From Methanococcus vannielii SB (lineage in GTDB: Archaea > AGJL01 > Methanococci > Methanococcales > Methanococcaceae): a stretch of DNA of 64,000 nt. Shown in pieces: positions 1-64,000 of this stretch. The notes beneath the pieces are model-generated. The model had not been told where the DNA came from, made no database searches, and saw only the letters and a program-made list of their open reading frames with translations. Position numbers and translations under genes: made by a program. Within the stretch, counting starts at the first letter, position 1. Every line of letters begins with the position of its first letter. The stretch lies in NCBI RefSeq assembly GCF_000017165.1, contig NC_009634.1, forward strand, positions 372,001 to 436,000, given 5' to 3'.

Positions 1-35
1 AAAATTTATTAAATACCATTTTAGGGGGGAAATTT

Positions 36-557
36 ATGGAAAACCTTACATTGTTTACCGTATCTCTTGGTGCAGGGTTTTTAAGTTCATATTATACTCT
101 TTTAAAATTAAAAAAGGATAAAAAAAATCTAGAAGTTAAAGAGCATGCAGAACTTGAACTTGAAGTAATAGCCGGACTTCAAAAGTTAAAAACACGTGCA
201 ATCTCAGAAAATCCTAAAAAAGCATCTGATAGGTATGACCTTTTAGAAATTGCTCTTTATCATGATATTTTAGATATCACAGTTGTTAACGAAGAAGGTT
301 TACCTATTGTATCAACATTAATGGATCCTGACGATGTGTCTGGCCAATACAGTGGAATTTTTCAAACAATAAATAAAGTCATCGGAAACGTTTCAAAAGC
401 AAGTGTAAAATCTGGCGATGAATACATATATATATCAACAATTGAGAAGAATGAAATGCCTTTCTATATTATTGCAAACTCAAATATTGAAATGAGTCCA
501 ATGGAAGAAAAAGAACTTCAGTCAAAAGTTTTAGGAATTCTTGACCAGTATCTTTAA
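36..557 (+). CDS. Membrane-anchored roadblock/LC7-like protein (putative)
   Basis: A 173-residue protein with one hydrophobic N-terminal segment (about residues 4-22) followed by a charged, helical linker. From about residue 75 the pattern HDILDITVVNEEGLPI, then a helix and a second sheet-rich half ending YIISTIEKN-like strands and a C-terminal helix, resembles roadblock/LC7 folds, which usually serve as regulatory platforms for small GTPases in archaea. That assignment rests on pattern only. No GTPase partner is visible nearby. The ATG at 36 follows a strong GGGGGGA ribosome site. The stop codon lies six bases before a box C/D RNA, which may be processed from this transcript. Confidence 0.5.
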   Translation: MENLTLFTVSLGAGFLSSYYTLLKLKKDKKNLEVKEHAELELEVIAGLQKLKTRAISENPKKASDRYDLLEIALYHDILDITVVNEEGLPIVSTLMDPDDVSGQYSGIFQTINKVIGNVSKASVKSGDEYIYISTIEKNEMPFYIIANSNIEMSPMEEKELQSKVLGILDQYL

Positions 558-562
558 AATTT

Positions 563-629
563 AGGCAAATGATGATGTTATCCCCGGCTGAGATTTGTGA
601 TGAGCCATTATTATGATCTGCTGATGCCT
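563..629 (+). ncRNA. Box C/D guide RNA (sRNA)
   Basis: All four boxes are readable in order: C ATGATGA at 569-575, D' CTGA at 588-591, C' GTGATGA at 597-603, D CTGA at 621-624. The ends form a perfect 5-bp terminal stem, AGGCA (563-567) with TGCCT (625-629). The 12-nt D' guide (576-587) is the exact complement of CCGGGGAUAACA, the 23S rRNA sequence that includes the peptidyl-transferase adenosines (recalled, not searched). By the D+5 rule it would direct 2'-O-methylation at the position equal to E. coli G2446. The 17-nt D guide (604-620) has no target I recognise. A T-rich stretch from 631 could end the transcript. Confidence 0.85.
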
Positions 630-670
630 ATTTTTTATTAAAAATTTTTATTTTTATGTTTTCTATTTTT

Positions 671-871
671 TTATTCGTCTTCATCAAAAATAAAAAGCTC
701 ATCTATTGTCGAATTTAGAGTTTTTGCAATTAAATACGCAAGTTTAAGTGAAGGGTTATATTTTCCTTTTTCAAGAAAATTTATCGTTTCTCGTCTTACA
801 CCAACCTTTTTTCCCAATTCCTCCTGTGTAATATTGTATTTTGCCCTAAATTCTTTTATTCTTGTTTTCAT
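671..871 (-). CDS. XRE-family (Cro/CI-type) transcriptional regulator
   Basis: A 66-residue protein that is essentially one helix-turn-helix domain, with [21 protein letters not shown] at about residues 14-34 as the DNA-binding element. This small single-domain type is common in archaea and bacteria, and usually sits beside a membrane protein of the DUF2178 kind. Here its ATG overlaps the stop of the upstream membrane-protein gene by four bases (ATGA), so the two are co-translated. It may autoregulate through the palindrome at 1372-1388 upstream of the operon (inference). Confidence 0.85.
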
Positions 872-1254
872 TCAATATCGCCCATTTTTTTAAAGTAAGT
901 TTGAAAAAGTAGCGCACTAATAATCATTACAAAATAAATCAGTCCAATTACTTGTTGAATAGTTATTTCAAGCCATTTGAAGTAATCTATCCAAAATATC
1001 AGGGTTATTATTAAAAATGTTGTAACCCATGAATAGGCAAGTCCCGCATTTGCAGTTTTTCGTATTCTTTCATCTTTTGAAGGAATTTCGCGATATTTTA
1101 TGTGGTAATACAAATTATATACTACCAAAATAGCTCCCAAATTTATAAGAACTATTGTTATCAGTTTATCAATTTCAAACATGTATTCGAGAAATATTCC
1201 AAAAAGCATTGTTAAAAATCCCAAAATCAACCTAGTTTTATATTTACTTTCCAT
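868..1254 (-). CDS. DUF2178-like four-helix membrane protein
   Basis: About 128 residues from the ATG at 1254, which has the ribosome site TTAGGTGA; the GTG three codons upstream lies inside that site. Four hydrophobic segments are visible (about residues 8-22, 26-45, 70-88 and 98-118) with the short charged loop [17 protein letters not shown] between helices 2 and 3. That loop is typical of small DUF2178-type proteins paired with an XRE regulator. The function of the pair is not established. The last codons overlap the regulator's start. Confidence 0.7.
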
Positions 1255-1371
1255 AAATATCACCTAAAGTTCAGATTTTTTAAAACGATTATTTTGAAGC
1301 CTTTTTTAAATGTTTAAATATTTATTTTATCAGAGTATCTGTTAATTAGTTTAAACATTATATTAATTATT

Positions 1372-1388
1372 TCTAACATAATGTTAGA
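1372..1388. promoter_or_regulatory. Perfect palindrome upstream of the XRE operon, operator candidate
   Basis: TCTAACAT-A-ATGTTAGA is a perfect 8-bp inverted repeat around one base, in the non-coding region upstream of the minus-strand DUF2178/XRE operon. AT-rich TATA-like stretches lie nearer the operon (about 1313-1326 and 1349-1362 on the minus strand). The size and symmetry fit a dimeric HTH repressor site, but binding is inferred. Confidence 0.45.
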
Positions 1389-1487
1389 TATTAATAACAT
1401 AAAACTATATAAAACTTACTAAAAATTTAATATAAATAAAAAAATTTAAAAGTAAAAAATAAAGAATAAAAAATTTAAAAAAAAGGA

Positions 1488-1631
1488 TTATTTTTCTAAT
1501 TTTTTAAATGCATCTTCTACCTTAATTTCAATGTACGAATTTTTGGTCAGGCATGTAGGACATGGATTTGGCCAATTTTTTCCATAATGGATGTCTTTAC
1601 ATACCTTACATTCAAAAAACTTTTTATCCAT
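1488..1631 (-). CDS. Rubredoxin-like small iron-sulfur or zinc protein
   Basis: A 47-residue protein with two Cys pairs, FECKVCKDIHYG and NPCPTCLTK, the spacing of a rubredoxin or desulforedoxin-like Fe(Cys)4 or zinc knuckle. Classical rubredoxin motifs (CxxCGY and CPxCG) are only partly kept. The ATG at 1631 is preceded by GGGGGAAAAT, a good ribosome site; an in-frame ATG at 1643 would give four more residues but lacks one. It directly follows the cupredoxin-like gene, suggesting a small redox operon (inference). Confidence 0.75.
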   Translation of the reverse strand: MDKKFFECKVCKDIHYGKNWPNPCPTCLTKNSYIEIKVEDAFKKLEK

Positions 1632-1645
1632 ATTTTCCCCCATAA

Positions 1646-2002
1646 TCAGTCCACTATAAAAATTGTTCCCTTAACATACTGGTGAGGCTTTGAATGATAA
1701 TTATATACTCCTACATCATAGAAGGTATATTCAAAAGATACGCCCTTTGAAAGAAGTCCTGAATCAAAAATGCCTTCATCAGAGGTTACAGAGTGTCTTA
1801 CACTGTCTTTTTGTAGCCACCTTACATTAGTGCCTTTTTTTAAAGTAATATTGTCAGGATTATATGAGAAATTTTCAATTAAAATAAAAGCACTGGTATT
1901 TATTATGCTATCACAGGGACTTTCATTTGTTTCATTCAATTCAAGCACCCCTAAAAATACAAGTGCCAAAACTACTGAAAATAAAAGTATATATTTTTCC
2001 AC
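1646..2002 (-). CDS. Secreted or anchored cupredoxin-like protein lacking usual Cys and Met ligands
   Basis: An N-terminal hydrophobic segment (about residues 4-20) acts as signal or anchor. The remaining about 95 residues have a cupredoxin sheet pattern: FSYNPDNITLKKGTNVRW, RHSVTSDEG, and a C-terminal ligand loop YNYHSKPHQYVKGTIFIV. In blue copper proteins the last loop is Y-x-C-x(2-3)-H-x(2-4)-M-x-G. Here the Cys position is His and the Met position is Val, so a type 1 copper site is unlikely as read. Three His (RHS, YHS, PHQ) could form another metal site. The start chosen is GTG at 2002, four bases after a run of nine G. Confidence 0.65.
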   Translation of the reverse strand: MEKYILLFSVVLALVFLGVLELNETNESPCDSIINTSAFILIENFSYNPDNITLKKGTNVRWLQKDSVRHSVTSDEGIFDSGLLSKGVSFEYTFYDVGVYNYHSKPHQYVKGTIFIVD

Positions 2003-2073
2003 AGTTCCCCCCCCCAAAATAACCCTTAGAGTAATTTCTGTAAAAGATACTATAATAATATAGTATAATATAG

Positions 2074-2661
2074 TTATATTGGAAGCATCAAGATAAATGG
2101 AATTATAAATGGAATTAATAGTGTCAAGATAAATCCATGTACAAATGAAAGTATCATTATGTCTTTTCCGCCAAATTTAACGATTATTGGAAGAGTTGAG
2201 TCCATAGTAGTTCCCCCGCCAATTGCAATTGCCATATCTTTTGGGAATTTTTTAATTATAAAAGAATAGCCGATAATTGTAAAAATTTCCCTTGCTAAAT
2301 TCACTAAAAATCCCATTACTCCATAAACTGCAGAATATTTCGCCAAAATTGGCCCGCAAAGGCTGTACCACCCCATACCTGAAGAAATTGCGAGCGCATA
2401 TTTTAAAGGAATATCCAATACCAAAAATGCAACTACGCCCCCAATCAATGACCCGATAATTGTAAATAATGGAAGTAAAAATCCAAATTTTCCAACCTTT
2501 CTAACCCCTCTAAGCCCACTGCTTTTTCCAAGGTCAATTCCGATTAAAAGAATCTGGATATATAACATAATTTCGTACATATTTCCAAAGTCGATATTTA
2601 CTAGTCTACCGACAATAAATCCAAGAATTAGTGCGATTAAAACTAAAATCGTGAAATTCAT
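2074..2661 (-). CDS. LysO-family transporter, C-terminal half (DUF340)
   Basis: A 195-residue, very hydrophobic protein matching the C-terminal part of LysO/YbjE (DUF340), a family that includes the E. coli lysine exporter. The hallmark stretch SSGMGWYSLCGPILAKY is present, followed by GGGTTMDSTLPIIVKFGG. Its ATG overlaps the stop of the upstream 82-residue gene by four bases, so the two probably make one transporter from two chains. Substrate specificity in archaea is not proven; lysine or thialysine export is by homology. Confidence 0.8.
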   Translation of the reverse strand: MNFTILVLIALILGFIVGRLVNIDFGNMYEIMLYIQILLIGIDLGKSSGLRGVRKVGKFGFLLPLFTIIGSLIGGVVAFLVLDIPLKYALAISSGMGWYSLCGPILAKYSAVYGVMGFLVNLAREIFTIIGYSFIIKKFPKDMAIAIGGGTTMDSTLPIIVKFGGKDIMILSFVHGFILTLLIPFIIPFILMLPI

Positions 2662-2906
2662 TTAAATCTACCTCCTAAAAATACTGCGGTGAGTAGACTT
2701 GTAATTATTACGATAATTGCAAATTCTATCGAAACTAAAAACGTTGAAAATGCATTTAATTCAACTTTTCCTGCTTCAATGCCCATGAAAAATATCAAAA
2801 GAAGGAGTGCCAAGTTAGTTGGTTTTGATAAATCTATTTTTTCGATTTTTTTCTTTAAAATATACCCGATAACAAGCCCGATTATTAAAATATATATTAT
2901 ATTCAT
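2658..2906 (-). CDS. LysO-family transporter, N-terminal half
   Basis: An 82-residue protein with three hydrophobic helices, corresponding to the first part of LysO, which in enterobacteria is one chain of about 300 residues. Key features are the GYILKKKIEKIDLSKPTNLA loop and a conserved acidic FFMGIEAGK. The second half of the family follows in overlapping translation (ATGA). The split is seen in other archaea and looks like a natural two-gene form rather than damage, because both halves keep ribosome sites and clean ends. Confidence 0.75.
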   Translation of the reverse strand: MNIIYILIIGLVIGYILKKKIEKIDLSKPTNLALLLLIFFMGIEAGKVELNAFSTFLVSIEFAIIVIITSLLTAVFLGGRFK

Positions 2907-3123
2907 AACTGTTGCCCCTAAGATTTAAGTTAAGACGTAATATCTGGTACGAATTATCATATATATCTTTGTAAAGCTCGTTAAATATATCTAAATCTTT
3001 AAAATTTTTGGAAATAATCTAAAAAAGGTTTAAATTTAGATACTTCGTAAATGTATTATAAAAAAAGTTTTTAAAAATAGATAATTTAAAAAATTAAACT
3101 TAAAAAAACTTAAAAGGGATTTT

Positions 3124-4344
3124 ATGGAACTTTTCAGGTCAAAAACCTGCGCTCTTTGTAAGGGAAGAAAATTGATGTGCGGAAGGCCAAGATGCCCGAT
3201 ACTTGAAAAATTCAGGGTCGCAAAATCCGTTGAATCAAAAATCAATAAAAAAGAAATTTTTGGAGCGTCCCCGCCATCCGTATTTGTCGGGGAATTTGGG
3301 TACCCGAATGTTCGAATTGGCCCGATGGTTCCCCCAGTTGAAGGAGACACTTCATTTATGGATGATCCGAGCCGTTGGGAAAATGTAACAATCCTTGAAA
3401 TAATGGAATACCGTTCAATGCTTGTAATGGGTGAAACCAACGCCCATGTTCAAGTTAAAAAAAATTTAAACTTTTTAACACATATTCAAGAACTTGCAAT
3501 GGCAAATAAGCCCGTTGATAGTGAAATACTGCTTAAAAAAACACCAAAATTAGACTTGATTACTGGAGGATTTACGCCACCAGTTGGGCCTAGAGAAACC
3601 ATGCTCAAGTTTAAACTCGCGGAAAACCCGAAAATTCCTAAAAAAACAGATTATATTGTAAACGACGAATTAAAGGCTAATGAGGGAATGATTTCATTAT
3701 ATGATTCTGGTTTTGACGAATATTATATTATTAAACTCCTTTCAACGGGGCTTTTAGGAGTAAATAAAAAGCTCGTTCCAACAAAATGGAGTATAACTGC
3801 AGCACAGGATTTACTTGGAAAATACGTGAAAAAAAGTATATTGGAGTACAGTCAAATCAACGAGTATGAAGTATACTTCAAAAATTTCCTTGGAAATAGG
3901 TACGCAGTATTATTAATTCCCGACATTTACGCATACGAAATGCTTGAAGTATGGCTTAAAGGGTCACTTTTTAGCGGAGAAAGTTATAATGTCTTATCTG
4001 ACTTTGAAGATACTACTGGAATGAAGGGTTATGCTGACGAAATTACCGGCGCATTTTACGCATGTCGACTCAGTATCTTAGAGTACCTTAAAAAAAGGAA
4101 AAAACAGGCTAAAATTTTAGTATTTAGAGAAATTACGCCAGAATATTATGCGCCAGTTGGCGTATGGCAGATTCGAACCGGCGTAAAACTTGCAATGGAA
4201 AATAGGGTTGGTAGATTTAACAACTTAAAATCTGCGTTAGAATCAATAAAAAAACACCTTGAAGTTCCAATAGATGACTACAAAACAAAAAGTAAAATTT
4301 TAAAAAGCAACGATAGGCAGATTACCCTTGATAAATTCTTTTAA
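3124..4344 (+). CDS. nreA: NreA-family DNA repair protein with C-terminal PIP box
   Basis: A 406-residue archaeal Nre protein. The N-terminus has a C4 zinc knuckle (Cys9, Cys12, Cys19, Cys24). The conserved block SPPSVFVGEFGYPNVRIGP with MVPP and the DDPSRW element follows. The last eight residues, QITLDKFF (399-406), form a textbook PCNA-interacting motif. Haloferax NreA acts in repair of DNA damage together with PCNA, per the family literature. It is transcribed alone from an AT-rich promoter region, divergent from the LysO pair, with the ribosome site AAAGGGATTTT before the ATG. Confidence 0.9.
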   Translation: MELFRSKTCALCKGRKLMCGRPRCPILEKFRVAKSVESKINKKEIFGASPPSVFVGEFGYPNVRIGPMVPPVEGDTSFMDDPSRWENVTILEIMEYRSMLVMGETNAHVQVKKNLNFLTHIQELAMANKPVDSEILLKKTPKLDLITGGFTPPVGPRETMLKFKLAENPKIPKKTDYIVNDELKANEGMISLYDSGFDEYYIIKLLSTGLLGVNKKLVPTKWSITAAQDLLGKYVKKSILEYSQINEYEVYFKNFLGNRYAVLLIPDIYAYEMLEVWLKGSLFSGESYNVLSDFEDTTGMKGYADEITGAFYACRLSILEYLKKRKKQAKILVFREITPEYYAPVGVWQIRTGVKLAMENRVGRFNNLKSALESIKKHLEVPIDDYKTKSKILKSNDRQITLDKFF

Positions 4345-4400
4345 TCACCCAATATTTTAAAATTATAAAATATTAAAATTTTTAATTTATTGTTTATTTT

Positions 4401-5180
4401 TTATTTATTTCTTTTTTCAAATCCTTTTTCGATTCCATTATGCAACTCTTTTGCGAGCTCTTCTAATTTAGTAATCGCTTCATTAGAGTCCCCGTATGTT
4501 TTAATAATATCAACAAAAGCACTTCCAACGATTACTCCATCAGCACCCTGTTCAATCAAGCTTTCAGCGTGAGTTCCTTTTGAAATTCCAAATCCAACAC
4601 AGATTTTTCCCTTACAAGTTTTTCTCGCCCTTTTGATAAAGTCAAATGTCATCTGTTCAAACGATTCCCTTGCACCAGTTATCCCGAATGTTGAAATAAG
4701 GTATAAAAATTCAGTACTTGCTTCGTCTGACATTTTTAAACGTTCTTCTGGCGTGTTCGGTGCTGAAAGAAATACCGTTCCCATTTCGTGTTTTTTACAG
4801 ATTTTTCGATATTCTGTTGCTTCCTGTAGCGGTAAATCAACAATAATAAGGCCGTTTGCTCCTGCTTCTTTTGCCTGAGTTACAAAGTTTTCAATTCCCC
4901 GGTTGTATACTGGATTATAGTAAGTCATCAAAATTACGGGAGTATTTGACTCTTTTCTAAATTCCTTTAATATTTCAAAGGATTTAGCAATTTTAAAGCC
5001 GTTTGATAATGCCCTGACATCTGCTGCCTGAATTGTAGCTCCATCTGCAACGGGGTCGCTAAATGGAATTCCGAGTTCAATTACGCCAGAATATTTATCA
5101 AGTGCTTTCATGAATTTTAACGTTGCGTCTGCATTTGGGTCCCCGGAAACTAAAAAACTAACTAATACAGGTTTATTCAT
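4401..5180 (-). CDS. trpA: Tryptophan synthase alpha subunit
   Basis: Splits indole-3-glycerol phosphate into indole and glyceraldehyde-3-phosphate, passing indole to TrpB in the alpha2beta2 complex. The 259-residue TIM barrel shows the catalytic Glu in [13 protein letters not shown] and the catalytic Asp shortly after in IVDLPLQE, plus the phosphate-binding [12 protein letters not shown] and DGVIVGSAF. Its ATG touches the TAA of trpB directly, so it is translationally coupled as the last gene of the trp operon. Confidence 0.97.
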
Positions 5181-6365
5181 TTACATCCCTCTTTTTTGCA
5201 TTATGTCAATTACCGTGTTTAAATCCTTGTCGCCACGCCCTGAAAGGTTTATGACCATTATATCATCCTTATCCATGGTTCCCGCATTTTCAATTGCATA
5301 AGCTACTGCATGTGATGATTCCAGAGCTGGAATTATTCCCTCACTTCTTGTAAGTTCCATAAGTGCATTTAATGCCTGTTCATCAGTTGCTGATGCGTAT
5401 TCTGCTCGCCCAGAATTGTGTAAATATGCATGTTCAGGGCCAATTCCGGGGTAATCTAGTCCTGCCGAAATACTGTATGCTTCTTCGATTTGACCATCTT
5501 CATCCTGTAAAAAGTACGAAAGCATTCCGTGAAGAACTCCTTTTTTTCCTTTTGAAATAGATGCACCGTGTAAGCTTGTATCAAGGCCTTTTCCAGCTGC
5601 TTCAATTCCGATCATCTTAACTTCCTTATCTGGAATAAATGCGTGGAATAAACCAAGTGCATTACTTCCGCCACCAATGCATGCAACTAAATAGTCGGGA
5701 AACCTTCCTTCCTGTTCCGTCATTTGTTTTTTAACCTCTTTTCCTATTACGGACTGGAAATCCCTTACAATAGTCGGGAAAGGATGTGGCCCCATAACAG
5801 TTCCGATTAAATAGTGCGTGTTTTCAAAAGTTGCAGTCCAGTTTCTCATTGCTTCGTTTACAGCGTCTTTTAATACTTTTGACCCAGTATCTACAGGAGT
5901 TACCTTTGCACCGAGAAGTTTCATTCTAAATACGTTTGGTTGCTGTCTTTCAGTATCAAGGCGCCCCATAAAAATTTCTGTTTCAAGTCCAAATAGTGCT
6001 CCTGCCATCGAAGTTCCAACACCGTGCTGCCCGGCACCAGTTTCTGCAATTATTCTTTTTTTGCCCATTCTTTTAGCAAGTAATGCCTGACCAATAGTGT
6101 TATTCGTTTTGTGAGCCCCGCCGTGAAGCAAATCTTCCCGTTTTAAGTAGATTTTTGCACCTCCAAGCTTTTTAGTCAGGTTTTCAGCGTAGTAAAGCGG
6201 AGTTTCACGCCCGGCATAATGTTTCAAATAGTAAGAAAGCTCATTTTGAAAATCTTCATCGTCTTTTAATTCAAAATACGCTTCTTTTAGTTCATCAATT
6301 GCAGGCATCAAAACTTCAGGGATAAACTGCCCACCAAATTCTCCAAAGTATCCTTCACACTTCAT
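5181..6365 (-). CDS. trpB: Tryptophan synthase beta subunit (TrpB1 type)
   Basis: Condenses indole with serine to give tryptophan using pyridoxal phosphate. The 394-residue protein has the PLP lysine in GGAHKTNN, the phosphate loop GGGSNALG, the substrate Glu in ETGAGQHG and the C-terminal NLSGRGDKD. It is the standard TrpB1 form paired with TrpA, not the standalone TrpB2. Its start overlaps the trpF stop by four bases (ATGA). Confidence 0.97.
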
Positions 6366-6988
6366 AATTTCACCGATTTTACATTTTCATAAAATTTTTT
6401 TATTAATCCTTCGTCCTTTGAATTTTTATTTTCAACTCCGCTTGAAACGTCAACTCCAAACGGCTTTACCTTTTTTATGATTTCAGACACGTTATCTGTA
6501 TTGAGTCCTCCTGCAAGAACAATATCAAATTTTTTTGCAATTATCTGGCTAATCCTGTGATCGTGAACCATTCCACATCCTTTTCCAGTATCTAAAAGAA
6601 TTCTATCAACTTCATACCGTTCAATATCCAAAATAATGTTTTCTGCATCAATTTCTGGGAATTCGCTCTTTTCAGGAATTTTAAACGATTTCATTATAAA
6701 ACATCCGTATTCCTTTTTTATCGCTTCTACGGATTTTGAATCAATATTTGAATGCATCTGTAAATAATTTGTACCCGTTAATTCAATTATATTTTTCCAT
6801 GCCAAAACTTCGGTAGTAGTTGAAACCGCAAATACAGGGATATTTGATATTTCTATAAGATTTTTTGCTGATTCAACCCCAATTTTTCTTTTTGAAACGC
6901 ATTCTAAAATTACTCCTGTAAAATCCCCGTACTTTTCAATAATTTTCAGTTCGTTTGGAGTTTTTATTCCACAAATTTTTATGAACAT
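6362..6988 (-). CDS. trpF: Phosphoribosylanthranilate isomerase
   Basis: Catalyses the Amadori rearrangement of phosphoribosylanthranilate to CdRP, the step between TrpD and TrpC. The 208-residue barrel opens with [11 protein letters not shown], containing the catalytic Cys, and has the catalytic Asp in LLDTGKGCG and the phosphate loop GVDVSSGVE. The second landmark is degenerate ([11 protein letters not shown]), as often in methanococcal TrpF. It lies 21 bp after trpG and overlaps trpB. Confidence 0.93.
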
Positions 6989-7009
6989 CTTTTCACGTAA
7001 ATTCCTTTT

Positions 7010-7609
7010 TTAGAATATTTCTTTTTTAGAATATTTGTAATCTTTACAAAATTTTACAAAATTTTCAATAATTTTTAAGCCTTCTTTTTCTTCAAATTCC
7101 GTCAATACGCTTTCAGGATGAAATTGAACCCCTTCAATTGGTTTTTCATTGTGTCTTATTCCCATTACCGCTCCATCTTCAGACATGGCAGTAACTGTAA
7201 AATTTTCAGGAACCTTTAAAACTGCCAATGAATGGTATCTTCCAGCAGTGAATGGGTTTTTAATATCTTTAAATATCCCTTTTGAGTCGTGCGTTACCAA
7301 ACTCGATTTTCCATGAACTGGAGAAATTCTTCCAACTTTTCCACCAAATATGTGCGCAATTGTCTGGTGTCCAAGGCATACTCCAAGAACGGGTACATTC
7401 ATTTCCAGTATAATTTCAGGGCAGTTTTCTACATCTTTTTTATTTTCCGGAGCCCCCGGCCCTGGTGAAATAATTATTCCATCAGGATTTAATTTTTTTA
7501 ATTCAAAAATCGTGATATTATTTGGAACCACGCGTACATTATCATAAATCGATGCATAATCGGCCAAATTCCATACAAACGAATCTTTGTTATCGATTAT
7601 TACTATCAT
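7010..7609 (-). CDS. trpG: Anthranilate synthase component II (glutamine amidotransferase)
   Basis: Supplies ammonia from glutamine to TrpE. It is a class I amidotransferase of about 199 residues with the oxyanion sequence SPGPGAPE, nucleophile Cys in GVCLGHQ (residue 78) and His/Glu in GVQFHPESV. The start chosen is the ATG at 7609, after TTGGGTGTTAAAA; a GTG three codons upstream sits in that ribosome site. It overlaps the end of trpE by 20 bases. The short repeated C-terminus (KYSKKEIF) is unremarkable. Confidence 0.95.
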   Translation of the reverse strand: MIVIIDNKDSFVWNLADYASIYDNVRVVPNNITIFELKKLNPDGIIISPGPGAPENKKDVENCPEIILEMNVPVLGVCLGHQTIAHIFGGKVGRISPVHGKSSLVTHDSKGIFKDIKNPFTAGRYHSLAVLKVPENFTVTAMSEDGAVMGIRHNEKPIEGVQFHPESVLTEFEEKEGLKIIENFVKFCKDYKYSKKEIF

Positions 7610-8909
7610 TTTTAACACCCAATGCTTTCATCATTGCGGCCATTTTCCGCTCTGTTTCGTAGTATTCATTTTCAGGTACTGAGTCAGAAACTACTCCACC
7701 ACCTGCCCTAACCCTACAAACACTGTCAATTTCGGCCATTCTAATTCCGATCGCCAAATCCGCATTTCCACTGTTTGAAAAGTAACCTACAGCTCCACCG
7801 TAGATTTTTCTTCTCGATTTTTCAATTTCATCGATAATTTCCATTGCCCTAAATTTTGGAGCCCCCGTTAATGTTCCTGCCGGAAATGCTGCTTCTATTG
7901 CATCAAATATTGTTGAACCGTTTTTCAATGTTCCAAGAACCTCGCTTTCTATGTGTTGAACATGGCTGTACCTTACAACGTCAAAAAATCTTTCAAGAAT
8001 TATGCTTCCGGATTTTGAAACTTTTCTAACATCGTTTCTTGCAAGATCAACCAGCATCATATGTTCTGCTCGCTCTTTCTCGTCTTTTAAAAGTATTTCC
8101 GCCAATTTTTTAGTTTCATTTTCATTTTTTCCAATCGGCGCAGTTCCTGCAATCGGATTTACCTTTAAAACGTTGTTTTGAACTGATGCCATTGTTTCAG
8201 GGGATGCTCCAACTACATCTTTATCAAATTCAAGTAAAAACATGTAAGGGCTTGGATTGATATTTCTGAGATTTTGGTAGAGTTGAAATGCAGAAAATTC
8301 ATTTTTTAATTGATATTCTCTTGAAGGAACGACTTGAAATGCATCCCCTGCGTAAATATATTCTTTTGCCCGTTCAACCATTTCCACGTATTCTTCAAAA
8401 TTAGCGTCACATCCTAATACTTCAATTCCCCCGTCTTCTTGTTCGATTTTGAAGTTTTTTGCTTTTTCAACAGTTTTTTTAGCATTCGTTAATTCTTCAG
8501 CTGAATTATTTTCAGAGTGAAAGTAAAACTGCCTTGTAACGTGGTCATAAACATACATGTGGTCGTAATAACCAAATACCGAAGGTTCCTCGATTTTTCC
8601 GCCAATGTAGTTATGTATGCAGTCATAAGCAATGTATCCAACATATCCTCCTGTAAATCTATCGCCTTTTTGAGTAATTTTAAAGTTTTCTTTTAATGCT
8701 TTGAAGGGATTGCTTTCTTTTGAAATTGTTTCGTTATCCATTTTGGTTTTATTTCCAATTCTAAGCATGTATTCAGGATTTGAAGAAATGTAAGTGTACC
8801 TTGCATTAATTTGCCCCTTAGCTCTTGATTCAAGCATTACTGGATACTTTCCTTCATCCCTTAAAACCCCATAAAGTTTTAACGGGTTTACGTAATCCAA
8901 TTTATACAT
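7590..8909 (-). CDS. trpE: Anthranilate synthase component I
   Basis: Converts chorismate to anthranilate. The 439-residue protein has the chorismate-binding signature GTAPIG, PAGTLTGAPKFRAMEIIDE and YGGAVGYF. Near the N-terminus VMLESRAKG corresponds to the LLES motif that binds feedback tryptophan, here with Met and Arg replacing two usual residues, so feedback strength may differ. It overlaps trpD upstream by eight bases and trpG downstream by 20, consistent with coupled translation of the E:G pair. Confidence 0.96.
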   Translation of the reverse strand: MYKLDYVNPLKLYGVLRDEGKYPVMLESRAKGQINARYTYISSNPEYMLRIGNKTKMDNETISKESNPFKALKENFKITQKGDRFTGGYVGYIAYDCIHNYIGGKIEEPSVFGYYDHMYVYDHVTRQFYFHSENNSAEELTNAKKTVEKAKNFKIEQEDGGIEVLGCDANFEEYVEMVERAKEYIYAGDAFQVVPSREYQLKNEFSAFQLYQNLRNINPSPYMFLLEFDKDVVGASPETMASVQNNVLKVNPIAGTAPIGKNENETKKLAEILLKDEKERAEHMMLVDLARNDVRKVSKSGSIILERFFDVVRYSHVQHIESEVLGTLKNGSTIFDAIEAAFPAGTLTGAPKFRAMEIIDEIEKSRRKIYGGAVGYFSNSGNADLAIGIRMAEIDSVCRVRAGGGVVSDSVPENEYYETERKMAAMMKALGVKNDSNNR

Positions 8910-9867
8910 TTTTTATCATCTCAAGCTTTTTAAGAACTTTTCCCGAATCTATTGCATTTTTTGCAATTTCAACACCTTCTAAAAAGTCAGAAACAATTTC
9001 TGATGCATAAAGTGCAGCTCCTGCATTCATCAATATAAAATTCCTATCTTCATTAATTTTTCCAGAAAATACATCAATTAACCGTCTTGCACTTTCATTT
9101 GGGCTTTCACAAGGAATTATTTTTGTATTTTCCAATCCAAAGTCTTCTGGCGTTATTTCGTAGGTTTCAAATTTTCCGTTGTATTCAGTTATCTTTGAAG
9201 CCCCGTTTGGATTTAACTCGTCAAGCCCATTTCCATTTATAACTAGTGCTTTTTTAACGCCGCCAACTTTTGATAGGGCATTTGCTACTTTTTCAGAAAG
9301 TTCTGGAGAATTTACCCCAAGTATTTGATATTTAGGATTTGCAGGGTTTGCTAAAGGGCCCAATATGTTAAATACAGTTTTTATTTTCAATTCACTTCTT
9401 ACAGGCATTATTTTTTTAAGTGCTGGGTGGTATTTTGGAGCAAATAAAAATGCAAAATTTGTTTTTTCAATTGAAACTTTCGCTTCATCTGGATTTTCCA
9501 AAATTTTACATCCCAATGCCTCATAAACGTTTGCTGAACCGCTTTTTGAAGTAACTGAAACGTTTCCGTGTTTTGCAACTTTCGTAAAGCATGCTAATAT
9601 TATCGAAACTGCTGTGCTAACGTTTATTGTTTTTGAACCATCTCCACCGGTTCCGCAAGTATCCGTAACTTCCCCTAAATCAATTTTAACCGCATTATCC
9701 CTCATTGCTTTTGCAAATCCTGCAATTTCATCAGCAGTAACGCCTTTTGTCTGTAAAGCCGTTAAATATGCTGCAATTCGTATTTCACTTTCCTCTAAAA
9801 GCATGTTAAATAATTCGTATGATTCTTCAAAAGTGAGGTTTTCACATTCTACAAGCTTATTAAGCAT
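8902..9867 (-). CDS. trpD: Anthranilate phosphoribosyltransferase
   Basis: Joins anthranilate and PRPP. The 321-residue family-3 glycosyltransferase has the PRPP loop DTCGTGGDGSKTINVST, the anthranilate region KHGNVSVTSKSGSANV (with V in place of the usual A/R) and the DELNPNGAS element replacing DE(I/L). Length and fold are standard. Its ATG shares one base with the stop codon of trpC (TAATG), the tightest coupling in the operon. Confidence 0.95.
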   Translation of the reverse strand: MLNKLVECENLTFEESYELFNMLLEESEIRIAAYLTALQTKGVTADEIAGFAKAMRDNAVKIDLGEVTDTCGTGGDGSKTINVSTAVSIILACFTKVAKHGNVSVTSKSGSANVYEALGCKILENPDEAKVSIEKTNFAFLFAPKYHPALKKIMPVRSELKIKTVFNILGPLANPANPKYQILGVNSPELSEKVANALSKVGGVKKALVINGNGLDELNPNGASKITEYNGKFETYEITPEDFGLENTKIIPCESPNESARRLIDVFSGKINEDRNFILMNAGAALYASEIVSDFLEGVEIAKNAIDSGKVLKKLEMIKNV

Positions 9868-10556
9868 TATTTTCCCTCAACAAAGCTTTTTACGAATTCT
9901 TCTTGATATTTTGCTGTCATAAATGATGTTCCAATAAGTGCAGCATTAGCATGCTTTAGTGCCTGTTTTAAATCTGCTAGATTTGAAATTCCGCTTTCAC
10001 TAACGAGTATCCTGTTCTTTGGAATTAAATCTGCAAGTTTTTCGGTTAAAGAAACGGTTCCGTCATCGAGTTCCAGTTTTGAAATGTCCCGATTATTTAT
10101 CCCGATCATTGTTGTATTCGTATGTTTTGCAATTTCGATTTCTTCAGTGTTGTGCACTTCAACAAGGGTATCAAGCCCGCATTCAAGTGCAAAATCGACA
10201 AACTCTGCCGTTTTTTCTTTCAAAAGCCTTGCAATTATCAGTACAGTACTTGCACCTGCATTCGCAGTTTTTTCGATTTCATCTTTTGTAGTGATAAAAT
10301 CTTTTCTTAAAACTGGAAGGTCGGTATTTTCGCATATCTTTTTGAAAACGTCAAAATTTCCATTGAAATGCTGTTTATCTGTAATATATGAAATTCCGAC
10401 TACGTTTGCATCTTCGTATATTTTTAAAATATCAAGTTCAGATCTCCCGTTCAATAAATCACCGTATTTTGGAGAGTGAACTTTAATTTCCGCAATTATT
10501 GGGTTTTTACCAAAATTTTGTATGGCTCTCGCCTGTTTTTTAAACTCTATGGTCAT
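9867..10556 (-). CDS. trpC: Indole-3-glycerol phosphate synthase
   Basis: Closes the indole ring from CdRP. The 229-residue barrel has the landmarks EIKVHSPKYGDL (EIK with catalytic Lys; the usual ASPS is divergent), LRKDFI, IGINNRDI and VSESGI. It is the first gene of the minus-strand trpCDEGFBA operon. The ATG at 10556 follows the ribosome site TAGGGGATAAT, about 60 bases after the predicted transcription start. Confidence 0.94.
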   Translation of the reverse strand: MTIEFKKQARAIQNFGKNPIIAEIKVHSPKYGDLLNGRSELDILKIYEDANVVGISYITDKQHFNGNFDVFKKICENTDLPVLRKDFITTKDEIEKTANAGASTVLIIARLLKEKTAEFVDFALECGLDTLVEVHNTEEIEIAKHTNTTMIGINNRDISKLELDDGTVSLTEKLADLIPKNRILVSESGISNLADLKQALKHANAALIGTSFMTAKYQEEFVKSFVEGK

Positions 10557-11016
10557 ATTATCCCCTAAAATTAAATCGTGATTAATCCATCAACTTAATC
10601 ATTTGAATGTTTGAAAGTCCAATATACATTAATTATCTTAAATATATCGATTAAATGTATATTAAAATCTTTAAAGTTCAAATTATCAGTTAGAAAATAC
10701 TATTCAAATTAGACTAAAGCGTCCACTAACAAATTACACAGTGATTACTGCCACCACTGGAATAAAACAACAAATTCAACTAAATTTAATTTAAATCCCG
10801 AATTATTAATAGTATTAAACTTTTGCGACAGATAATACGTCATTTTTTACCACCAATATGGATTTTATTGTTAATTATGGTACTAAAACTTTATTATTAA
10901 TACATTTTAGAATTAATTTAGTATAAATAATTATCTAAAATTAGTAACTCCATTTTCAAATTTACATTGTTTTTAATTACTTTCAATTGATTTTAAAAGA
11001 CTATTTTTTGTTAGAA
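10557..11016. other. Long non-coding gap upstream of trpC
   Basis: A 460-bp AT-rich gap between trpC and the next minus-strand gene. The trpC-proximal 100 bp hold the trp promoter and its inverted repeat. In the rest I see no convincing reading frame, RNA structure, Trp-rich leader peptide or repeat. Confidence 0.6.
10621..10663 (-). promoter_or_regulatory. trp operon promoter with flanking inverted repeat (operator candidate)
   Basis: On the minus strand ATATATTTAAG (about 10647-10637) is a good archaeal TATA box, placing transcription start near 10618. It is framed by a perfect 10-bp inverted repeat, AATATACATT at 10621-10630 and AATGTATATT at 10654-10663. One arm covers the start-site side and the other the BRE side, the layout expected for a repressor that excludes TBP/TFB. 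The TACA/TGTA core recalls the TGTACA boxes of Methanothermobacter TrpY; a TrpY-like protein here is inference. Confidence 0.6.
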
Positions 11017-11532
11017 TTATCTTTTTTTTACCCTAAATGATTTAAAAATAGTTTTTATATCCTCTTTGGTAGTATTATTCATAACTTCCAAAAAAACAGG
11101 TAGTACATAAAATACAACGGTAAATCCAAATAATAATCCCGTCAAAAGCCTCATTAAATTGAAACTTTCCCTTAAACCAAAAAGTTGGCTTGTTCCATCA
11201 ATTGCCATTGGTAAAAGTGATATTATCAGATACCATTTTGAAAGGGTTTTATAATTAATTATTCTACTAAATAAGGAGTAAATTACTAAACCTACCAAAA
11301 AACCAGTATATATTCCAAAACATCTTGCACAAACTGCCATTTTATGGTCAAAGATAAAATAAGACCTTTCAGAAAGCTGGTGGCACGTCATTGAATACAT
11401 TTGATAAATAATCATGGAAATTACGCTAAAAAATGGCGAATCAAAAGATAAATTCATAAAATAAGGTGCAAAAAAAATCCCCAAATAAAATATTAAAAAA
11501 ATGAATAAAATAAAAAAGTAGTTTTTATCCAT
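11017..11532 (-). CDS. DUF2085 membrane protein
   Basis: A 171-residue membrane protein with about four helices. The family signature is clear in the middle: MTCHQLSERSYFIFDHKMAVCARCFGIY, a CHQ...CxRC arrangement of Cys and His that could bind a metal or heme; the function of DUF2085 is not known. Its ATG directly follows the stop of the upstream Gly-rich membrane protein, so they form a two-gene operon. Confidence 0.8.
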   Translation of the reverse strand: MDKNYFFILFIFLIFYLGIFFAPYFMNLSFDSPFFSVISMIIYQMYSMTCHQLSERSYFIFDHKMAVCARCFGIYTGFLVGLVIYSLFSRIINYKTLSKWYLIISLLPMAIDGTSQLFGLRESFNLMRLLTGLLFGFTVVFYVLPVFLEVMNNTTKEDIKTIFKSFRVKKR

Positions 11533-11958
11533 TTAAATTCCTTTTATTTTAGAGTATACTACTGACCCGATTGCTCCAGATATTGCGCCAAATATTACTG
11601 CAAAGATTATTCCGATAATTCCACCGGCTGCACTTGCACCTATTCCGAGTATACCTTCTGAAACGTGCATTCCTGAATCCGTTGATAAGTTAAATACTGT
11701 TGAAAGAACATTCATTATAAGAGAAAATATAAAACTTAGAATGCCGCCAATAATACCTGCAACTGTTCCACTGAGGCCCCCCGCAACCGCAAAATTTCCA
11801 AGTCCTTTTTCCCCATTATTAATCATCATGTGTGCAGTAATAACTCCTGCAAGGATATATAGTAAACAGCAAGCGTTTAAACAGTTAACAATTGGAATTC
11901 CTGCAAGAATACCACAAACAATACCGCCAATAAGTACTGGCTTTAACATTGAACTCAT
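11533..11958 (-). CDS. DUF5518-like Gly-rich membrane protein
   Basis: A 141-residue protein of three to four Gly/Ala/Ile-rich helices. The N-terminal pattern KPVLIGGIVCGILAGIPIV then NCLNACCLLY is characteristic of small archaeal DUF5518-type proteins. No catalytic motif is visible. The ATG has a strong GGAGGGA site. It is the first gene of a pair with the DUF2085 protein. Confidence 0.65.
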   Translation of the reverse strand: MSSMLKPVLIGGIVCGILAGIPIVNCLNACCLLYILAGVITAHMMINNGEKGLGNFAVAGGLSGTVAGIIGGILSFIFSLIMNVLSTVFNLSTDSGMHVSEGILGIGASAAGGIIGIIFAVIFGAISGAIGSVVYSKIKGI

Positions 11959-12000
11959 TTTATCCCTCCATAAATAACTTATATTTACGTTTAATTATAT

Positions 12001-13263
12001 TTAAATATTTGTTTGGATAATATTTCCATTGACTATTGTGTAAACGGGAACTCCCATAACTTCCCAATTTTCAAAAGGAGTTATTTTTGACTTTGATTTA
12101 AAATTTTTTCCAGATATGGTCATTTTTTTATCTAAATCAATAATAGACATATTTGCAAAATTTCCAATCTCGATTTTATTGTTTATTTTAAATATTTCCG
12201 ATGGATTTTTTGATAAAACTCGGTAAACATCAAAAATTGAAATTTTTTTATCGTGAACCAAGTTCATAATTAACGGCACAAGTGTTTCAATTCCTGAAAT
12301 CCCTGAAGGGCAGTTTTCCACAGGATTTAATTTTTCGCAGTCTTTGTGTGGTGCATGATCAGTAGAAACAATATCGACAGTTCCCTCAATTATTCCATTT
12401 AAAAGCGCCAAATTATCTTCTTTTGTCCTTAGTGGGGGATTGAATTTTCCAGAACCTTTTAAATTTCCTGCCATTTCAGAGTTTAAAAATAAATGGTGGG
12501 GGGACACTTCAACACTTATTTTAACGTTTTTAAACATTTTTTTGGCATTTTTTATCAATTCAAGCGCTTCTTTAACAGATATGTGGCAAAAATGAACGTG
12601 GGGAGTATTTCTACTATTTTTATCAACTTCTTTAAGTGCGTCCAAAATCTCCCTGACTGCTTCAATTTCACTTTCCCTACTTCTAATTTTACAGTGGTTT
12701 TCAAAGCTATCTAAGTTATAAGTCTCGGAATTTTTTAAAATTACATCCTTATGTTCTGCATGAACTGCAAAAATTTTATTTTGGTCTAATATTTCTCTTA
12801 ATTTAGAGTAATCCGATATAAATAAGTCGCCAACAGACTTTACCGTGAAAATTTTGTAAAATTTTGCATCAGAAATTGTTTCTAAGTAATTATTTTCAGT
12901 AACTCCGTAGGAAAAATACAAGTTTACCTTACTTTTTTCATTTCCTTCATTCATTTTTTTATAAAAAATTTCTTTTGTTGTAACAGGCGGATTATTGTTT
13001 GGCATATCTATTGCAAAAACTACTCCTCCAAAAATTGCAGCCTCACTTCCTGAAACAAAATCCTCCTTTTCAGAATTTCCCCATCGAAAGTGAACGTGTG
13101 AATCAATTATTCCAGGAAATACATATTTTCCAGTTAAATCTATCTTTTCTCCAGAATATTCAATGTTTTTTCCAATTTTCTGGATTATCCTGTCTTCAAT
13201 TAAAATATCTGCTTCGTTTATTGAATTTTCAGATACTATTTTACAGTTTTTCAAAAGCACCAT
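12001..13263 (-). CDS. pyrC: Dihydroorotase
   Basis: Cyclises carbamoyl-aspartate to dihydroorotate in pyrimidine synthesis. The 420-residue amidohydrolase has the metal pair DSHVHFRWG, further metal ligands in VHAEHKD and CHISVKE, and STDHAPHKDCEK near the end, typical of class I dihydroorotase. A Lys at the carboxylated position is not obvious in the usual spacing, though TVKSVGD is a candidate. It lies in a minus-strand run with the rluA-like gene, 34 bp downstream of it. Confidence 0.92.
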   Translation of the reverse strand: MVLLKNCKIVSENSINEADILIEDRIIQKIGKNIEYSGEKIDLTGKYVFPGIIDSHVHFRWGNSEKEDFVSGSEAAIFGGVVFAIDMPNNNPPVTTKEIFYKKMNEGNEKSKVNLYFSYGVTENNYLETISDAKFYKIFTVKSVGDLFISDYSKLREILDQNKIFAVHAEHKDVILKNSETYNLDSFENHCKIRSRESEIEAVREILDALKEVDKNSRNTPHVHFCHISVKEALELIKNAKKMFKNVKISVEVSPHHLFLNSEMAGNLKGSGKFNPPLRTKEDNLALLNGIIEGTVDIVSTDHAPHKDCEKLNPVENCPSGISGIETLVPLIMNLVHDKKISIFDVYRVLSKNPSEIFKINNKIEIGNFANMSIIDLDKKMTISGKNFKSKSKITPFENWEVMGVPVYTIVNGNIIQTNI

Positions 13264-13297
13264 TTTTTACACCAAAATTATTTTTCTAGCTTACTTT

Positions 13298-14191
13298 TCA
13301 TTTCCTAAGCCTTTCAACTAAATTTTTAATATCTTTTGGAATTTCTGATTTAAAATGCATATTTTCCTTTGTTATCGGGTGAATAAATTTTAAACTGCTT
13401 GAGTGAAGTGCCTGCCTATCAATTAAATCTGATTTTTCACCATAAAGTTCATCCCCAATTATGAAATTTCCAATACTCGATAAATGAACCCTTATTTGAT
13501 GAGTTTTTCCCGTAAAAAGTTCAATTTCAAGTAGGGATGCATTTTTTAATTCTTCAATAACAGTATATTTTGTTTTTGATTCTTTTCCAGTATTTTTTAA
13601 TTCTCGTTTAATGCCATCTTCACCCAAATCCAATGGGTTACTAATTATTCCGGATTTAAGTCTTAAATGTCCATTTACTACACAGATGTACTTTTTTTCA
13701 AAAATTCCTTCATCCATCTGCTTTGAAATTAGATAATGAGAATAAGGATTTTTTGCAACTATCAAAATTCCAGTTGTATCCATATCTAGTCGGTTTACGA
13801 ACCTTATTTTGTAATTCTGATTATTTACTTTCTGCCTATTTGAAATTGCATTTGAAAGAGTCCCTGAAACGACATTTTTCGTTTCATGAACAACCATATT
13901 TTTTGGTTTATCAATAATCATTACGTATTCATCTTCATAAATTACAGAAATTGGAATTTCTTCAGCAATTATGGTATTATTTCCAGCATCAATATTAACA
14001 TAAACCACTTCATTTTCCACTAATTTGGATTTTAAAGAAATATTTTTAGAATTTACAAAAATTTTCTTTTCTTTATCGTATTTTTTTATCATTTTGTTTG
14101 AAAGTTCAAAGTCTTCAGATAAAAAATCGCTTAATTTTTTTCCTGCATTTTTCTTTTCGACTTTTCGACTTAAAATTTTGTAGTTATTCAT
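13298..14191 (-). CDS. RluA-family pseudouridine synthase with S4 domain
   Basis: Isomerises uridine in RNA. The 297-residue protein has an N-terminal S4-like RNA-binding segment (about residues 15-70), IIDKPKNMVVHET, the catalytic motif VNRLDMDTTGILIVAKN with the Asp nucleophile, and the GKTHQIRVHLSSIG motif. This architecture is bacterial RluC/RluD-like and sporadic in archaea, so the gene may have been acquired. The RNA target cannot be told from sequence. Confidence 0.9.
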   Translation of the reverse strand: MNNYKILSRKVEKKNAGKKLSDFLSEDFELSNKMIKKYDKEKKIFVNSKNISLKSKLVENEVVYVNIDAGNNTIIAEEIPISVIYEDEYVMIIDKPKNMVVHETKNVVSGTLSNAISNRQKVNNQNYKIRFVNRLDMDTTGILIVAKNPYSHYLISKQMDEGIFEKKYICVVNGHLRLKSGIISNPLDLGEDGIKRELKNTGKESKTKYTVIEELKNASLLEIELFTGKTHQIRVHLSSIGNFIIGDELYGEKSDLIDRQALHSSSLKFIHPITKENMHFKSEIPKDIKNLVERLRK

Positions 14192-14335
14192 AAATATTCC
14201 TCAAAATCACCAAATTTTAAAATAGTATTTCATTGATTTAATTATAAATACTCATAAGTAATTTTAAATTTTAAATATCCTTTAATTTCAAAAATAAACG
14301 TAAGTATATTAGATAGTAAAAAATAACTAAAAAAA

Positions 14336-16003
14336 TTATTTGTGAGTATAGTAGCAGATATATCCATCATCTAATTTTTCGTCAATCCTAACAAATCCAA
14401 ATCTCTCAAATTGAACAAAATCATCCTCTTCCGTAATTAAAAAGTCTTTTTCTGCAAATCCTTCAATTTTTTCTGCATTTTCATCAATTACGGTTACTTT
14501 TACACTGTCTTTTATCGGTATCCAGTGAATAATATTTGCTTTGTTTGTTCTTGCAACGCTTATGTCATCACTATCATAATGGGCATAAATTACACCGTTT
14601 TCAATCTTTTCTACAACGATATTAAATAATTCCATTAACCTATACATTTTTCCTGCTTCAAGGTCGTCTGAAACGTAAATTTCGCCATCAAACAAAAGTT
14701 CCCGGTTTCCAAAGTCGCTTCTATCAGGGTGCATTCTTAAATTAATTTTTTTGTTTTTAAAACCTGTAATTATAACTTTTTTAGGGCTATCGACAAAGAA
14801 AAATCTTTTCGCATCTTTATCGATTATTTCCTTATTTGCTGCATTTAAGTTTTCCCATGCAAATTTAACGTCTGCTTGCTTTATTCCAATTTCAACCATT
14901 AACTTATATAGTGCTTCTGGCTTTATTCCTCTTTTTTTAAGGGCCCTTAGTGTACCAAGCCGTGCATCGTCCCATCCGGAATATTCTCCGCTTAAAATTC
15001 CTGTATGCATTTTTGACGTACTTAAAACAGGCCCCTCAATTTTTAAAATTCCGTAGTGAATGTATTCGGGAGATTCCCATCCAAAATACTTGTAAATATA
15101 TTCCTGCTTTTCAGTATTTATAATATGGTCTTTTCCCCGTAATACGTGGGTCATTCCCATCAGGTGGTCGTCAATCGTTACTGAAAGATTCATTAAAGGA
15201 TATACGTGGTATTTTGTTCCATTTTTAGGGTGGGGCGTTTTTTCAATTCTAAATATCGGGAAATCCCTAATTGACGGATTTTTGTGCCCAATATCCGTTT
15301 TAAGTCTTACTGCAACGTTATCCAGTTCTCCGGCAAGCATTTTTTCCCATAGTTTAAGATTTGTTTCTGGCGTTGTTTCCCTACATTTACAAGGGATTCC
15401 TTTTTCCCGTAATTCCTTAAATTCTTCAGGATTACAGTCACAAACATAAGCGTAACTCATTTCGATTAATTTTCTGCCGTATCCATAGTAAATTTCAAGT
15501 CTTTCTGATTGGATAATTACTTCGTCAACCTTAATTCCAAGCCATTTTAGGTCTTCTTCAATCATTTCATAAGCTTCTGGGAGAACTCGTTTTGCATCAG
15601 TGTCTTCAAGCCTTAAAATTAACTTTCCATTGTATTTTTTAGCAAAAAAATCGTTTAATACAGACGCTCTTGCATGCCCGATATGTAATGGTCCAGAGGG
15701 GTTTGGTGCAAATCTCATTACAACTTTATCTTTTGCATTTTTTAATTCAATTTCTTTTCTTTTTCGTTCAGTTTTTTGCACTAAACCTTCCGGAGCAATT
15801 TCATTTAATTTAATTTGCTGTTCTTCAAGAGACATTACTTCAATTTCTTTCAAAACCTTTGAAATAACTTCATTTAGTTCATTAACCCTGTTTCTTAAAT
15901 CGGGATTCCCACCAAGAATTTTACCCATTACTGCCTTTGGATTTGGTTTTCCGTTAAATTTAATTGAGTTTTCTAGTAAATAAACCATTACTGTATCTTT
16001 CAT
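14336..16003 (-). CDS. gltX: Archaeal glutamyl-tRNA synthetase
   Basis: Charges tRNA-Glu, and as the archaeal non-discriminating type also tRNA-Gln for later amidation. About 555 residues. The class I signature is [14 protein letters not shown] and the KMSKS equivalent is LSTSKMHT. An archaea-type N-terminal helical domain and a beta-barrel anticodon domain (GlnRS-like) flank the core. The ATG at 16003 follows AGTGATAATT; a GTG at 16012 is in the ribosome site. It stands alone with AT-rich flanks. Confidence 0.95.
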
Positions 16004-16140
16004 AATTATCACTATTTTTGGTGTCCTTTATTAAATCCTTTTGAAAAGTAATCTCTTAAATGTAATGTGGTTTAGTTTATAAATCTTACCGATTTAGCCA
16101 TTATCTAAAAATAAAAAGTTTTAGGTTTATTCGTACGATA

Positions 16141-16890
16141 TTATTCAATGATAATTCCAACAGGGCAGTGGTCTGAACCAAGTACTTCTGACATTATAAA
16201 TGCATCTTTTAATCGTTCTCGTAATTTTTTTGAAATGCAAAAATAATCTATTCTCCAACCTATGTTTTTTTCCCTTGCATTAAAACGGTAGCTCCACCAA
16301 GTGTAGTTTTCAGGTTCGTTATTTAATTCCCTAAATGTATCTAAAAAACCTGAATTTATTAAATTGTCAAAGCCATTTCGTTCTTCCTTTGTAAAACCTG
16401 CGTTTTTTATATTTTGCTTTGGGTTTTTCAAATCTATTTCTTTATGGGCAACATTTAAATCCCCACAAAATATCACAGGCTTTTTTTGTTCAAGAGTTTT
16501 TAAATGATTTAAAAAATCTTTGTCCCATTTTTGCCGACATTCTAATCTTTTAAGACCCCTTTGTGAATTTGGAGTGTATACATTTACCAAAAAATATTCT
16601 TCAAATTCAAGAGTAATTACACGGCCTTCTTTATCACTTTTGTAATTAGTTATACCGTATTTCACACTTTTTGGCTCTATTTTAGTAAAAATAGCGGTTC
16701 CAGAATAGCCTTTCTTTTCAGCGTAATTCCAGTATTCAAAGTAACCGTTTAATCCAAGCTGTACCTGACCTTTTTGGACTTTGGTTTCTTGAATACATAT
16801 TATTTCAGGATTTTTCGAATTTAAAAAATCCATGAAGCCGTTTTTTAAACAGGCCCTAATTCCATTTACATTCCATGATATCATTTTCAT
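16141..16890 (-). CDS. xth: Exodeoxyribonuclease III / AP endonuclease
   Basis: Cuts at abasic sites in base-excision repair. About 249 residues of the Mg-dependent Xth family: SWNVNGIRA, metal Glu in [19 protein letters not shown], and C-terminal [10 protein letters not shown] choose the ATG at 16890 ([10 protein letters not shown]). A TATA box, ATTTATATGA at 16920-16911, would start transcription near 16890, which excludes the upstream ATG at 16914 and suggests a leaderless or nearly leaderless mRNA. Confidence 0.93.
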
Positions 16891-17080
16891 AATATACGTT
16901 ATTTCAAAAATCATATAAATACATTTTAATATCGTAAAAAAGAGATTATATAAAATGTAATTTTATTGCTAAAGTTAACTTCACTATTAAATTTGGTTTA
17001 ATTTAAGTAAATTTAAGTAAATTTAATTAAAGCTAAGTAAATTAAATTTCAGTTTCTAAATGTTTAAGGATGTGGAAAAA

Positions 17081-17827
17081 ATGCAACATAAATCTGCATT
17101 GTTATTAATTCTTCTTTTGATTGCAAGTTCAGGTTGTATTTTAAAAAATAATGAACTCACTCTAAAAGAAGGGACTTTAACTGTTGGAGTATATCCCTAT
17201 ATGGCTCCAATGACATATATGAAAGATGATGAGTTAACTGGCTACGAAATCGAAATGATTTCTGAAATGGCCAAAAGAATGGATTACAACGTAAACTTTA
17301 AAGTTTATGAATTTGAAAGGTTATTTTCCGCCCTTGAATATAATGAAATAGACTGTGCAATTGCAGGAATTGGGATAACTATTGATAGAAAAACTAAATT
17401 TGAATTTTCAAGGCCCTATAGATATACATTTACAGTTATTACAGTTTTAAAAGACAGTAGTATTTCCAAAATAAATGATATTGAGGGTCAAAAAGTTGGA
17501 GTATTAAAAGGAACGTTAATGGAAAATAAAGCAAATGAGTTAAGAAGAACACGTTCTTTTGAAATAATAAAATATAGTAGCCCGGAAATAATGTATTCTG
17601 ACTTGAATTCTAAAAAAATATCTGCTGCAATAACAGATCTTGATTCTATAAATTATAATAGTCAAAATCAAAATATTAGGGTACTTGATGAACACCTTGA
17701 TATTATATACATGGGAATTGCTCTTAAAAAAGGAAACGTTGAATTATTAAATAATATAAATACAGTAATGCTTGAAATGGAAAAAGACGGGTATTTTGAA
17801 TATTTAAGAGATACATGGATCGAATAA
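17081..17827 (+). CDS. Solute-binding lipoprotein, family 3 (amino-acid type)
   Basis: A periplasmic-binding-protein fold of about 248 residues. The N-terminus is a lipoprotein signal ending in the lipobox IASSGC, and GTLTVGVYPYMAPMTY starts the family 3 (His/Gln/Lys-type) domain; YEIEMISEMAKRM, CAIAGIGITIDRKTKFEFSRPY and the second lobe follow. The start is ATG 17081 with GGATGTGG upstream. No permease or ATPase gene is adjacent, so its transport or sensing partner is elsewhere. Confidence 0.87.
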   Translation: MQHKSALLLILLLIASSGCILKNNELTLKEGTLTVGVYPYMAPMTYMKDDELTGYEIEMISEMAKRMDYNVNFKVYEFERLFSALEYNEIDCAIAGIGITIDRKTKFEFSRPYRYTFTVITVLKDSSISKINDIEGQKVGVLKGTLMENKANELRRTRSFEIIKYSSPEIMYSDLNSKKISAAITDLDSINYNSQNQNIRVLDEHLDIIYMGIALKKGNVELLNNINTVMLEMEKDGYFEYLRDTWIE

Positions 17828-18112
17828 TATTTATTAGCTAAAAATGGATTAAATAATAACCTATTTTTATTATTTTATTTATTATTTTGCCGTTTTATTA
17901 CTTTTTGTATTTTTAAAATTAGATGTTATAAAGGCCTAAATTTTTTGAGCGGATAATTTAAATATTGGTCTATCATACAAAGTTTATGATTTTATTAGTT
18001 TTACATCTTTATTAAATTTGTAAAATTGATATAATTTAGCATTTTAATTTTACATAATAGTTTAAAAACAATTACGAATATAGTATGAAAAAACGTATCC
18101 TAAGGTGGAATT

Positions 18113-21100
18113 TTGAAAAGAGAGGATATAAATAAAGTAATGATTTTGGGTTCTGGACCAATTGTAATAGGTCAAGCAGCTGAATTTGACTTTTCAGGTT
18201 CTCAGGCTTGTAAATCCTTAAAGGAAGAGGGAATTTACACGATATTGGTAAATTCAAACCCTGCAACGATTCAGACTGATTCAAATATTGCTGACAGAGT
18301 TTATTTAGAGCCTTTGACTCCAAAAATTTTAGAAAAAATTATTGAAAAGGAAAAACCCGATGCAATACTCCCAACAATGGGTGGCCAAACCGGTTTAAAC
18401 CTTGCAATGGAGCTTTCAAAAAGGGGAATTTTAGAAAAACACGGTGTTGAGCTTTTGGGTTCAACTGAAAAAGTAATTGAAACTTCAGAAGATAGGGACT
18501 TATTTAATAAGGCAATGGAGGAAATAAAACAGCCAATTGCGAAATCTGCCGCAGTTAACTCAATTGAAGGGGCACTTAATGCAGTGGATGTTTTAGGGTA
18601 TCCCGTAATTGTAAGGCCTGCATTTACACTAGGGGGAACCGGTGGTGGCGTTGCAAATACTGAAGAAGAATTAATTGAAATTACAAAAAAAGGTTTGAAA
18701 TATTCTATGATAAAACAGGTTTTAATCGACCAAAGCCTCCTAGGTTGGAAAGAATACGAGTACGAAGTAATGAGGGATAGAAACGATACATGTATTGTAG
18801 TTTGTAACATGGAAAATATCGACCCTATGGGAATACATACTGGTGAAAGCATCGTTACAGCACCTTCGCAAACATTAAGCGATGAATTCCACCAAAAATT
18901 AAGAGATGCTGCAATAAATATTATAAGACATTTGAAAATAGAGGGGGGATGTAACGTCCAATTTGCAGTTAATCCTGAAATGACCGAATACGTGGTAATT
19001 GAGGTAAATCCAAGAGTTTCAAGAAGTTCTGCACTTGCAAGTAAAGCAACGGGTTATCCAATTGCAAAGATTGCTGCAAAGATTGCAATTGGACTTACAC
19101 TTGACGAAATCCAAAATGACGTTACAAAAGAAACCCCTGCAAGTTTTGAACCTACTATCGACTACGTTGTTGTAAAAATTCCAAGATGGCCATTTGATAA
19201 ATTTAAAACAGTTGATAAACGACTTGGAACTGCAATGAAATCAACTGGGGAAATAATGGCAATTGGAAGGACTTTAGAAGAGGCACTTCAAAAAGCAGTT
19301 CGAAGTTTAGATATTGGAAGATATGGGATTATTTCGGATAAAAAAGATAGAGATTACTCGAATTCTGAGATTATAGGACTTTTGGAAAAACCTACGGATG
19401 AAAGGCTCTTTGTAATTGCATACGCCCTTGATAAGGGTTGGAGCGTCGATGGAATTTGTGAAAGAACAAGCATTAATCCATTCTTTATTAAAAAAATTAA
19501 AAATATTGTAGATTGTAAAAAAGAACTTGAAGTAGTTTCAAGACTCCCAGTAGACAATGACAAGCTAAAAGAAATAATTTTAAAAGCCAAAAAATTAGGA
19601 TTTTCAGATTTTCAGATTGGAAAAATATTTTCAAAAACAGAAACAGAAATACGGGAATTAAGAAAAAAACTTTCCGTAATCCCAGTTTACAAAATGGTAG
19701 ATACTTGTGCAGCAGAATTTGAAGCAAAAACTCCATACTACTATTCTGCATACGAACGATACTTTGACGAAGAACAAAACGAAAGTATTGCAACAAGTCG
19801 TAAAAAGGTAATCATACTAGGTTCAGGGCCAATTAGAATTGGTCAGGGTGTTGAATTTGATTATTCAACAGTTCATGCAATTTATGCATTAAAAGAAATA
19901 GGAATTGAAGCAATTATAATAAATAATAACCCTGAAACAGTAAGTACCGACTACGATACGTCAGACAGGCTTTACTTTGAACCATTAGTGTTTGAAGAAA
20001 TAATGAATATTATTGAAAATGAAAGTAAAAATGGAGAACTTTTAGGCGTAATTGTCCAATTTGGAGGCCAAACCGCAATTAACCTTGCAATGAATTTATA
20101 TGGTGCAGGTGTTAATATTTTAGGAACTTCACCGCATTCGATTGACCTTGCAGAGGATAGGGATCAATTTATCCATGTTCTTGAAAAGTTAGAAATACCG
20201 CAAGCAGAAGGCGGAACTGCATTTAGTGAAGAAGAAGCCCTTAAGGTCATTGAAAAAATCGGGTTTCCAGCACTTGTAAGGCCATCTTATGTTTTAGGCG
20301 GGCGTGCAATGCAGATTGTTTATAATTTTGAGGATTTAAAAGATTACATGAATGAAGCAGTTAAAGTTTCATCAGAACATCCAATATTAATCGACAAGTT
20401 CTTAGAAGAGGCTATTGAAGTCGATGTTGATGCAGTTTGTGATGGGGAAAGTGTATTTATCGGCGCTATTATGGAACATATTGAGGAAGCTGGAATTCAT
20501 AGCGGAGATAGTGCATGCGTAATTCCGCCACAAACGCTATCAAAAGAGGTAATTTCAAAAATTGAAACATATACCACTAAACTTGCACTTGAACTTGGCG
20601 TAATAGGCCTTTTAAATATCCAATATGCGATAAAAGATGGAATAGTTTATATAATTGAAGCAAACCCTAGAGCGTCACGAACTATTCCTTACGTCAGTAA
20701 ATCAGTTGGTGTGCCATTAGCAAAAATTGCTACAAATGCACTTATGGGTAAAAAATTAAAAGAAATGGGTTATTTTGGAACTGCAAAGGCGAAATACGTT
20801 AGTGTAAAAGAAGCAGTGTTTCCATTCTTAAAACTTCCAGGGGTTGACCCAGTTTTAAGTCCTGAAATGAAATCAACTGGTGAAGCAATTGGAATTGACC
20901 TCGATTTTGGAAAAGCATACTATAAATCCCAGCTTTCTGCAAACATGGAACTTCCAACATCTGGAACCGTATTTATAAGTGTTAGAAATAGGGATAAAAA
21001 TAATATTACAAAAATTGCAAAAAAATTCCATGAATTAGGTTTTGAAATCGTTGCAACAACTGGGACTGCAAGAGAATTGCGACAATTTGAAATTCCTGCA

Positions 21101-21358
21101 AGGGAAGTTAGTAAAATTTCTGAAAGTATGCAAAACAGTGTTCTTGATTTGATGCAGAAAGGAGACATTAGTTTAATAATAAATACATCATCAGGAGACC
21201 GAGCAAGAAGTGATGGGTATTATATAAGGCGAGCTGCAGTAGAATTAAACGTTCCATACATGACTACACTTCAAGGAGCATATGCTGCAATAAAGGCGAT
21301 TGAAGCTATTAAAACTGGCGACCTTGGAGTTTATTCATTAAAAGAGCTTGAAAATTAA
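18113..21358 (+). CDS. carB: Carbamoyl-phosphate synthase large subunit
   Basis: Makes carbamoyl phosphate for pyrimidine and arginine synthesis from bicarbonate, glutamine-derived ammonia and two ATP. The 1081-residue protein has two ATP-grasp halves ([18 protein letters not shown] near residue 11 and [17 protein letters not shown] near residue 567) and a C-terminal MGS-like regulatory domain ([20 protein letters not shown]). The start is TTG with AAGGTGG upstream. In Methanocaldococcus the gene is split; here it is intact. carA is not in the window. Confidence 0.97.
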
Positions 21359-21434
21359 TCTTAAAATAAATCCAAAATACTAAAATTATTTTATTTTTAA
21401 ATTTTTAATTTAGTTTTTATTTTTGAGGGATATT

Positions 21435-22502
21435 ATGTCAATGACCCATTATTTAAAAAATTTACGTGTAAAAAATCTTAAAAAGAGAAAAGAAAAAAAT
21501 CCTGATTATCCAATTGCATCATGGATTCAAGACGACATATTTCAAGATAAAACCATTGGAAAAAGTCTTACAATAATTTTAAGAACCAAAGGATGTAAAT
21601 GGGCGTATGATTCCGGTGGTTGTACGATGTGTAGCTACCTAATGGATGCATCTCCAGTAGAAATCACTTCAGAAAACTTGAAAAATCAGTTTGATAGGAC
21701 AATTGAAAAAAATTTGGAAGTAATTAATAACAATATGTCAATAAAACTTTTTACATCGGGAAGCTTTTTAGACCCTTTTGAAATTCCAATTGATGTAAGG
21801 GAATACATATTTCAAAAAATTGAAAGTTTAGGGGTAAAAGAAGTTGCAATAGAATCCAGAGCAGAGTTTGTAACTTCAGAAAACATGGAATCAATCCGAA
21901 AAAATTTGTCATGTAATGTTGAAATTGGAGTTGGAATCGAAAGTTTTAACGATACAATTAGAAACGTATCAATAAATAAAGGAGTAAGTAGAGAAGTGAT
22001 TAAACAGGCTTTTAAGATTTCTAAAGAATACAATGTCGGTATAAAATCATATATCTTGATAAAACCGCTTTTCATAACTGAAAAAGAAGCCATTTTGGAT
22101 TCAATAAATACTGCAAATGAGTGCATTGAAATTGGTTGTAGCAGAATATCCTTCTGTCCTGCAACAGTGCATACAGGAACGTTAATAGAATTGATATGGA
22201 AAAAAAATCAGTATAGGCCACCATTTTTATGGAGTATTTTGGAAATATTAAAGGAAGTAAAATCACAAAATCCTGATGCGTTAATAATGTGTGATACATC
22301 TGGAGTAAATTCGAAAAGAGGTGCGCATAATAATATCACTTGTGAATGTGGGGAAAAAATAAAAGAGATATTTAATGAATTTACACTTACACAAAAAATT
22401 GAAAAACTAGACGTTGACTGCGAGTGTAAAAAACAGTGGTTAAGTTATTTAGACTATGAACAAAAAAATATTGTTCCACTGGGCGATGAAAGTTTACTGT
22501 AA
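21435..22502 (+). CDS. raSEA: Archaeosine biosynthesis radical SAM protein RaSEA
   Basis: With ArcS it turns the lysine adduct of preQ0 in tRNA position 15 into archaeosine. About 355 residues. The radical SAM cluster motif is unusual: GCKWAYDSGGCTMCSY, CX7-8CX2C, as in this family. It also has VEIGVGIESFNDTIR and a late Cys group (TCECGE and DCECKKQW) that may bind zinc or a second cluster. The start is ATG 21435 after GAGGGATATT. arcS is not in the window. Confidence 0.85.
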   Translation: MSMTHYLKNLRVKNLKKRKEKNPDYPIASWIQDDIFQDKTIGKSLTIILRTKGCKWAYDSGGCTMCSYLMDASPVEITSENLKNQFDRTIEKNLEVINNNMSIKLFTSGSFLDPFEIPIDVREYIFQKIESLGVKEVAIESRAEFVTSENMESIRKNLSCNVEIGVGIESFNDTIRNVSINKGVSREVIKQAFKISKEYNVGIKSYILIKPLFITEKEAILDSINTANECIEIGCSRISFCPATVHTGTLIELIWKKNQYRPPFLWSILEILKEVKSQNPDALIMCDTSGVNSKRGAHNNITCECGEKIKEIFNEFTLTQKIEKLDVDCECKKQWLSYLDYEQKNIVPLGDESLL

Positions 22503-22622
22503 ATTCATTATTTTGAATTTTTAATTTATCTGCATTTCTATTTTTAATTCAATTTGGTTAAAGAAGCTTTAAATAATTAAAAACCTTATATATTTATAAA
22601 TATATTATTAAGAGGTTATAAT

Positions 22623-22922
22623 ATGATACCTAAAGGAACAGTTAAAAGAATTATGAAGCAACATACTGAAATGAACGTGTCTGCTGAATCAGTTGAAAAA
22701 TTAGTGGAATTACTTCAAGAAATTATTGTAACAACAACCCAAATTGCAGAACAAAATGCTGGAAAAGACAAAAGAAAAACATTAAAAGCAAGGGATATTG
22801 AACAGTGTGATGCGGAAAGACTTAGAAGAAAAATAGTTGAAGTTTCCGAAAGAACGGAAAAAGTAAATATTCTTACAAACGAAATTTTAAATGTAGTTGC
22901 AAACGAACTTGAAAGGTATTAA
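22623..22922 (+). CDS. Archaeal histone of the MJ1647 (DNA-bridging) type
   Basis: A 99-residue histone-fold protein. The N-terminus PKGTVKRIMKQHTEMNVSAE and the fold core KTLKARDIEQCDAERLRRK match MJ1647 of Methanocaldococcus closely, as recalled. Unlike classic 67-residue archaeal histones it carries a C-terminal helix (about residues 70-99, VSERTEKVNILTNEILNVV). In MJ1647 this mediates a special tetramer that bridges DNA duplexes. It is a monocistronic gene behind an AT-rich promoter with the ribosome site AGAGGT. Confidence 0.88.
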   Translation: MIPKGTVKRIMKQHTEMNVSAESVEKLVELLQEIIVTTTQIAEQNAGKDKRKTLKARDIEQCDAERLRRKIVEVSERTEKVNILTNEILNVVANELERY

Positions 22923-23039
22923 TTGGGGCAGAATACTGTTTTTGTTACTTTAAAGTTAAGAAAAGTTTTAAATAATTCTTTTTAATTTTTTAACGCCTAT
23001 TTTAAATATTTTAAATATTAAATGTTTAAAGATAGAAAT

Positions 23040-24023
23040 TTAAAGTAAATTTTTTCTGAGTTCTTCCGAACTTTTTGGTGATAAATGGCCAAGTGATATG
23101 TCAAATACAGTTTTTGCACCAAAATGTCCTTCTTTATTCATTTTAAATACTGCTCTTGCATAAGCTACAAGAATGCTTGCAGTAAATTCGGGGTTACTGT
23201 CTAGTTTTAATGAAAATTCTACAATGTGCTTATTTTCTTTATTAAATCCAGTTTTACCACTTCGAATTACAAATCCCCCATGGGGCATTCCCGAATGATT
23301 CAATTTCAATTCATCCTCAGTTATAAAATTAACTTCGGTAGTATAATCTAAAAAGTAGTTTGGCATTTCCTTAATCTCTTTTTCCACTTTATTTTTATCT
23401 ACGCCTTCTTCTAAAACAACATAGCATACTCTTAAGTGTTTTTCCTTAGTTTCAAGATTTGGGTCGTCTCCACTCCTCACTCGGTTTATTGCGCCATCTA
23501 AAGGAATCGTATACTGTATACCATTTTTAACCCCTGAAATTCTCCTTATTGCATCTGAATGTCCCTGACTTACCCCACTACCCCAAAATGTATATTCTTT
23601 ACCATCGGGAAGTATTGCTTCTGAAACCATTCTATTTATTGAAAATAACCCCGGATCCCATCCAATACTAATAGCACTCGTGTGTCCGTTAGATTTAGCT
23701 ACCAAATCAACTTCTTCAAAGTATTCTGGAATTTTTGCATGAGTATCAAAGCTATCTACTGTATTAAAAAGTTTTGCAAATTCTGGCCCCTGTACTGGAA
23801 GATCTGTTGCAGAACCGCCACAAAGTATCATAACGTCGATTTTATCAACATACTCTTTTGCATCATCTACTGAAACTATTTTTGCATCTTCTTGAATTTT
23901 TATGCTGTTTTTTGGCCTTCTTGTAAATACTGCCACAAGTTCCATATCTGGATTTTGTTTAATTGCAGAATATACTCCTTTACCCAAATTTCCATATCCC
24001 ATAATTCCGATTTTTATAGTCAT
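23040..24023 (-). CDS. ddh: meso-Diaminopimelate D-dehydrogenase
   Basis: Catalyses NADPH-dependent reductive amination of tetrahydrodipicolinate directly to meso-diaminopimelate. About 327 residues: Rossmann GIMGYGNLGKGVYSAI at the N-terminus, CGGSATDLPVQGPEFA, DSFDTHAKIPEYFEEVD, SIGWDPGLFSINR and VSQGHSDAIRRI are all family-specific. The start is ATG 24023 with GGAGGATA upstream (an earlier ATG at 24035 lacks a site). Methanococci are reported to use DapL for lysine, so this enzyme may be a bypass acquired from bacteria (inference). lysC lies about 1.5 kb away on the same strand. Confidence 0.9.
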   Translation of the reverse strand: MTIKIGIMGYGNLGKGVYSAIKQNPDMELVAVFTRRPKNSIKIQEDAKIVSVDDAKEYVDKIDVMILCGGSATDLPVQGPEFAKLFNTVDSFDTHAKIPEYFEEVDLVAKSNGHTSAISIGWDPGLFSINRMVSEAILPDGKEYTFWGSGVSQGHSDAIRRISGVKNGIQYTIPLDGAINRVRSGDDPNLETKEKHLRVCYVVLEEGVDKNKVEKEIKEMPNYFLDYTTEVNFITEDELKLNHSGMPHGGFVIRSGKTGFNKENKHIVEFSLKLDSNPEFTASILVAYARAVFKMNKEGHFGAKTVFDISLGHLSPKSSEELRKNLL

Positions 24024-24267
24024 ATTATCCTCCATTTAGTCCTGTATTTTATACCAAAGATTTAAATTATTACTTAATATACGTTACGGACAAATCTAAA
24101 TTTCTAAAGACAGCGTTTTTGACCATTTTTTCATTTTAGCCATAATATTTTATTTTCCATTATATCCTAAAAATTTGTAAGATACTAACCTATTTAATTC
24201 AAATCAAAAGCCATATAAAAAGCCAAAATCATAGATATACTATGGACTTTAAAAAGGGGTGAAGGTC

Positions 24268-25503
24268 TTGAAAGAGCAAGTAATTGACATAGCCACGAAA
24301 GATGTTGTCACAGTAGCTCCAGAAACGCCAATATTAAAAGCTATTGGAATTATGGAAAATAAAAGATTCCACAACTTAATTGTTGAACGGGAAAATGAAA
24401 TATATCTTGTGACAATGTATGATTTACTACTTGCAAATTCAGTAAACCAGCAAGTTGAAGATTTGATGTTTAGACCCTATTGCGTAAATCAGACCACTTC
24501 AGTAATGGATGCAACGTTTGAAATGATCAATAGCGGTCAAAGAGTTGCACCGATTATTGATGAAAAAAACAACATGGTTGGAATCATTACAGACTACGAC
24601 ATCATGAGGTGTGCAGCAAAGTCAAAGCTTTTGAGAGACGTTTTGGTAAATAAAATAATGTCTAAAAGCCCCATTACTATAGATAGTGATGAAAGTATCG
24701 GAAAAGCCAGAAGTTTAATGATGAAATACAACATTGGAAGGCTTGTTGTACTCAATAAAAATGGAAATCCAACAGGAATGGTAACGGAAGATGACATAGT
24801 TAAAAAAGTCTTTAAGCCAAAAACCAAAATGACTGTTGGTGAACTTAAAGGAGATAAAATGCCAAGAATGGCACAGCCTGTATCAATGATAATGAATTCC
24901 CCGATAATATCTGCAGAATTAGATAATTCAATTGCAGATGTTGCAAAACTAATGGAAAATCAAGATGTTAGGGGAGTTCCAGTATTTAAAGATGGTTCAT
25001 TGAGGGGAATAGTTACTAGGCTTGATATTTTAAAATATATTGCAGAATTAAGGGCAGAATCTGTTGTGGAAGTTGAAATCCACGGGGACTTTGATGAAGA
25101 ACAAAAAGACCTTGCAGAAAGAATATTATTTACGGAAGTAAGAAAAATTGCCTCTTACGCAAGAAAAATACACTGGATAAGAATAAGCGTTAAAAAAGAA
25201 AGAGATAAAGGAGGAATTCCTTACTACACCGTACATACGTACGTAAAAACTCCAAAAAAATTATATGTTGCGGAAGGAAAACCAAAACTTTCTGGAACAA
25301 AGAGAATAGATTGGGATGGAGAAGAGATTGAGTTAGTATCTGAAAAGCAGAGGTGGGACTTTATAGAGGTACTAAAAGATGCATTAGAGTCTGTAAAAAA
25401 ACAGATGAGTATAGATAGGGAAAAAGGACGTTCAAAAAACATTAACAGTGGCAAAAAAGATGTTTTAGTCGAAGAATTTTCCGAAGAAATTAACTTAGAA
25501 TAA
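24268..25503 (+). CDS. Four-CBS protein with C-terminal HPF/RaiA-like domain
   Basis: About 411 residues. Two CBS pairs occupy about residues 5-110 and 115-250 (repeated motifs such as DVVTVAPETPILKAI and SPITIDSDESIGKARSLM), the fold that binds AMP/ATP-type ligands. From about residue 262 the pattern beta-helix-beta-beta-beta-helix (VEIHGDFDEEQKDLAE ... HWIRISVKKE ... YYTVHTYVKTP ... KLYVAEG ... WDFIEVLKDALESVKKQM) looks like a ribosome hibernation factor domain. An energy-sensing ribosome silencer is my inference. The TTG start at 24268 follows GGGGTGAAGGTC. Confidence 0.75.
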   Translation: MKEQVIDIATKDVVTVAPETPILKAIGIMENKRFHNLIVERENEIYLVTMYDLLLANSVNQQVEDLMFRPYCVNQTTSVMDATFEMINSGQRVAPIIDEKNNMVGIITDYDIMRCAAKSKLLRDVLVNKIMSKSPITIDSDESIGKARSLMMKYNIGRLVVLNKNGNPTGMVTEDDIVKKVFKPKTKMTVGELKGDKMPRMAQPVSMIMNSPIISAELDNSIADVAKLMENQDVRGVPVFKDGSLRGIVTRLDILKYIAELRAESVVEVEIHGDFDEEQKDLAERILFTEVRKIASYARKIHWIRISVKKERDKGGIPYYTVHTYVKTPKKLYVAEGKPKLSGTKRIDWDGEEIELVSEKQRWDFIEVLKDALESVKKQMSIDREKGRSKNINSGKKDVLVEEFSEEINLE

Positions 25504-25547
25504 ATGTTTTTCTTTTTTGATCTTAAAAATTTAAATTAAAATTTAAA

Positions 25548-26975
<1,428 letters not shown>

Positions 26976-27113
26976 TTATATTGATTTACAACCTGCAATT
27001 ATACACTACTTGTGTTTTATCAATTAATCAATGAAATTATATTTAAACCTATCATTGCTAAAAAATTACTAAAAAATTACTAAATCAGAAATATTAATAT
27101 CGAGAGGATAACC

Positions 27114-28592
27114 ATGGTTAAAATATTTGACACTACCCTAAGAGATGGGGAACAGACCCCTGGCGTATCTTTAACGCCAAGTCAGAAGCTTGAAATAGCA
27201 ATAAAACTTGATGAGCTTGGTGTCAATATTATTGAAGCAGGTAGTGCAATAACGTCAAAAGGGGAACGAGAATCGATAAAATTAATCACTTCTGAAAATC
27301 TAAATGCAGAAATTGCTTCATTTGTAAGGGCACTTCCAGTAGACATTGATTCTGCAATTTCATGTAATGTAGATAGCGTTCACTTGGTAGTTCCAACTTC
27401 AGACCTACACATGACATACAAATTAAGAAAAACAAGAGAAGAAAATTTAAATGATGCTTTAAAGGCCGTTGAATATGCAAAAAATCATGGCTTAATTGTA
27501 GAACTTTCTGCAGAAGATGCAACAAGAAGTGATCTTGAATTTTTAAAAGAACTCTTTAAAATGGGGGAAGAATTAAATGCTGATAGAATGTGTTTATGCG
27601 ATACTGTTGGAATATTAACTCCAAATAAAGCTGAAACACTCGTAAAAAATATAAAAGAATACACAAAACTTCCAATATCCATCCACTGCCATAATGACTT
27701 TGGAATGGCAACTGCAAATACTGTCTCTGCAATTCATGCGGGGGCGACACAATGCCACGTAACTGTAAACGGTATTGGTGAACGGGCAGGTAATGCTTCA
27801 CTAGAAGAAGTAGTAATGGGTTTAAAATCGCTATACAATATAAATACAGACATTGAATCTGAAAAACTCTATAAAATTTCTAGAATTGTATCAAAAATGA
27901 TGAAAATACCTGTTCCTGCAAATAAAGCACTTGTTGGAGATAATGCATTTTCCCACGAAGCTGGAATTCACGTAGATGGCCTTATGAAAAATACTGAAAC
28001 ATATGAACCAATAAGTCCTGAAATGGTTGGAAATAGGCGAAAAATAATTTTAGGAAAACACAGTGGAAAGGCTGCTTTAAAATACAAGCTTGAATTAATG
28101 AACATTGGACTAAGTCATGAACAGTTTGAAGAAGCATATTCAAAAATCAAAACATTTGGGGACCTTGGAAAATACATTAGTGATGTTGATTTAAAAACAG
28201 TCATTAATGAAGTAAGGGGCGTAACTTTAGAGAAAAAGGTAATTTTAGATGAATTAACAGTTTTATCAGGAAATAAAATATCCCCTCTTGCATCAATTAA
28301 TTTAAAATTTGCAAATGACTGCAATATTAAAGATAATATCAGGGAAGCTTCCTACGGAGTAGGGCCTGTTGACGCTGCAATAAATGCTGTTAGAAAAGCT
28401 TTAAGTGGAGTTGCAGATATCGAACTTGAAGACTATAACGTGCGTGCGGTTTCAGGCGGTACTGATGCATTAATCGAGGTTATAGTCCACCTTAGACGAG
28501 GAAATGAAGTTGTAGAAGTTAAAAAAGCACATGGAGATATTATAATGGCCTCTGTTGAAGCTTTGATGGATGGAATTAACCTTTTAATTTAA
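27114..28592 (+). CDS. cimA: (R)-citramalate synthase
   Basis: Condenses pyruvate with acetyl-CoA, the first step of the pyruvate route to isoleucine in methanogens. The 492-residue HMGL-like/LeuA family protein matches MJ1392 CimA in length and sequence as I recall it: DTTLRDGEQTPGVSLT, HCHNDFGMATANT metal motif, GERAGNASLEEVV, HEAGIHVDGLMKNTETYEP and a LeuA-dimer regulatory C-terminus. LeuA (2-isopropylmalate synthase) is the close alternative; the residues VDGLMKNTETYEP favour CimA. Good site GAGAGGATAACC. Confidence 0.88.
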   Translation: MVKIFDTTLRDGEQTPGVSLTPSQKLEIAIKLDELGVNIIEAGSAITSKGERESIKLITSENLNAEIASFVRALPVDIDSAISCNVDSVHLVVPTSDLHMTYKLRKTREENLNDALKAVEYAKNHGLIVELSAEDATRSDLEFLKELFKMGEELNADRMCLCDTVGILTPNKAETLVKNIKEYTKLPISIHCHNDFGMATANTVSAIHAGATQCHVTVNGIGERAGNASLEEVVMGLKSLYNINTDIESEKLYKISRIVSKMMKIPVPANKALVGDNAFSHEAGIHVDGLMKNTETYEPISPEMVGNRRKIILGKHSGKAALKYKLELMNIGLSHEQFEEAYSKIKTFGDLGKYISDVDLKTVINEVRGVTLEKKVILDELTVLSGNKISPLASINLKFANDCNIKDNIREASYGVGPVDAAINAVRKALSGVADIELEDYNVRAVSGGTDALIEVIVHLRRGNEVVEVKKAHGDIIMASVEALMDGINLLI

Positions 28593-28671
28593 AGTTCTCT
28601 TTTTCAATATGTTTAATTTTTATGGTTATATTTAAAAAAGAAAATAAATTTTACTTATATTATGTAAGATA

Positions 28672-30804
28672 TTAAGTAAGCCGATAGTATCCATATTTTG
28701 GGCTAAATACGTCTGCACTCTTTTTTAATTTTTCTAATAAGTCATGCACATCTTTTTCTGAAATTTGAAATTCTAAAGCCCTCTCTAAAATATCATCTTC
28801 ATCTGCTAGTCCGGTATCGGAGATTACTGAAAGTTCACGAATAATTGCTAAAATTCTATCCATTTTATCAAGCTTCGACTTTGGGATTTCACCCATTCCC
28901 TTGTCTATGTCAAATTTTCCAGTTTCCGGGTCGTATGCAATCTGTTTTAAACATTCTTCTATTATATCTATCGCAATTTTTGCATCTTTTTCTTCAACTT
29001 TTTTAGAAAGTCTAGCTTTTGCGTGCATTTCTGAAATTCTAATTGCAGCTTCAAGCTGTCTTGCAGTAACTGGAACCGGATTATCCCCTTCCCCAAGTTT
29101 TCTCATATTTACATAGTATTCTTTAATTAATTTTTTAGCATTTTCCGATAAAGAAGGACTTTTTAGCTTTTTTTCATCAACCTCTCCCGAATAAAGGTGG
29201 TGATTATCATCAAAGTAAGCACAAGTTCTTGCATAGATTATATAATTTTTAATAATGTTTTCGTCAACCTTTATTCCGTCAATGTCAATTGAACCTAAAA
29301 CTTTTGTATACTTTTTTGTTGCAGTTTCAACATGCATTTCTAAAATATGTTCTGCAATATCTAAATCCCTTCTACGGTCAGGTAAATCCTTTAATGGAAA
29401 AATCAAATCAAAGCGACTTAATAATGGGGCGGGAATTCCAATTTGTTCAACTACCCCCATATTTCTATCAAATCGTCCACGTTTTGGGTTACATGCTGCA
29501 AGAACCGCACATTTTGCAGGTAATTTTACATTTATTCCCCCTTTATTTACGTGAATTGTCTGAGACTCCATTGCTTCCAAAATATACTTCATAACATTTT
29601 TATCAACAGTTAATTCATCAATACATGCCGTTCCCTCATTTGCACGGACAAATACGCCGGGTTTTACAACCCATCCATCTCCAATTTCAGTTGCTTCCCT
29701 TACAACGTTTGCGGTAAGTCCTCCGCCTGTTGCAGTAGTAACTGAAGCGTAGGAATTTTGGGGAAAAAGTCTTGAAATTTTTCTAAGCATTGTAGATTTT
29801 CCAATTCCCGGATCAGTTATTAAAAGTATATGGCTATCTTTCCTTAATTCTGAGCCATCGGGAAGGTATTTTATACATCCTTTTACCTGCTGTAAAAATA
29901 TGGCTTTTTTTACAACGTCATATCCTTTAATTTGCGGGATTAAGTAGTTTGAAAGGATATCAATTATGTTTTCCTTTTTTCCAAGTTCATTTAATGTATC
30001 AATTAGTTCGTAATTATTTATAATATCCCTAACTTCAATTTTTTGAAAGTTTTCGCCAAGTTTCACGTGGTTACTTTTAGTGTAAATCTCAAAAACCGGC
30101 ATGTTTGGCCTTGTCATCTTTTTCATGACCGTTCCAACTACATCCACTCTTCCAGAATAAATTCCATCAGAATTTTCTAAAAAAACACGGATGCTTCTTG
30201 GAGGGTCGTCAGGATTTTTCATTAAATCAATTGGTTGTTGAATTTCAAGTTCCTGTATGTTTACGTAAGAAGAGCTATCATAATCAATCGTCATTTCACT
30301 TCTACAGTTTTGATTTTTACAGTAACTCCTTGGAGTTTCAAAATAGTCGTGTATTGTTTTATAATGCAAACTTCCGCATGCCCTACAAACAAAACATGCT
30401 TTTTTTAACAGCGCACAAACCTTAGCGGCCTTTATAATGTTCCCCTCAAATTTAACCAGCTTATTCATTTCTGAAGAGGTTATTTCATCAATTTTTTTAT
30501 CGCATGAAAGTGGATTTTTAAATGCTATCTGCATTTTTTCTAAATCCTTTTTTATATGTTCATCTTCCCCAAAAAGTTCAGTATATGCTTCTTTAAAAAT
30601 ATGAAGTAATGGGTCTTCAACCAATTTTGGATTTTCTATTATATGCTCATTAATATCGCATAGTTCTGAATAATTTTTTAAAAAATCCGCAATATCTAAT
30701 TCAAAAACGTTATTTTTCACAAGTTTTAAAGATATCTGGTTTTTCATGTATTTTTTTAATTTATCGCCGTAAAAATTTAAAAAGACTTCTTCGTTAAAAT
30801 CCAT
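28672..30804 (-). CDS. mcm: MCM replicative helicase
   Basis: A 710-residue MCM. Seen in order: N-terminal helical domain, zinc finger (CFVCRACG ... YCKNQNC, about residues 138-166), OB fold, then the AAA+ core with Walker A TDPGIGKST, Walker B ACIDELTVD (the usual DEFD is changed to DELT), sensor 1 AACNPKRGRFD, arginine finger LLSRFDLIF and a C-terminal winged helix. Methanococcales carry several MCM paralogues; this one sits just after a GINS candidate, which favours a replicative role (inference). Confidence 0.95.
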   Translation of the reverse strand: MDFNEEVFLNFYGDKLKKYMKNQISLKLVKNNVFELDIADFLKNYSELCDINEHIIENPKLVEDPLLHIFKEAYTELFGEDEHIKKDLEKMQIAFKNPLSCDKKIDEITSSEMNKLVKFEGNIIKAAKVCALLKKACFVCRACGSLHYKTIHDYFETPRSYCKNQNCRSEMTIDYDSSSYVNIQELEIQQPIDLMKNPDDPPRSIRVFLENSDGIYSGRVDVVGTVMKKMTRPNMPVFEIYTKSNHVKLGENFQKIEVRDIINNYELIDTLNELGKKENIIDILSNYLIPQIKGYDVVKKAIFLQQVKGCIKYLPDGSELRKDSHILLITDPGIGKSTMLRKISRLFPQNSYASVTTATGGGLTANVVREATEIGDGWVVKPGVFVRANEGTACIDELTVDKNVMKYILEAMESQTIHVNKGGINVKLPAKCAVLAACNPKRGRFDRNMGVVEQIGIPAPLLSRFDLIFPLKDLPDRRRDLDIAEHILEMHVETATKKYTKVLGSIDIDGIKVDENIIKNYIIYARTCAYFDDNHHLYSGEVDEKKLKSPSLSENAKKLIKEYYVNMRKLGEGDNPVPVTARQLEAAIRISEMHAKARLSKKVEEKDAKIAIDIIEECLKQIAYDPETGKFDIDKGMGEIPKSKLDKMDRILAIIRELSVISDTGLADEDDILERALEFQISEKDVHDLLEKLKKSADVFSPKYGYYRLT

Positions 30805-30821
30805 TTTCCCACAAATTATTT

Positions 30822-31334
30822 TTAGTTACGTTTAAATTGTAATTTAAAATCATAGTTCTTAAGTTTTGATACAATATATTCAAAATCATGTTTATTTTTT
30901 GCCTTTACGTCTTTTTTTTGAGGAAATTTTAAAATTACTTCATCAAATAAAGATTTATTTACGGGAACTGTCATCGGGTAGTGGTAGCGATAGATACAGT
31001 TTATTCTTGCAGTAATAAATTCTGATAAATAGCTTAAACATGCATCAATTCCAATTGATTCATTTGCAAGCAATGATCCCGACTTTTTAGATGGTAAATA
31101 AGAAATTCCAACTAATATTTCTTCTAAATTACATTTTAAAAGGTCTTTTGACTTTTGCTGTTCCCTTTTTAATTCATAAAGGTATATTGCAAGATCTTGT
31201 AAATTATTCCACGGGAGGTCAAAATTTACGTTTAAAGCATTTTCTTTTTTAATCATCCACAAAGGGATTTGTTTTTCATTTAAAAGGACTTCATATTCAC
31301 TGCATTTTAAAAATAAAATATCGTATACATCCAT
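30822..31334 (-). CDS. GINS subunit candidate (Gins51-like)
   Basis: A 170-residue protein with an alpha-helical N-terminal two-thirds and a short beta-like C-terminal part. LAIYLYELKREQQKS followed by a central helix with YLSEFITARINCIYRYHY is reminiscent of the archaeal Gins51 A-domain, and VPVNKSLFDEVILKFPQ of the small B-domain. It is 17 bp upstream of mcm on the same strand, the usual archaeal GINS-MCM linkage. Assignment is by context and weak pattern. Confidence 0.5.
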   Translation of the reverse strand: MDVYDILFLKCSEYEVLLNEKQIPLWMIKKENALNVNFDLPWNNLQDLAIYLYELKREQQKSKDLLKCNLEEILVGISYLPSKKSGSLLANESIGIDACLSYLSEFITARINCIYRYHYPMTVPVNKSLFDEVILKFPQKKDVKAKNKHDFEYIVSKLKNYDFKLQFKRN

Positions 31335-31499
31335 AGTTTCACGACAGGCATTTGTAAAATTTTAAAACAAGTCTGTTACTATCTTTTTTATAAGATATAA
31401 AATAATCTATTTTAATAGTCTTTTAATAAATTTAAAACTAAAGTTGTATTATTATATCTAAACTTTACGTATAATTTTAAAATAAAAATAAAAATAAAT

Positions 31500-33209
31500 T
31501 TACATTTTTCCAGGCATTTCGATACCTAAAAGGTCAAGAGAATTTTCTAAAACTAATTTTGTAGAGTTTACAATCATAATTCTTGAATTTCTAACGGTTT
31601 CATTTTCTTCTTTTAATATTCTACAGTTTCCATAAAATTTATTAAATCCTTGTGCTAGTTCAAGTGCATAGTTTGCTAAAATCTGCGGTTTTCTAACTTC
31701 TGCTGACTTTTCAACAATTTCAGGAAGTTTTGAAATCAGTTTTACAATTATTTTTTCATTTTCAGCCATTTCATATTCAAACAAATTTTTTGAATTTACT
31801 AAACCTGAAGGTTCGCAATTTTCTAAAATTCTCGAACATCTTGCATGGGCATACTGAATTACTGGGCACCCTACCTTTTCAAAGTCAAGAGCTTCATCCC
31901 ATCGGAATACCATGGGTTTTTCAGGCGAAATTCTAACAATATTATATCTTACTGCCCCAACTGCAATTTTTTTTGCAATTTCTTCGATTTCCTCTTCTGT
32001 TTTTGCTACTTCTCTTTTTTTAACTTCTTCTCTTGCCCTTAATTTTGCTTCTTCAAATAATTCATCCATACTGATAAATCGTCCTTGCCTTGTACTCATT
32101 GAACCTTCAGGAAGCGAAATAAATTCATAAAATACAATTTCCGCCTCATTGTATCCTAAAAGTGCAAGCGTTTTGTTTACCATTATTCCAGTTAGTTTGT
32201 GGTCTGCACCAAGTAAATTTACTGCAAAATCACAGTTTTCCATTTTAGTCATGTGATAAGCAACGTCCCTTGTTGAATATAAGCTCGTACCGTTAAGTCT
32301 TGCAAGAACCAACTTTTTTTCTATTCCAAATTCAGAAAGATCCAACCTATAAACATCTTCTTCGGTAACTTTTCCAGTTTCCATTAATCTATTTATTACA
32401 TTTCTAACCAGTCCACTTCTTACAAATTCACTTTCCCAGACAAATTTATCGTGATGTATGTTTAATGTTGAAAGCGTTTCCTTAAATCCAGTGAGGGCAT
32501 ATTCTACGGCATTCTTAAATTTTTCAGTAATTTCATTTTCAATGCCATTTTCCATTGCTTCTTCATAATTTTTCATTAAGTTTAGAATTTCTTGCTCTAA
32601 CTCTTCATTCTCATTTAGTAACTTATTTGCTTCAACATACGTTTGTCCAATTGCATGGTCAGATTTTTTCGATTTATCGAGTTTAAATCTATCATTTCCA
32701 AAAACAACAATTGCTTCTTGCCTACCCATATCATTTACATAATACTGGGTTTCTACAGTATATCCTGCTGCATTCAGTATTCTTTTTAAGCTGTCCCCAA
32801 TAACCATGTTTCTACCATGTCCAATATGAAATGGGCCATTAGGATTTGCCGAAGTATGCTCTAAAATAACTTTTTTATTTTTTAAATCGCTTTTTCCAAA
32901 ATTTTCCTGTTTTGAGTTAATTTCTAAAGTAGTTTCTTTTGAAAAAACAGAATAATCCATGAAAAAATTAATGTAGCCATTCAAACTTTCTATTTTTTCA
33001 ATTCCCGGAATACTTAAAGATGAGGTAATTTCCTCCGCAATTATTTTTGGGGCCTTTTTAAGCTCTTTTGAAAGTCGGAATGCAATGTTTGTTGAATAAT
33101 CCCCCATATTTATGGAAGGAGGTTCATCAAGTCTGATTTCGATTTGTTTTCCCGTTAAATCCAGTACTTTTTTCTCAATTGCAACCACTATCAATTTTTT
33201 AACGTCCAT
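31500..33209 (-). CDS. argS: Arginyl-tRNA synthetase
   Basis: Charges tRNA-Arg. The 569-residue class I enzyme has an N-terminal additional (Add-1) domain, the HIGH motif [13 protein letters not shown], the degenerate KMSKS loop [14 protein letters not shown] typical of archaeal ArgRS, and a C-terminal DALR anticodon-binding domain ending [14 protein letters not shown]-like. It is monocistronic, divergent from the RqcH gene. Confidence 0.95.
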
Positions 33210-33494
33210 ATTATGCCTCGCCGTGTTTTCAAAATTTAAGAGTATTTGGGTATATTTAAGTATATTTAAGAATGTTTAAATATTTTAAGACTTTAAAAGT
33301 AATATATATTCATGATGTTTAAATATATATAATTAAACAGGAAAAGAGTCTCTTTTATTGCAGTATTAGTATTTAACATGGGTATTACATAACTTTGTAT
33401 TACAATAACTAGTAAATTACAGGATATGCCAATAATCAATTAAGTATTAAGTAGTGATATTCTAAAGAATTAAGATTTTTAACGGCGAGATAGT

Positions 33495-35537
33495 ATGAAG
33501 ACTGAAATGACGAATGTTGATATAAGTGTTGCAGTTAATGAACTCCAAAGCTTAATTGGGGCGAAATTTGATAAAGCATTTTTATTAAGTGGCTCTGACG
33601 GGAAAGAATTAGTTTTAAAAGTGCATCTTCCTGAAGTAGGGTCAAAAGAAATAGCGATAGGCCTTGGAAAATATAAATATATTACAATTACAGAATATGA
33701 AAGAGAAAAACCAAAAAATCCCCCTTCCTTTGCAATGCTACTTAGAAAAAACTTGAATAATATTAAAATAACGAGTATAGAACAGCACAATTTTGATAGA
33801 ATTGTACTATTCAATTTTGAATGGAATGAATTAAAGTATAAATTGATTATCGAGTTATTTGGGGAAGGGAATGCAATATTACTTGATAAAAATGATGTGA
33901 TAATTCTTCCATTAAAAATTGAACGGTGGAGTACAAGAAATGTTGTTCCAAAAGAAATTTATAAATTCCCTCCTCAAAAAGATCTTGAACCAAAGAATTT
34001 AGGGTATTCTATTGCAAAAGACCTGTTCTTTGAAGAATTTAAAAAAGAAGAAAACGTAAATACAGAGGTCGTTAGAATTGTTTCTAGAATTTTTGGACTT
34101 TCTGGAGTTTATGCAGAAGAAATATGCACCATTTCTAACGTTAACAAAAGTATTAAAAATCCAAACGAACAGGAACTTGAAGACCTGTTTTTTGGAACAA
34201 AACAATTTTTTAATAGAGTATTCAATGAAATTTGTTCTAAAATCACTATTAAAAATAATGAATATGTTAATATTGACCCTATTTCCCTTAAAATTCATGA
34301 AAAAATACCTGAAAATGAAATTAAAAATTATGAGAGTTTTCTTGTAGCACTTGATGAATATTTTTCAAGATTTATTATAAAAAAAGAGATTAAACAAGCT
34401 GAAACTAAGATTAATAAGCTTGTAAAAAAACAGGAACGAATATTAAACAGTCAGCTTGAAACAAAGGAAAAATACGAAAAACAGTCCGTTTTAAATCAAG
34501 AAAAGGGCGACTTGATTTATGCCAATTATATGGATGTTGATGAGATACTTTCAACAATAAGATCTGCAAGAGAAAAAATGGACTGGAATGCGATAAAAGA
34601 AGTTATCAATAAGAATAAAGATCATCAAATTTTAGGGAAAATTATAAGTGTAAACGAGAAAAATGCAGAAATAAGTTTAAAGTTATCTTTAGACTACGGT
34701 AATGGAATTATTGAAAAAAATGTAGTATTGGACTTAAGAAAAAATGCTTTTGAGAGTGCTGACGACTTTTATCAAAAATCAAAGAAGTTTAAAAATAAAG
34801 TTAGTGGAGTAATTGAAGCCTTAAAAATTTCTGAAAAGAAGTTGAATGAATTAAAAGAAAAAGAAAAAACAGATTCGGAAGTTCTCCGTGAAAAGGAGGA
34901 AAATATAAAGAAAAAAGAGAAAAAATTACTAAAATGGTATGAAAAATTAAAATGGACCCTAATTGATGGATATTTAATTGTTGCAGGAAAGGATGCAACT
35001 ACCAATGAAATGATTATAAAAAGATACGTTGAAAAAAACGATATAGTATTTCACACGTTAATGGACGGAGCACCATTTACAGTAATTAAAATGAAAGATT
35101 CTGAAAAGGCACCTGAAGAAAAAACACTATTTGAGGTTTCTAAGTTTGCAGCATCACACTCAAGAGCATGGAAACTTGGAGTAGGGAGTGCCGACGTTTA
35201 TTGGGTTATGCCTGACCAGATTTCAAAGACTGCGGAAAGTGGAGAGTACTTAAAAAAGGGTGCATTTGTTATTCGTGGAAAGAGAAATTTCATTAGAAGT
35301 GCTGCACTTGATTTAGGTGTCGGGATTTTTGAATATGATGGAGAACTTAAGCTAACTACTGGAACTGAAAATTCTTTAAAAGATTCATCTAAAAAATGGG
35401 TAATTTTAAAGTCCAGTAAAAAGAAAAAGAGTGATCTTGTAAAAGAAATTTTAAAAGAATTTAGTGAATTTGGAATTGATGATGAAGATGTACTTAGAAT
35501 ACTTCCACCTGGAGAAAGCGAGCTAAAAATAAAGTAA
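33495..35537 (+). CDS. rqcH: RqcH / NEMF (NFACT) ribosome quality-control protein
   Basis: A 680-residue archaeal homologue of Rqc2/NEMF/RqcH. It has an NFACT-N domain (DISVAVNELQSLIGAKFDKAFL), a helix-hairpin region, a long coiled coil (about residues 290-350 and 430-490) and the NFACT-R (DUF814) domain with DGYLIVAGKDATTNEMIIKRYV and DGAPFTVIK. The family binds stalled 60S/50S-peptidyl-tRNA and, in many cases, directs C-terminal tailing; archaeal details are less known. Single gene. Confidence 0.88.
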   Translation: MKTEMTNVDISVAVNELQSLIGAKFDKAFLLSGSDGKELVLKVHLPEVGSKEIAIGLGKYKYITITEYEREKPKNPPSFAMLLRKNLNNIKITSIEQHNFDRIVLFNFEWNELKYKLIIELFGEGNAILLDKNDVIILPLKIERWSTRNVVPKEIYKFPPQKDLEPKNLGYSIAKDLFFEEFKKEENVNTEVVRIVSRIFGLSGVYAEEICTISNVNKSIKNPNEQELEDLFFGTKQFFNRVFNEICSKITIKNNEYVNIDPISLKIHEKIPENEIKNYESFLVALDEYFSRFIIKKEIKQAETKINKLVKKQERILNSQLETKEKYEKQSVLNQEKGDLIYANYMDVDEILSTIRSAREKMDWNAIKEVINKNKDHQILGKIISVNEKNAEISLKLSLDYGNGIIEKNVVLDLRKNAFESADDFYQKSKKFKNKVSGVIEALKISEKKLNELKEKEKTDSEVLREKEENIKKKEKKLLKWYEKLKWTLIDGYLIVAGKDATTNEMIIKRYVEKNDIVFHTLMDGAPFTVIKMKDSEKAPEEKTLFEVSKFAASHSRAWKLGVGSADVYWVMPDQISKTAESGEYLKKGAFVIRGKRNFIRSAALDLGVGIFEYDGELKLTTGTENSLKDSSKKWVILKSSKKKKSDLVKEILKEFSEFGIDDEDVLRILPPGESELKIK

Positions 35538-35613
35538 TTTCAATTTTAACCTCAGAATAGTGATATGAAAAAGATAATAAATATATCTTAAAATACTTTA
35601 GAGAGGGTTTTTT

Positions 35614-35973
35614 ATGAAAAATACAATTGAAAGAAGTTTTGAAATTAAGGATTATAGGATTGATGAAACGGATTTTGGAGATTTCTGGATGAATTTTGAA
35701 AATAAGGAAAAATTATCAGTAAAAATAACTTATATTCCAAAAGAAAAATCTAAATTTACCAAAAATGATGTAAATCGTATTATTAGTTGCATAATTGAAA
35801 AAAGTAAATATTTTAAAGAAAATCTTCCCAAAAATATAGGTGTAAATGTTTTATTTAAAAACCTTGGCGAAAAATGCTTTAAACCTGAAGAAAATGAAAT
35901 TAAAGACCTTGAAATTAAAGAAATGGATGAAATAAGCGTCATGTTCTATTTTACAGTTTTATACCATATTTAA
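35614..35973 (+). CDS. Conserved-looking hypothetical protein
   Basis: A 119-residue acidic/basic alternating protein that I do not recognise. It starts with ATG after the good site AGAGAGGGTTT, and has a mixed alpha/beta pattern with a central helix (NDVNRIISCIIEKSKYFKEN) and a C-terminal strand EISVMFYFTVLY. There is no signal peptide, metal motif or membrane segment. The TATA-like ATAAATATATCTT lies about 45 bp upstream, so it is probably transcribed on its own. Confidence 0.6.
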   Translation: MKNTIERSFEIKDYRIDETDFGDFWMNFENKEKLSVKITYIPKEKSKFTKNDVNRIISCIIEKSKYFKENLPKNIGVNVLFKNLGEKCFKPEENEIKDLEIKEMDEISVMFYFTVLYHI

Positions 35974-36007
35974 AAATATTTAAAAAAAATGGAATATTAT
36001 GCCATTT

Positions 36008-36604
36008 TTATTTTATGCCCATTAACTTTCTAAGAACCATTGATGTACCCATTGAACACATTATGTACCATCCAAGCCAGCCGAGTGCTTGATCTGAAAC
36101 AACTCCAAATCCGCCGTGGTAAAATATTCCGCCAATCCAGTGCCATATTCCAACAAATAGTACTTTTGAGATAATTATGGGTAGTTCAACAATAACTCCG
36201 TTCCATGCGGGAGTCATTGTATGATAAATTCCTCCAAAGTCATAAACGTGCCTAAGATATGCAAATATTATAATTATCGGAACCCATGTGTATATCATAG
36301 GTTTAAAACTCATTTTCATCATTTCCATTTGCATTTCCATCATTCTTTGCTGTTCTTTTTGTAGTCCAGCCATTAATTCTGGGTCTTTTGATGCTTTTCT
36401 AGCTTTAACCTGAAATTCTTGAAGTTCTTTTTTTAATTCTGCCATTCTTCCTTGATTAACTAGTAATTTAGTCGCTAAATTTATAATAAACGACACTAAA
36501 AGAGCGGTAAGAAATATAAAGATTGCAGGTTCCATTGTTTGTACCATCGGTAAAAAAATCGCATCCATTGAAGAATAAAATGCGGAATAAATAGATTCAA
36601 ACAT
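36008..36604 (-). CDS. DUF106 / EMC3-like membrane insertase homologue
   Basis: About 198 residues. The archaeal DUF106 proteins belong to the Oxa1/YidC/Get1/EMC3 superfamily, which inserts helices into membranes. Visible are a first helix (about 20-40), a charged cytosolic coiled coil ([23 protein letters not shown]), and three C-terminal helices with [11 protein letters not shown] and [11 protein letters not shown]. The start is ATG 36604 with AAGGGGAAAAG upstream, 67 bp after adkA, forming a probable operon. Confidence 0.85.
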
Positions 36605-36671
36605 GTCTTTTCCCCTTTTACAAAATCGAATAAAGTTATAAATCAATTAAAAAAGTTAAAATATAAATAGA

Positions 36672-37292
<621 letters not shown>

Positions 37293-37419
37293 CTATTAGT
37301 AATAAACCCTATTTACTATCTAAATTACAATATATATAGGTTATTACTGGGTTATATGCCTTAAAAAATTATTAATTCTTAAAAAATAAAAAGAGACGTG
37401 AAGTAAAAATTAAATGTAA

Positions 37420-39345
37420 TTAAATCTGTTCCAATGCATCTATTTCACGATTAATATCAATATTAGACACACTTTTAACAGAAAATTCTAGTTCATCGTT
37501 TCTAATATTTGGACTTCCGTAAAAAATAAAGTCTCTTCCAAGAATTTTTGAAAGTGCATCCAAGTTAGAAGATTTAAGTTCATTTTTAGACATTCCTGTA
37601 ATTTTTTCCACATTCTGACCATAAATTCTGCAATTTATAACTGAAGTTCCGTCATCTATTGCAACTGTTGAAACTAAAAGTTCATTTGGAGTTACAGTTC
37701 CACAAGTCTCACATACGTACTCTTTTCCGGAAGCATTAAGTTTTTTCCTACAGTTTGGACATAAATTAAGTATTAAATCCTGTTTTCTAAAGTCAACAAC
37801 AGTTCCACGAATTTCTGTTGATTTGCCTTCTTCAATATCTACAATAAATGACCGGTTAGATTTTACCGATATTCCTTTTGGATTTACCAAAATCTGCCCA
37901 AATCTGCCTACTGAAAGATCCATATATTCTCCACTTTCTTTAACGTAACCGTGAACTATTTTTAAAATATCGCCTTCTAAAATGGCCATTTCTGCGTAAT
38001 TATCCCATAGCGACATTCGAATGCTTCCTGAATTATCATCTATAGTAATATTTTTAACCTTTCCAGTTGAACCATTACTTCTTTTAAATTCATTTATAGG
38101 ATAAGCTGAAACAACCATTCCAACGACTGTAACATCATTTTTATTGGCTTTTCCAGATAATATTTCGGAAATTGGAGTTACTATCTCTTCTATCTCCTTA
38201 CTTAATTTTTTATCTTTTTTAAGCTCTGAAAGGTAGCTGTAAGTTAAATCAGCTCGTTTTTCACCAGAATTATCATTATAATTTCGTAACTTACAGTTTG
38301 AAATTTTTACATAATCCCCGTTATTTAGCTCTTTTAAGACGTCCTTATTAAGGCCCCAAAATGCAATTTTTACACGGCCTGTATCATCTGAAATGTACAA
38401 ATCCTGAACTTCAGAGGTTCTATCATTAAATGAGACTTCCCTTGACGGTGAAATTGTAAGTATATTTCCAGAAACATTTACAAATTCACCTTTAAAGTCA
38501 GTAAGTTCTGAAATCTTTAAATTTTCACTTAAAGATTCTTCTAACTGTCCTTCTCTTATAATGGTGATATTGTCGGCAGATAATTCAAGTCCCGAATAAC
38601 CCTGTTTTGCATACCCCTTTACTTCCACGTAATCGCCTTTTTTAACTTCAAAATCTGCTAATTCATTCCAGAGTGTAACGCGAATACTTCCAGTACTGTC
38701 CTTTAAAGTTAAAGATTTTAACTGCCCTGTTGTACCGTCTTTTTTGCTGAATTCCTTTTTAGGGTATGCCAAGATTACTTCCGCATTAATTTTTGCCAAA
38801 AGATTTGGTAAAAGTTCAGAAATACTGTAATTTTCTTTCAAAATTGGATACCTTGATTCATCGTATTTTTTTAATTTTTCAATTGATAATTCAGAACCGC
38901 TATTTAATTCAACTTTATCATTCCATTTTCTACTAAATGCATTTTCAATTTTTATAACGTCCCCTTTTTTTAAACCTTCAATAAGCTCAGTCTTATCATT
39001 CCATAAGGTAAGTCGAGTAGTTCCAGTATTGTCTCCAATTGTTATCGATGCAAGTTTTCCAGTACTTCCATCTTTTTTGCTGAATTCTTTTGTATTGGAA
39101 ACTTCAATTATTTTTCCAGATACTTCAACATTTTTTTGGCCGTCTTGAATGTCTTTTATTGAAAAATCATATTCTTCGTCGTCATCGTAAGTAATTTCAA
39201 TACCAAATTCCTGTGCAACAAGCATTACTGCACTTTCTTCACCAAGCAAGCCTGAATTTTCTTCAATTTTTTCGTTTACTCTTTTTTCAAGTTCTTTTTT
39301 GGATAATTTCGTTAATATCTTTTGTTTTAGCTTTTCGATATTCAT
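37420..39345 (-). CDS. rpa: Replication protein A (single-stranded DNA-binding)
   Basis: A 641-residue single-chain RPA with four OB folds as in Methanocaldococcus RPA. Repeated units with KKDGSTGKLASITIGDNTGTTRLTLW, KKDGTTGQLKSLTLKDSTG, and SNGSTGKVKNITIDDNSG show internal duplication. A zinc ribbon, CPNCRKKLN ... YVCETCG (residues 529-549), precedes a final degenerate OB-like region. It protects single-stranded DNA in replication and repair. Monocistronic. Confidence 0.95.
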   Translation of the reverse strand: MNIEKLKQKILTKLSKKELEKRVNEKIEENSGLLGEESAVMLVAQEFGIEITYDDDEEYDFSIKDIQDGQKNVEVSGKIIEVSNTKEFSKKDGSTGKLASITIGDNTGTTRLTLWNDKTELIEGLKKGDVIKIENAFSRKWNDKVELNSGSELSIEKLKKYDESRYPILKENYSISELLPNLLAKINAEVILAYPKKEFSKKDGTTGQLKSLTLKDSTGSIRVTLWNELADFEVKKGDYVEVKGYAKQGYSGLELSADNITIIREGQLEESLSENLKISELTDFKGEFVNVSGNILTISPSREVSFNDRTSEVQDLYISDDTGRVKIAFWGLNKDVLKELNNGDYVKISNCKLRNYNDNSGEKRADLTYSYLSELKKDKKLSKEIEEIVTPISEILSGKANKNDVTVVGMVVSAYPINEFKRSNGSTGKVKNITIDDNSGSIRMSLWDNYAEMAILEGDILKIVHGYVKESGEYMDLSVGRFGQILVNPKGISVKSNRSFIVDIEEGKSTEIRGTVVDFRKQDLILNLCPNCRKKLNASGKEYVCETCGTVTPNELLVSTVAIDDGTSVINCRIYGQNVEKITGMSKNELKSSNLDALSKILGRDFIFYGSPNIRNDELEFSVKSVSNIDINREIDALEQI

Positions 39346-39598
39346 AAATTTACACCGGTGAATGTTTAACTAATTTTGATTAATATTTTGCTAATTCTTA
39401 ATATCATTTTTCAATTGATTCAAAGGTTAGTGTAATGAATTTTACTAATGATATTTATATTGTTAAATATCCATTTTTATATTTGTTTGCATATAGTAAT
39501 GACAATAAAATAATAAATAAATATTTACTTAAACTTGACTTATAATATTTACTTTAAATTAAACCATTTAATTAAATCCACTTTTTTTTGGGAAAACC

Positions 39599-42529
39599 AT
39601 GAACATTAAGCGAATTGTATCGGAAATTAAAAAGGAAAGTTGGTATGCAAAGTTAGATGCTGTAAACCGACTTGGAAATATTACTTACGAGGAGCTAGAC
39701 GATGCAGAATACGTACTTAGAAACCTACTTATAGAATTAGAATTTCCAAAAACCATAATGCAGGTTAGGATTTTATGGGCAGTCAATAATATTATAACAC
39801 AATATCCAGAAATATCGTATAAAGTGATTCCCCACCTTTTAAGGATTTCTAATTCAGAAAATAAAGCAGTTAGTGAAATAGTAACTGAGTTATTGAATAG
39901 ACCAGTTATGAAGTATGCAATTAAAAGATATGGGATATTGCTTTCAAAAGACTTACATTCAAAAAATTCCTTTTTAAAATTAGAAGCAATGATGAATGTG
40001 TGGAAAATGGCTCCCGTAACTCCCGAATTAATCGATTCCATACTTCCTGAAATAATTGAATCAACTTTAGAGAAAAATAACTTAAAAATAGGTATTTATT
40101 CGTGGCTAATTTTAGAATCTGAAGATAATAAAACAATTGATGAAATAGCAGACTTGGTAAATCAGGTGTATTTACATCTTGACTTAAGTGCATCTTATTC
40201 CCCATCCCACATTAAAAAACTTATATCAAGCCCAGACCTTATTTCTAAGTTTTCAGGATTAGTACTCCTTGAAAAAAACCCGGAAATAGTGAATAATGAA
40301 ATTATTGAAGATATTTTAAAGATATTTACCGCTAAAAATATAAGCCGATATTTAAAAGTGAGGTTATTTTTAACATTAGGGGTTCTTTCAAAAGATAAGC
40401 CATATTTAAAAAATATTATCATTAATGAAGCAAATAATATACTACAATATGAAAAAGACTGGCTTATCATATTCGGTGCACTTGTCGGGTACTATATAAT
40501 CGGAGAAAAAGTAACAAATAATGAACTTTTAACACATGATGTCTCATTAATAAGAGCAATATCCGTACAGTTGATGGATTCTAAAAATATTGAAAAAGCG
40601 CTTAACATGTTAAGTGATTCACATATTATATCCTATGTTTCAACAATAGACAGATTTACAAAGCCAGACATTAATGAAGATTTAAAATTAAAATTTTTAA
40701 ATGAACTTTCAAATCCGTGGAACTACCCATATATCAACAAAAACGTCGATGATGAAGCGTTATTACGTATTAAAGAAGGTGTTTCAAGTATCGCAAACTC
40801 ATGGAGTAATGAACACTGGGTTTCTAAAATAAATTTAATGAATGATATTGCTCAAATTGCAGTAAATAATCCTGAATATATAGAACAGTCATTAGAATTA
40901 ATAATAAAATCTATTGAAGACAAATTTGGACTTGTAAGGGCTCAAGGGCTATGGATTGTCAGGGCAATTCTTAGTACTGAGTCTTATGACCGTTTTAAAA
41001 TTTTAGAAAAACTGGATAGCTATCTTGACCCTAAATTAAAAATTAACGATCCAAATGTATTTGTAAGGCTAAATTACGTTCTCCTCCTTAGAAGTTTTTC
41101 AAACGTGTTAAAAGATATTGAAGGAAGTAATGAAAGAATTTCTGAAATTATTGGACATTTGGTACATGTTTCATTAAATGATGAAATAAAAATCGTTTCA
41201 GAGGTATCGAATCTTATATTAAAATATGACTTTAATTTCGAAATAGATAAGTCATACATTACTATTGAACATATGGATGAAATTTTAAAAGCTTATCCTT
41301 ATGCTTCAACAGGAATTTTTAAGTATCTTGTAAAAAAATACCAAAATGATAGCGTTGCACTAAAACGGATATTAAAAAGTTCTGAAAAGTATTTAGAATA
41401 TGGTTGTGACTTTTTATGCATTGTTAATGGAATGAATTTTGAAAATAATGAGATTTTTGAAATTACAAAAAATATTTTACAGGAAACTTCTCCAGAATGT
41501 ACGGAATCAGTTAAATCGATTATAAATACGTATCTTGAAGAGAATAACTGGAAAACTAGATTAAACGGGCTTTATGCAATAAAAAATATTTCAAAAATGG
41601 ATATTAAAATAATAGAAATATTCATTTTAAAAATAACAGAAATTGCATTATTTGATAGGATTTTTGAACTAAGAAATGAAGCTGGAAACCTACTTAAAAA
41701 ATTACAGTACGAATACCCCGAAATCAGTAGGAAAACTTCCGTAAAATGTGTATTTAAACCTGAACCAGAATTATTAAAAATTATTAAAGAAAATGGATTT
41801 GGTGTTGATGAAGCACTTTGTGCACTGAACTTTAGAAAAGATGAAGTTTCAGATATTGAATCCCTTATAATGGTTATTTCAAAAGTTAGAAATAGTGAAA
41901 AGTGGTTTAGAAGAGTTTACGCATATAAACTCCTTGAAAACGTACTTAAACTTGAACAGATTGAAAATTACCATTATGAAATAATAAACTGGTGCCTTGA
42001 AGGTCAGATGGAGCAAAACCCTCTTATTTCAAAAATTTCAAAATCAATTCTTGAAAAACTTGGACGTACAACTGAAACGATATCATCCAAAAAAACCGTT
42101 TCAGATAGAATAAGAAAAATTGGAAGTCTTCTTGAAAGTGGTGACTGGTCAGTTAAGGTGGAGGCATTACAATCTTTACAAGACTTTATCAATGAAGGAC
42201 ATTATGGGTATTTAGACCTTGTAATGGATAAATTAGATGACCCTCACTGGAAAGTTAAAAATACGGCACTCGGAATACTTGCAGATATTGACCCGGATCT
42301 TATAAAACCTGCAATTCCAAAAGTAATAAGTCTTTTAAAAGACGGAGATGAATCTGTAATTTTAAAAACATTACTTACAATTAAAAAATTCGGGCAAAGA
42401 GACTCCAAAATTATCGAAAAAGTAATGCCTATGCTTGATGAACTTGAAAATTATGGGACATGGAGCATTAAAGAAGAAATAATGAGACTAAAATTAGCTC
42501 ACTACCATAAAGCAAGGCAGAAACATTAA
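39599..42529 (+). CDS. Large HEAT-repeat-like protein
   Basis: A 976-residue all-helical protein. Repeats of about 37-40 residues are clearest at the C-terminus: SLLESGDWSVKVEALQSLQDF, KLDDPHWKVKNTALGILADIDP and LLKDGDESVILKTLLTIKKFG, typical HEAT units. The N-terminus starts with a similar unit (KKESWYAKLDAVNRLGN). There is no catalytic motif or membrane segment. Proteins like this act as scaffolds; partner unknown. It lies upstream of tmk with 71 bp between, so co-transcription is possible. Confidence 0.75.
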   Translation: MNIKRIVSEIKKESWYAKLDAVNRLGNITYEELDDAEYVLRNLLIELEFPKTIMQVRILWAVNNIITQYPEISYKVIPHLLRISNSENKAVSEIVTELLNRPVMKYAIKRYGILLSKDLHSKNSFLKLEAMMNVWKMAPVTPELIDSILPEIIESTLEKNNLKIGIYSWLILESEDNKTIDEIADLVNQVYLHLDLSASYSPSHIKKLISSPDLISKFSGLVLLEKNPEIVNNEIIEDILKIFTAKNISRYLKVRLFLTLGVLSKDKPYLKNIIINEANNILQYEKDWLIIFGALVGYYIIGEKVTNNELLTHDVSLIRAISVQLMDSKNIEKALNMLSDSHIISYVSTIDRFTKPDINEDLKLKFLNELSNPWNYPYINKNVDDEALLRIKEGVSSIANSWSNEHWVSKINLMNDIAQIAVNNPEYIEQSLELIIKSIEDKFGLVRAQGLWIVRAILSTESYDRFKILEKLDSYLDPKLKINDPNVFVRLNYVLLLRSFSNVLKDIEGSNERISEIIGHLVHVSLNDEIKIVSEVSNLILKYDFNFEIDKSYITIEHMDEILKAYPYASTGIFKYLVKKYQNDSVALKRILKSSEKYLEYGCDFLCIVNGMNFENNEIFEITKNILQETSPECTESVKSIINTYLEENNWKTRLNGLYAIKNISKMDIKIIEIFILKITEIALFDRIFELRNEAGNLLKKLQYEYPEISRKTSVKCVFKPEPELLKIIKENGFGVDEALCALNFRKDEVSDIESLIMVISKVRNSEKWFRRVYAYKLLENVLKLEQIENYHYEIINWCLEGQMEQNPLISKISKSILEKLGRTTETISSKKTVSDRIRKIGSLLESGDWSVKVEALQSLQDFINEGHYGYLDLVMDKLDDPHWKVKNTALGILADIDPDLIKPAIPKVISLLKDGDESVILKTLLTIKKFGQRDSKIIEKVMPMLDELENYGTWSIKEEIMRLKLAHYHKARQKH

Positions 42530-42600
42530 TTTAAGGATTTATTAATAAATTTATTTTAAACACTAAAATTACTTTTACAATTGTTTAGGGCGAAAAAATC

Positions 42601-43197
42601 ATGAACAAATTTATAGTTTTTGAAGGAATTGATGGGAGTGGTAAAACTACACAAGCTAAGATGCTTGCTGAAAAACTAAATGCAGAATATACTTGCGAAC
42701 CTACAACTGGAAAAATAGGAAGAACTATACGAGAGGTTCTTTCTGGTTCAGAATGTAAAAAAGAAACACTAGCCCTTCTTTTTGCAGCCGATAGAGTAGA
42801 ACATGTTTCTGAAATTGAAAAAATGTTACAAAAATCCCATGTGGTAACTGATAGGTACGTTTATTCATCCATAATTTACCAAACAATGCAAGGGATTTCA
42901 AAGGAATTTATTTATTCGATAAACTTTTTTGCAAAAATTCCTGATATTGTAGTAATTTTAGACGTGGATACAGAAGAAGCCTTAAAAAGAATGGAATTTA
43001 GGGAAAAAGAAATTTTTGAAAAAATAGAATTTCAAAAAAAAATTAAGCAAGAATACCATAAAATAGCAGAATTAAAATGTTCAAAATTTGAACCAACTTA
43101 TGGGTTCGTAATGGTAAATACAACTGGAAAAACGCCTGAAGAGGTTTTTAACGAACTATTTAATAAAATTTTAGATAAAATTCCTGATATTATTTAA
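42601..43197 (+). CDS. tmk: Thymidylate kinase
   Basis: Phosphorylates dTMP to dTDP. The 198-residue P-loop kinase has [12 protein letters not shown], the DR(Y/S)xxS motif [12 protein letters not shown], and the lid region [10 protein letters not shown]. Standard length. It has its own ribosome site AGGGCGAAAAA. Confidence 0.95.
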
Positions 43198-43285
43198 AAA
43201 AGTATATATATTGTCTCTTTTAAAACTTTATGCAGTATTATGAAACTATTTCGTATATACGCATATTCTTATAAGGTGGCTCGTT

Positions 43286-43703
43286 ATGGAATTAGGACAT
43301 GTATTCATCTTATTAGGGATGGGAATAATTGTTCTTGAAGTATTTTTACCAGGATTAAATTTTCCTGTTGCAGGGGTCGCAGTTCTTATTTATGGCATAT
43401 TTTTATTATTTGCTCCTGAATGGGCGCTTCCATCTGCTTTAATTGCAGGATTACTTACAGCATACCTAATGAAAAGATTTGTATATAAAACTGGATTAGA
43501 TGTTAAAATAGGAGCAGAAAAACTTATTGGAGAACATGGGGAAATAGTAGATGATATTTTAGAAAATAATTTCGGACACGTAACAATTAATGGGGAAAGA
43601 TGGCAGGCAAAATCCTCAAAATCAATAAAAAAAAGGGTCTGATGTGATTATTGTAGGTATTGAAGGAGTTTCTTTAGTGGTAGAAGACTTAACTGATGAG
43701 TAA
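43286..43703 (+). pseudogene. nfeD: NfeD-family membrane protein with frameshift in an A8 run
   Basis: Short-form NfeD: two to three N-terminal helices (LGHVFILLGMGIIVLEVF, GVAVLIYGIFLLF, LIAGLLTAYLMKRFV), then a C-terminal OB fold. The reading frame stops at 43642 after GERWQAKSSKSIKKRV. The rest of the family-typical OB domain continues in the next frame (43635-43703): GSDVIIVGIEGVSLVVEDLT. Removing one A from the eight-A run at 43627-43634 restores KKGSDV. This may be a real mutation, a sequencing error or transcriptional slippage. NfeD partners stomatin, encoded next. Confidence 0.8.
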
Positions 43704-43845
43704 ACGTAAATGATAACCGTGGTTATTATTTTATTATAATTATATTCATTACATTAATTCATTACAATTATCTAGTAGTAGTATCTACAAATAGTAATTA
43801 ATAGGATTATACATAATTTCGTAATTAAATGCTTGGAGGGATAAT

Positions 43846-44652
43846 ATGCCTTTTTGGCTAAACCTGATACTAGGGATATTTCTATTATTTATCATTATAA
43901 AGTCAGTAATTATCGTAAACCAGTTTGAACTTGGAATTATATTTAGACTTGGAAAAGTTAGAGGAAAATTAACTCCGGGAATAAACTTTATAATTCCATT
44001 TATTGACGTACCTGTAAAAGTTGACGTTAGAACTAAGGTAATTGATGTTCCGCCTCAGGAAATGATTACAAGGGATAACGCAGGTGTTAAAATAGATGCA
44101 GTTATTTATTATCGAGTTATGGATGTAAGTAGGGCAATTTTAGAAGTTCAGAACTTCCAGTATGCAATTATAAACCTTGCACAGACTTCATTAAGGGCAA
44201 TAATTGGTAGTCTTGAACTTGACGATGCTTTAAACAAAAGAGAATACATTAATTCAAAACTTTTAGAAACCCTTGATAGAGATACGGATGCATGGGGCGT
44301 AAAAGTAGAAAAAGTAGAGTTAAGAGAAATTGAACCACCTACTGACATTAAAAATGCAATGACCCAACAGATGAAAGCTGAAAGGTTAAAAAGAGCTGCA
44401 ATTTTGGAAGCTGAGGGTGAAAAGCAGAGTAAAATCTTAAAAGCTCAAGGTATTGCAGAAAGTTTAAAAATCGAAGCAGAAGGCCAAGCAAAAGCAATAC
44501 AAATTGTTTCTGAGTCTGCTCAAACCTATTTTAAAAATGAAGCACAGCTTTATAGGGCACTTGATGTAACTACAGACACGTTAAAAGACAACACTAAGTT
44601 TGTAATCTCTGAAAACGTAATGGATATTGCAAAAAAATTCATAAAGCAGTAA
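43846..44652 (+). CDS. Stomatin/SPFH-family membrane protein
   Basis: A 268-residue SPFH protein. It has one N-terminal transmembrane helix ([21 protein letters not shown]) then the band-7 domain ([22 protein letters not shown]) and a coiled coil ([20 protein letters not shown]). It forms ring-like assemblies in membranes and is the usual partner of NfeD and a stomatin-specific protease in archaea. The protease gene is not seen here. RBS GGAGGGATA, 142 bp after the nfeD reading frames. Confidence 0.92.
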
Positions 44653-44727
44653 TTTCTACTTTTTTAATATTTTTTTATATTTTAAAATTCAGCCTGTTTT
44701 AAAAATTAAGCTTTTTGTGTGAAAAAT

Positions 44728-45207
44728 ATGAATATAACAATTATTTCTGTTGGAAAAATAAAAGAAAAGTATCTTGAAGATGCAGTATTAGAATACAAAA
44801 AAAGGCTTTCTAGATACACTAAATTAAATATTATTGAAATTTCTGACGAAAAAACGCCTGAAAATCCAAGCGATGTTGAAAAGTCAAAAATACTTGATAA
44901 AGAAGCTGAAGGAATTTTTAAAAATTTAAAGGGGGATTTTTACGTAGTTACTCTTGAAATTCTTGGAAAAGAGTTAGATTCAAAAGAATTAGCAAAAAAT
45001 ATAAATGATCTTTCGATTTCTGGGAAAAAAAATATAGTATTTGTTATTGGGGGGTCATTAGGGCTTTCACAAAAAGTTTCTGAAAAGTCCAATTTTAAAT
45101 TATCTTTTTCAAAAATGACTTTTCCACACCAACTAATGAGAGTTATCTTATTAGAACAGATTTACCGTAGTTTCAGAATAATTAACGGGGAACCATACCA
45201 TAAATAA
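44728..45207 (+). CDS. rlmH: 23S rRNA pseudouridine methyltransferase RlmH
   Basis: Methylates N3 of pseudouridine 1915 (E. coli numbering) in helix 69 of 23S rRNA. About 159 residues of the SPOUT fold: ITIISVGKIKEKYLEDAVLEYKKRL, FVIGGSLGLSQ and the C-terminal knot FPHQLMRVILLEQIYRSFRIINGEPYHK. The start is ATG 44728 with GTGTGA upstream; the GTG three codons earlier lies inside that site. RlmH is mainly bacterial but present in many methanogens. Confidence 0.9.
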   Translation: MNITIISVGKIKEKYLEDAVLEYKKRLSRYTKLNIIEISDEKTPENPSDVEKSKILDKEAEGIFKNLKGDFYVVTLEILGKELDSKELAKNINDLSISGKKNIVFVIGGSLGLSQKVSEKSNFKLSFSKMTFPHQLMRVILLEQIYRSFRIINGEPYHK

Positions 45208-45679
45208 ATTGTTAAGGGATTTTAATGAAATATATATGTCTTTTACTTTAATTTATAAGCCTTGAAATTTCAAAAAAATTTTATGAAAAAGTCATAATTC
45301 AAAAAATTATTCTTGATTTTGAAATAGATGATTTTGTTTATAAGTTGAAGAAACTGCAAAAATGATTCAACACCCTTTTGAATTCATAAACTCCATGATT
45401 TAAGTAGTATATAGTTATTAAAATCATATTTATTTAGTTTATTTTAAAAATTATATCTATTAGTTTATATATTCAAATAATATAGTACATATATGAAAAA
45501 GTCTAAAAAACCAAAGTGGCATAAATAACCTTGTTATAATAATCATGACTGCTTTACTATATATGGCAAGTAGTGATTTTTCCCGTAAAATATCTTCCTG
45601 TTTAAAATATGCCTGAGTAATAAAATATATATAGGTATTCTACGGGATATAGTAATTATTCTTCAAAGGAGGTTGTTCT
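45208..45679. other. Long non-coding gap upstream of the ATP synthase operon
   Basis: A 472-bp AT-rich gap. The right end holds the aha promoter. Two short frames with ATG, 45493-45528 (11 residues, rich in Lys) and 45545-45616 (23 residues), lack clear ribosome sites and cannot be claimed as genes. No stable RNA structure is evident to me. Confidence 0.5.
45622..45635 (+). promoter_or_regulatory. TATA box of the aha (ATP synthase) operon
   Basis: AAAATATATATAGG fits the archaeal TATA box, about 58 bases before the GTG of ahaH. Transcription would begin near 45652, giving a leader of about 28 nt that includes the strong AAAGGAGG ribosome site. Confidence 0.55.
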
Positions 45680-45988
45680 GTGAGTGCTATAGATACCATT
45701 AGGGAAATAAAGCATGCAGAAAATGAAGCTGTAAATGCGATAGAAGAAGCTAAGAAAAAAGCAGCAGAAATAAAGCTTAATTCAGTAGAAGAAGGTAAAA
45801 AAATCATTTCTGATACTGAAACTAGTGCGGAATTATCTGCCAGTGAATTGGTTTCTAAATTTGAAAAAGAAGCTAAAGAAAAAGCATCAGAAATTATCGC
45901 TAAAGAAGAAAAAGCTATTTCTGAAATGGTGAACATTGCTAAAGTTAAAATTTTAAATATTACATTAAAAGATGTAATTGAATTCTAA
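45680..45988 (+). CDS. ahaH: A-type ATP synthase subunit H
   Basis: First gene of the nine-gene operon. The 102-residue protein is almost wholly coiled coil (heptad-rich AENEAVNAIEEAKKKAAEIK) and forms the peripheral stalk with subunit E, holding the A1 head still against the rotor. Start GTG 45680 with AAAGGAGG, the strongest ribosome site in the operon. Confidence 0.9.
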   Translation: MSAIDTIREIKHAENEAVNAIEEAKKKAAEIKLNSVEEGKKIISDTETSAELSASELVSKFEKEAKEKASEIIAKEEKAISEMVNIAKVKILNITLKDVIEF

Positions 45989-46025
45989 CGATTTTTCTGT
46001 TGTGAAAACTTGAAAGGTGGTTTTA

Positions 46026-48086
46026 TTGAGACCCGCAAGAATGAAAAAAATTAGGGCGGTCATCTTAGATGAAAAAGTAGATCCTGTTATTAGGAAACTC
46101 CATGAAAGCGGGCTAGTGGAGTTATACGATTTATCTACTAAACTCGAAGACCCTGAATGGAGTGCATTTTTGGCACCTTCACCTTCAGCCGAGTACGGTA
46201 GAAACGTCGCTTCGTTAACAATTAAAGTTAGCAGAATGCTAGATTTATTCTCTAACGTTAGCAAAGGGGAAAAAACAGGACTTTCAGGAATATTAAATCC
46301 AAAAGTACCTGAAAAGAAAAAACTATCATTTTCATCATCCGCAGAGATTATCTCCCATGTTGAAAACGTACTTTCATGCGTTGAAGGAGAAGTCTCGGAA
46401 CCCGCTAAAAAGTTGGCCGAACTCGAAAATAGAAAAGCTATTCTTGAAGCATTAAAAGATAGTGTTAAATATCTCGCTGATTTTGAATTGGATCTTAAAT
46501 TCCTTGGAGAAGGCCCATATACGTATACTGTTTCAGGTCTTTCATTTCCTGAAAACTTAAAGGGACTTGAATCATCATTAACTGATGTTACAGATGGATA
46601 CGTTGAAATTGTTAAAGGGGCGCCAGTAAATACTGGTGAAAAGGAACAAAAGATTCCAATAATTGTCAATACATTAAAACAATACATGGATGTAGTAGGT
46701 GCTGAGCTTAGAAAATCCGGATTTGAAAGACTCGATATTTCAGAAGTTATCGGGACTCCAAAAGATGTTTTTATAGGGTCTGAAAAGGAACTCCAAAGTA
46801 TTGAAAAGGATACGAAATCTATTTTAGAAAAATTGAATGCACTTTCTAAAAAATGGACTGAAGAAGTATTAGTACTACATGAAATCCTTGAAATTGAAAA
46901 AGAGAGAGCTGAAGCCTATTCAATGACCGGTAAAACTGTAAGGACACACCTTGTTGAAGCTTGGGCACCATCTAAATACGTTAAAAAAGTCCAAGAGATA
47001 ATTGAAACTGCTTCTGAAGGATACTCCGTTGTTGAAATTTCGGAGCCAGATGAACCAGTTGAAAAAATACCTGTACTTTTAGACAATAAAAAAGCGATTA
47101 AACCATTTGAAATGCTTACTGAGATGTACGCACCTCCAAAATATAATGAAATCGACCCTACAATGATGATAATGCCTGGATTTTTATTATTCTATGGCAT
47201 TATGCTTACAGATGCAGTGTATGGTTTATTACTTGCTTTGGCAGGTGTTGTACTTTGGAAGAGAATGGGTAAAGTAAGCCAAGGCGCATACAATCTTGGG
47301 TATATATTAACGCTTTCTGGTCTTTCAACAGTGTTCTTTGGAATATTAACTGGCGGGTATTTGGGAGACTTTATGCTCCAATTTATGGGTATGGATATTT
47401 ACTCAACAGGACTTGCTTTGGTAAATCCACTTGGTGAAAGTACATACATTAGTGCCGCTAAACCATTACTGAGTCTTGGCGGAATTGACGTAAATAATGG
47501 GCCTATGACAATATTGTTATTCTCAATTGTTGCAGGTATTTTGCACCTATTTATTGGTTTAACAGTTGGCATTTCTGAAAGTTTAAAAAAGAAATCATTA
47601 TTAGATGCATTCTTAGGTCAAGGAATGTGGATGCTATTAATACTTGCAATTGTAACTACAGTATTTACTGGAAACATGATGATTGCAGGTGTTGCAGTAA
47701 TTTTAGTAATTGCACTCTGTATGATTAAGGGATTCATGAATGGTGGAGTTTTAGATGCATTACTTGGTGCAATGGATATTACGGGATTTTTAGGAAACGT
47801 TCTCTCTTACGCAAGACTTTTAGCTTTATGTTTAGCTACGGGAGGTCTTGCAATGGCCGTAAATATCATGGCAAAGTTACTTGGAGACGCAATTCCGGTT
47901 ATTGGAATATTAATTGCCATAGTAATGCTTGTATTTGGACATGCATTTAACTTTGTAATGAATGGTCTTGGTTCGTTCATTCACTCATTAAGATTACACT
48001 ATGTAGAATTCTTTGGCCAGTATTATGAAGGCGGTGGAAAGAAATTCTCACCATTTAAGGCTAAAAGAGAGTACACTTCAAACTAA
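46026..48086 (+). CDS. ahaI: A-type ATP synthase subunit I (a-subunit)
   Basis: The stator membrane subunit carrying the ion half-channels. About 686 residues: a soluble N-terminal half with coiled coils that joins the peripheral stalks, then eight predicted helices from about residue 380 (IMPGFLLFYGIMLTDAVYG, with essential Arg likely in GNVLSYARLLALCLATGGL). The start is TTG 46026, after AAGGTGG; the GTG at 46017 is inside this site. Confidence 0.95.
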   Translation: MRPARMKKIRAVILDEKVDPVIRKLHESGLVELYDLSTKLEDPEWSAFLAPSPSAEYGRNVASLTIKVSRMLDLFSNVSKGEKTGLSGILNPKVPEKKKLSFSSSAEIISHVENVLSCVEGEVSEPAKKLAELENRKAILEALKDSVKYLADFELDLKFLGEGPYTYTVSGLSFPENLKGLESSLTDVTDGYVEIVKGAPVNTGEKEQKIPIIVNTLKQYMDVVGAELRKSGFERLDISEVIGTPKDVFIGSEKELQSIEKDTKSILEKLNALSKKWTEEVLVLHEILEIEKERAEAYSMTGKTVRTHLVEAWAPSKYVKKVQEIIETASEGYSVVEISEPDEPVEKIPVLLDNKKAIKPFEMLTEMYAPPKYNEIDPTMMIMPGFLLFYGIMLTDAVYGLLLALAGVVLWKRMGKVSQGAYNLGYILTLSGLSTVFFGILTGGYLGDFMLQFMGMDIYSTGLALVNPLGESTYISAAKPLLSLGGIDVNNGPMTILLFSIVAGILHLFIGLTVGISESLKKKSLLDAFLGQGMWMLLILAIVTTVFTGNMMIAGVAVILVIALCMIKGFMNGGVLDALLGAMDITGFLGNVLSYARLLALCLATGGLAMAVNIMAKLLGDAIPVIGILIAIVMLVFGHAFNFVMNGLGSFIHSLRLHYVEFFGQYYEGGGKKFSPFKAKREYTSN

Positions 48087-48143
48087 TCAATAAATAACAA
48101 AAATAATGTAAAATAAGAATGTTTTAAGAACGAGGTGTTTATG

Positions 48144-48812
48144 ATGGTATTTGAAAACCCATTATTACTCGGAGCTATAGGTGCTGGTTTAGCAGTAGGT
48201 ATTGCAGGTCTTGGTTCAGGTATCGGTGCAGGTATCACCGGTGCTAGTGGTGCAGGCGTTGTTGCAGAAGACCCTAACAAATTTGGTACTGCAATTGTAT
48301 TCCAGGCATTACCTCAAACGCAAGGTCTCTATGGTTTCCTTGTTGCAATCTTAATCTTATTTGTATTCAAAAGTGCTCCTGAATGGGCAATGCTCGCAGC
48401 AGGTATTGGTACGGGATTAGCAGGTTTATCTGCAATCGGACAAGGAATTGCTGCTGCTGCTGGTTTAGGTGCTGTTGCAGAAAACGATGGAATATTTGGT
48501 AAAGCAATGGTTTTCTCCGTTCTTCCTGAAACACAGGCAATCTACGGTTTGTTAGTTGCTATCCTTTTATTAGTTGGAGTATTTGCAAGTCCGGGGGTTA
48601 CAACAATCGCAGCACTTGGTGCTGGTTTAGCTGTGGGTTTTGCAGGTCTTTCAGGTATTGGTCAAGGTATAACTGCAGCAGGTGCAATTGGTGCTACTGC
48701 TAGGGACCCTGATGCAATGGGTAAAGGTTTAGTTTTAGCAGTTATGCCCGAAACCTTCGCTATCTTCGGTTTATTGATAGCTATCCTAATCATGCTAGGT
48801 ATCATGTTCTAA
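48144..48812 (+). CDS. ahaK: A-type ATP synthase subunit K (triplicated proteolipid)
   Basis: Rotor ring subunit, about 222 residues, made of three hairpins where most organisms have one or two. Ion-binding Glu are present in hairpins 2 and 3 (LPETQ, Glu129; MPETF, Glu203), but hairpin 1 has Gln58 (LPQTQ). A helix-1 Gln (GIGQG, Gln100 and Gln174) with the ET pair is like known sodium-coupled rings, so sodium use is plausible. Triplicated proteolipids are known in M. jannaschii and M. maripaludis. Start ATG 48144 rather than 48141 by distance to CGAGGTG. Confidence 0.95.
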   Translation: MVFENPLLLGAIGAGLAVGIAGLGSGIGAGITGASGAGVVAEDPNKFGTAIVFQALPQTQGLYGFLVAILILFVFKSAPEWAMLAAGIGTGLAGLSAIGQGIAAAAGLGAVAENDGIFGKAMVFSVLPETQAIYGLLVAILLLVGVFASPGVTTIAALGAGLAVGFAGLSGIGQGITAAGAIGATARDPDAMGKGLVLAVMPETFAIFGLLIAILIMLGIMF

Positions 48813-48868
48813 CTTAAATAAACGAAACCTTGCGTTTCCAATATAAATCCAATTCCGAAGGTGTTACG

Positions 48869-49480
48869 ATGGGAGCGGAAAAGATAACATCCAAAATTAT
48901 GGAAGATGCTAAAATTCAGGCAAATGTAATTTTAGCAGAAGCTCAAAAAGAAAAAGAAGCATTAATAAAAAAAGCTCATGAAGAAGCTGAAAAGAAAAAG
49001 CAAGCGATACTTAAAAAAGGAGAAAAAGATGCTGAAATGACTAGAAATAGAATTTTAGCTGAAGCTAGACTCTCTGCTAAGAAAAATTCGCTTGAAGAAA
49101 GAGAAAGGACAATAGCAAAAGCTATTCAAAAATTAGAGGAAGATTTAGTAAAATTACCTCAAAAAGACGAATATAAAGATATTTTACTAAAAATGATTAT
49201 CACCGGTGTTTATTCAGTTGGTGGTGGTGAATTAGACTTACAACTCAACAAAAACGACTGGAAATTAATTGACGATTCCACGTTGTGGGCCCTTGAAAAG
49301 GAAATGGAAGACCGGCTTAAAAAAGTTACTGTCTTGAAAAAAGGCGAATCCCTACCAATAATTGGCGGTTGCGTTGTAAAAACTGCAGATAAAACAAAAG
49401 TGTCCGACAATAGCCTTGAAGCAACATTTGAAAGAAATTTGGACATTATAAGGGCTAAAATTGCTGAAATGTTGTTCTAA
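48869..49480 (+). CDS. ahaE: A-type ATP synthase subunit E
   Basis: Peripheral stalk partner of subunit H. About 203 residues: an N-terminal coiled coil ([25 protein letters not shown]) and a globular C-terminal domain that caps the A3B3 head ([23 protein letters not shown]). Start ATG 48869 follows GAAGGTGTTACG; upstream in-frame codons lack a site. Confidence 0.93.
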
Positions 49481-49490
49481 GGTGGTTTAA

Positions 49491-50663
49491 ATGGATGCTT
49501 TAACACAGTTAATGGAACTAGCAGGGATGCCCACCAATATATTCATGACTTTATTGGTACTTGCAGGTATTGCCATATTCCTAGTTATTATGATCTTTTT
49601 GATAAGATATTTGGCAGAAACTGCTCCATTTGCTTACGTTAATGCAAGAGTAAGAAGTATGGAGTCAAGACTGCTTAAAGATCATAAAATGAATGAATTA
49701 ATCGAAGCTGCAGGGGCTAACGAATTAATCGGGTTTTTGGAAGATACTGACTATGGGCCATATTTGTCTGAAGTATTAGGTCAAAGTGAAGATCCAACAG
49801 TTGCTGAAAAAGCACTTGATACTCACTTAGCACACGTATACAAAACACTTGCAAATATATCACCTGACTCTGCAAGAAAAATATTAAAATTGCTTGAAAA
49901 AAAGTTTGATGTTAAAAACATTAAAACACTTTTAAGAGCAAAATACGTTGGGCTCAATGCTGAAGAAACTTTCAAATTATTAATTCCCCTTGGAACAATT
50001 CCTGAAAGCAGATTAAGGGAATTAAGTGAAACTAAATCTGTAGAAGAAATAGTAAACGCTTTAGAAGGAACAGGTTATACGACCATTCTTTCAGATGCAT
50101 TAACGGACTATGAACAGACTGGAAAGTTAACTGCTCTTGAAATGAGTTTGGATAAATCAATTCTTGAAAGCCTATGGAAAAACGTGAGTGTTGACGGTAC
50201 TGAAAAAGACTTGTTTAAAGAATTTATTGGTGCAATGATTGACATTGAAAACTTAAAAATAATATTGAAAGGAAAAGCTGACGGGTTATCCTCCGAAGTT
50301 ATTTCAAACTATACTACAAGCAAAGGATACGAGCTTGCTGCATGGAAGTTAAAGGAGCTTGCTGATGTCGAATCAATTGAAGGAGTTATCAGCTCACTTG
50401 AAGGTACAAAATACACTTCAATAATGAATGAAAGTCTTGAAGAATTCGAAAAAGTAAAATCCGTGTACATATTTGAAAAAGCTCTCGATAAATACTTAGT
50501 TAATATGGGTAAAAAATTATCACTGAGACAGCCATTTGGAATAGGCCCGATAATTGGACTTATTACTTCAAAAGAACTTGAAATAAGAAATTTAAAGATT
50601 ATTATTAAAGGAAAAATTGAAGGATTGTCTGCTAGTGAAATCAGAGAGATTCTTGTATCCTAA
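49491..50663 (+). CDS. ahaC: A-type ATP synthase subunit C
   Basis: Central funnel subunit (V-type d homologue) linking the rotor ring to the DF shaft. 390 residues; a hydrophobic N-terminal segment (about 17-40, FMTLLVLAGIAIFLVIMIFLI) is followed by three helical repeats with FAYVNARVRSMES, AYELEA-like units and the end GIGPIIGLITSKELEIRNLKII. The N-terminal membrane segment is longer than in many soluble C subunits. Confidence 0.92.
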   Translation: MDALTQLMELAGMPTNIFMTLLVLAGIAIFLVIMIFLIRYLAETAPFAYVNARVRSMESRLLKDHKMNELIEAAGANELIGFLEDTDYGPYLSEVLGQSEDPTVAEKALDTHLAHVYKTLANISPDSARKILKLLEKKFDVKNIKTLLRAKYVGLNAEETFKLLIPLGTIPESRLRELSETKSVEEIVNALEGTGYTTILSDALTDYEQTGKLTALEMSLDKSILESLWKNVSVDGTEKDLFKEFIGAMIDIENLKIILKGKADGLSSEVISNYTTSKGYELAAWKLKELADVESIEGVISSLEGTKYTSIMNESLEEFEKVKSVYIFEKALDKYLVNMGKKLSLRQPFGIGPIIGLITSKELEIRNLKIIIKGKIEGLSASEIREILVS

Positions 50664-50684
50664 AAACGATTGTAAAGTGATATT

Positions 50685-50984
50685 ATGAGAATCGGCGTAG
50701 TTGGGGATTCCGATGTAGCAGTCGGATTTAGACTTGCAGGACTTACGGATGTCTACGAAGTTAAATCCCCTGAACAGGCTTCAAAAGCGATTGAAGAATT
50801 GGACAATAATGCTGAAATAGGATTAATAATTACTACTGAACGAATCGGCGAAGGAATCAGGGAAACTATTGCTAACGCAAAAAAAGTTATCGTAGAAGTT
50901 CCAGATAAAAATGGCCCTATCGTTAGAGAAAAAGATCCTGTAAAAATATTAGTAAGAAACGCAGTCGGTATAGATATTAAGTAA
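50685..50984 (+). CDS. ahaF: A-type ATP synthase subunit F
   Basis: Small rotor-shaft subunit. 99 residues with the IGVVGDSDVAVGFRLAG start and a CheY-like fold ending VKILVRNAVGIDIK. It sits 15 bp before ahaA and pairs with subunit D. Confidence 0.94.
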   Translation: MRIGVVGDSDVAVGFRLAGLTDVYEVKSPEQASKAIEELDNNAEIGLIITTERIGEGIRETIANAKKVIVEVPDKNGPIVREKDPVKILVRNAVGIDIK

Positions 50985-50999
50985 TTCTGAGGTGAAAAT

Positions 51000-52760
51000 A
51001 TGGTCGTCGGTAAAATTATTAAAATATCCGGCCCGGTTGTTGTTGCCGAAGGCATGAAAGGTTCCCAGATGTATGAAGTGGTTAAAGTAGGTAACGAAGG
51101 ATTAACCGGAGAAATTATCCAGTTAACTGAAAACGAAGCGATTATTCAGGTTTACGAGGAAACTGCAGGTATTAAACCTGGAGAGGGCGTTACTGGAACC
51201 GGAGCACCTTTATCTGTAGAACTTGGCCCTGGCATGTTAAAAGCAATGTACGATGGTATCCAAAGACCTTTAAACGCAATTGAAGATGCTACAAACTCAA
51301 TTTACATCCCAAGAGGGGTAAACGTACCTTCACTTCCAAGAGATGTAAAGTGGGACTTTGTGCCGTCCGTAAATGTTGGCGATGAAGTGTTAGCTGGTGA
51401 CATCATCGGTACAGTTCAAGAAACTGCTTCAATCGTTCACAAAATCTTAATTCCAGTTGGAATTAACGGTAAAATCAAAGAAATTAAATCTGGAAGTTTC
51501 ACTGTTGAAGAAACAGTTGCTGTTGTTGAAACAGAAAAAGGCGACAAATTAGTAACAATGATGCAAAAATGGCCTGTAAGAAAGCCAAGACCATCAAAAG
51601 TAAAATTACCTCCGGTAATCCCATTACTTACCGGGCAAAGAGTTGAAGATACATTCTTCGGTCTTGCAAAAGGTGGTGCTTCAGCAATTCCAGGCCCATT
51701 TGGAAGTGGTAAAACTGTTACACAACACCAGCTCGCTAAATGGTCTGATGTGGATGTCGTAGTTTACATCGGTTGTGGAGAAAGGGGTAACGAGATGACT
51801 GAGGTTATCGAAGAATTCCCACACTTAGATGACATCAAAACCGGAAACAAATTAATGGATAGAACCGTATTGATTGCAAATACCTCAAACATGCCCGTAG
51901 CTGCAAGAGAAGCTTCAGTTTACACTGGAATTACAATTGCAGAATATTTCAGGGATCAAGGTTTAGGTGTACTCTTAACTGCTGACTCAACATCAAGATG
52001 GGCAGAAGCAATGAGAGAGATTTCAGGTAGACTTGAAGAGATGCCTGGAGAAGAAGGTTACCCTGCATACCTTTCATCAAAACTCGCTCAGTTCTACGAG
52101 AGGGCAGGAAGAGTTGACTGTTTAGGTTCAGAAGACAGACAAGGATTCGTATGTATCGTAGGTGCAGTTTCCCCCCCAGGTGGTGACTTCTCAGAACCAG
52201 TTACATCAAACACTTTAAGAATTGTTAAGGTATTCTGGGCGTTAGATGCAAACCTTGCAAGAAGAAGACACTTCCCTGCAATCAACTGGTTAACCAGTTA
52301 CTCACTCTACATCAACGATATTGCAGGCTGGTGGAAAAAGAACACTGGTGAAGACTGGAGAGTTTTAAGGGACGAAGCAATGGGTTTGCTTCAGAAAGAA
52401 GCTGAATTACAGGAAATCGTGCAATTAGTTGGTCCAGATGCACTTCCAGATAGGGAAAGAGTTATCTTAGAAATTGCTAGAATTTTAAGAGAAGACTTCT
52501 TACAGCAAGATGCATATCACGAAGTAGACAGCTACTGTTCACCTAAAAAACAGTACAACATGTTAAAAGTGATTATGACATTCTACAAAAAAGCATTGGA
52601 TGCAGTAGCAAAAGGTGCAGACCCTGCAAAACTTTCAGCAGTTAGTGTAAAAGGAGACATTGCTAGAATGAAGTACATGCCTGAAGAAGAATTCATAAAA
52701 ACGAAAGTACCTGAAATGATAAAGAAAATGGAATCAGAATTAGGTGCTTTAATTAAATAA
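51000..52760 (+). CDS. ahaA: A-type ATP synthase catalytic subunit A
   Basis: Catalytic nucleotide-binding subunit, 586 residues. The P-loop is [11 protein letters not shown] (the archaeal form with Phe and Ser), Walker B-like in [19 protein letters not shown], catalytic Glu in [12 protein letters not shown], and the extra non-homologous region (about residues 110-200) absent from F-type beta. No intein is present. RBS GAGGTGA. Confidence 0.97.
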
Positions 52761-52795
52761 CCTAATTAATTTTTAAACTGTAAGGAGGTTATCAT

Positions 52796-54184
52796 ATGGA
52801 CGCTATGCAAAAAACCATAGAATACACATCAGTCTCCAGAATTGCTGGTCCTTTAATGGTTATTGAAGGAATTGAAGGAATTGCTTACGGTGAAATTGTA
52901 GACATTACAACTCCTAACGGAGAAAAAAGAACCGGGCAAGTTTTAGAAGCTAGAGAAGACATTGCTGTTGTTCAGGTGTTTGAAGGAACTTCAGAATTAA
53001 ACACAAGTGAAACAAGAGTAAGATTTACCGGAGAAACTGCAAAAATCGGTGTATCAAAAGATATGCTTGGTAGAATTTTTAACGGTGCAGGAAAACCACT
53101 CGACGGTGGGCCTGAAATCATTGCTGAAAAAAAGGTGGATATTAACGGCTACCCGCTAAATCCTGTTTCAAGAAACCCGCCAAACGCTTTTGTTCAGACA
53201 GGTATTTCAACAATTGATGGTACAAACACCCTTGTTAGGGGGCAAAAAATCCCAATCTTTTCCGGATCAGGTTTACCACATAACATGCTTGCTGCACAAA
53301 TTGCAAGACAGGCTAAGGTAAGAGGAGAAGGTGAGCAGTTTGCAGTAGTATTCGCTGCAATGGGTATCACAAGTGAAGAATCAAACTATTTCATGGATGA
53401 ATTTAAGAAAACAGGTGCTTTAGAAAAAGCTGTTGTATTCATCAACTTAGCAGATGACCCTGCAATTGAAAGAATCATTACACCAAGAATTGCATTAACG
53501 ACTGCAGAGTACCTTGCATATGAAAAAGGAATGCACGTACTTGTTATATTAACTGACCTTACAAACTACTGTGAAGCATTAAGAGAAATTGCAGCTGCAA
53601 GAAACGAAGTGCCCGGAAGAAGAGGATACCCAGGTTACATGTACACTGACCTAGCATCTCTTTATGAAAGAGCAGGAAGAGTTAAAGGTAAAGAAGGAAC
53701 TGTAACACAGATTCCAATTCTTACAATGCCTCACGATGATATTACACACCCAATCCCTGACCTTACAGGATACATTACTGAAGGACAGATTGTGCTTTCA
53801 AGAGAATTAAACAGAAAAGGTATCTATCCGCCAGTTGACATCTTGCCATCACTTTCAAGACTTGCAGGTAATGGACAGGGTCCTGGAAAAACAAGAGATG
53901 ACCATGCAAAAGTTATCAGCCAAGCATACGCTGCATACGCAGAAGGTAGAGGTTTAAGAGACCTTGTAGCTGTTGTTGGTGAAGAGGCTTTAACTGAAAG
54001 AGATAGGGCATTCTTAAAATTTGCTGATGCATTTGAAGGGAGAGTTGTAACTCAAGGCGTAGATGAAGATAGAAGCATTGAAGAAACACTCGACATTATT
54101 TGGGAATTATTAACAATCTTACCAAAATCAGAATTGAAGAGAGTTTCAGACGAATTAATTGAAAAATATTTACCTAAAAAATAA
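52796..54184 (+). CDS. ahaB: A-type ATP synthase subunit B
   Basis: Non-catalytic regulatory head subunit, 462 residues. The P-loop is degenerate ([10 protein letters not shown]), and the [11 protein letters not shown] and [14 protein letters not shown] elements are typical. It alternates with subunit A in the A3B3 hexamer. RBS AAGGAGG. Confidence 0.97.
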
Positions 54185-54217
54185 AATTCAGAAGCTGAAA
54201 TTTTCCCATCTTATTAA

Positions 54218-54877
<660 letters not shown>

Positions 54878-54899
54878 TTTTAACAATATTGGTGGTTTT

Positions 54900-55265
54900 A
54901 TGTTTAGAATTACTGGAAAAATTAAGGAAATTGAAGATAAAATTGAAGGTAAAAAGCATGGTGAGGCTAAACTTGAATTAGTTGGCCAGAAAGTTCCAAT
55001 TTTTGCATCTGAAACTGTCGAAATTAAATCAGGACAGATAAAAGCAGTAAATATTCAAAAAATTTGCCTGCCCAAAAAAACAGTTTTAATGCCTTCTGCA
55101 TACATTCAGCATAAGTTAGGAAACATGGTATCTTTAGGGGAAGAAATTCCTGTTCCTTTTGAACATGAACGATGTCTTGAGTACGCAATATTTATTGCAG
55201 TAAAAGACGGAAAAATTAATGAAGGAGAACTCATTGGAACCATTATAGTACTCCATGCTGAATAA
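54900..55265 (+). CDS. DUF22 protein
   Basis: A 121-residue beta-rich protein of the archaeal DUF22 family (MFRITGKIKEIED ... QKVPIFASETVEIKSGQIKAVNIQKICLPKKTVLMP ... FEHERCLEYAIFIAVKDGKI). Function unknown. ATG 54900 follows TTGGTGG. It lies 22 bp after ahaD, the fixed position of this family next to ATP synthase in methanococci as I recall, which hints at a link to energy status (inference). Confidence 0.8.
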   Translation: MFRITGKIKEIEDKIEGKKHGEAKLELVGQKVPIFASETVEIKSGQIKAVNIQKICLPKKTVLMPSAYIQHKLGNMVSLGEEIPVPFEHERCLEYAIFIAVKDGKINEGELIGTIIVLHAE

Positions 55266-55331
55266 TTGACTACTCTAAAAAATAATTAACTACCATCAAT
55301 ATACTTTTTTAAATCTTGCTTCGTGAAAAAA

Positions 55332-55769
55332 ATGGCTAAAGAAAATTTACAGGCTAATTTGGGAAATCCAAAAATTCAGAGTGTTGATACAATATATCCT
55401 TTTTTAAATAATTTAAAGTCCAATATTACAAGAAAAACTCTTTATGAACTTCTAAAAGAAGATAAGCCTTTTTTAATAATAAATGGACAGCGTTACAGGG
55501 TTAAAAGAAAAGAATTAGAATTTATAAATGAAAATGTATCAAAAGACATTCGAATACCAATTATTTTAGAATTTGATTCAAATTATGAAGCAGGAACTGT
55601 AAAAATAGAAGGCATTGAAGAAATTAAAGTAATTTCAAAGATATTAAATAAAGAACTAAATCCATTTAGTAAAGACAATATTCTTTATATGTATAAGCCA
55701 GAACTAAGGGAAGTTAGAAGAGTTCTTCCTACGGCAACACAATACTTATTTAAAATAGGGATTGATTAA
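55332..55769 (+). CDS. DUF61 (UPF0216) protein
   Basis: About 145 residues. The family pattern NLKSNITRKTLYELLKEDKP ... INGQRYRVKRKELEFINENV ... IPIILEFDSNYEAGTVKIEG ... YKPELREVRRVLPTATQY is complete. The conserved RR-LPT and GQRYR suggest nucleic acid or phosphate binding, but no function is established. It heads a tight run with the two small membrane genes that follow. Confidence 0.75.
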   Translation: MAKENLQANLGNPKIQSVDTIYPFLNNLKSNITRKTLYELLKEDKPFLIINGQRYRVKRKELEFINENVSKDIRIPIILEFDSNYEAGTVKIEGIEEIKVISKILNKELNPFSKDNILYMYKPELREVRRVLPTATQYLFKIGID

Positions 55770-55778
55770 GGAAATAGT

Positions 55779-55955
55779 ATGTTAAAAAAGAAAAAATATT
55801 ACGGAAACGACCCTTTTAAAAAAATTATGAACGACCCTAAAAAAAGCGAAAAAGTTTATAAGATATTATTCTTAGTAAATATATGGGTTTGGTTTTCAAT
55901 GTTCATTGGAGCAGTAATTTTTGTAATATGGGCCTACAAATACTTGTCAGCATAA
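55779..55955 (+). CDS. Small membrane protein, 58 residues
   Basis: A Lys-rich cytosolic N-terminus (KKKKYYGNDPFKKIMNDPKKSEK) and one long or two short hydrophobic segments (ILFLVNIWVWFSMFIGAVIF). The ATG is preceded by AAGGAAATAGT, with 9 bp to the DUF61 stop and 13 bp to the next start. Tight spacing on both sides supports a real gene. I do not recognise the family. Confidence 0.7.
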   Translation: MLKKKKYYGNDPFKKIMNDPKKSEKVYKILFLVNIWVWFSMFIGAVIFVIWAYKYLSA

Positions 55956-55968
55956 AATGGTGATTTAA

Positions 55969-56232
55969 ATGAACGAGTATGTTTTATATTTTACAATGTT
56001 TGCATTAATAACCAGTGCATTTTCTGCACTTAGATTATCGTTTAAAAAAGAAACTTCAAACGTTCTTATTGGGGAAGGCTTAATGGCAGTAGTAATTGCC
56101 ACATTTTTGGTTATTTTATCTAAATTTTACGGAATAATATATTTAGAAACGGTTGCTTTATTAATTTTAGTATGTGGGCCAGTTGGAACTATTGCATTTT
56201 CAAAATTCATGAGAAAAATAGACATTAAATAA
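55969..56232 (+). CDS. MnhF/MrpF-like membrane subunit, possible EhbB
   Basis: An 87-residue protein with three helices: LYFTMFALITSAFSALRLSF, GLMAVVIATFLVILSKFYG and VALLILVCGPVGTIAFSKF. The arrangement LRL-F...GEGLMAVVIATFLV...ETVALLIL-GPVGT-AFSKF is that of antiporter subunit MrpF, which also occurs as a subunit of energy-converting hydrogenases. Ehb genes are scattered in Methanococcus, so it may be an Ehb subunit; this is inference. RBS GGTGAT. Confidence 0.65.
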   Translation: MNEYVLYFTMFALITSAFSALRLSFKKETSNVLIGEGLMAVVIATFLVILSKFYGIIYLETVALLILVCGPVGTIAFSKFMRKIDIK

Positions 56233-56300
56233 AATACTGAAAAATTACTATTTAAAATTAAAAAAGATAAATTATTGAATTAAATAATTTTCAAAATTAA

Positions 56301-56948
56301 TTATTTTTTTAACCAGTTTATACTATTACTAAGTCCTTCTTTAAACGATTCAGTACTGCTTTTTTTATTTTCTTTTGATTCTTCTTTTAGAGGTTCAGTT
56401 TTTGGTGATTCAACCGCTGAATGGGAATGTTGTTCCCTATCCCTTTTTTTTTGCTCTAATTTTTCTTTATCAAGTTCAAAATCTTCTTCAACACGTATTA
56501 CGTGGTCTGCAATATTTTGAATTGCAGTACTAAATCCAGGTTCTGCCCCAACAACAATAATCTGCTTTCCACGTTCTTTCGCCTTTCTTATTGCAGGTAA
56601 AAAGTCCGCATCTCTTGTCATGTAAACAATAGTATCAATATTTTTATTAAATATCAATTCAGTTCCATCAACGGCCATCTCAACATCAACATCGCCTGCT
56701 GAAATCCTAGGCTCAAAGCCCTGATTTGCAATTGCTTCAATTAATTTATCAGATGCATACTGATTTAAATAAACTCTACCAACAACAATATCCCCAAATT
56801 CGTCTAAAGCATCTCTTACTTTATCAAGATCAACGTTAAATTCCTTTCTTAACATGTTTGGCCCATCAATAAGTAATGCCATCTTGTTAGTCCCTTTTTT
56901 ACTAGTTTTCACGTAAAACTTCTTTAAATTGTCCAGTTTTTTCCACAT
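56301..56948 (-). CDS. NYN-domain protein (TIGR00288 / LabA-DUF88 type)
   Basis: About 215 residues. The NYN/PIN-like ribonuclease fold is visible: ALLIDGPNMLRKEF (acidic residue in DGPN), KNIDTIVYMTRDADFLPAIRKAK (metal Asp pair) and RGKQIIVVGAEPGFSTAI. The last about 60 residues are charged and low in complexity (EQKKRDREQHSHSAVE). Likely an RNA-processing nuclease; substrate unknown. ATG 56948 with GGTGAGA. Confidence 0.82.
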   Translation of the reverse strand: MWKKLDNLKKFYVKTSKKGTNKMALLIDGPNMLRKEFNVDLDKVRDALDEFGDIVVGRVYLNQYASDKLIEAIANQGFEPRISAGDVDVEMAVDGTELIFNKNIDTIVYMTRDADFLPAIRKAKERGKQIIVVGAEPGFSTAIQNIADHVIRVEEDFELDKEKLEQKKRDREQHSHSAVESPKTEPLKEESKENKKSSTESFKEGLSNSINWLKK

Positions 56949-57024
56949 GGTTCTCACCAAAGACCAAAATCAAGGTATAAAATAAAATTATCAATTAATT
57001 TATTAATCTACAAAGTATTTAAAT

Positions 57025-57819
57025 CTAAAACTTTTTTTTGTAAATTTCCTGGAATAATTCAATATTTTTTATCGTAGTATCGAGAGTTAAAGGGGTTAAA
57101 GATACATGTTTTTTTCTCCTTATTGCGTAAACATCAGTTCCATCTTCTTCTTCCATTATTGGGTACCCGTCAATCCAGTAATAGCTTCTACTCCTTGGGT
57201 CAATCCTTTCTTCAACGTGTGTTGTATACATCTTTTTTGCAAGTTTTGTAATCTCAACGGGAGTATTTAATGTGGCATCTTCTGGAATATTTACATTTAG
57301 CACATCACAAGGAAATTCAGAATCCAAAAACTTTTCAAAAACTTTTTTAAATACGTTTGCCGCATTTAAAAATTCTATTGGACTTTCACCTTCTTTAAAT
57401 TTTAAATGATCGGCAGTAACTTGTAATGAGCATGCAAAAGCTTTTGCACCGTGATGTGAACCTTCAAAAGCGGCGCCAAGGGTTCCTGAAGTTGTAATTT
57501 CAGTTCCTAAATTTTCACCAATATTTATTCCTGAAATTACAAAATCAGGCACTTTTTTTAAAACTTGATATATTCCAAGAACTACGCAATCTGATGGAGT
57601 TCCTGAAACGGCATAACCTTCAGAACAGTCTGAAAGTTTTGTTTTTGTTATTCTTAAAGGTTCAAAAAAACTTATTGCCCTTCCAATCCCACTTTGTTGG
57701 TTTGTTGGTGCTACAACGGTAACATTTGCATCAAATTCACTACTTAGTACATTTTTAAGTGCTAAAAGGCCATTTGAGTATATTCCATCATCATTTACAA
57801 GCAATATTTCAAGAGTCAT
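57025..57819 (-). CDS. surE: 5'-nucleotidase SurE
   Basis: Hydrolyses nucleoside 5'-monophosphates with divalent metal. 264 residues: LLVNDDGIYSNGLLAL (metal Asp pair), APTNQQSGIGRAISF, VSGTPSDCVVLG and ISGINIGENLGTEITTSGTLGAA. Standard length. RBS AAGGTGATTTC. The start is 255 bp from the divergently transcribed regulator gene. Confidence 0.95.
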   Translation of the reverse strand: MTLEILLVNDDGIYSNGLLALKNVLSSEFDANVTVVAPTNQQSGIGRAISFFEPLRITKTKLSDCSEGYAVSGTPSDCVVLGIYQVLKKVPDFVISGINIGENLGTEITTSGTLGAAFEGSHHGAKAFACSLQVTADHLKFKEGESPIEFLNAANVFKKVFEKFLDSEFPCDVLNVNIPEDATLNTPVEITKLAKKMYTTHVEERIDPRSRSYYWIDGYPIMEEEDGTDVYAIRRKKHVSLTPLTLDTTIKNIELFQEIYKKKF

Positions 57820-58074
57820 GAAATCACCTTAATTTTATTAGTATATGTATAATCGGATATTTATATATAGGGACTTTAAAAAATGCATTTAACGCTATTT
57901 CAAGTTTTTTTTAAACTTTAAAGAATTTAAAAAAATTTAAAGAATTTAAAAAAACGTCAATTGTTTTAAAATTTGCTTTTTAATTGAAGGTATATCAAAA
58001 CTATAAAAACTATATATAGTAACCAGTTATATATTTATTAAAGTTATATTGATAATAATAACCTGGTGAACTTG

Positions 58075-58875
58075 ATGAAAAAAAGAAATATTACTGAATT
58101 TCAAATACTATCAGAAGTTGTTAGAAAACAGCCACACATTAAACAAAAAGAAATAGCTGACACACTCGGAATAACCGTTCAGGGAGTGTCTGAACACATG
58201 CGTAACCTCATGAAAGAAGAGTTTATTAAAAATAAAGGTCGTGGTGAATACGTTATAACTGAAAAAGGAATGGCCGTATTAAAATCATGGATTTCAGATT
58301 TTAAAAGTTACTTAAATGATGTAAATCAAAACTTGTATCGATATAAAGATGTTTGGCCGGCAATAGCTGCTGAAGATGTAGTTTCAGGAGATAATATTGG
58401 AATATTTATGAAAAAAGGCCTCATATATGCTTCAAAAGAACTAAATTCCAATGCAACTGCTAAAGTATTTTTTGGAGGACTTAAAGGGGAAGATATTGCA
58501 ATACATGATATTAAAGGGCATATTGAAGTAAATAAAGGAAAAGTTATAGTTTTAAAAATTCCTGCAGAGGTTATGGGGGGTTCAAGAAATGTAAATTACG
58601 ATATAATAACTGACACTATTACGGAATATCCTGAGTCAGTTATTGCAACTGCAGGAACAGTTGGAAATGTAGTAACTTCAAGGCTTGAAATTCACCCTGA
58701 TATAAGATTTGCAGTTTCAGAAGGAATAGTTTCTGCTTGTAACCGGGGTTCAGATGTAATTGCAATAATTACTGGAAAAATGGCTGAAAAGATTATTAAA
58801 GTAATAGATAAAAACAAAATAAGTTATATTCTTTTAGATGCTTCAAAAAACATTGATTTAAGCGAATTTGAATAA
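58075..58875 (+). CDS. Winged-helix regulator, hdrCB-neighbour type
   Basis: About 266 residues. An N-terminal winged helix (residues 8-65: ILSEVVRKQPHIKQKEIADTLGITVQGVSEHMRNLMKEEFI) precedes a C-terminal domain of about 190 residues with VFFGGLKGEDIAIHDIKGHIEV, EYPESVIATAGTVGNVV and NRGSDVIAIITG, which may bind a small molecule. I do not recognise that domain's ligand. It is convergent with hdrB 62 bp away. ATG 58075 fits CTGGTGA best; TTG 58072 is too close. Confidence 0.75.
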   Translation: MKKRNITEFQILSEVVRKQPHIKQKEIADTLGITVQGVSEHMRNLMKEEFIKNKGRGEYVITEKGMAVLKSWISDFKSYLNDVNQNLYRYKDVWPAIAAEDVVSGDNIGIFMKKGLIYASKELNSNATAKVFFGGLKGEDIAIHDIKGHIEVNKGKVIVLKIPAEVMGGSRNVNYDIITDTITEYPESVIATAGTVGNVVTSRLEIHPDIRFAVSEGIVSACNRGSDVIAIITGKMAEKIIKVIDKNKISYILLDASKNIDLSEFE

Positions 58876-58936
58876 ATTACAGTATAATAACTATTTATTA
58901 TTTTTATTTAAAAAAATAGAATTAAAATTAAATGGA

Positions 58937-59818
58937 TTAGTATCCTAATTTATTAAGTAACGGTTCTGGCGAAATAAAGTTTACATCTAAAGCAACTTCT
59001 GATGGCTTCATTCCCATTGCAAGACCTAAAAGTTGGGATAAATGTACAACTGGGAATCCATATTCGTTACCGAGTTTTTCTTTAATTTCAATTTGCCCCC
59101 TGTCAAATTGCAACTGACAGAATGGACATACGTTAACAGTAGCATCAGCACCCACTGCCAACATGTTTTCAATTTTTTCCTGAGTCATACTTAATGCAAG
59201 ATCTAATTCTTTAGCCCTTACACCACCACCTGCACCACAACACATCATTTTATCTTTATATGCTACTGACTTAGCACCGGTTGCTTCAACAAGTTCATCA
59301 AGCATTGTTGGATTTTCAGCACTGCCGAGTCCTTTTGCAGATGTTGGTTTTAAGAAGTGGCACCCGTAGTGAACGCCTATATTTACACTTAATGGTTTTA
59401 CAACGTTTTCTCTAATTTTATCTACACCTATGTCATTGTAGATTAATTCAGCAAAGTGCCTTACATGAACGGTTCCTTTATATTCTTTTCCAACTTCGTT
59501 AAGCTGTTCGTTTACCATTTTTAAAGCATCTTTGTTTTCATGTAACATGTGTGCAGCTTCAAATAATGAACCATAACATCCGTTACATACGGTAACTATA
59601 TCTACGCCCATTTCTTCTGCAATACACAAGTTTCTTGCAGCTAAAGTTAACCATGTTTTTTGGTCGAATGAACCAAATACTCCCGGAGCCGGACAGCAGG
59701 AAGCTCCAGGCATATCTACTAATTCAACACCTAATTTCTCCATTACTGTTCTTGTAGCAGATTCCACACCAGCGTACCTGTTTGGCATAATACATCCAAG
59801 GAAAAACGCGTATTTCAT
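58937..59818 (-). CDS. hdrB: Heterodisulfide reductase subunit B
   Basis: Catalytic subunit that reduces CoM-S-S-CoB at noncubane [4Fe-4S] clusters. About 293 residues with two CCG domains; the first reads Cys9-X31-CysCys-X35-CysXXCys (Cys78, Cys81), the second [11 protein letters not shown] ... MMCCGAGGG ... VCPFCQ. ATG 59818 with GGTGAT upstream (a weaker ATG lies 12 bases earlier). It follows hdrC by 38 bp. Methanococci have two hdrCB loci; this is the one beside a winged-helix regulator. Confidence 0.96.
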
Positions 59819-59856
59819 CAATATCACCATTTTTTAAATTTAGACTATATCTTAAA

Positions 59857-60411
59857 TTATTGTTTTAAACCCATTGTTTTCCAGTCAAATCCTATTAAAT
59901 CATCAAATTTCAAACACTTAGCAATTGTTCTAATTTCATCCATATCTTTTTGACTGAATTGTGCAATTGGTGCTTTTTCAGCGAGTCCTAATGATTTTCT
60001 TAATTTTGCAGTATCTTCATTTGCAGGTACCGCATGACCAGCTTTTAAAACGTATACTGCGGTCATTTTATGCGGAGTTGCCATGTTTCCTTTTTGAGCT
60101 GCCAAATTTCTTATTGTTTTAATAATTTCAGTTACTTTAACATCTCTTGGGCATCTCTCATAGCAAGTGTAGCAAGTTGTACACTTCCAAATATCGTCAC
60201 TATCTAAAACACTATCCATACCAAGTAATGCTTGCCTAATTACCTTTCTTGTTCTGTATGCAGTCCTTCTACCACTTGGGCAGCTTCCAGTACATGTACC
60301 GCATTGGTAGCATGCTTTTAATGAAGCTACTTCCTTTTCACCTGGAACTGGAGTTCCAGCATCAATGATTTTGTTAACAAAATCTTTGTTTAAATTTTCA
60401 GCTTTCATCAT
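59857..60411 (-). CDS. hdrC: Heterodisulfide reductase subunit C
   Basis: Electron-transfer subunit with two [4Fe-4S] motifs: Cys34-37-40-44 (CYQCGTCTGSCP) and Cys77-80-83-87 (CTTCYTCYERCP). About 184 residues, standard length. It passes electrons from HdrA to HdrB. ATG 60411 (or 60408) follows GAGGTGTTACTG; the GTG at 60420 is in that site. It is first in its operon, divergent from DUF167/ycaO. Confidence 0.95.
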   Translation of the reverse strand: MMKAENLNKDFVNKIIDAGTPVPGEKEVASLKACYQCGTCTGSCPSGRRTAYRTRKVIRQALLGMDSVLDSDDIWKCTTCYTCYERCPRDVKVTEIIKTIRNLAAQKGNMATPHKMTAVYVLKAGHAVPANEDTAKLRKSLGLAEKAPIAQFSQKDMDEIRTIAKCLKFDDLIGFDWKTMGLKQ

Positions 60412-60471
60412 CAGTAACACCTCGAGGATACTTTTGTGCGGATATAATATATTTATTATTAGTTGCTGCCC

Positions 60472-60495
60472 TATATTATACTGTTGTATAATATA
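60472..60495. promoter_or_regulatory. Divergent promoter with perfect inverted repeat (hdrC / DUF167-ycaO)
   Basis: TATATTATAC-TGTT-GTATAATATA is a perfect 10-bp inverted repeat with a 4-nt centre. Each arm reads as a TATA box for the gene it faces: the left arm on the minus strand for hdrC (start near 60450), the right arm on the plus strand for DUF167-ycaO (start near 60516). A regulator dimer bound here could control both operons; this is inference. Confidence 0.6.
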
Positions 60496-60543
60496 ATAAT
60501 TTATTTTTACCTTGTTTCAAAATAGTAATAAGAAGGTGGTATT

Positions 60544-60849
60544 TTGATTGAAGAAATAATCAAAAAAACTGAAAAAGGAGTTTTAATCGATATAGAGGTT
60601 ACTACTAATGCTAAAAAGAACGAAATTGGAAAAATTAATAAATGGCGTAAAAGACTTGAAGTAAAAATTAAAGAACAACCAATTGAAGGAAGGGCAAATA
60701 AAGCCATTTTAAAATTTTTAAAAGAAATTTTTAAAACAGATGTTGAACTAAATCCAGTAACAACTTCGCCCCAAAAAACAGTACTTATATCATGTGATAC
60801 AAAAGAATATGTTGTAAACATTTTAAAAAGGGAAATTAAATCAGTCTAA
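60544..60849 (+). CDS. DUF167 (YggU) family protein
   Basis: A 101-residue protein with the full family pattern: GVLIDIEVTTNAKKNEIGK, then RLEVKIKEQPIEGRANKAILKFLKEIF with the conserved PxEGxAN. Function unknown; the structure of E. coli YggU is known without a role. TTG start 60544 with GAAGGTGG. It is 26 bp upstream of ycaO, so co-transcribed. Confidence 0.9.
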   Translation: MIEEIIKKTEKGVLIDIEVTTNAKKNEIGKINKWRKRLEVKIKEQPIEGRANKAILKFLKEIFKTDVELNPVTTSPQKTVLISCDTKEYVVNILKREIKSV

Positions 60850-60875
60850 TCCAAAATTAACTAATCGTGGTAAAA

Positions 60876-62087
60876 ATGGAAGATGGTATAAACGATATAA
60901 ACTATGCTCTTGCAGCGTACAGAATCTGTACTCCGGAAGAAACTTTCGAAAAAATAGGACCAATTATTAAAAAAATAGGAGTTACAAGAACTGCTAGGAT
61001 TGATGGGCTTGATAGAATTGGAATTCCTGTTTTTTCATCAATTAGGCCTTCTGCAAAAGATGGTGCAATAAGTGTATATGCTGGAAAGGGTGCAACTGAA
61101 ATTCAAGCAAAAGTTTCTTCGACAATGGAAGCAATTGAAAGATATTCTGCGGAATTTGATGAAAATTCGAAGCTTGAATTGGTAAAAAAACCTAAAAATC
61201 CGGTAAATCTTGATGAACTAATACTTCCGGGCGGAAAAAATGCCGAATTTACAGATACTAATGAAGTAGACTGGGTTAGTGGAACAGATATTATATCTGG
61301 AAAAACTTTTGAAGTTCCAATAAACAGCATTGTTCACCCTTATGATGGGAAACAACTGTTTAGAAGCAATACTAACGGTCTTGCATCTGGAAACTCGATG
61401 GAAGAAGCAATTTTTCACGGAATGTTAGAGGTAATAGAAAGGGATTCATGGAGTATTTCAGAACTTTCAAAAAATACGTATAAACGGGTAAACGTAGATA
61501 ATGCCAAAAATCCACTAATTCACGAACTCATTGAAAAATTTAAAAGTGCTAAAATAAACGTCATATTAAAAGATTTAACTAGCGAAGTTGGAATTCCAAC
61601 AATTGCTGCAGTTTCAGATGACGATATTTTAAAAGACCCCTCACTATTATGTATGGGTGTAGGTTGCCATATCCATCCAGAAATTGCAGTTTTAAGGGCA
61701 TTAACTGAAGTTGCACAAAGTAGGGCAACCCAAATTCATGGGGCTCGTGAAGATACGAATAGAGGTGATATCATACGAAGAATAGATTATGAAAGAATGA
61801 AAAGGGCACATAAAAAATGGTACACCTTCAAAGAAGAAGTAAATATCGAAAATATTGAAAACAAGGCAAAATTAAATATTAAAAAAGACATTGAAACTTT
61901 AAAAAATACGTTAAAAGAAAACGGATTTGATAAGATTATTACGGTTAACCTGAAAAAAACAGAAATTGACGTTGTTAGGGTAATTATTCCAAAGATGGAG
62001 CTTTATAGTGTTGATAGGGATAGAATTTCTCTTTGGATTAAAGAAAGGATTAGGAGAAATCTTGAAAAAAATCTTGACTTGATTTAA
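60876..62087 (+). CDS. ycaO: YcaO protein, probable McrA thioglycine synthase
   Basis: ATP-dependent YcaO enzymes of methanogens thioamidate the conserved glycine of methyl-CoM reductase alpha subunit. About 403 residues: STMEAIERYSAE, FHGMLEVIERDSW and CGVGCHIHPEIAVLRALTEVAQSRATQIHG-like blocks (read MGVGCHIHPE) hold the ATP/Mg residues. It lacks the C-terminal Pro-rich tail of azoline-forming YcaO. A tfuA gene is not adjacent, although pairs are frequent elsewhere. ATG 60876; GTG at 60867 is in the ribosome site. Confidence 0.88.
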   Translation: MEDGINDINYALAAYRICTPEETFEKIGPIIKKIGVTRTARIDGLDRIGIPVFSSIRPSAKDGAISVYAGKGATEIQAKVSSTMEAIERYSAEFDENSKLELVKKPKNPVNLDELILPGGKNAEFTDTNEVDWVSGTDIISGKTFEVPINSIVHPYDGKQLFRSNTNGLASGNSMEEAIFHGMLEVIERDSWSISELSKNTYKRVNVDNAKNPLIHELIEKFKSAKINVILKDLTSEVGIPTIAAVSDDDILKDPSLLCMGVGCHIHPEIAVLRALTEVAQSRATQIHGAREDTNRGDIIRRIDYERMKRAHKKWYTFKEEVNIENIENKAKLNIKKDIETLKNTLKENGFDKIITVNLKKTEIDVVRVIIPKMELYSVDRDRISLWIKERIRRNLEKNLDLI

Positions 62088-62198
62088 AGTTCCATTTTTT
62101 TATATATTTTAAATTTACATATTTTAAATTTATTATCTTAATTTTAGCTATTTTTTAACTAACCTTACCTTAAATTAGTTTAAGAGGAGGGGAATTTT

Positions 62199-63167
62199 TT
62201 GAAAAATTTTAAAAAACCAAATATTATAATAAGTAGATGTATCGAACATGATAACTGTAGGTATGACGGCCATAAAATTTCAAGCGATTTTGTAAAAAAT
62301 ACTAAAAAATACTTTAACTATATAACTGTGTGTCCCGAAGTTGAAATCGGGCTTCCAATTCCAAGAAATTCTTTAAAAATTGCTTTTAAAAATAATAACT
62401 ATGAATTTGTTCAAAATAATACATATAATAATTATACCGAAAAAATTAGAATTTTTTCATCGAATTTTTTAGAATCAATAACCAATGTTGATGGATTTAT
62501 ACTAAAAAATAAGTCCCCTTCTTGTGGAGTAAAGGGGGTTAAAATATATCTTGAAAATGGAAACCCGATAAATCAGAAAACAGAAGGTTTTTTTGCCAAA
62601 GAAGTTTTAAAGAGATTTCCAAATATTCCAATAGAAGACGAAGCAAGGCTTAGAAATAAGCGGATAAAAGACCATTTTTTAACAAAAGTATATACGCTTT
62701 TAGATTTTAAAGATACTAAATATTCTAAATCCATAAAAGAATTAATAGAATTTCATACAAAAAATAAATTACTATTCATGGCATACAATCAAAAACAAAA
62801 GGACATTTTAGGAAATATAGTTGGAAATTATTCCAAAAATTTTGATAATTTAATAAAATATTACGAATTAAATCTAAATTTGCTTTTAAGTCGACCTCCT
62901 TTAACTGAATCTAACATAAACGTCCTTATGCATATTTTTGGGTACGTTTCTAGAAAACTTTCAAAGGAAGAAAAAGAGCTATTTATCGAGTCATTAGAAC
63001 GGTACCGTAATGAACTTGAATGTATTAATATTCCAATAATTCTTTTGAAATCATGGATTATTCGTTTTGACGTTGATTACCTAAAAAAACAGACTTATTT
63101 TGAACCTTTTCCAATGGAACTTTCAGATAATAGCGATTTATTTAAAAGAGACTATTGGAAAGAATAG
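62199..63167 (+). CDS. DUF523-DUF1722 protein (TudS/YbgA type)
   Basis: 322 residues with two domains. DUF523 (about 8-150): SRCIEHDNCRYDG, VCPEVEIGLPIPR and KNKSPSCGVKGVKIY give the Cys that hold a [4Fe-4S] cluster in TudS, which desulfurises thiouracil. DUF1722 (about 170-310): FHTKNKLLFMAYNQKQKDILG and YRNELECINIPIILLKSW. Substrate here unknown. TTG start 62199 with GAGGAGGGGAA, an unusually strong site. Confidence 0.88.
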   Translation: MKNFKKPNIIISRCIEHDNCRYDGHKISSDFVKNTKKYFNYITVCPEVEIGLPIPRNSLKIAFKNNNYEFVQNNTYNNYTEKIRIFSSNFLESITNVDGFILKNKSPSCGVKGVKIYLENGNPINQKTEGFFAKEVLKRFPNIPIEDEARLRNKRIKDHFLTKVYTLLDFKDTKYSKSIKELIEFHTKNKLLFMAYNQKQKDILGNIVGNYSKNFDNLIKYYELNLNLLLSRPPLTESNINVLMHIFGYVSRKLSKEEKELFIESLERYRNELECINIPIILLKSWIIRFDVDYLKKQTYFEPFPMELSDNSDLFKRDYWKE

Positions 63168-63203
63168 ATATATCTTTAAATTCCAATAATTGTTATTTAG
63201 GAA

Positions 63204-63277
63204 TGGACTGAGCGGGATTTGAACCCGCGGCTTCCGCATAGCCAATGCGGCACTCTCCCAGTCTGAGCTATCAGCCC
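63204..63277 (-). tRNA. tRNA-Ala(GGC)
   Basis: A complete cloverleaf: acceptor GGGCTGA with TCAGTCC including the G3:U70 wobble that marks alanine tRNA; D stem GCTC/GAGT; anticodon stem CCGCA/TGCGG with loop TTGGCTA (anticodon GGC); T arm GCGGG-TTCAAAT-CCCGC; discriminator A. CCA is not encoded. No intron. A TATA box, AAAATTTTATATATTAA (minus strand, about 63319-63303), lies upstream. Confidence 0.97.
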
Positions 63278-63427
63278 CAAATTCAGTCTAAATTTGCTGT
63301 TTTTAATATATAAAATTTTCTATTTTAAGTATTTTAAAATCCGGATTTTAAAAAATTATAAATTGTGAAAAGAATAAAGGACTATAAAGTAAAAAATAGC
63401 CTCATTTAATTACTTTTAGTGTTTTTC

Positions 63428-64000
63428 ATGAAAAATATAGACTTTGATTACGACGTAATTATAATAGGTGCGGAGCCTTCTGGACTTTTTTGCGCATTTG
63501 AACTTTCAGAAAATAGTAATTTAAGAATACTCGTAATTGATAAAGGTAAAGATATTTTAGACCGGATTTGTCCGATTAAAAATACTAAAAAGTGCATGCA
63601 TTGTAGTACTTGCCAAATAATGTAGGAGGTTGGGGGTACAGGAGATTTAAGTGATGGAACACTTAATTTAAGGCCCAATATTGGAGAAAACCTGTCCGAT
63701 ATACCCAATGATAAAAACTATTCATGGCCGCTTATTTTTGAAGTCGATGATATTTTCTTAAAAAATAATGGCCCAAAGAACTTTCAAAAGGAAACCTGGT
63801 AAAATTAAGAGAATTACAAAAAAAGCCGTATAAAATGGGGTTAAATTTATACCAATAATTCAAAGACATATGTTTCAGACAATACTAAAAAAGTAATTTT
63901 CAGTATTAAAAATAAATTTCAAAAAAAATGGTGTTACGTTTTTATTAAACACAAACGTAATTGACTTTACAAAAAATAGTGTAAAAGTAAATCAGTTAGA
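63428..64000 (+). pseudogene. FAD-dependent dehydrogenase (COG2509-like), decaying, runs off window
   Basis: The intact N-terminus has YDVIIIGAEPSGLFCAFELSE (the usual GxGPxG is GAEPSG), a Rossmann FAD-binding fold, and KKCMHCSTCQIM. The frame then meets TAG at 63623. Family sequence continues in frame (GGTGDLSDGTLNLRPNIGENL to 63770s), then after a shift (KELSKGNLVKLRELQKK), again after another (IPIIQRH) and another (SDNTKKVIFSIKNK, then NGVTFLLNTNVIDF). At least one stop and three or four frameshifts indicate a dead gene. It begins 151 bp from the tRNA. Confidence 0.9.

Follow-up and report, generated by a model that had tools for sequence, protein, structure and literature searches.

Most archaeal box C/D RNA genes overlap or closely trail open reading frames (ORFs), and their RNAs are processed out of longer transcripts (PMC7994747), and in Methanococcus maripaludis C5 seven C/D box sRNAs have been detected by RNA-seq (Dennis et al., 2015, PMC4644070). 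On the eukaryotic side, snR38/snoR38 (RF00213), the guide for Gm2815 in yeast, Gm4362/4392 in humans and Gm2805/2816 in Arabidopsis, is counted among the deeply conserved snoRNAs (Hoeppner and Poole, 2012, PMC3511168). That study names archaeal counterparts for other snoRNAs, namely sR12/snR70 and a few more, finds no firm instance of shared ancestry and does not name snR38 among them; in PMC11542601, the archaeal column (P. abyssi) is empty for the snR38 site. Here we describe a locus in a 64-kb stretch of the Methanococcus vannielii SB genome (64,000 nucleotides, hereafter the window) that very probably guides methylation of one nucleotide in the catalytic core of the ribosome. We hold it with high confidence to be the gene of a dual-guide archaeal C/D sRNA of approximately 70 nt, whose D' guide would direct 2'-O-methylation of G2510 of the organism's own 23S rRNA (E. 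coli G2446).

The element occupies window positions 562-630 on the + strand and reads TAGGCA-A-ATGATGA-TGTTATCCCCGG-CTGA-GATTT-GTGATGA-GCCATTATTATGATCTG-CTGA-TGCCTA, followed by six T. It is composed of box C (ATGATGA, 569-575), the 12-nt D' guide (576-587), box D' (CTGA, 588-591), a 5-nt spacer, box C' (GTGATGA, 597-603), a 17-nt second guide region (604-620) and box D (CTGA, 621-624), and is closed by six base pairs between TAGGCA (562-567) and TGCCTA (625-630). As is characteristic of archaeal C/D sRNAs, boxes C and D conform to RUGAUGA and CUGA and are both closed off by the terminal stem, and the internal boxes are near consensus. An earlier note on this DNA had reported all boxes and a perfect terminal stem; each of the four boxes is indeed found, and so is the stem, but the limits given there, 563-629, leave out one base pair, as the stem is one base longer on each side. 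The T-rich tract that adjoins the stem (631-636) is likely to mark the end of the transcript, and runs of at least four T are found 3' of the element in most orthologues, though not in all. The boxes, the symmetrical four-box layout, the 12-nt guide, the short stem and the position behind an ORF are shared with archaeal C/D sRNAs such as Pyrococcus snoPyro_CD (RF00095), whereas the guide sequences differ. Judged by its sequence, the element is truly a gene for an archaeal box C/D guide RNA, of a known, ordinary kind, whether as a new or an already listed member of that class. The M. maripaludis C5 sRNAs belong to the same genus and the same class, and orthologues of the element occur in the sister species G001-G003, so an orthologue is probably among those seven; the sRNA list stands in the supplement of that paper (PMC4644070), and the G2446 site is absent from its main text.

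When both strands of the window were searched for the four-box C/D layout, the element was the sole match, and no C/D-like element arose in 200 dinucleotide-preserving shuffles of the window. At Rfam gathering thresholds, a tRNA was the only match in the window and no family reached its cut-off at the element. Under permissive settings, the best matches on the element's strand were mostly C/D snoRNAs, with snoR38 and snoPyro_CD leading. The highest-scoring family was snoR38, whose 31.7 bits fall short of the cut-off (45) and, by Rfam's rule, leave the element outside the family; in the ranking by E-value, snoPyro_CD and sR1, which are shorter archaeal models, come first. In this covariance check, of the kind that the earlier note had proposed, snoPyro_CD is among the leading matches but, at 29.1 against 45 bits, stays below its cut-off. 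When the snoR38 model was run across the organism's own genome, the element was found at E = 0.002 and the next-best place at E = 4.5. Three CTGA sites elsewhere in the window (42668, 43184 and 57630) have rRNA complements; they lack a C/D layout, and we took them as coincidence.

Conservation was assessed with a pattern made of the end of box C, the guide core and box D' in 36 genomes, all marked as Methanococcales. The pattern is present in 34 of them, including all 27 of good quality, and a reversed control pattern gave zero matches in the same 36 genomes. All 34 orthologues retain the full C-D'-C'-D layout with variable spacers, and boxes C and D are identical throughout. Every orthologue has Watson-Crick pairs at the inner four positions of the stem (pairs 1-4), two of these with compensatory changes (C-G to T-A once, G-C to A-T three times), and pair 5 occurs as several pair types. 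Such compensatory changes, as a pattern of substitution, are the signature of a selected RNA. The D' guide alone of the two is constant throughout the order; the second varies between lineages. In the genomes of a second family (f2), which we take to be Methanocaldococcaceae, an extra T in the D' guide leaves about nine contiguous pairs, with the same G still in register. A Methanothermococcus single-cell genome (G018) carries the RNA twice, on two different contigs (C32:30643 and C41:3716; L053 and L045) and with identical flanks, and these two copies are probably an assembly duplicate.

Archaeal C/D sRNAs carry, directly 5' of box D or D', a guide of 10-12 nt complementary to rRNA or tRNA, and the D' guide of the element is complementary to CCGGGGAUAACA in 23S rRNA at every one of its 12 positions. 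In the genome, searched as one contig of 1,720,048 bases, CCGGGGATAACA occurs five times, once in the 23S gene of each of the four rRNA operons and once, on the opposite strand, in the element itself; the exact 12-nt 23S complement claimed by the earlier note is thus present in all four operons and elsewhere only in the element. When the D' guide was shuffled, 11 of 20,000 versions gave a 12/12 match to the rRNAs or the 30 tested tRNAs. The 23S sequence GCUACCCCGGGGAUAACAG is identical in the six relatives examined. In the 23S copy used for numbering (L026:1769-4737), the complement starts at 2506 and the fifth paired nucleotide, which the N+5 rule predicts to be methylated, is G2510. Alignment to rrlA of E. 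coli MG1655 places this G at 2447; the A-loop U2552 reads 2553 in the same gene, which is the same one-base offset, and therefore the standard number of the predicted G is G2446, as the earlier note had predicted. The genome also encodes fibrillarin (match at 3e-97). Order-wide conservation, compensatory stem changes, the exact 23S target and the genomic fibrillarin all support the box C/D identity, and the predicted methylation at G2446, first proposed from the letters of the window.

We propose that the RNA is cut out of, or terminates, the transcript of the ORF directly upstream, and that its C/D and C'/D' kink-turns would be bound by L7Ae, after which Nop5 and fibrillarin would join. At the 5' foot of helix 89, within the peptidyl-transferase centre, 12 nt of 23S rRNA would then base-pair with the D' guide, and fibrillarin would methylate G2510, the nucleotide opposite the fifth guide position, at its 2'-OH. 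For the D guide, a second site that is specific to the lineage is probable, here U1358 of 16S rRNA, although with much less certainty.

The upstream ORF (36-557, + strand) encodes 173 amino acids and has no Pfam or NCBIfam family above cut-off, only a faint Roadblock/LC7-like match. Its stop codon lies at 555-557; the RNA does sit directly behind the ORF, as had been noted, but the distance counted from 563 is five bases rather than six. By eye, there is no TATA-like box 20-35 bases upstream of the element, in agreement with the remark that an own promoter is not obvious; a sigma-70 promoter scan was set aside as inapplicable to archaea. Archaeal C/D genes being mostly situated behind or across ORFs, we regard this position as usual rather than problematic. 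It is also what one would expect if the element acted in cis, as a kink-turn within the 3' UTR of the preceding gene's mRNA, serving regulation by L7Ae with no separate guide RNA, and regulation of this kind through k-turns has been proposed for archaea (PMC5539422). In line with such a role, a homologue of the upstream ORF directly precedes the RNA in 16 of the 21 RNA-bearing genomes of Methanococcaceae, the same-genus relatives G001-G003 among them, and the end of the protein match often lies 15-18 nt from box C. However, no homologue was found before the RNA in G004-G006, in G020-G021 or in any of the 13 RNA-bearing f2 genomes, and conservation extends to the guide, beyond what a k-turn alone would call for. 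We therefore give the cis-regulatory reading hardly any credence and retain that of a guide RNA. In G004-G006 and several f2 genomes, a TATA-like box was seen by eye about 26-30 nt upstream. Further upstream in G001-G003 there is a second, shorter stretch similar to the 173-aa ORF, which suggests a tandem duplicate. On the other side of the element, a convergent pair of genes on the - strand (window 671-1263) encodes a helix-turn-helix protein of 66 aa together with a protein of 131 aa in which hydrophobic stretches abound; such pairing of a regulator with a membrane protein is common.

For the second guide, the earlier note had recognised no target, and here a tentative candidate can be put forward. 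Of all rRNAs and tRNAs tested, the best match is offered by 16S 1291-1302, with 11 of 12 pairs and a U-U mismatch at position 4, which predicts methylation of 16S U1295 (E. coli U1358) in helix 43; tRNA anticodon loops gave no good match. We consider it an even call whether U1358 is the target of the D guide in this species, and an orphan guide with a coincidental 16S match, a reading restricted to the second guide and in no conflict with our overall explanation, carries equal weight. The mismatch adjoins the target nucleotide, the guide region spans 17 nt rather than 12, two genomes with the same 16S site (G008 and G019) lack the D guide, and orphan guides are common (PMC7994747). Set against this, the 11 pairs are in exact register with box D and were equalled by 95 of 20,000 shuffled guides, and the last ten bases of the guide, TTATGATCTG, are constant in the four species G000-G003 while the preceding bases vary. 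The 16S site is identical in G001-G003 and altered in the f2 and g4 genomes examined, and both of these lineages lack the D guide, which also argues against coincidence.

In the f2 genomes G022-G035 (L144-L156), the orthologous RNA has TAGCAAGCCG followed by G, A or T as its second guide, with a predicted target at 23S C2491, so that a single RNA would mark both sides of helix 89 (2446 and 2491). An RNA that reaches both sides in this way, and that forms a duplex as long as 12 bp at the foot of the helix, might act mainly as a chaperone of rRNA folding, with methylation minor or absent, and archaeal dual guides have been proposed to join stretches of rRNA and to aid subunit assembly (PMC7994747). 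Nevertheless, every element that methylation requires is intact and conserved, as is the spacing between boxes and guides, and the encoded fibrillarin would be at hand to use them; we thus regard a predominant chaperone role as highly improbable and favour guided methylation.

The D' guide also links the element to eukaryotic snR38. In the snoR38 alignment, GUUAUCCC stands directly before box D' in both RNAs and in the same register. Yeast Gm2815, human Gm4362 and Dictyostelium Gm3148 each lie 106 nt before the A-loop uridine (Um2921, Um4468 and Um3254, respectively; PMC8817022), and in the genomes measured the predicted G is likewise 106 nt from the equivalent of U2552. From this equal spacing it follows that the target nucleotide is the same, and the predicted archaeal site is the one that snR38-type guides methylate in yeast, plants and humans. 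Guide core, register and target nucleotide are therefore shared with snR38/snoR38, while the eukaryotic RNA is longer both from C to D' and from D' to C'. This archaeal correspondence looks unreported in the accessible literature, supplements and subscription journals aside.

A guide sequence is dictated by its conserved target, and thus likeness of the guides alone does not prove common ancestry. Outside the Methanococcales, the guide pattern, which is strict and would miss variants, matched 1 of 227 genomes in the phylum of Hodarchaeota and 6 of 398 and 2 of 392 genomes in two other archaeal phyla, some of these matches being without the other boxes. A few of the matches look complete as C/D RNAs, namely those of L142/L180 (Hodarchaeota), L111 (Woesearchaeota), L097 (Nanoarchaeota) and L182, the last with a 9-bp stem. 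L142 (2429-2450), the sole match among the 227, combines the same guide with a C'-like box, a D box and a 5-bp stem, and is a candidate counterpart on the lineage nearest to eukaryotes. In a Marsarchaeota contig, L114 (6662-6683, - strand), the same guide lies between boxes C and D, which are directly enclosed by a stem of 6 bp, and the whole resembles a C/D hairpin reduced to a single guide. We did not count L128, L133, L183, L184 and L186-L188 from other archaeal phyla, for want of a convincing D box with a stem; matches in Thermococcus resemble a gene junction and have no C' or D boxes, and bacterial matches were taken as chance. On balance, we prefer the view that the guide arose independently or was gained and lost repeatedly, convergence being likelier than common descent with snR38. 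It appears unlikely to us that the element and snR38 derive from one pre-eukaryotic guide; on that reading, G2446 methylation would be ancestral to archaea and eukaryotes and retained in Methanococcales, whereas most other archaea would have lost it or handed it over to different guides.

If the methylation is real, G2446 would join the short list of C/D-guided ribose methylations common to archaea and eukaryotes, and a mesophile from a genus with very few such RNAs would have retained a guide-directed mark at the catalytic core of the ribosome, which would suggest that the site matters for function beyond heat stability. Further interest comes from the site being exactly that of snR38 and from the guide being retained almost universally in Methanococcales. 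Moreover, the genetics of Methanococcus are good, and the role of a widely shared modification would thereby become directly approachable by deletion.
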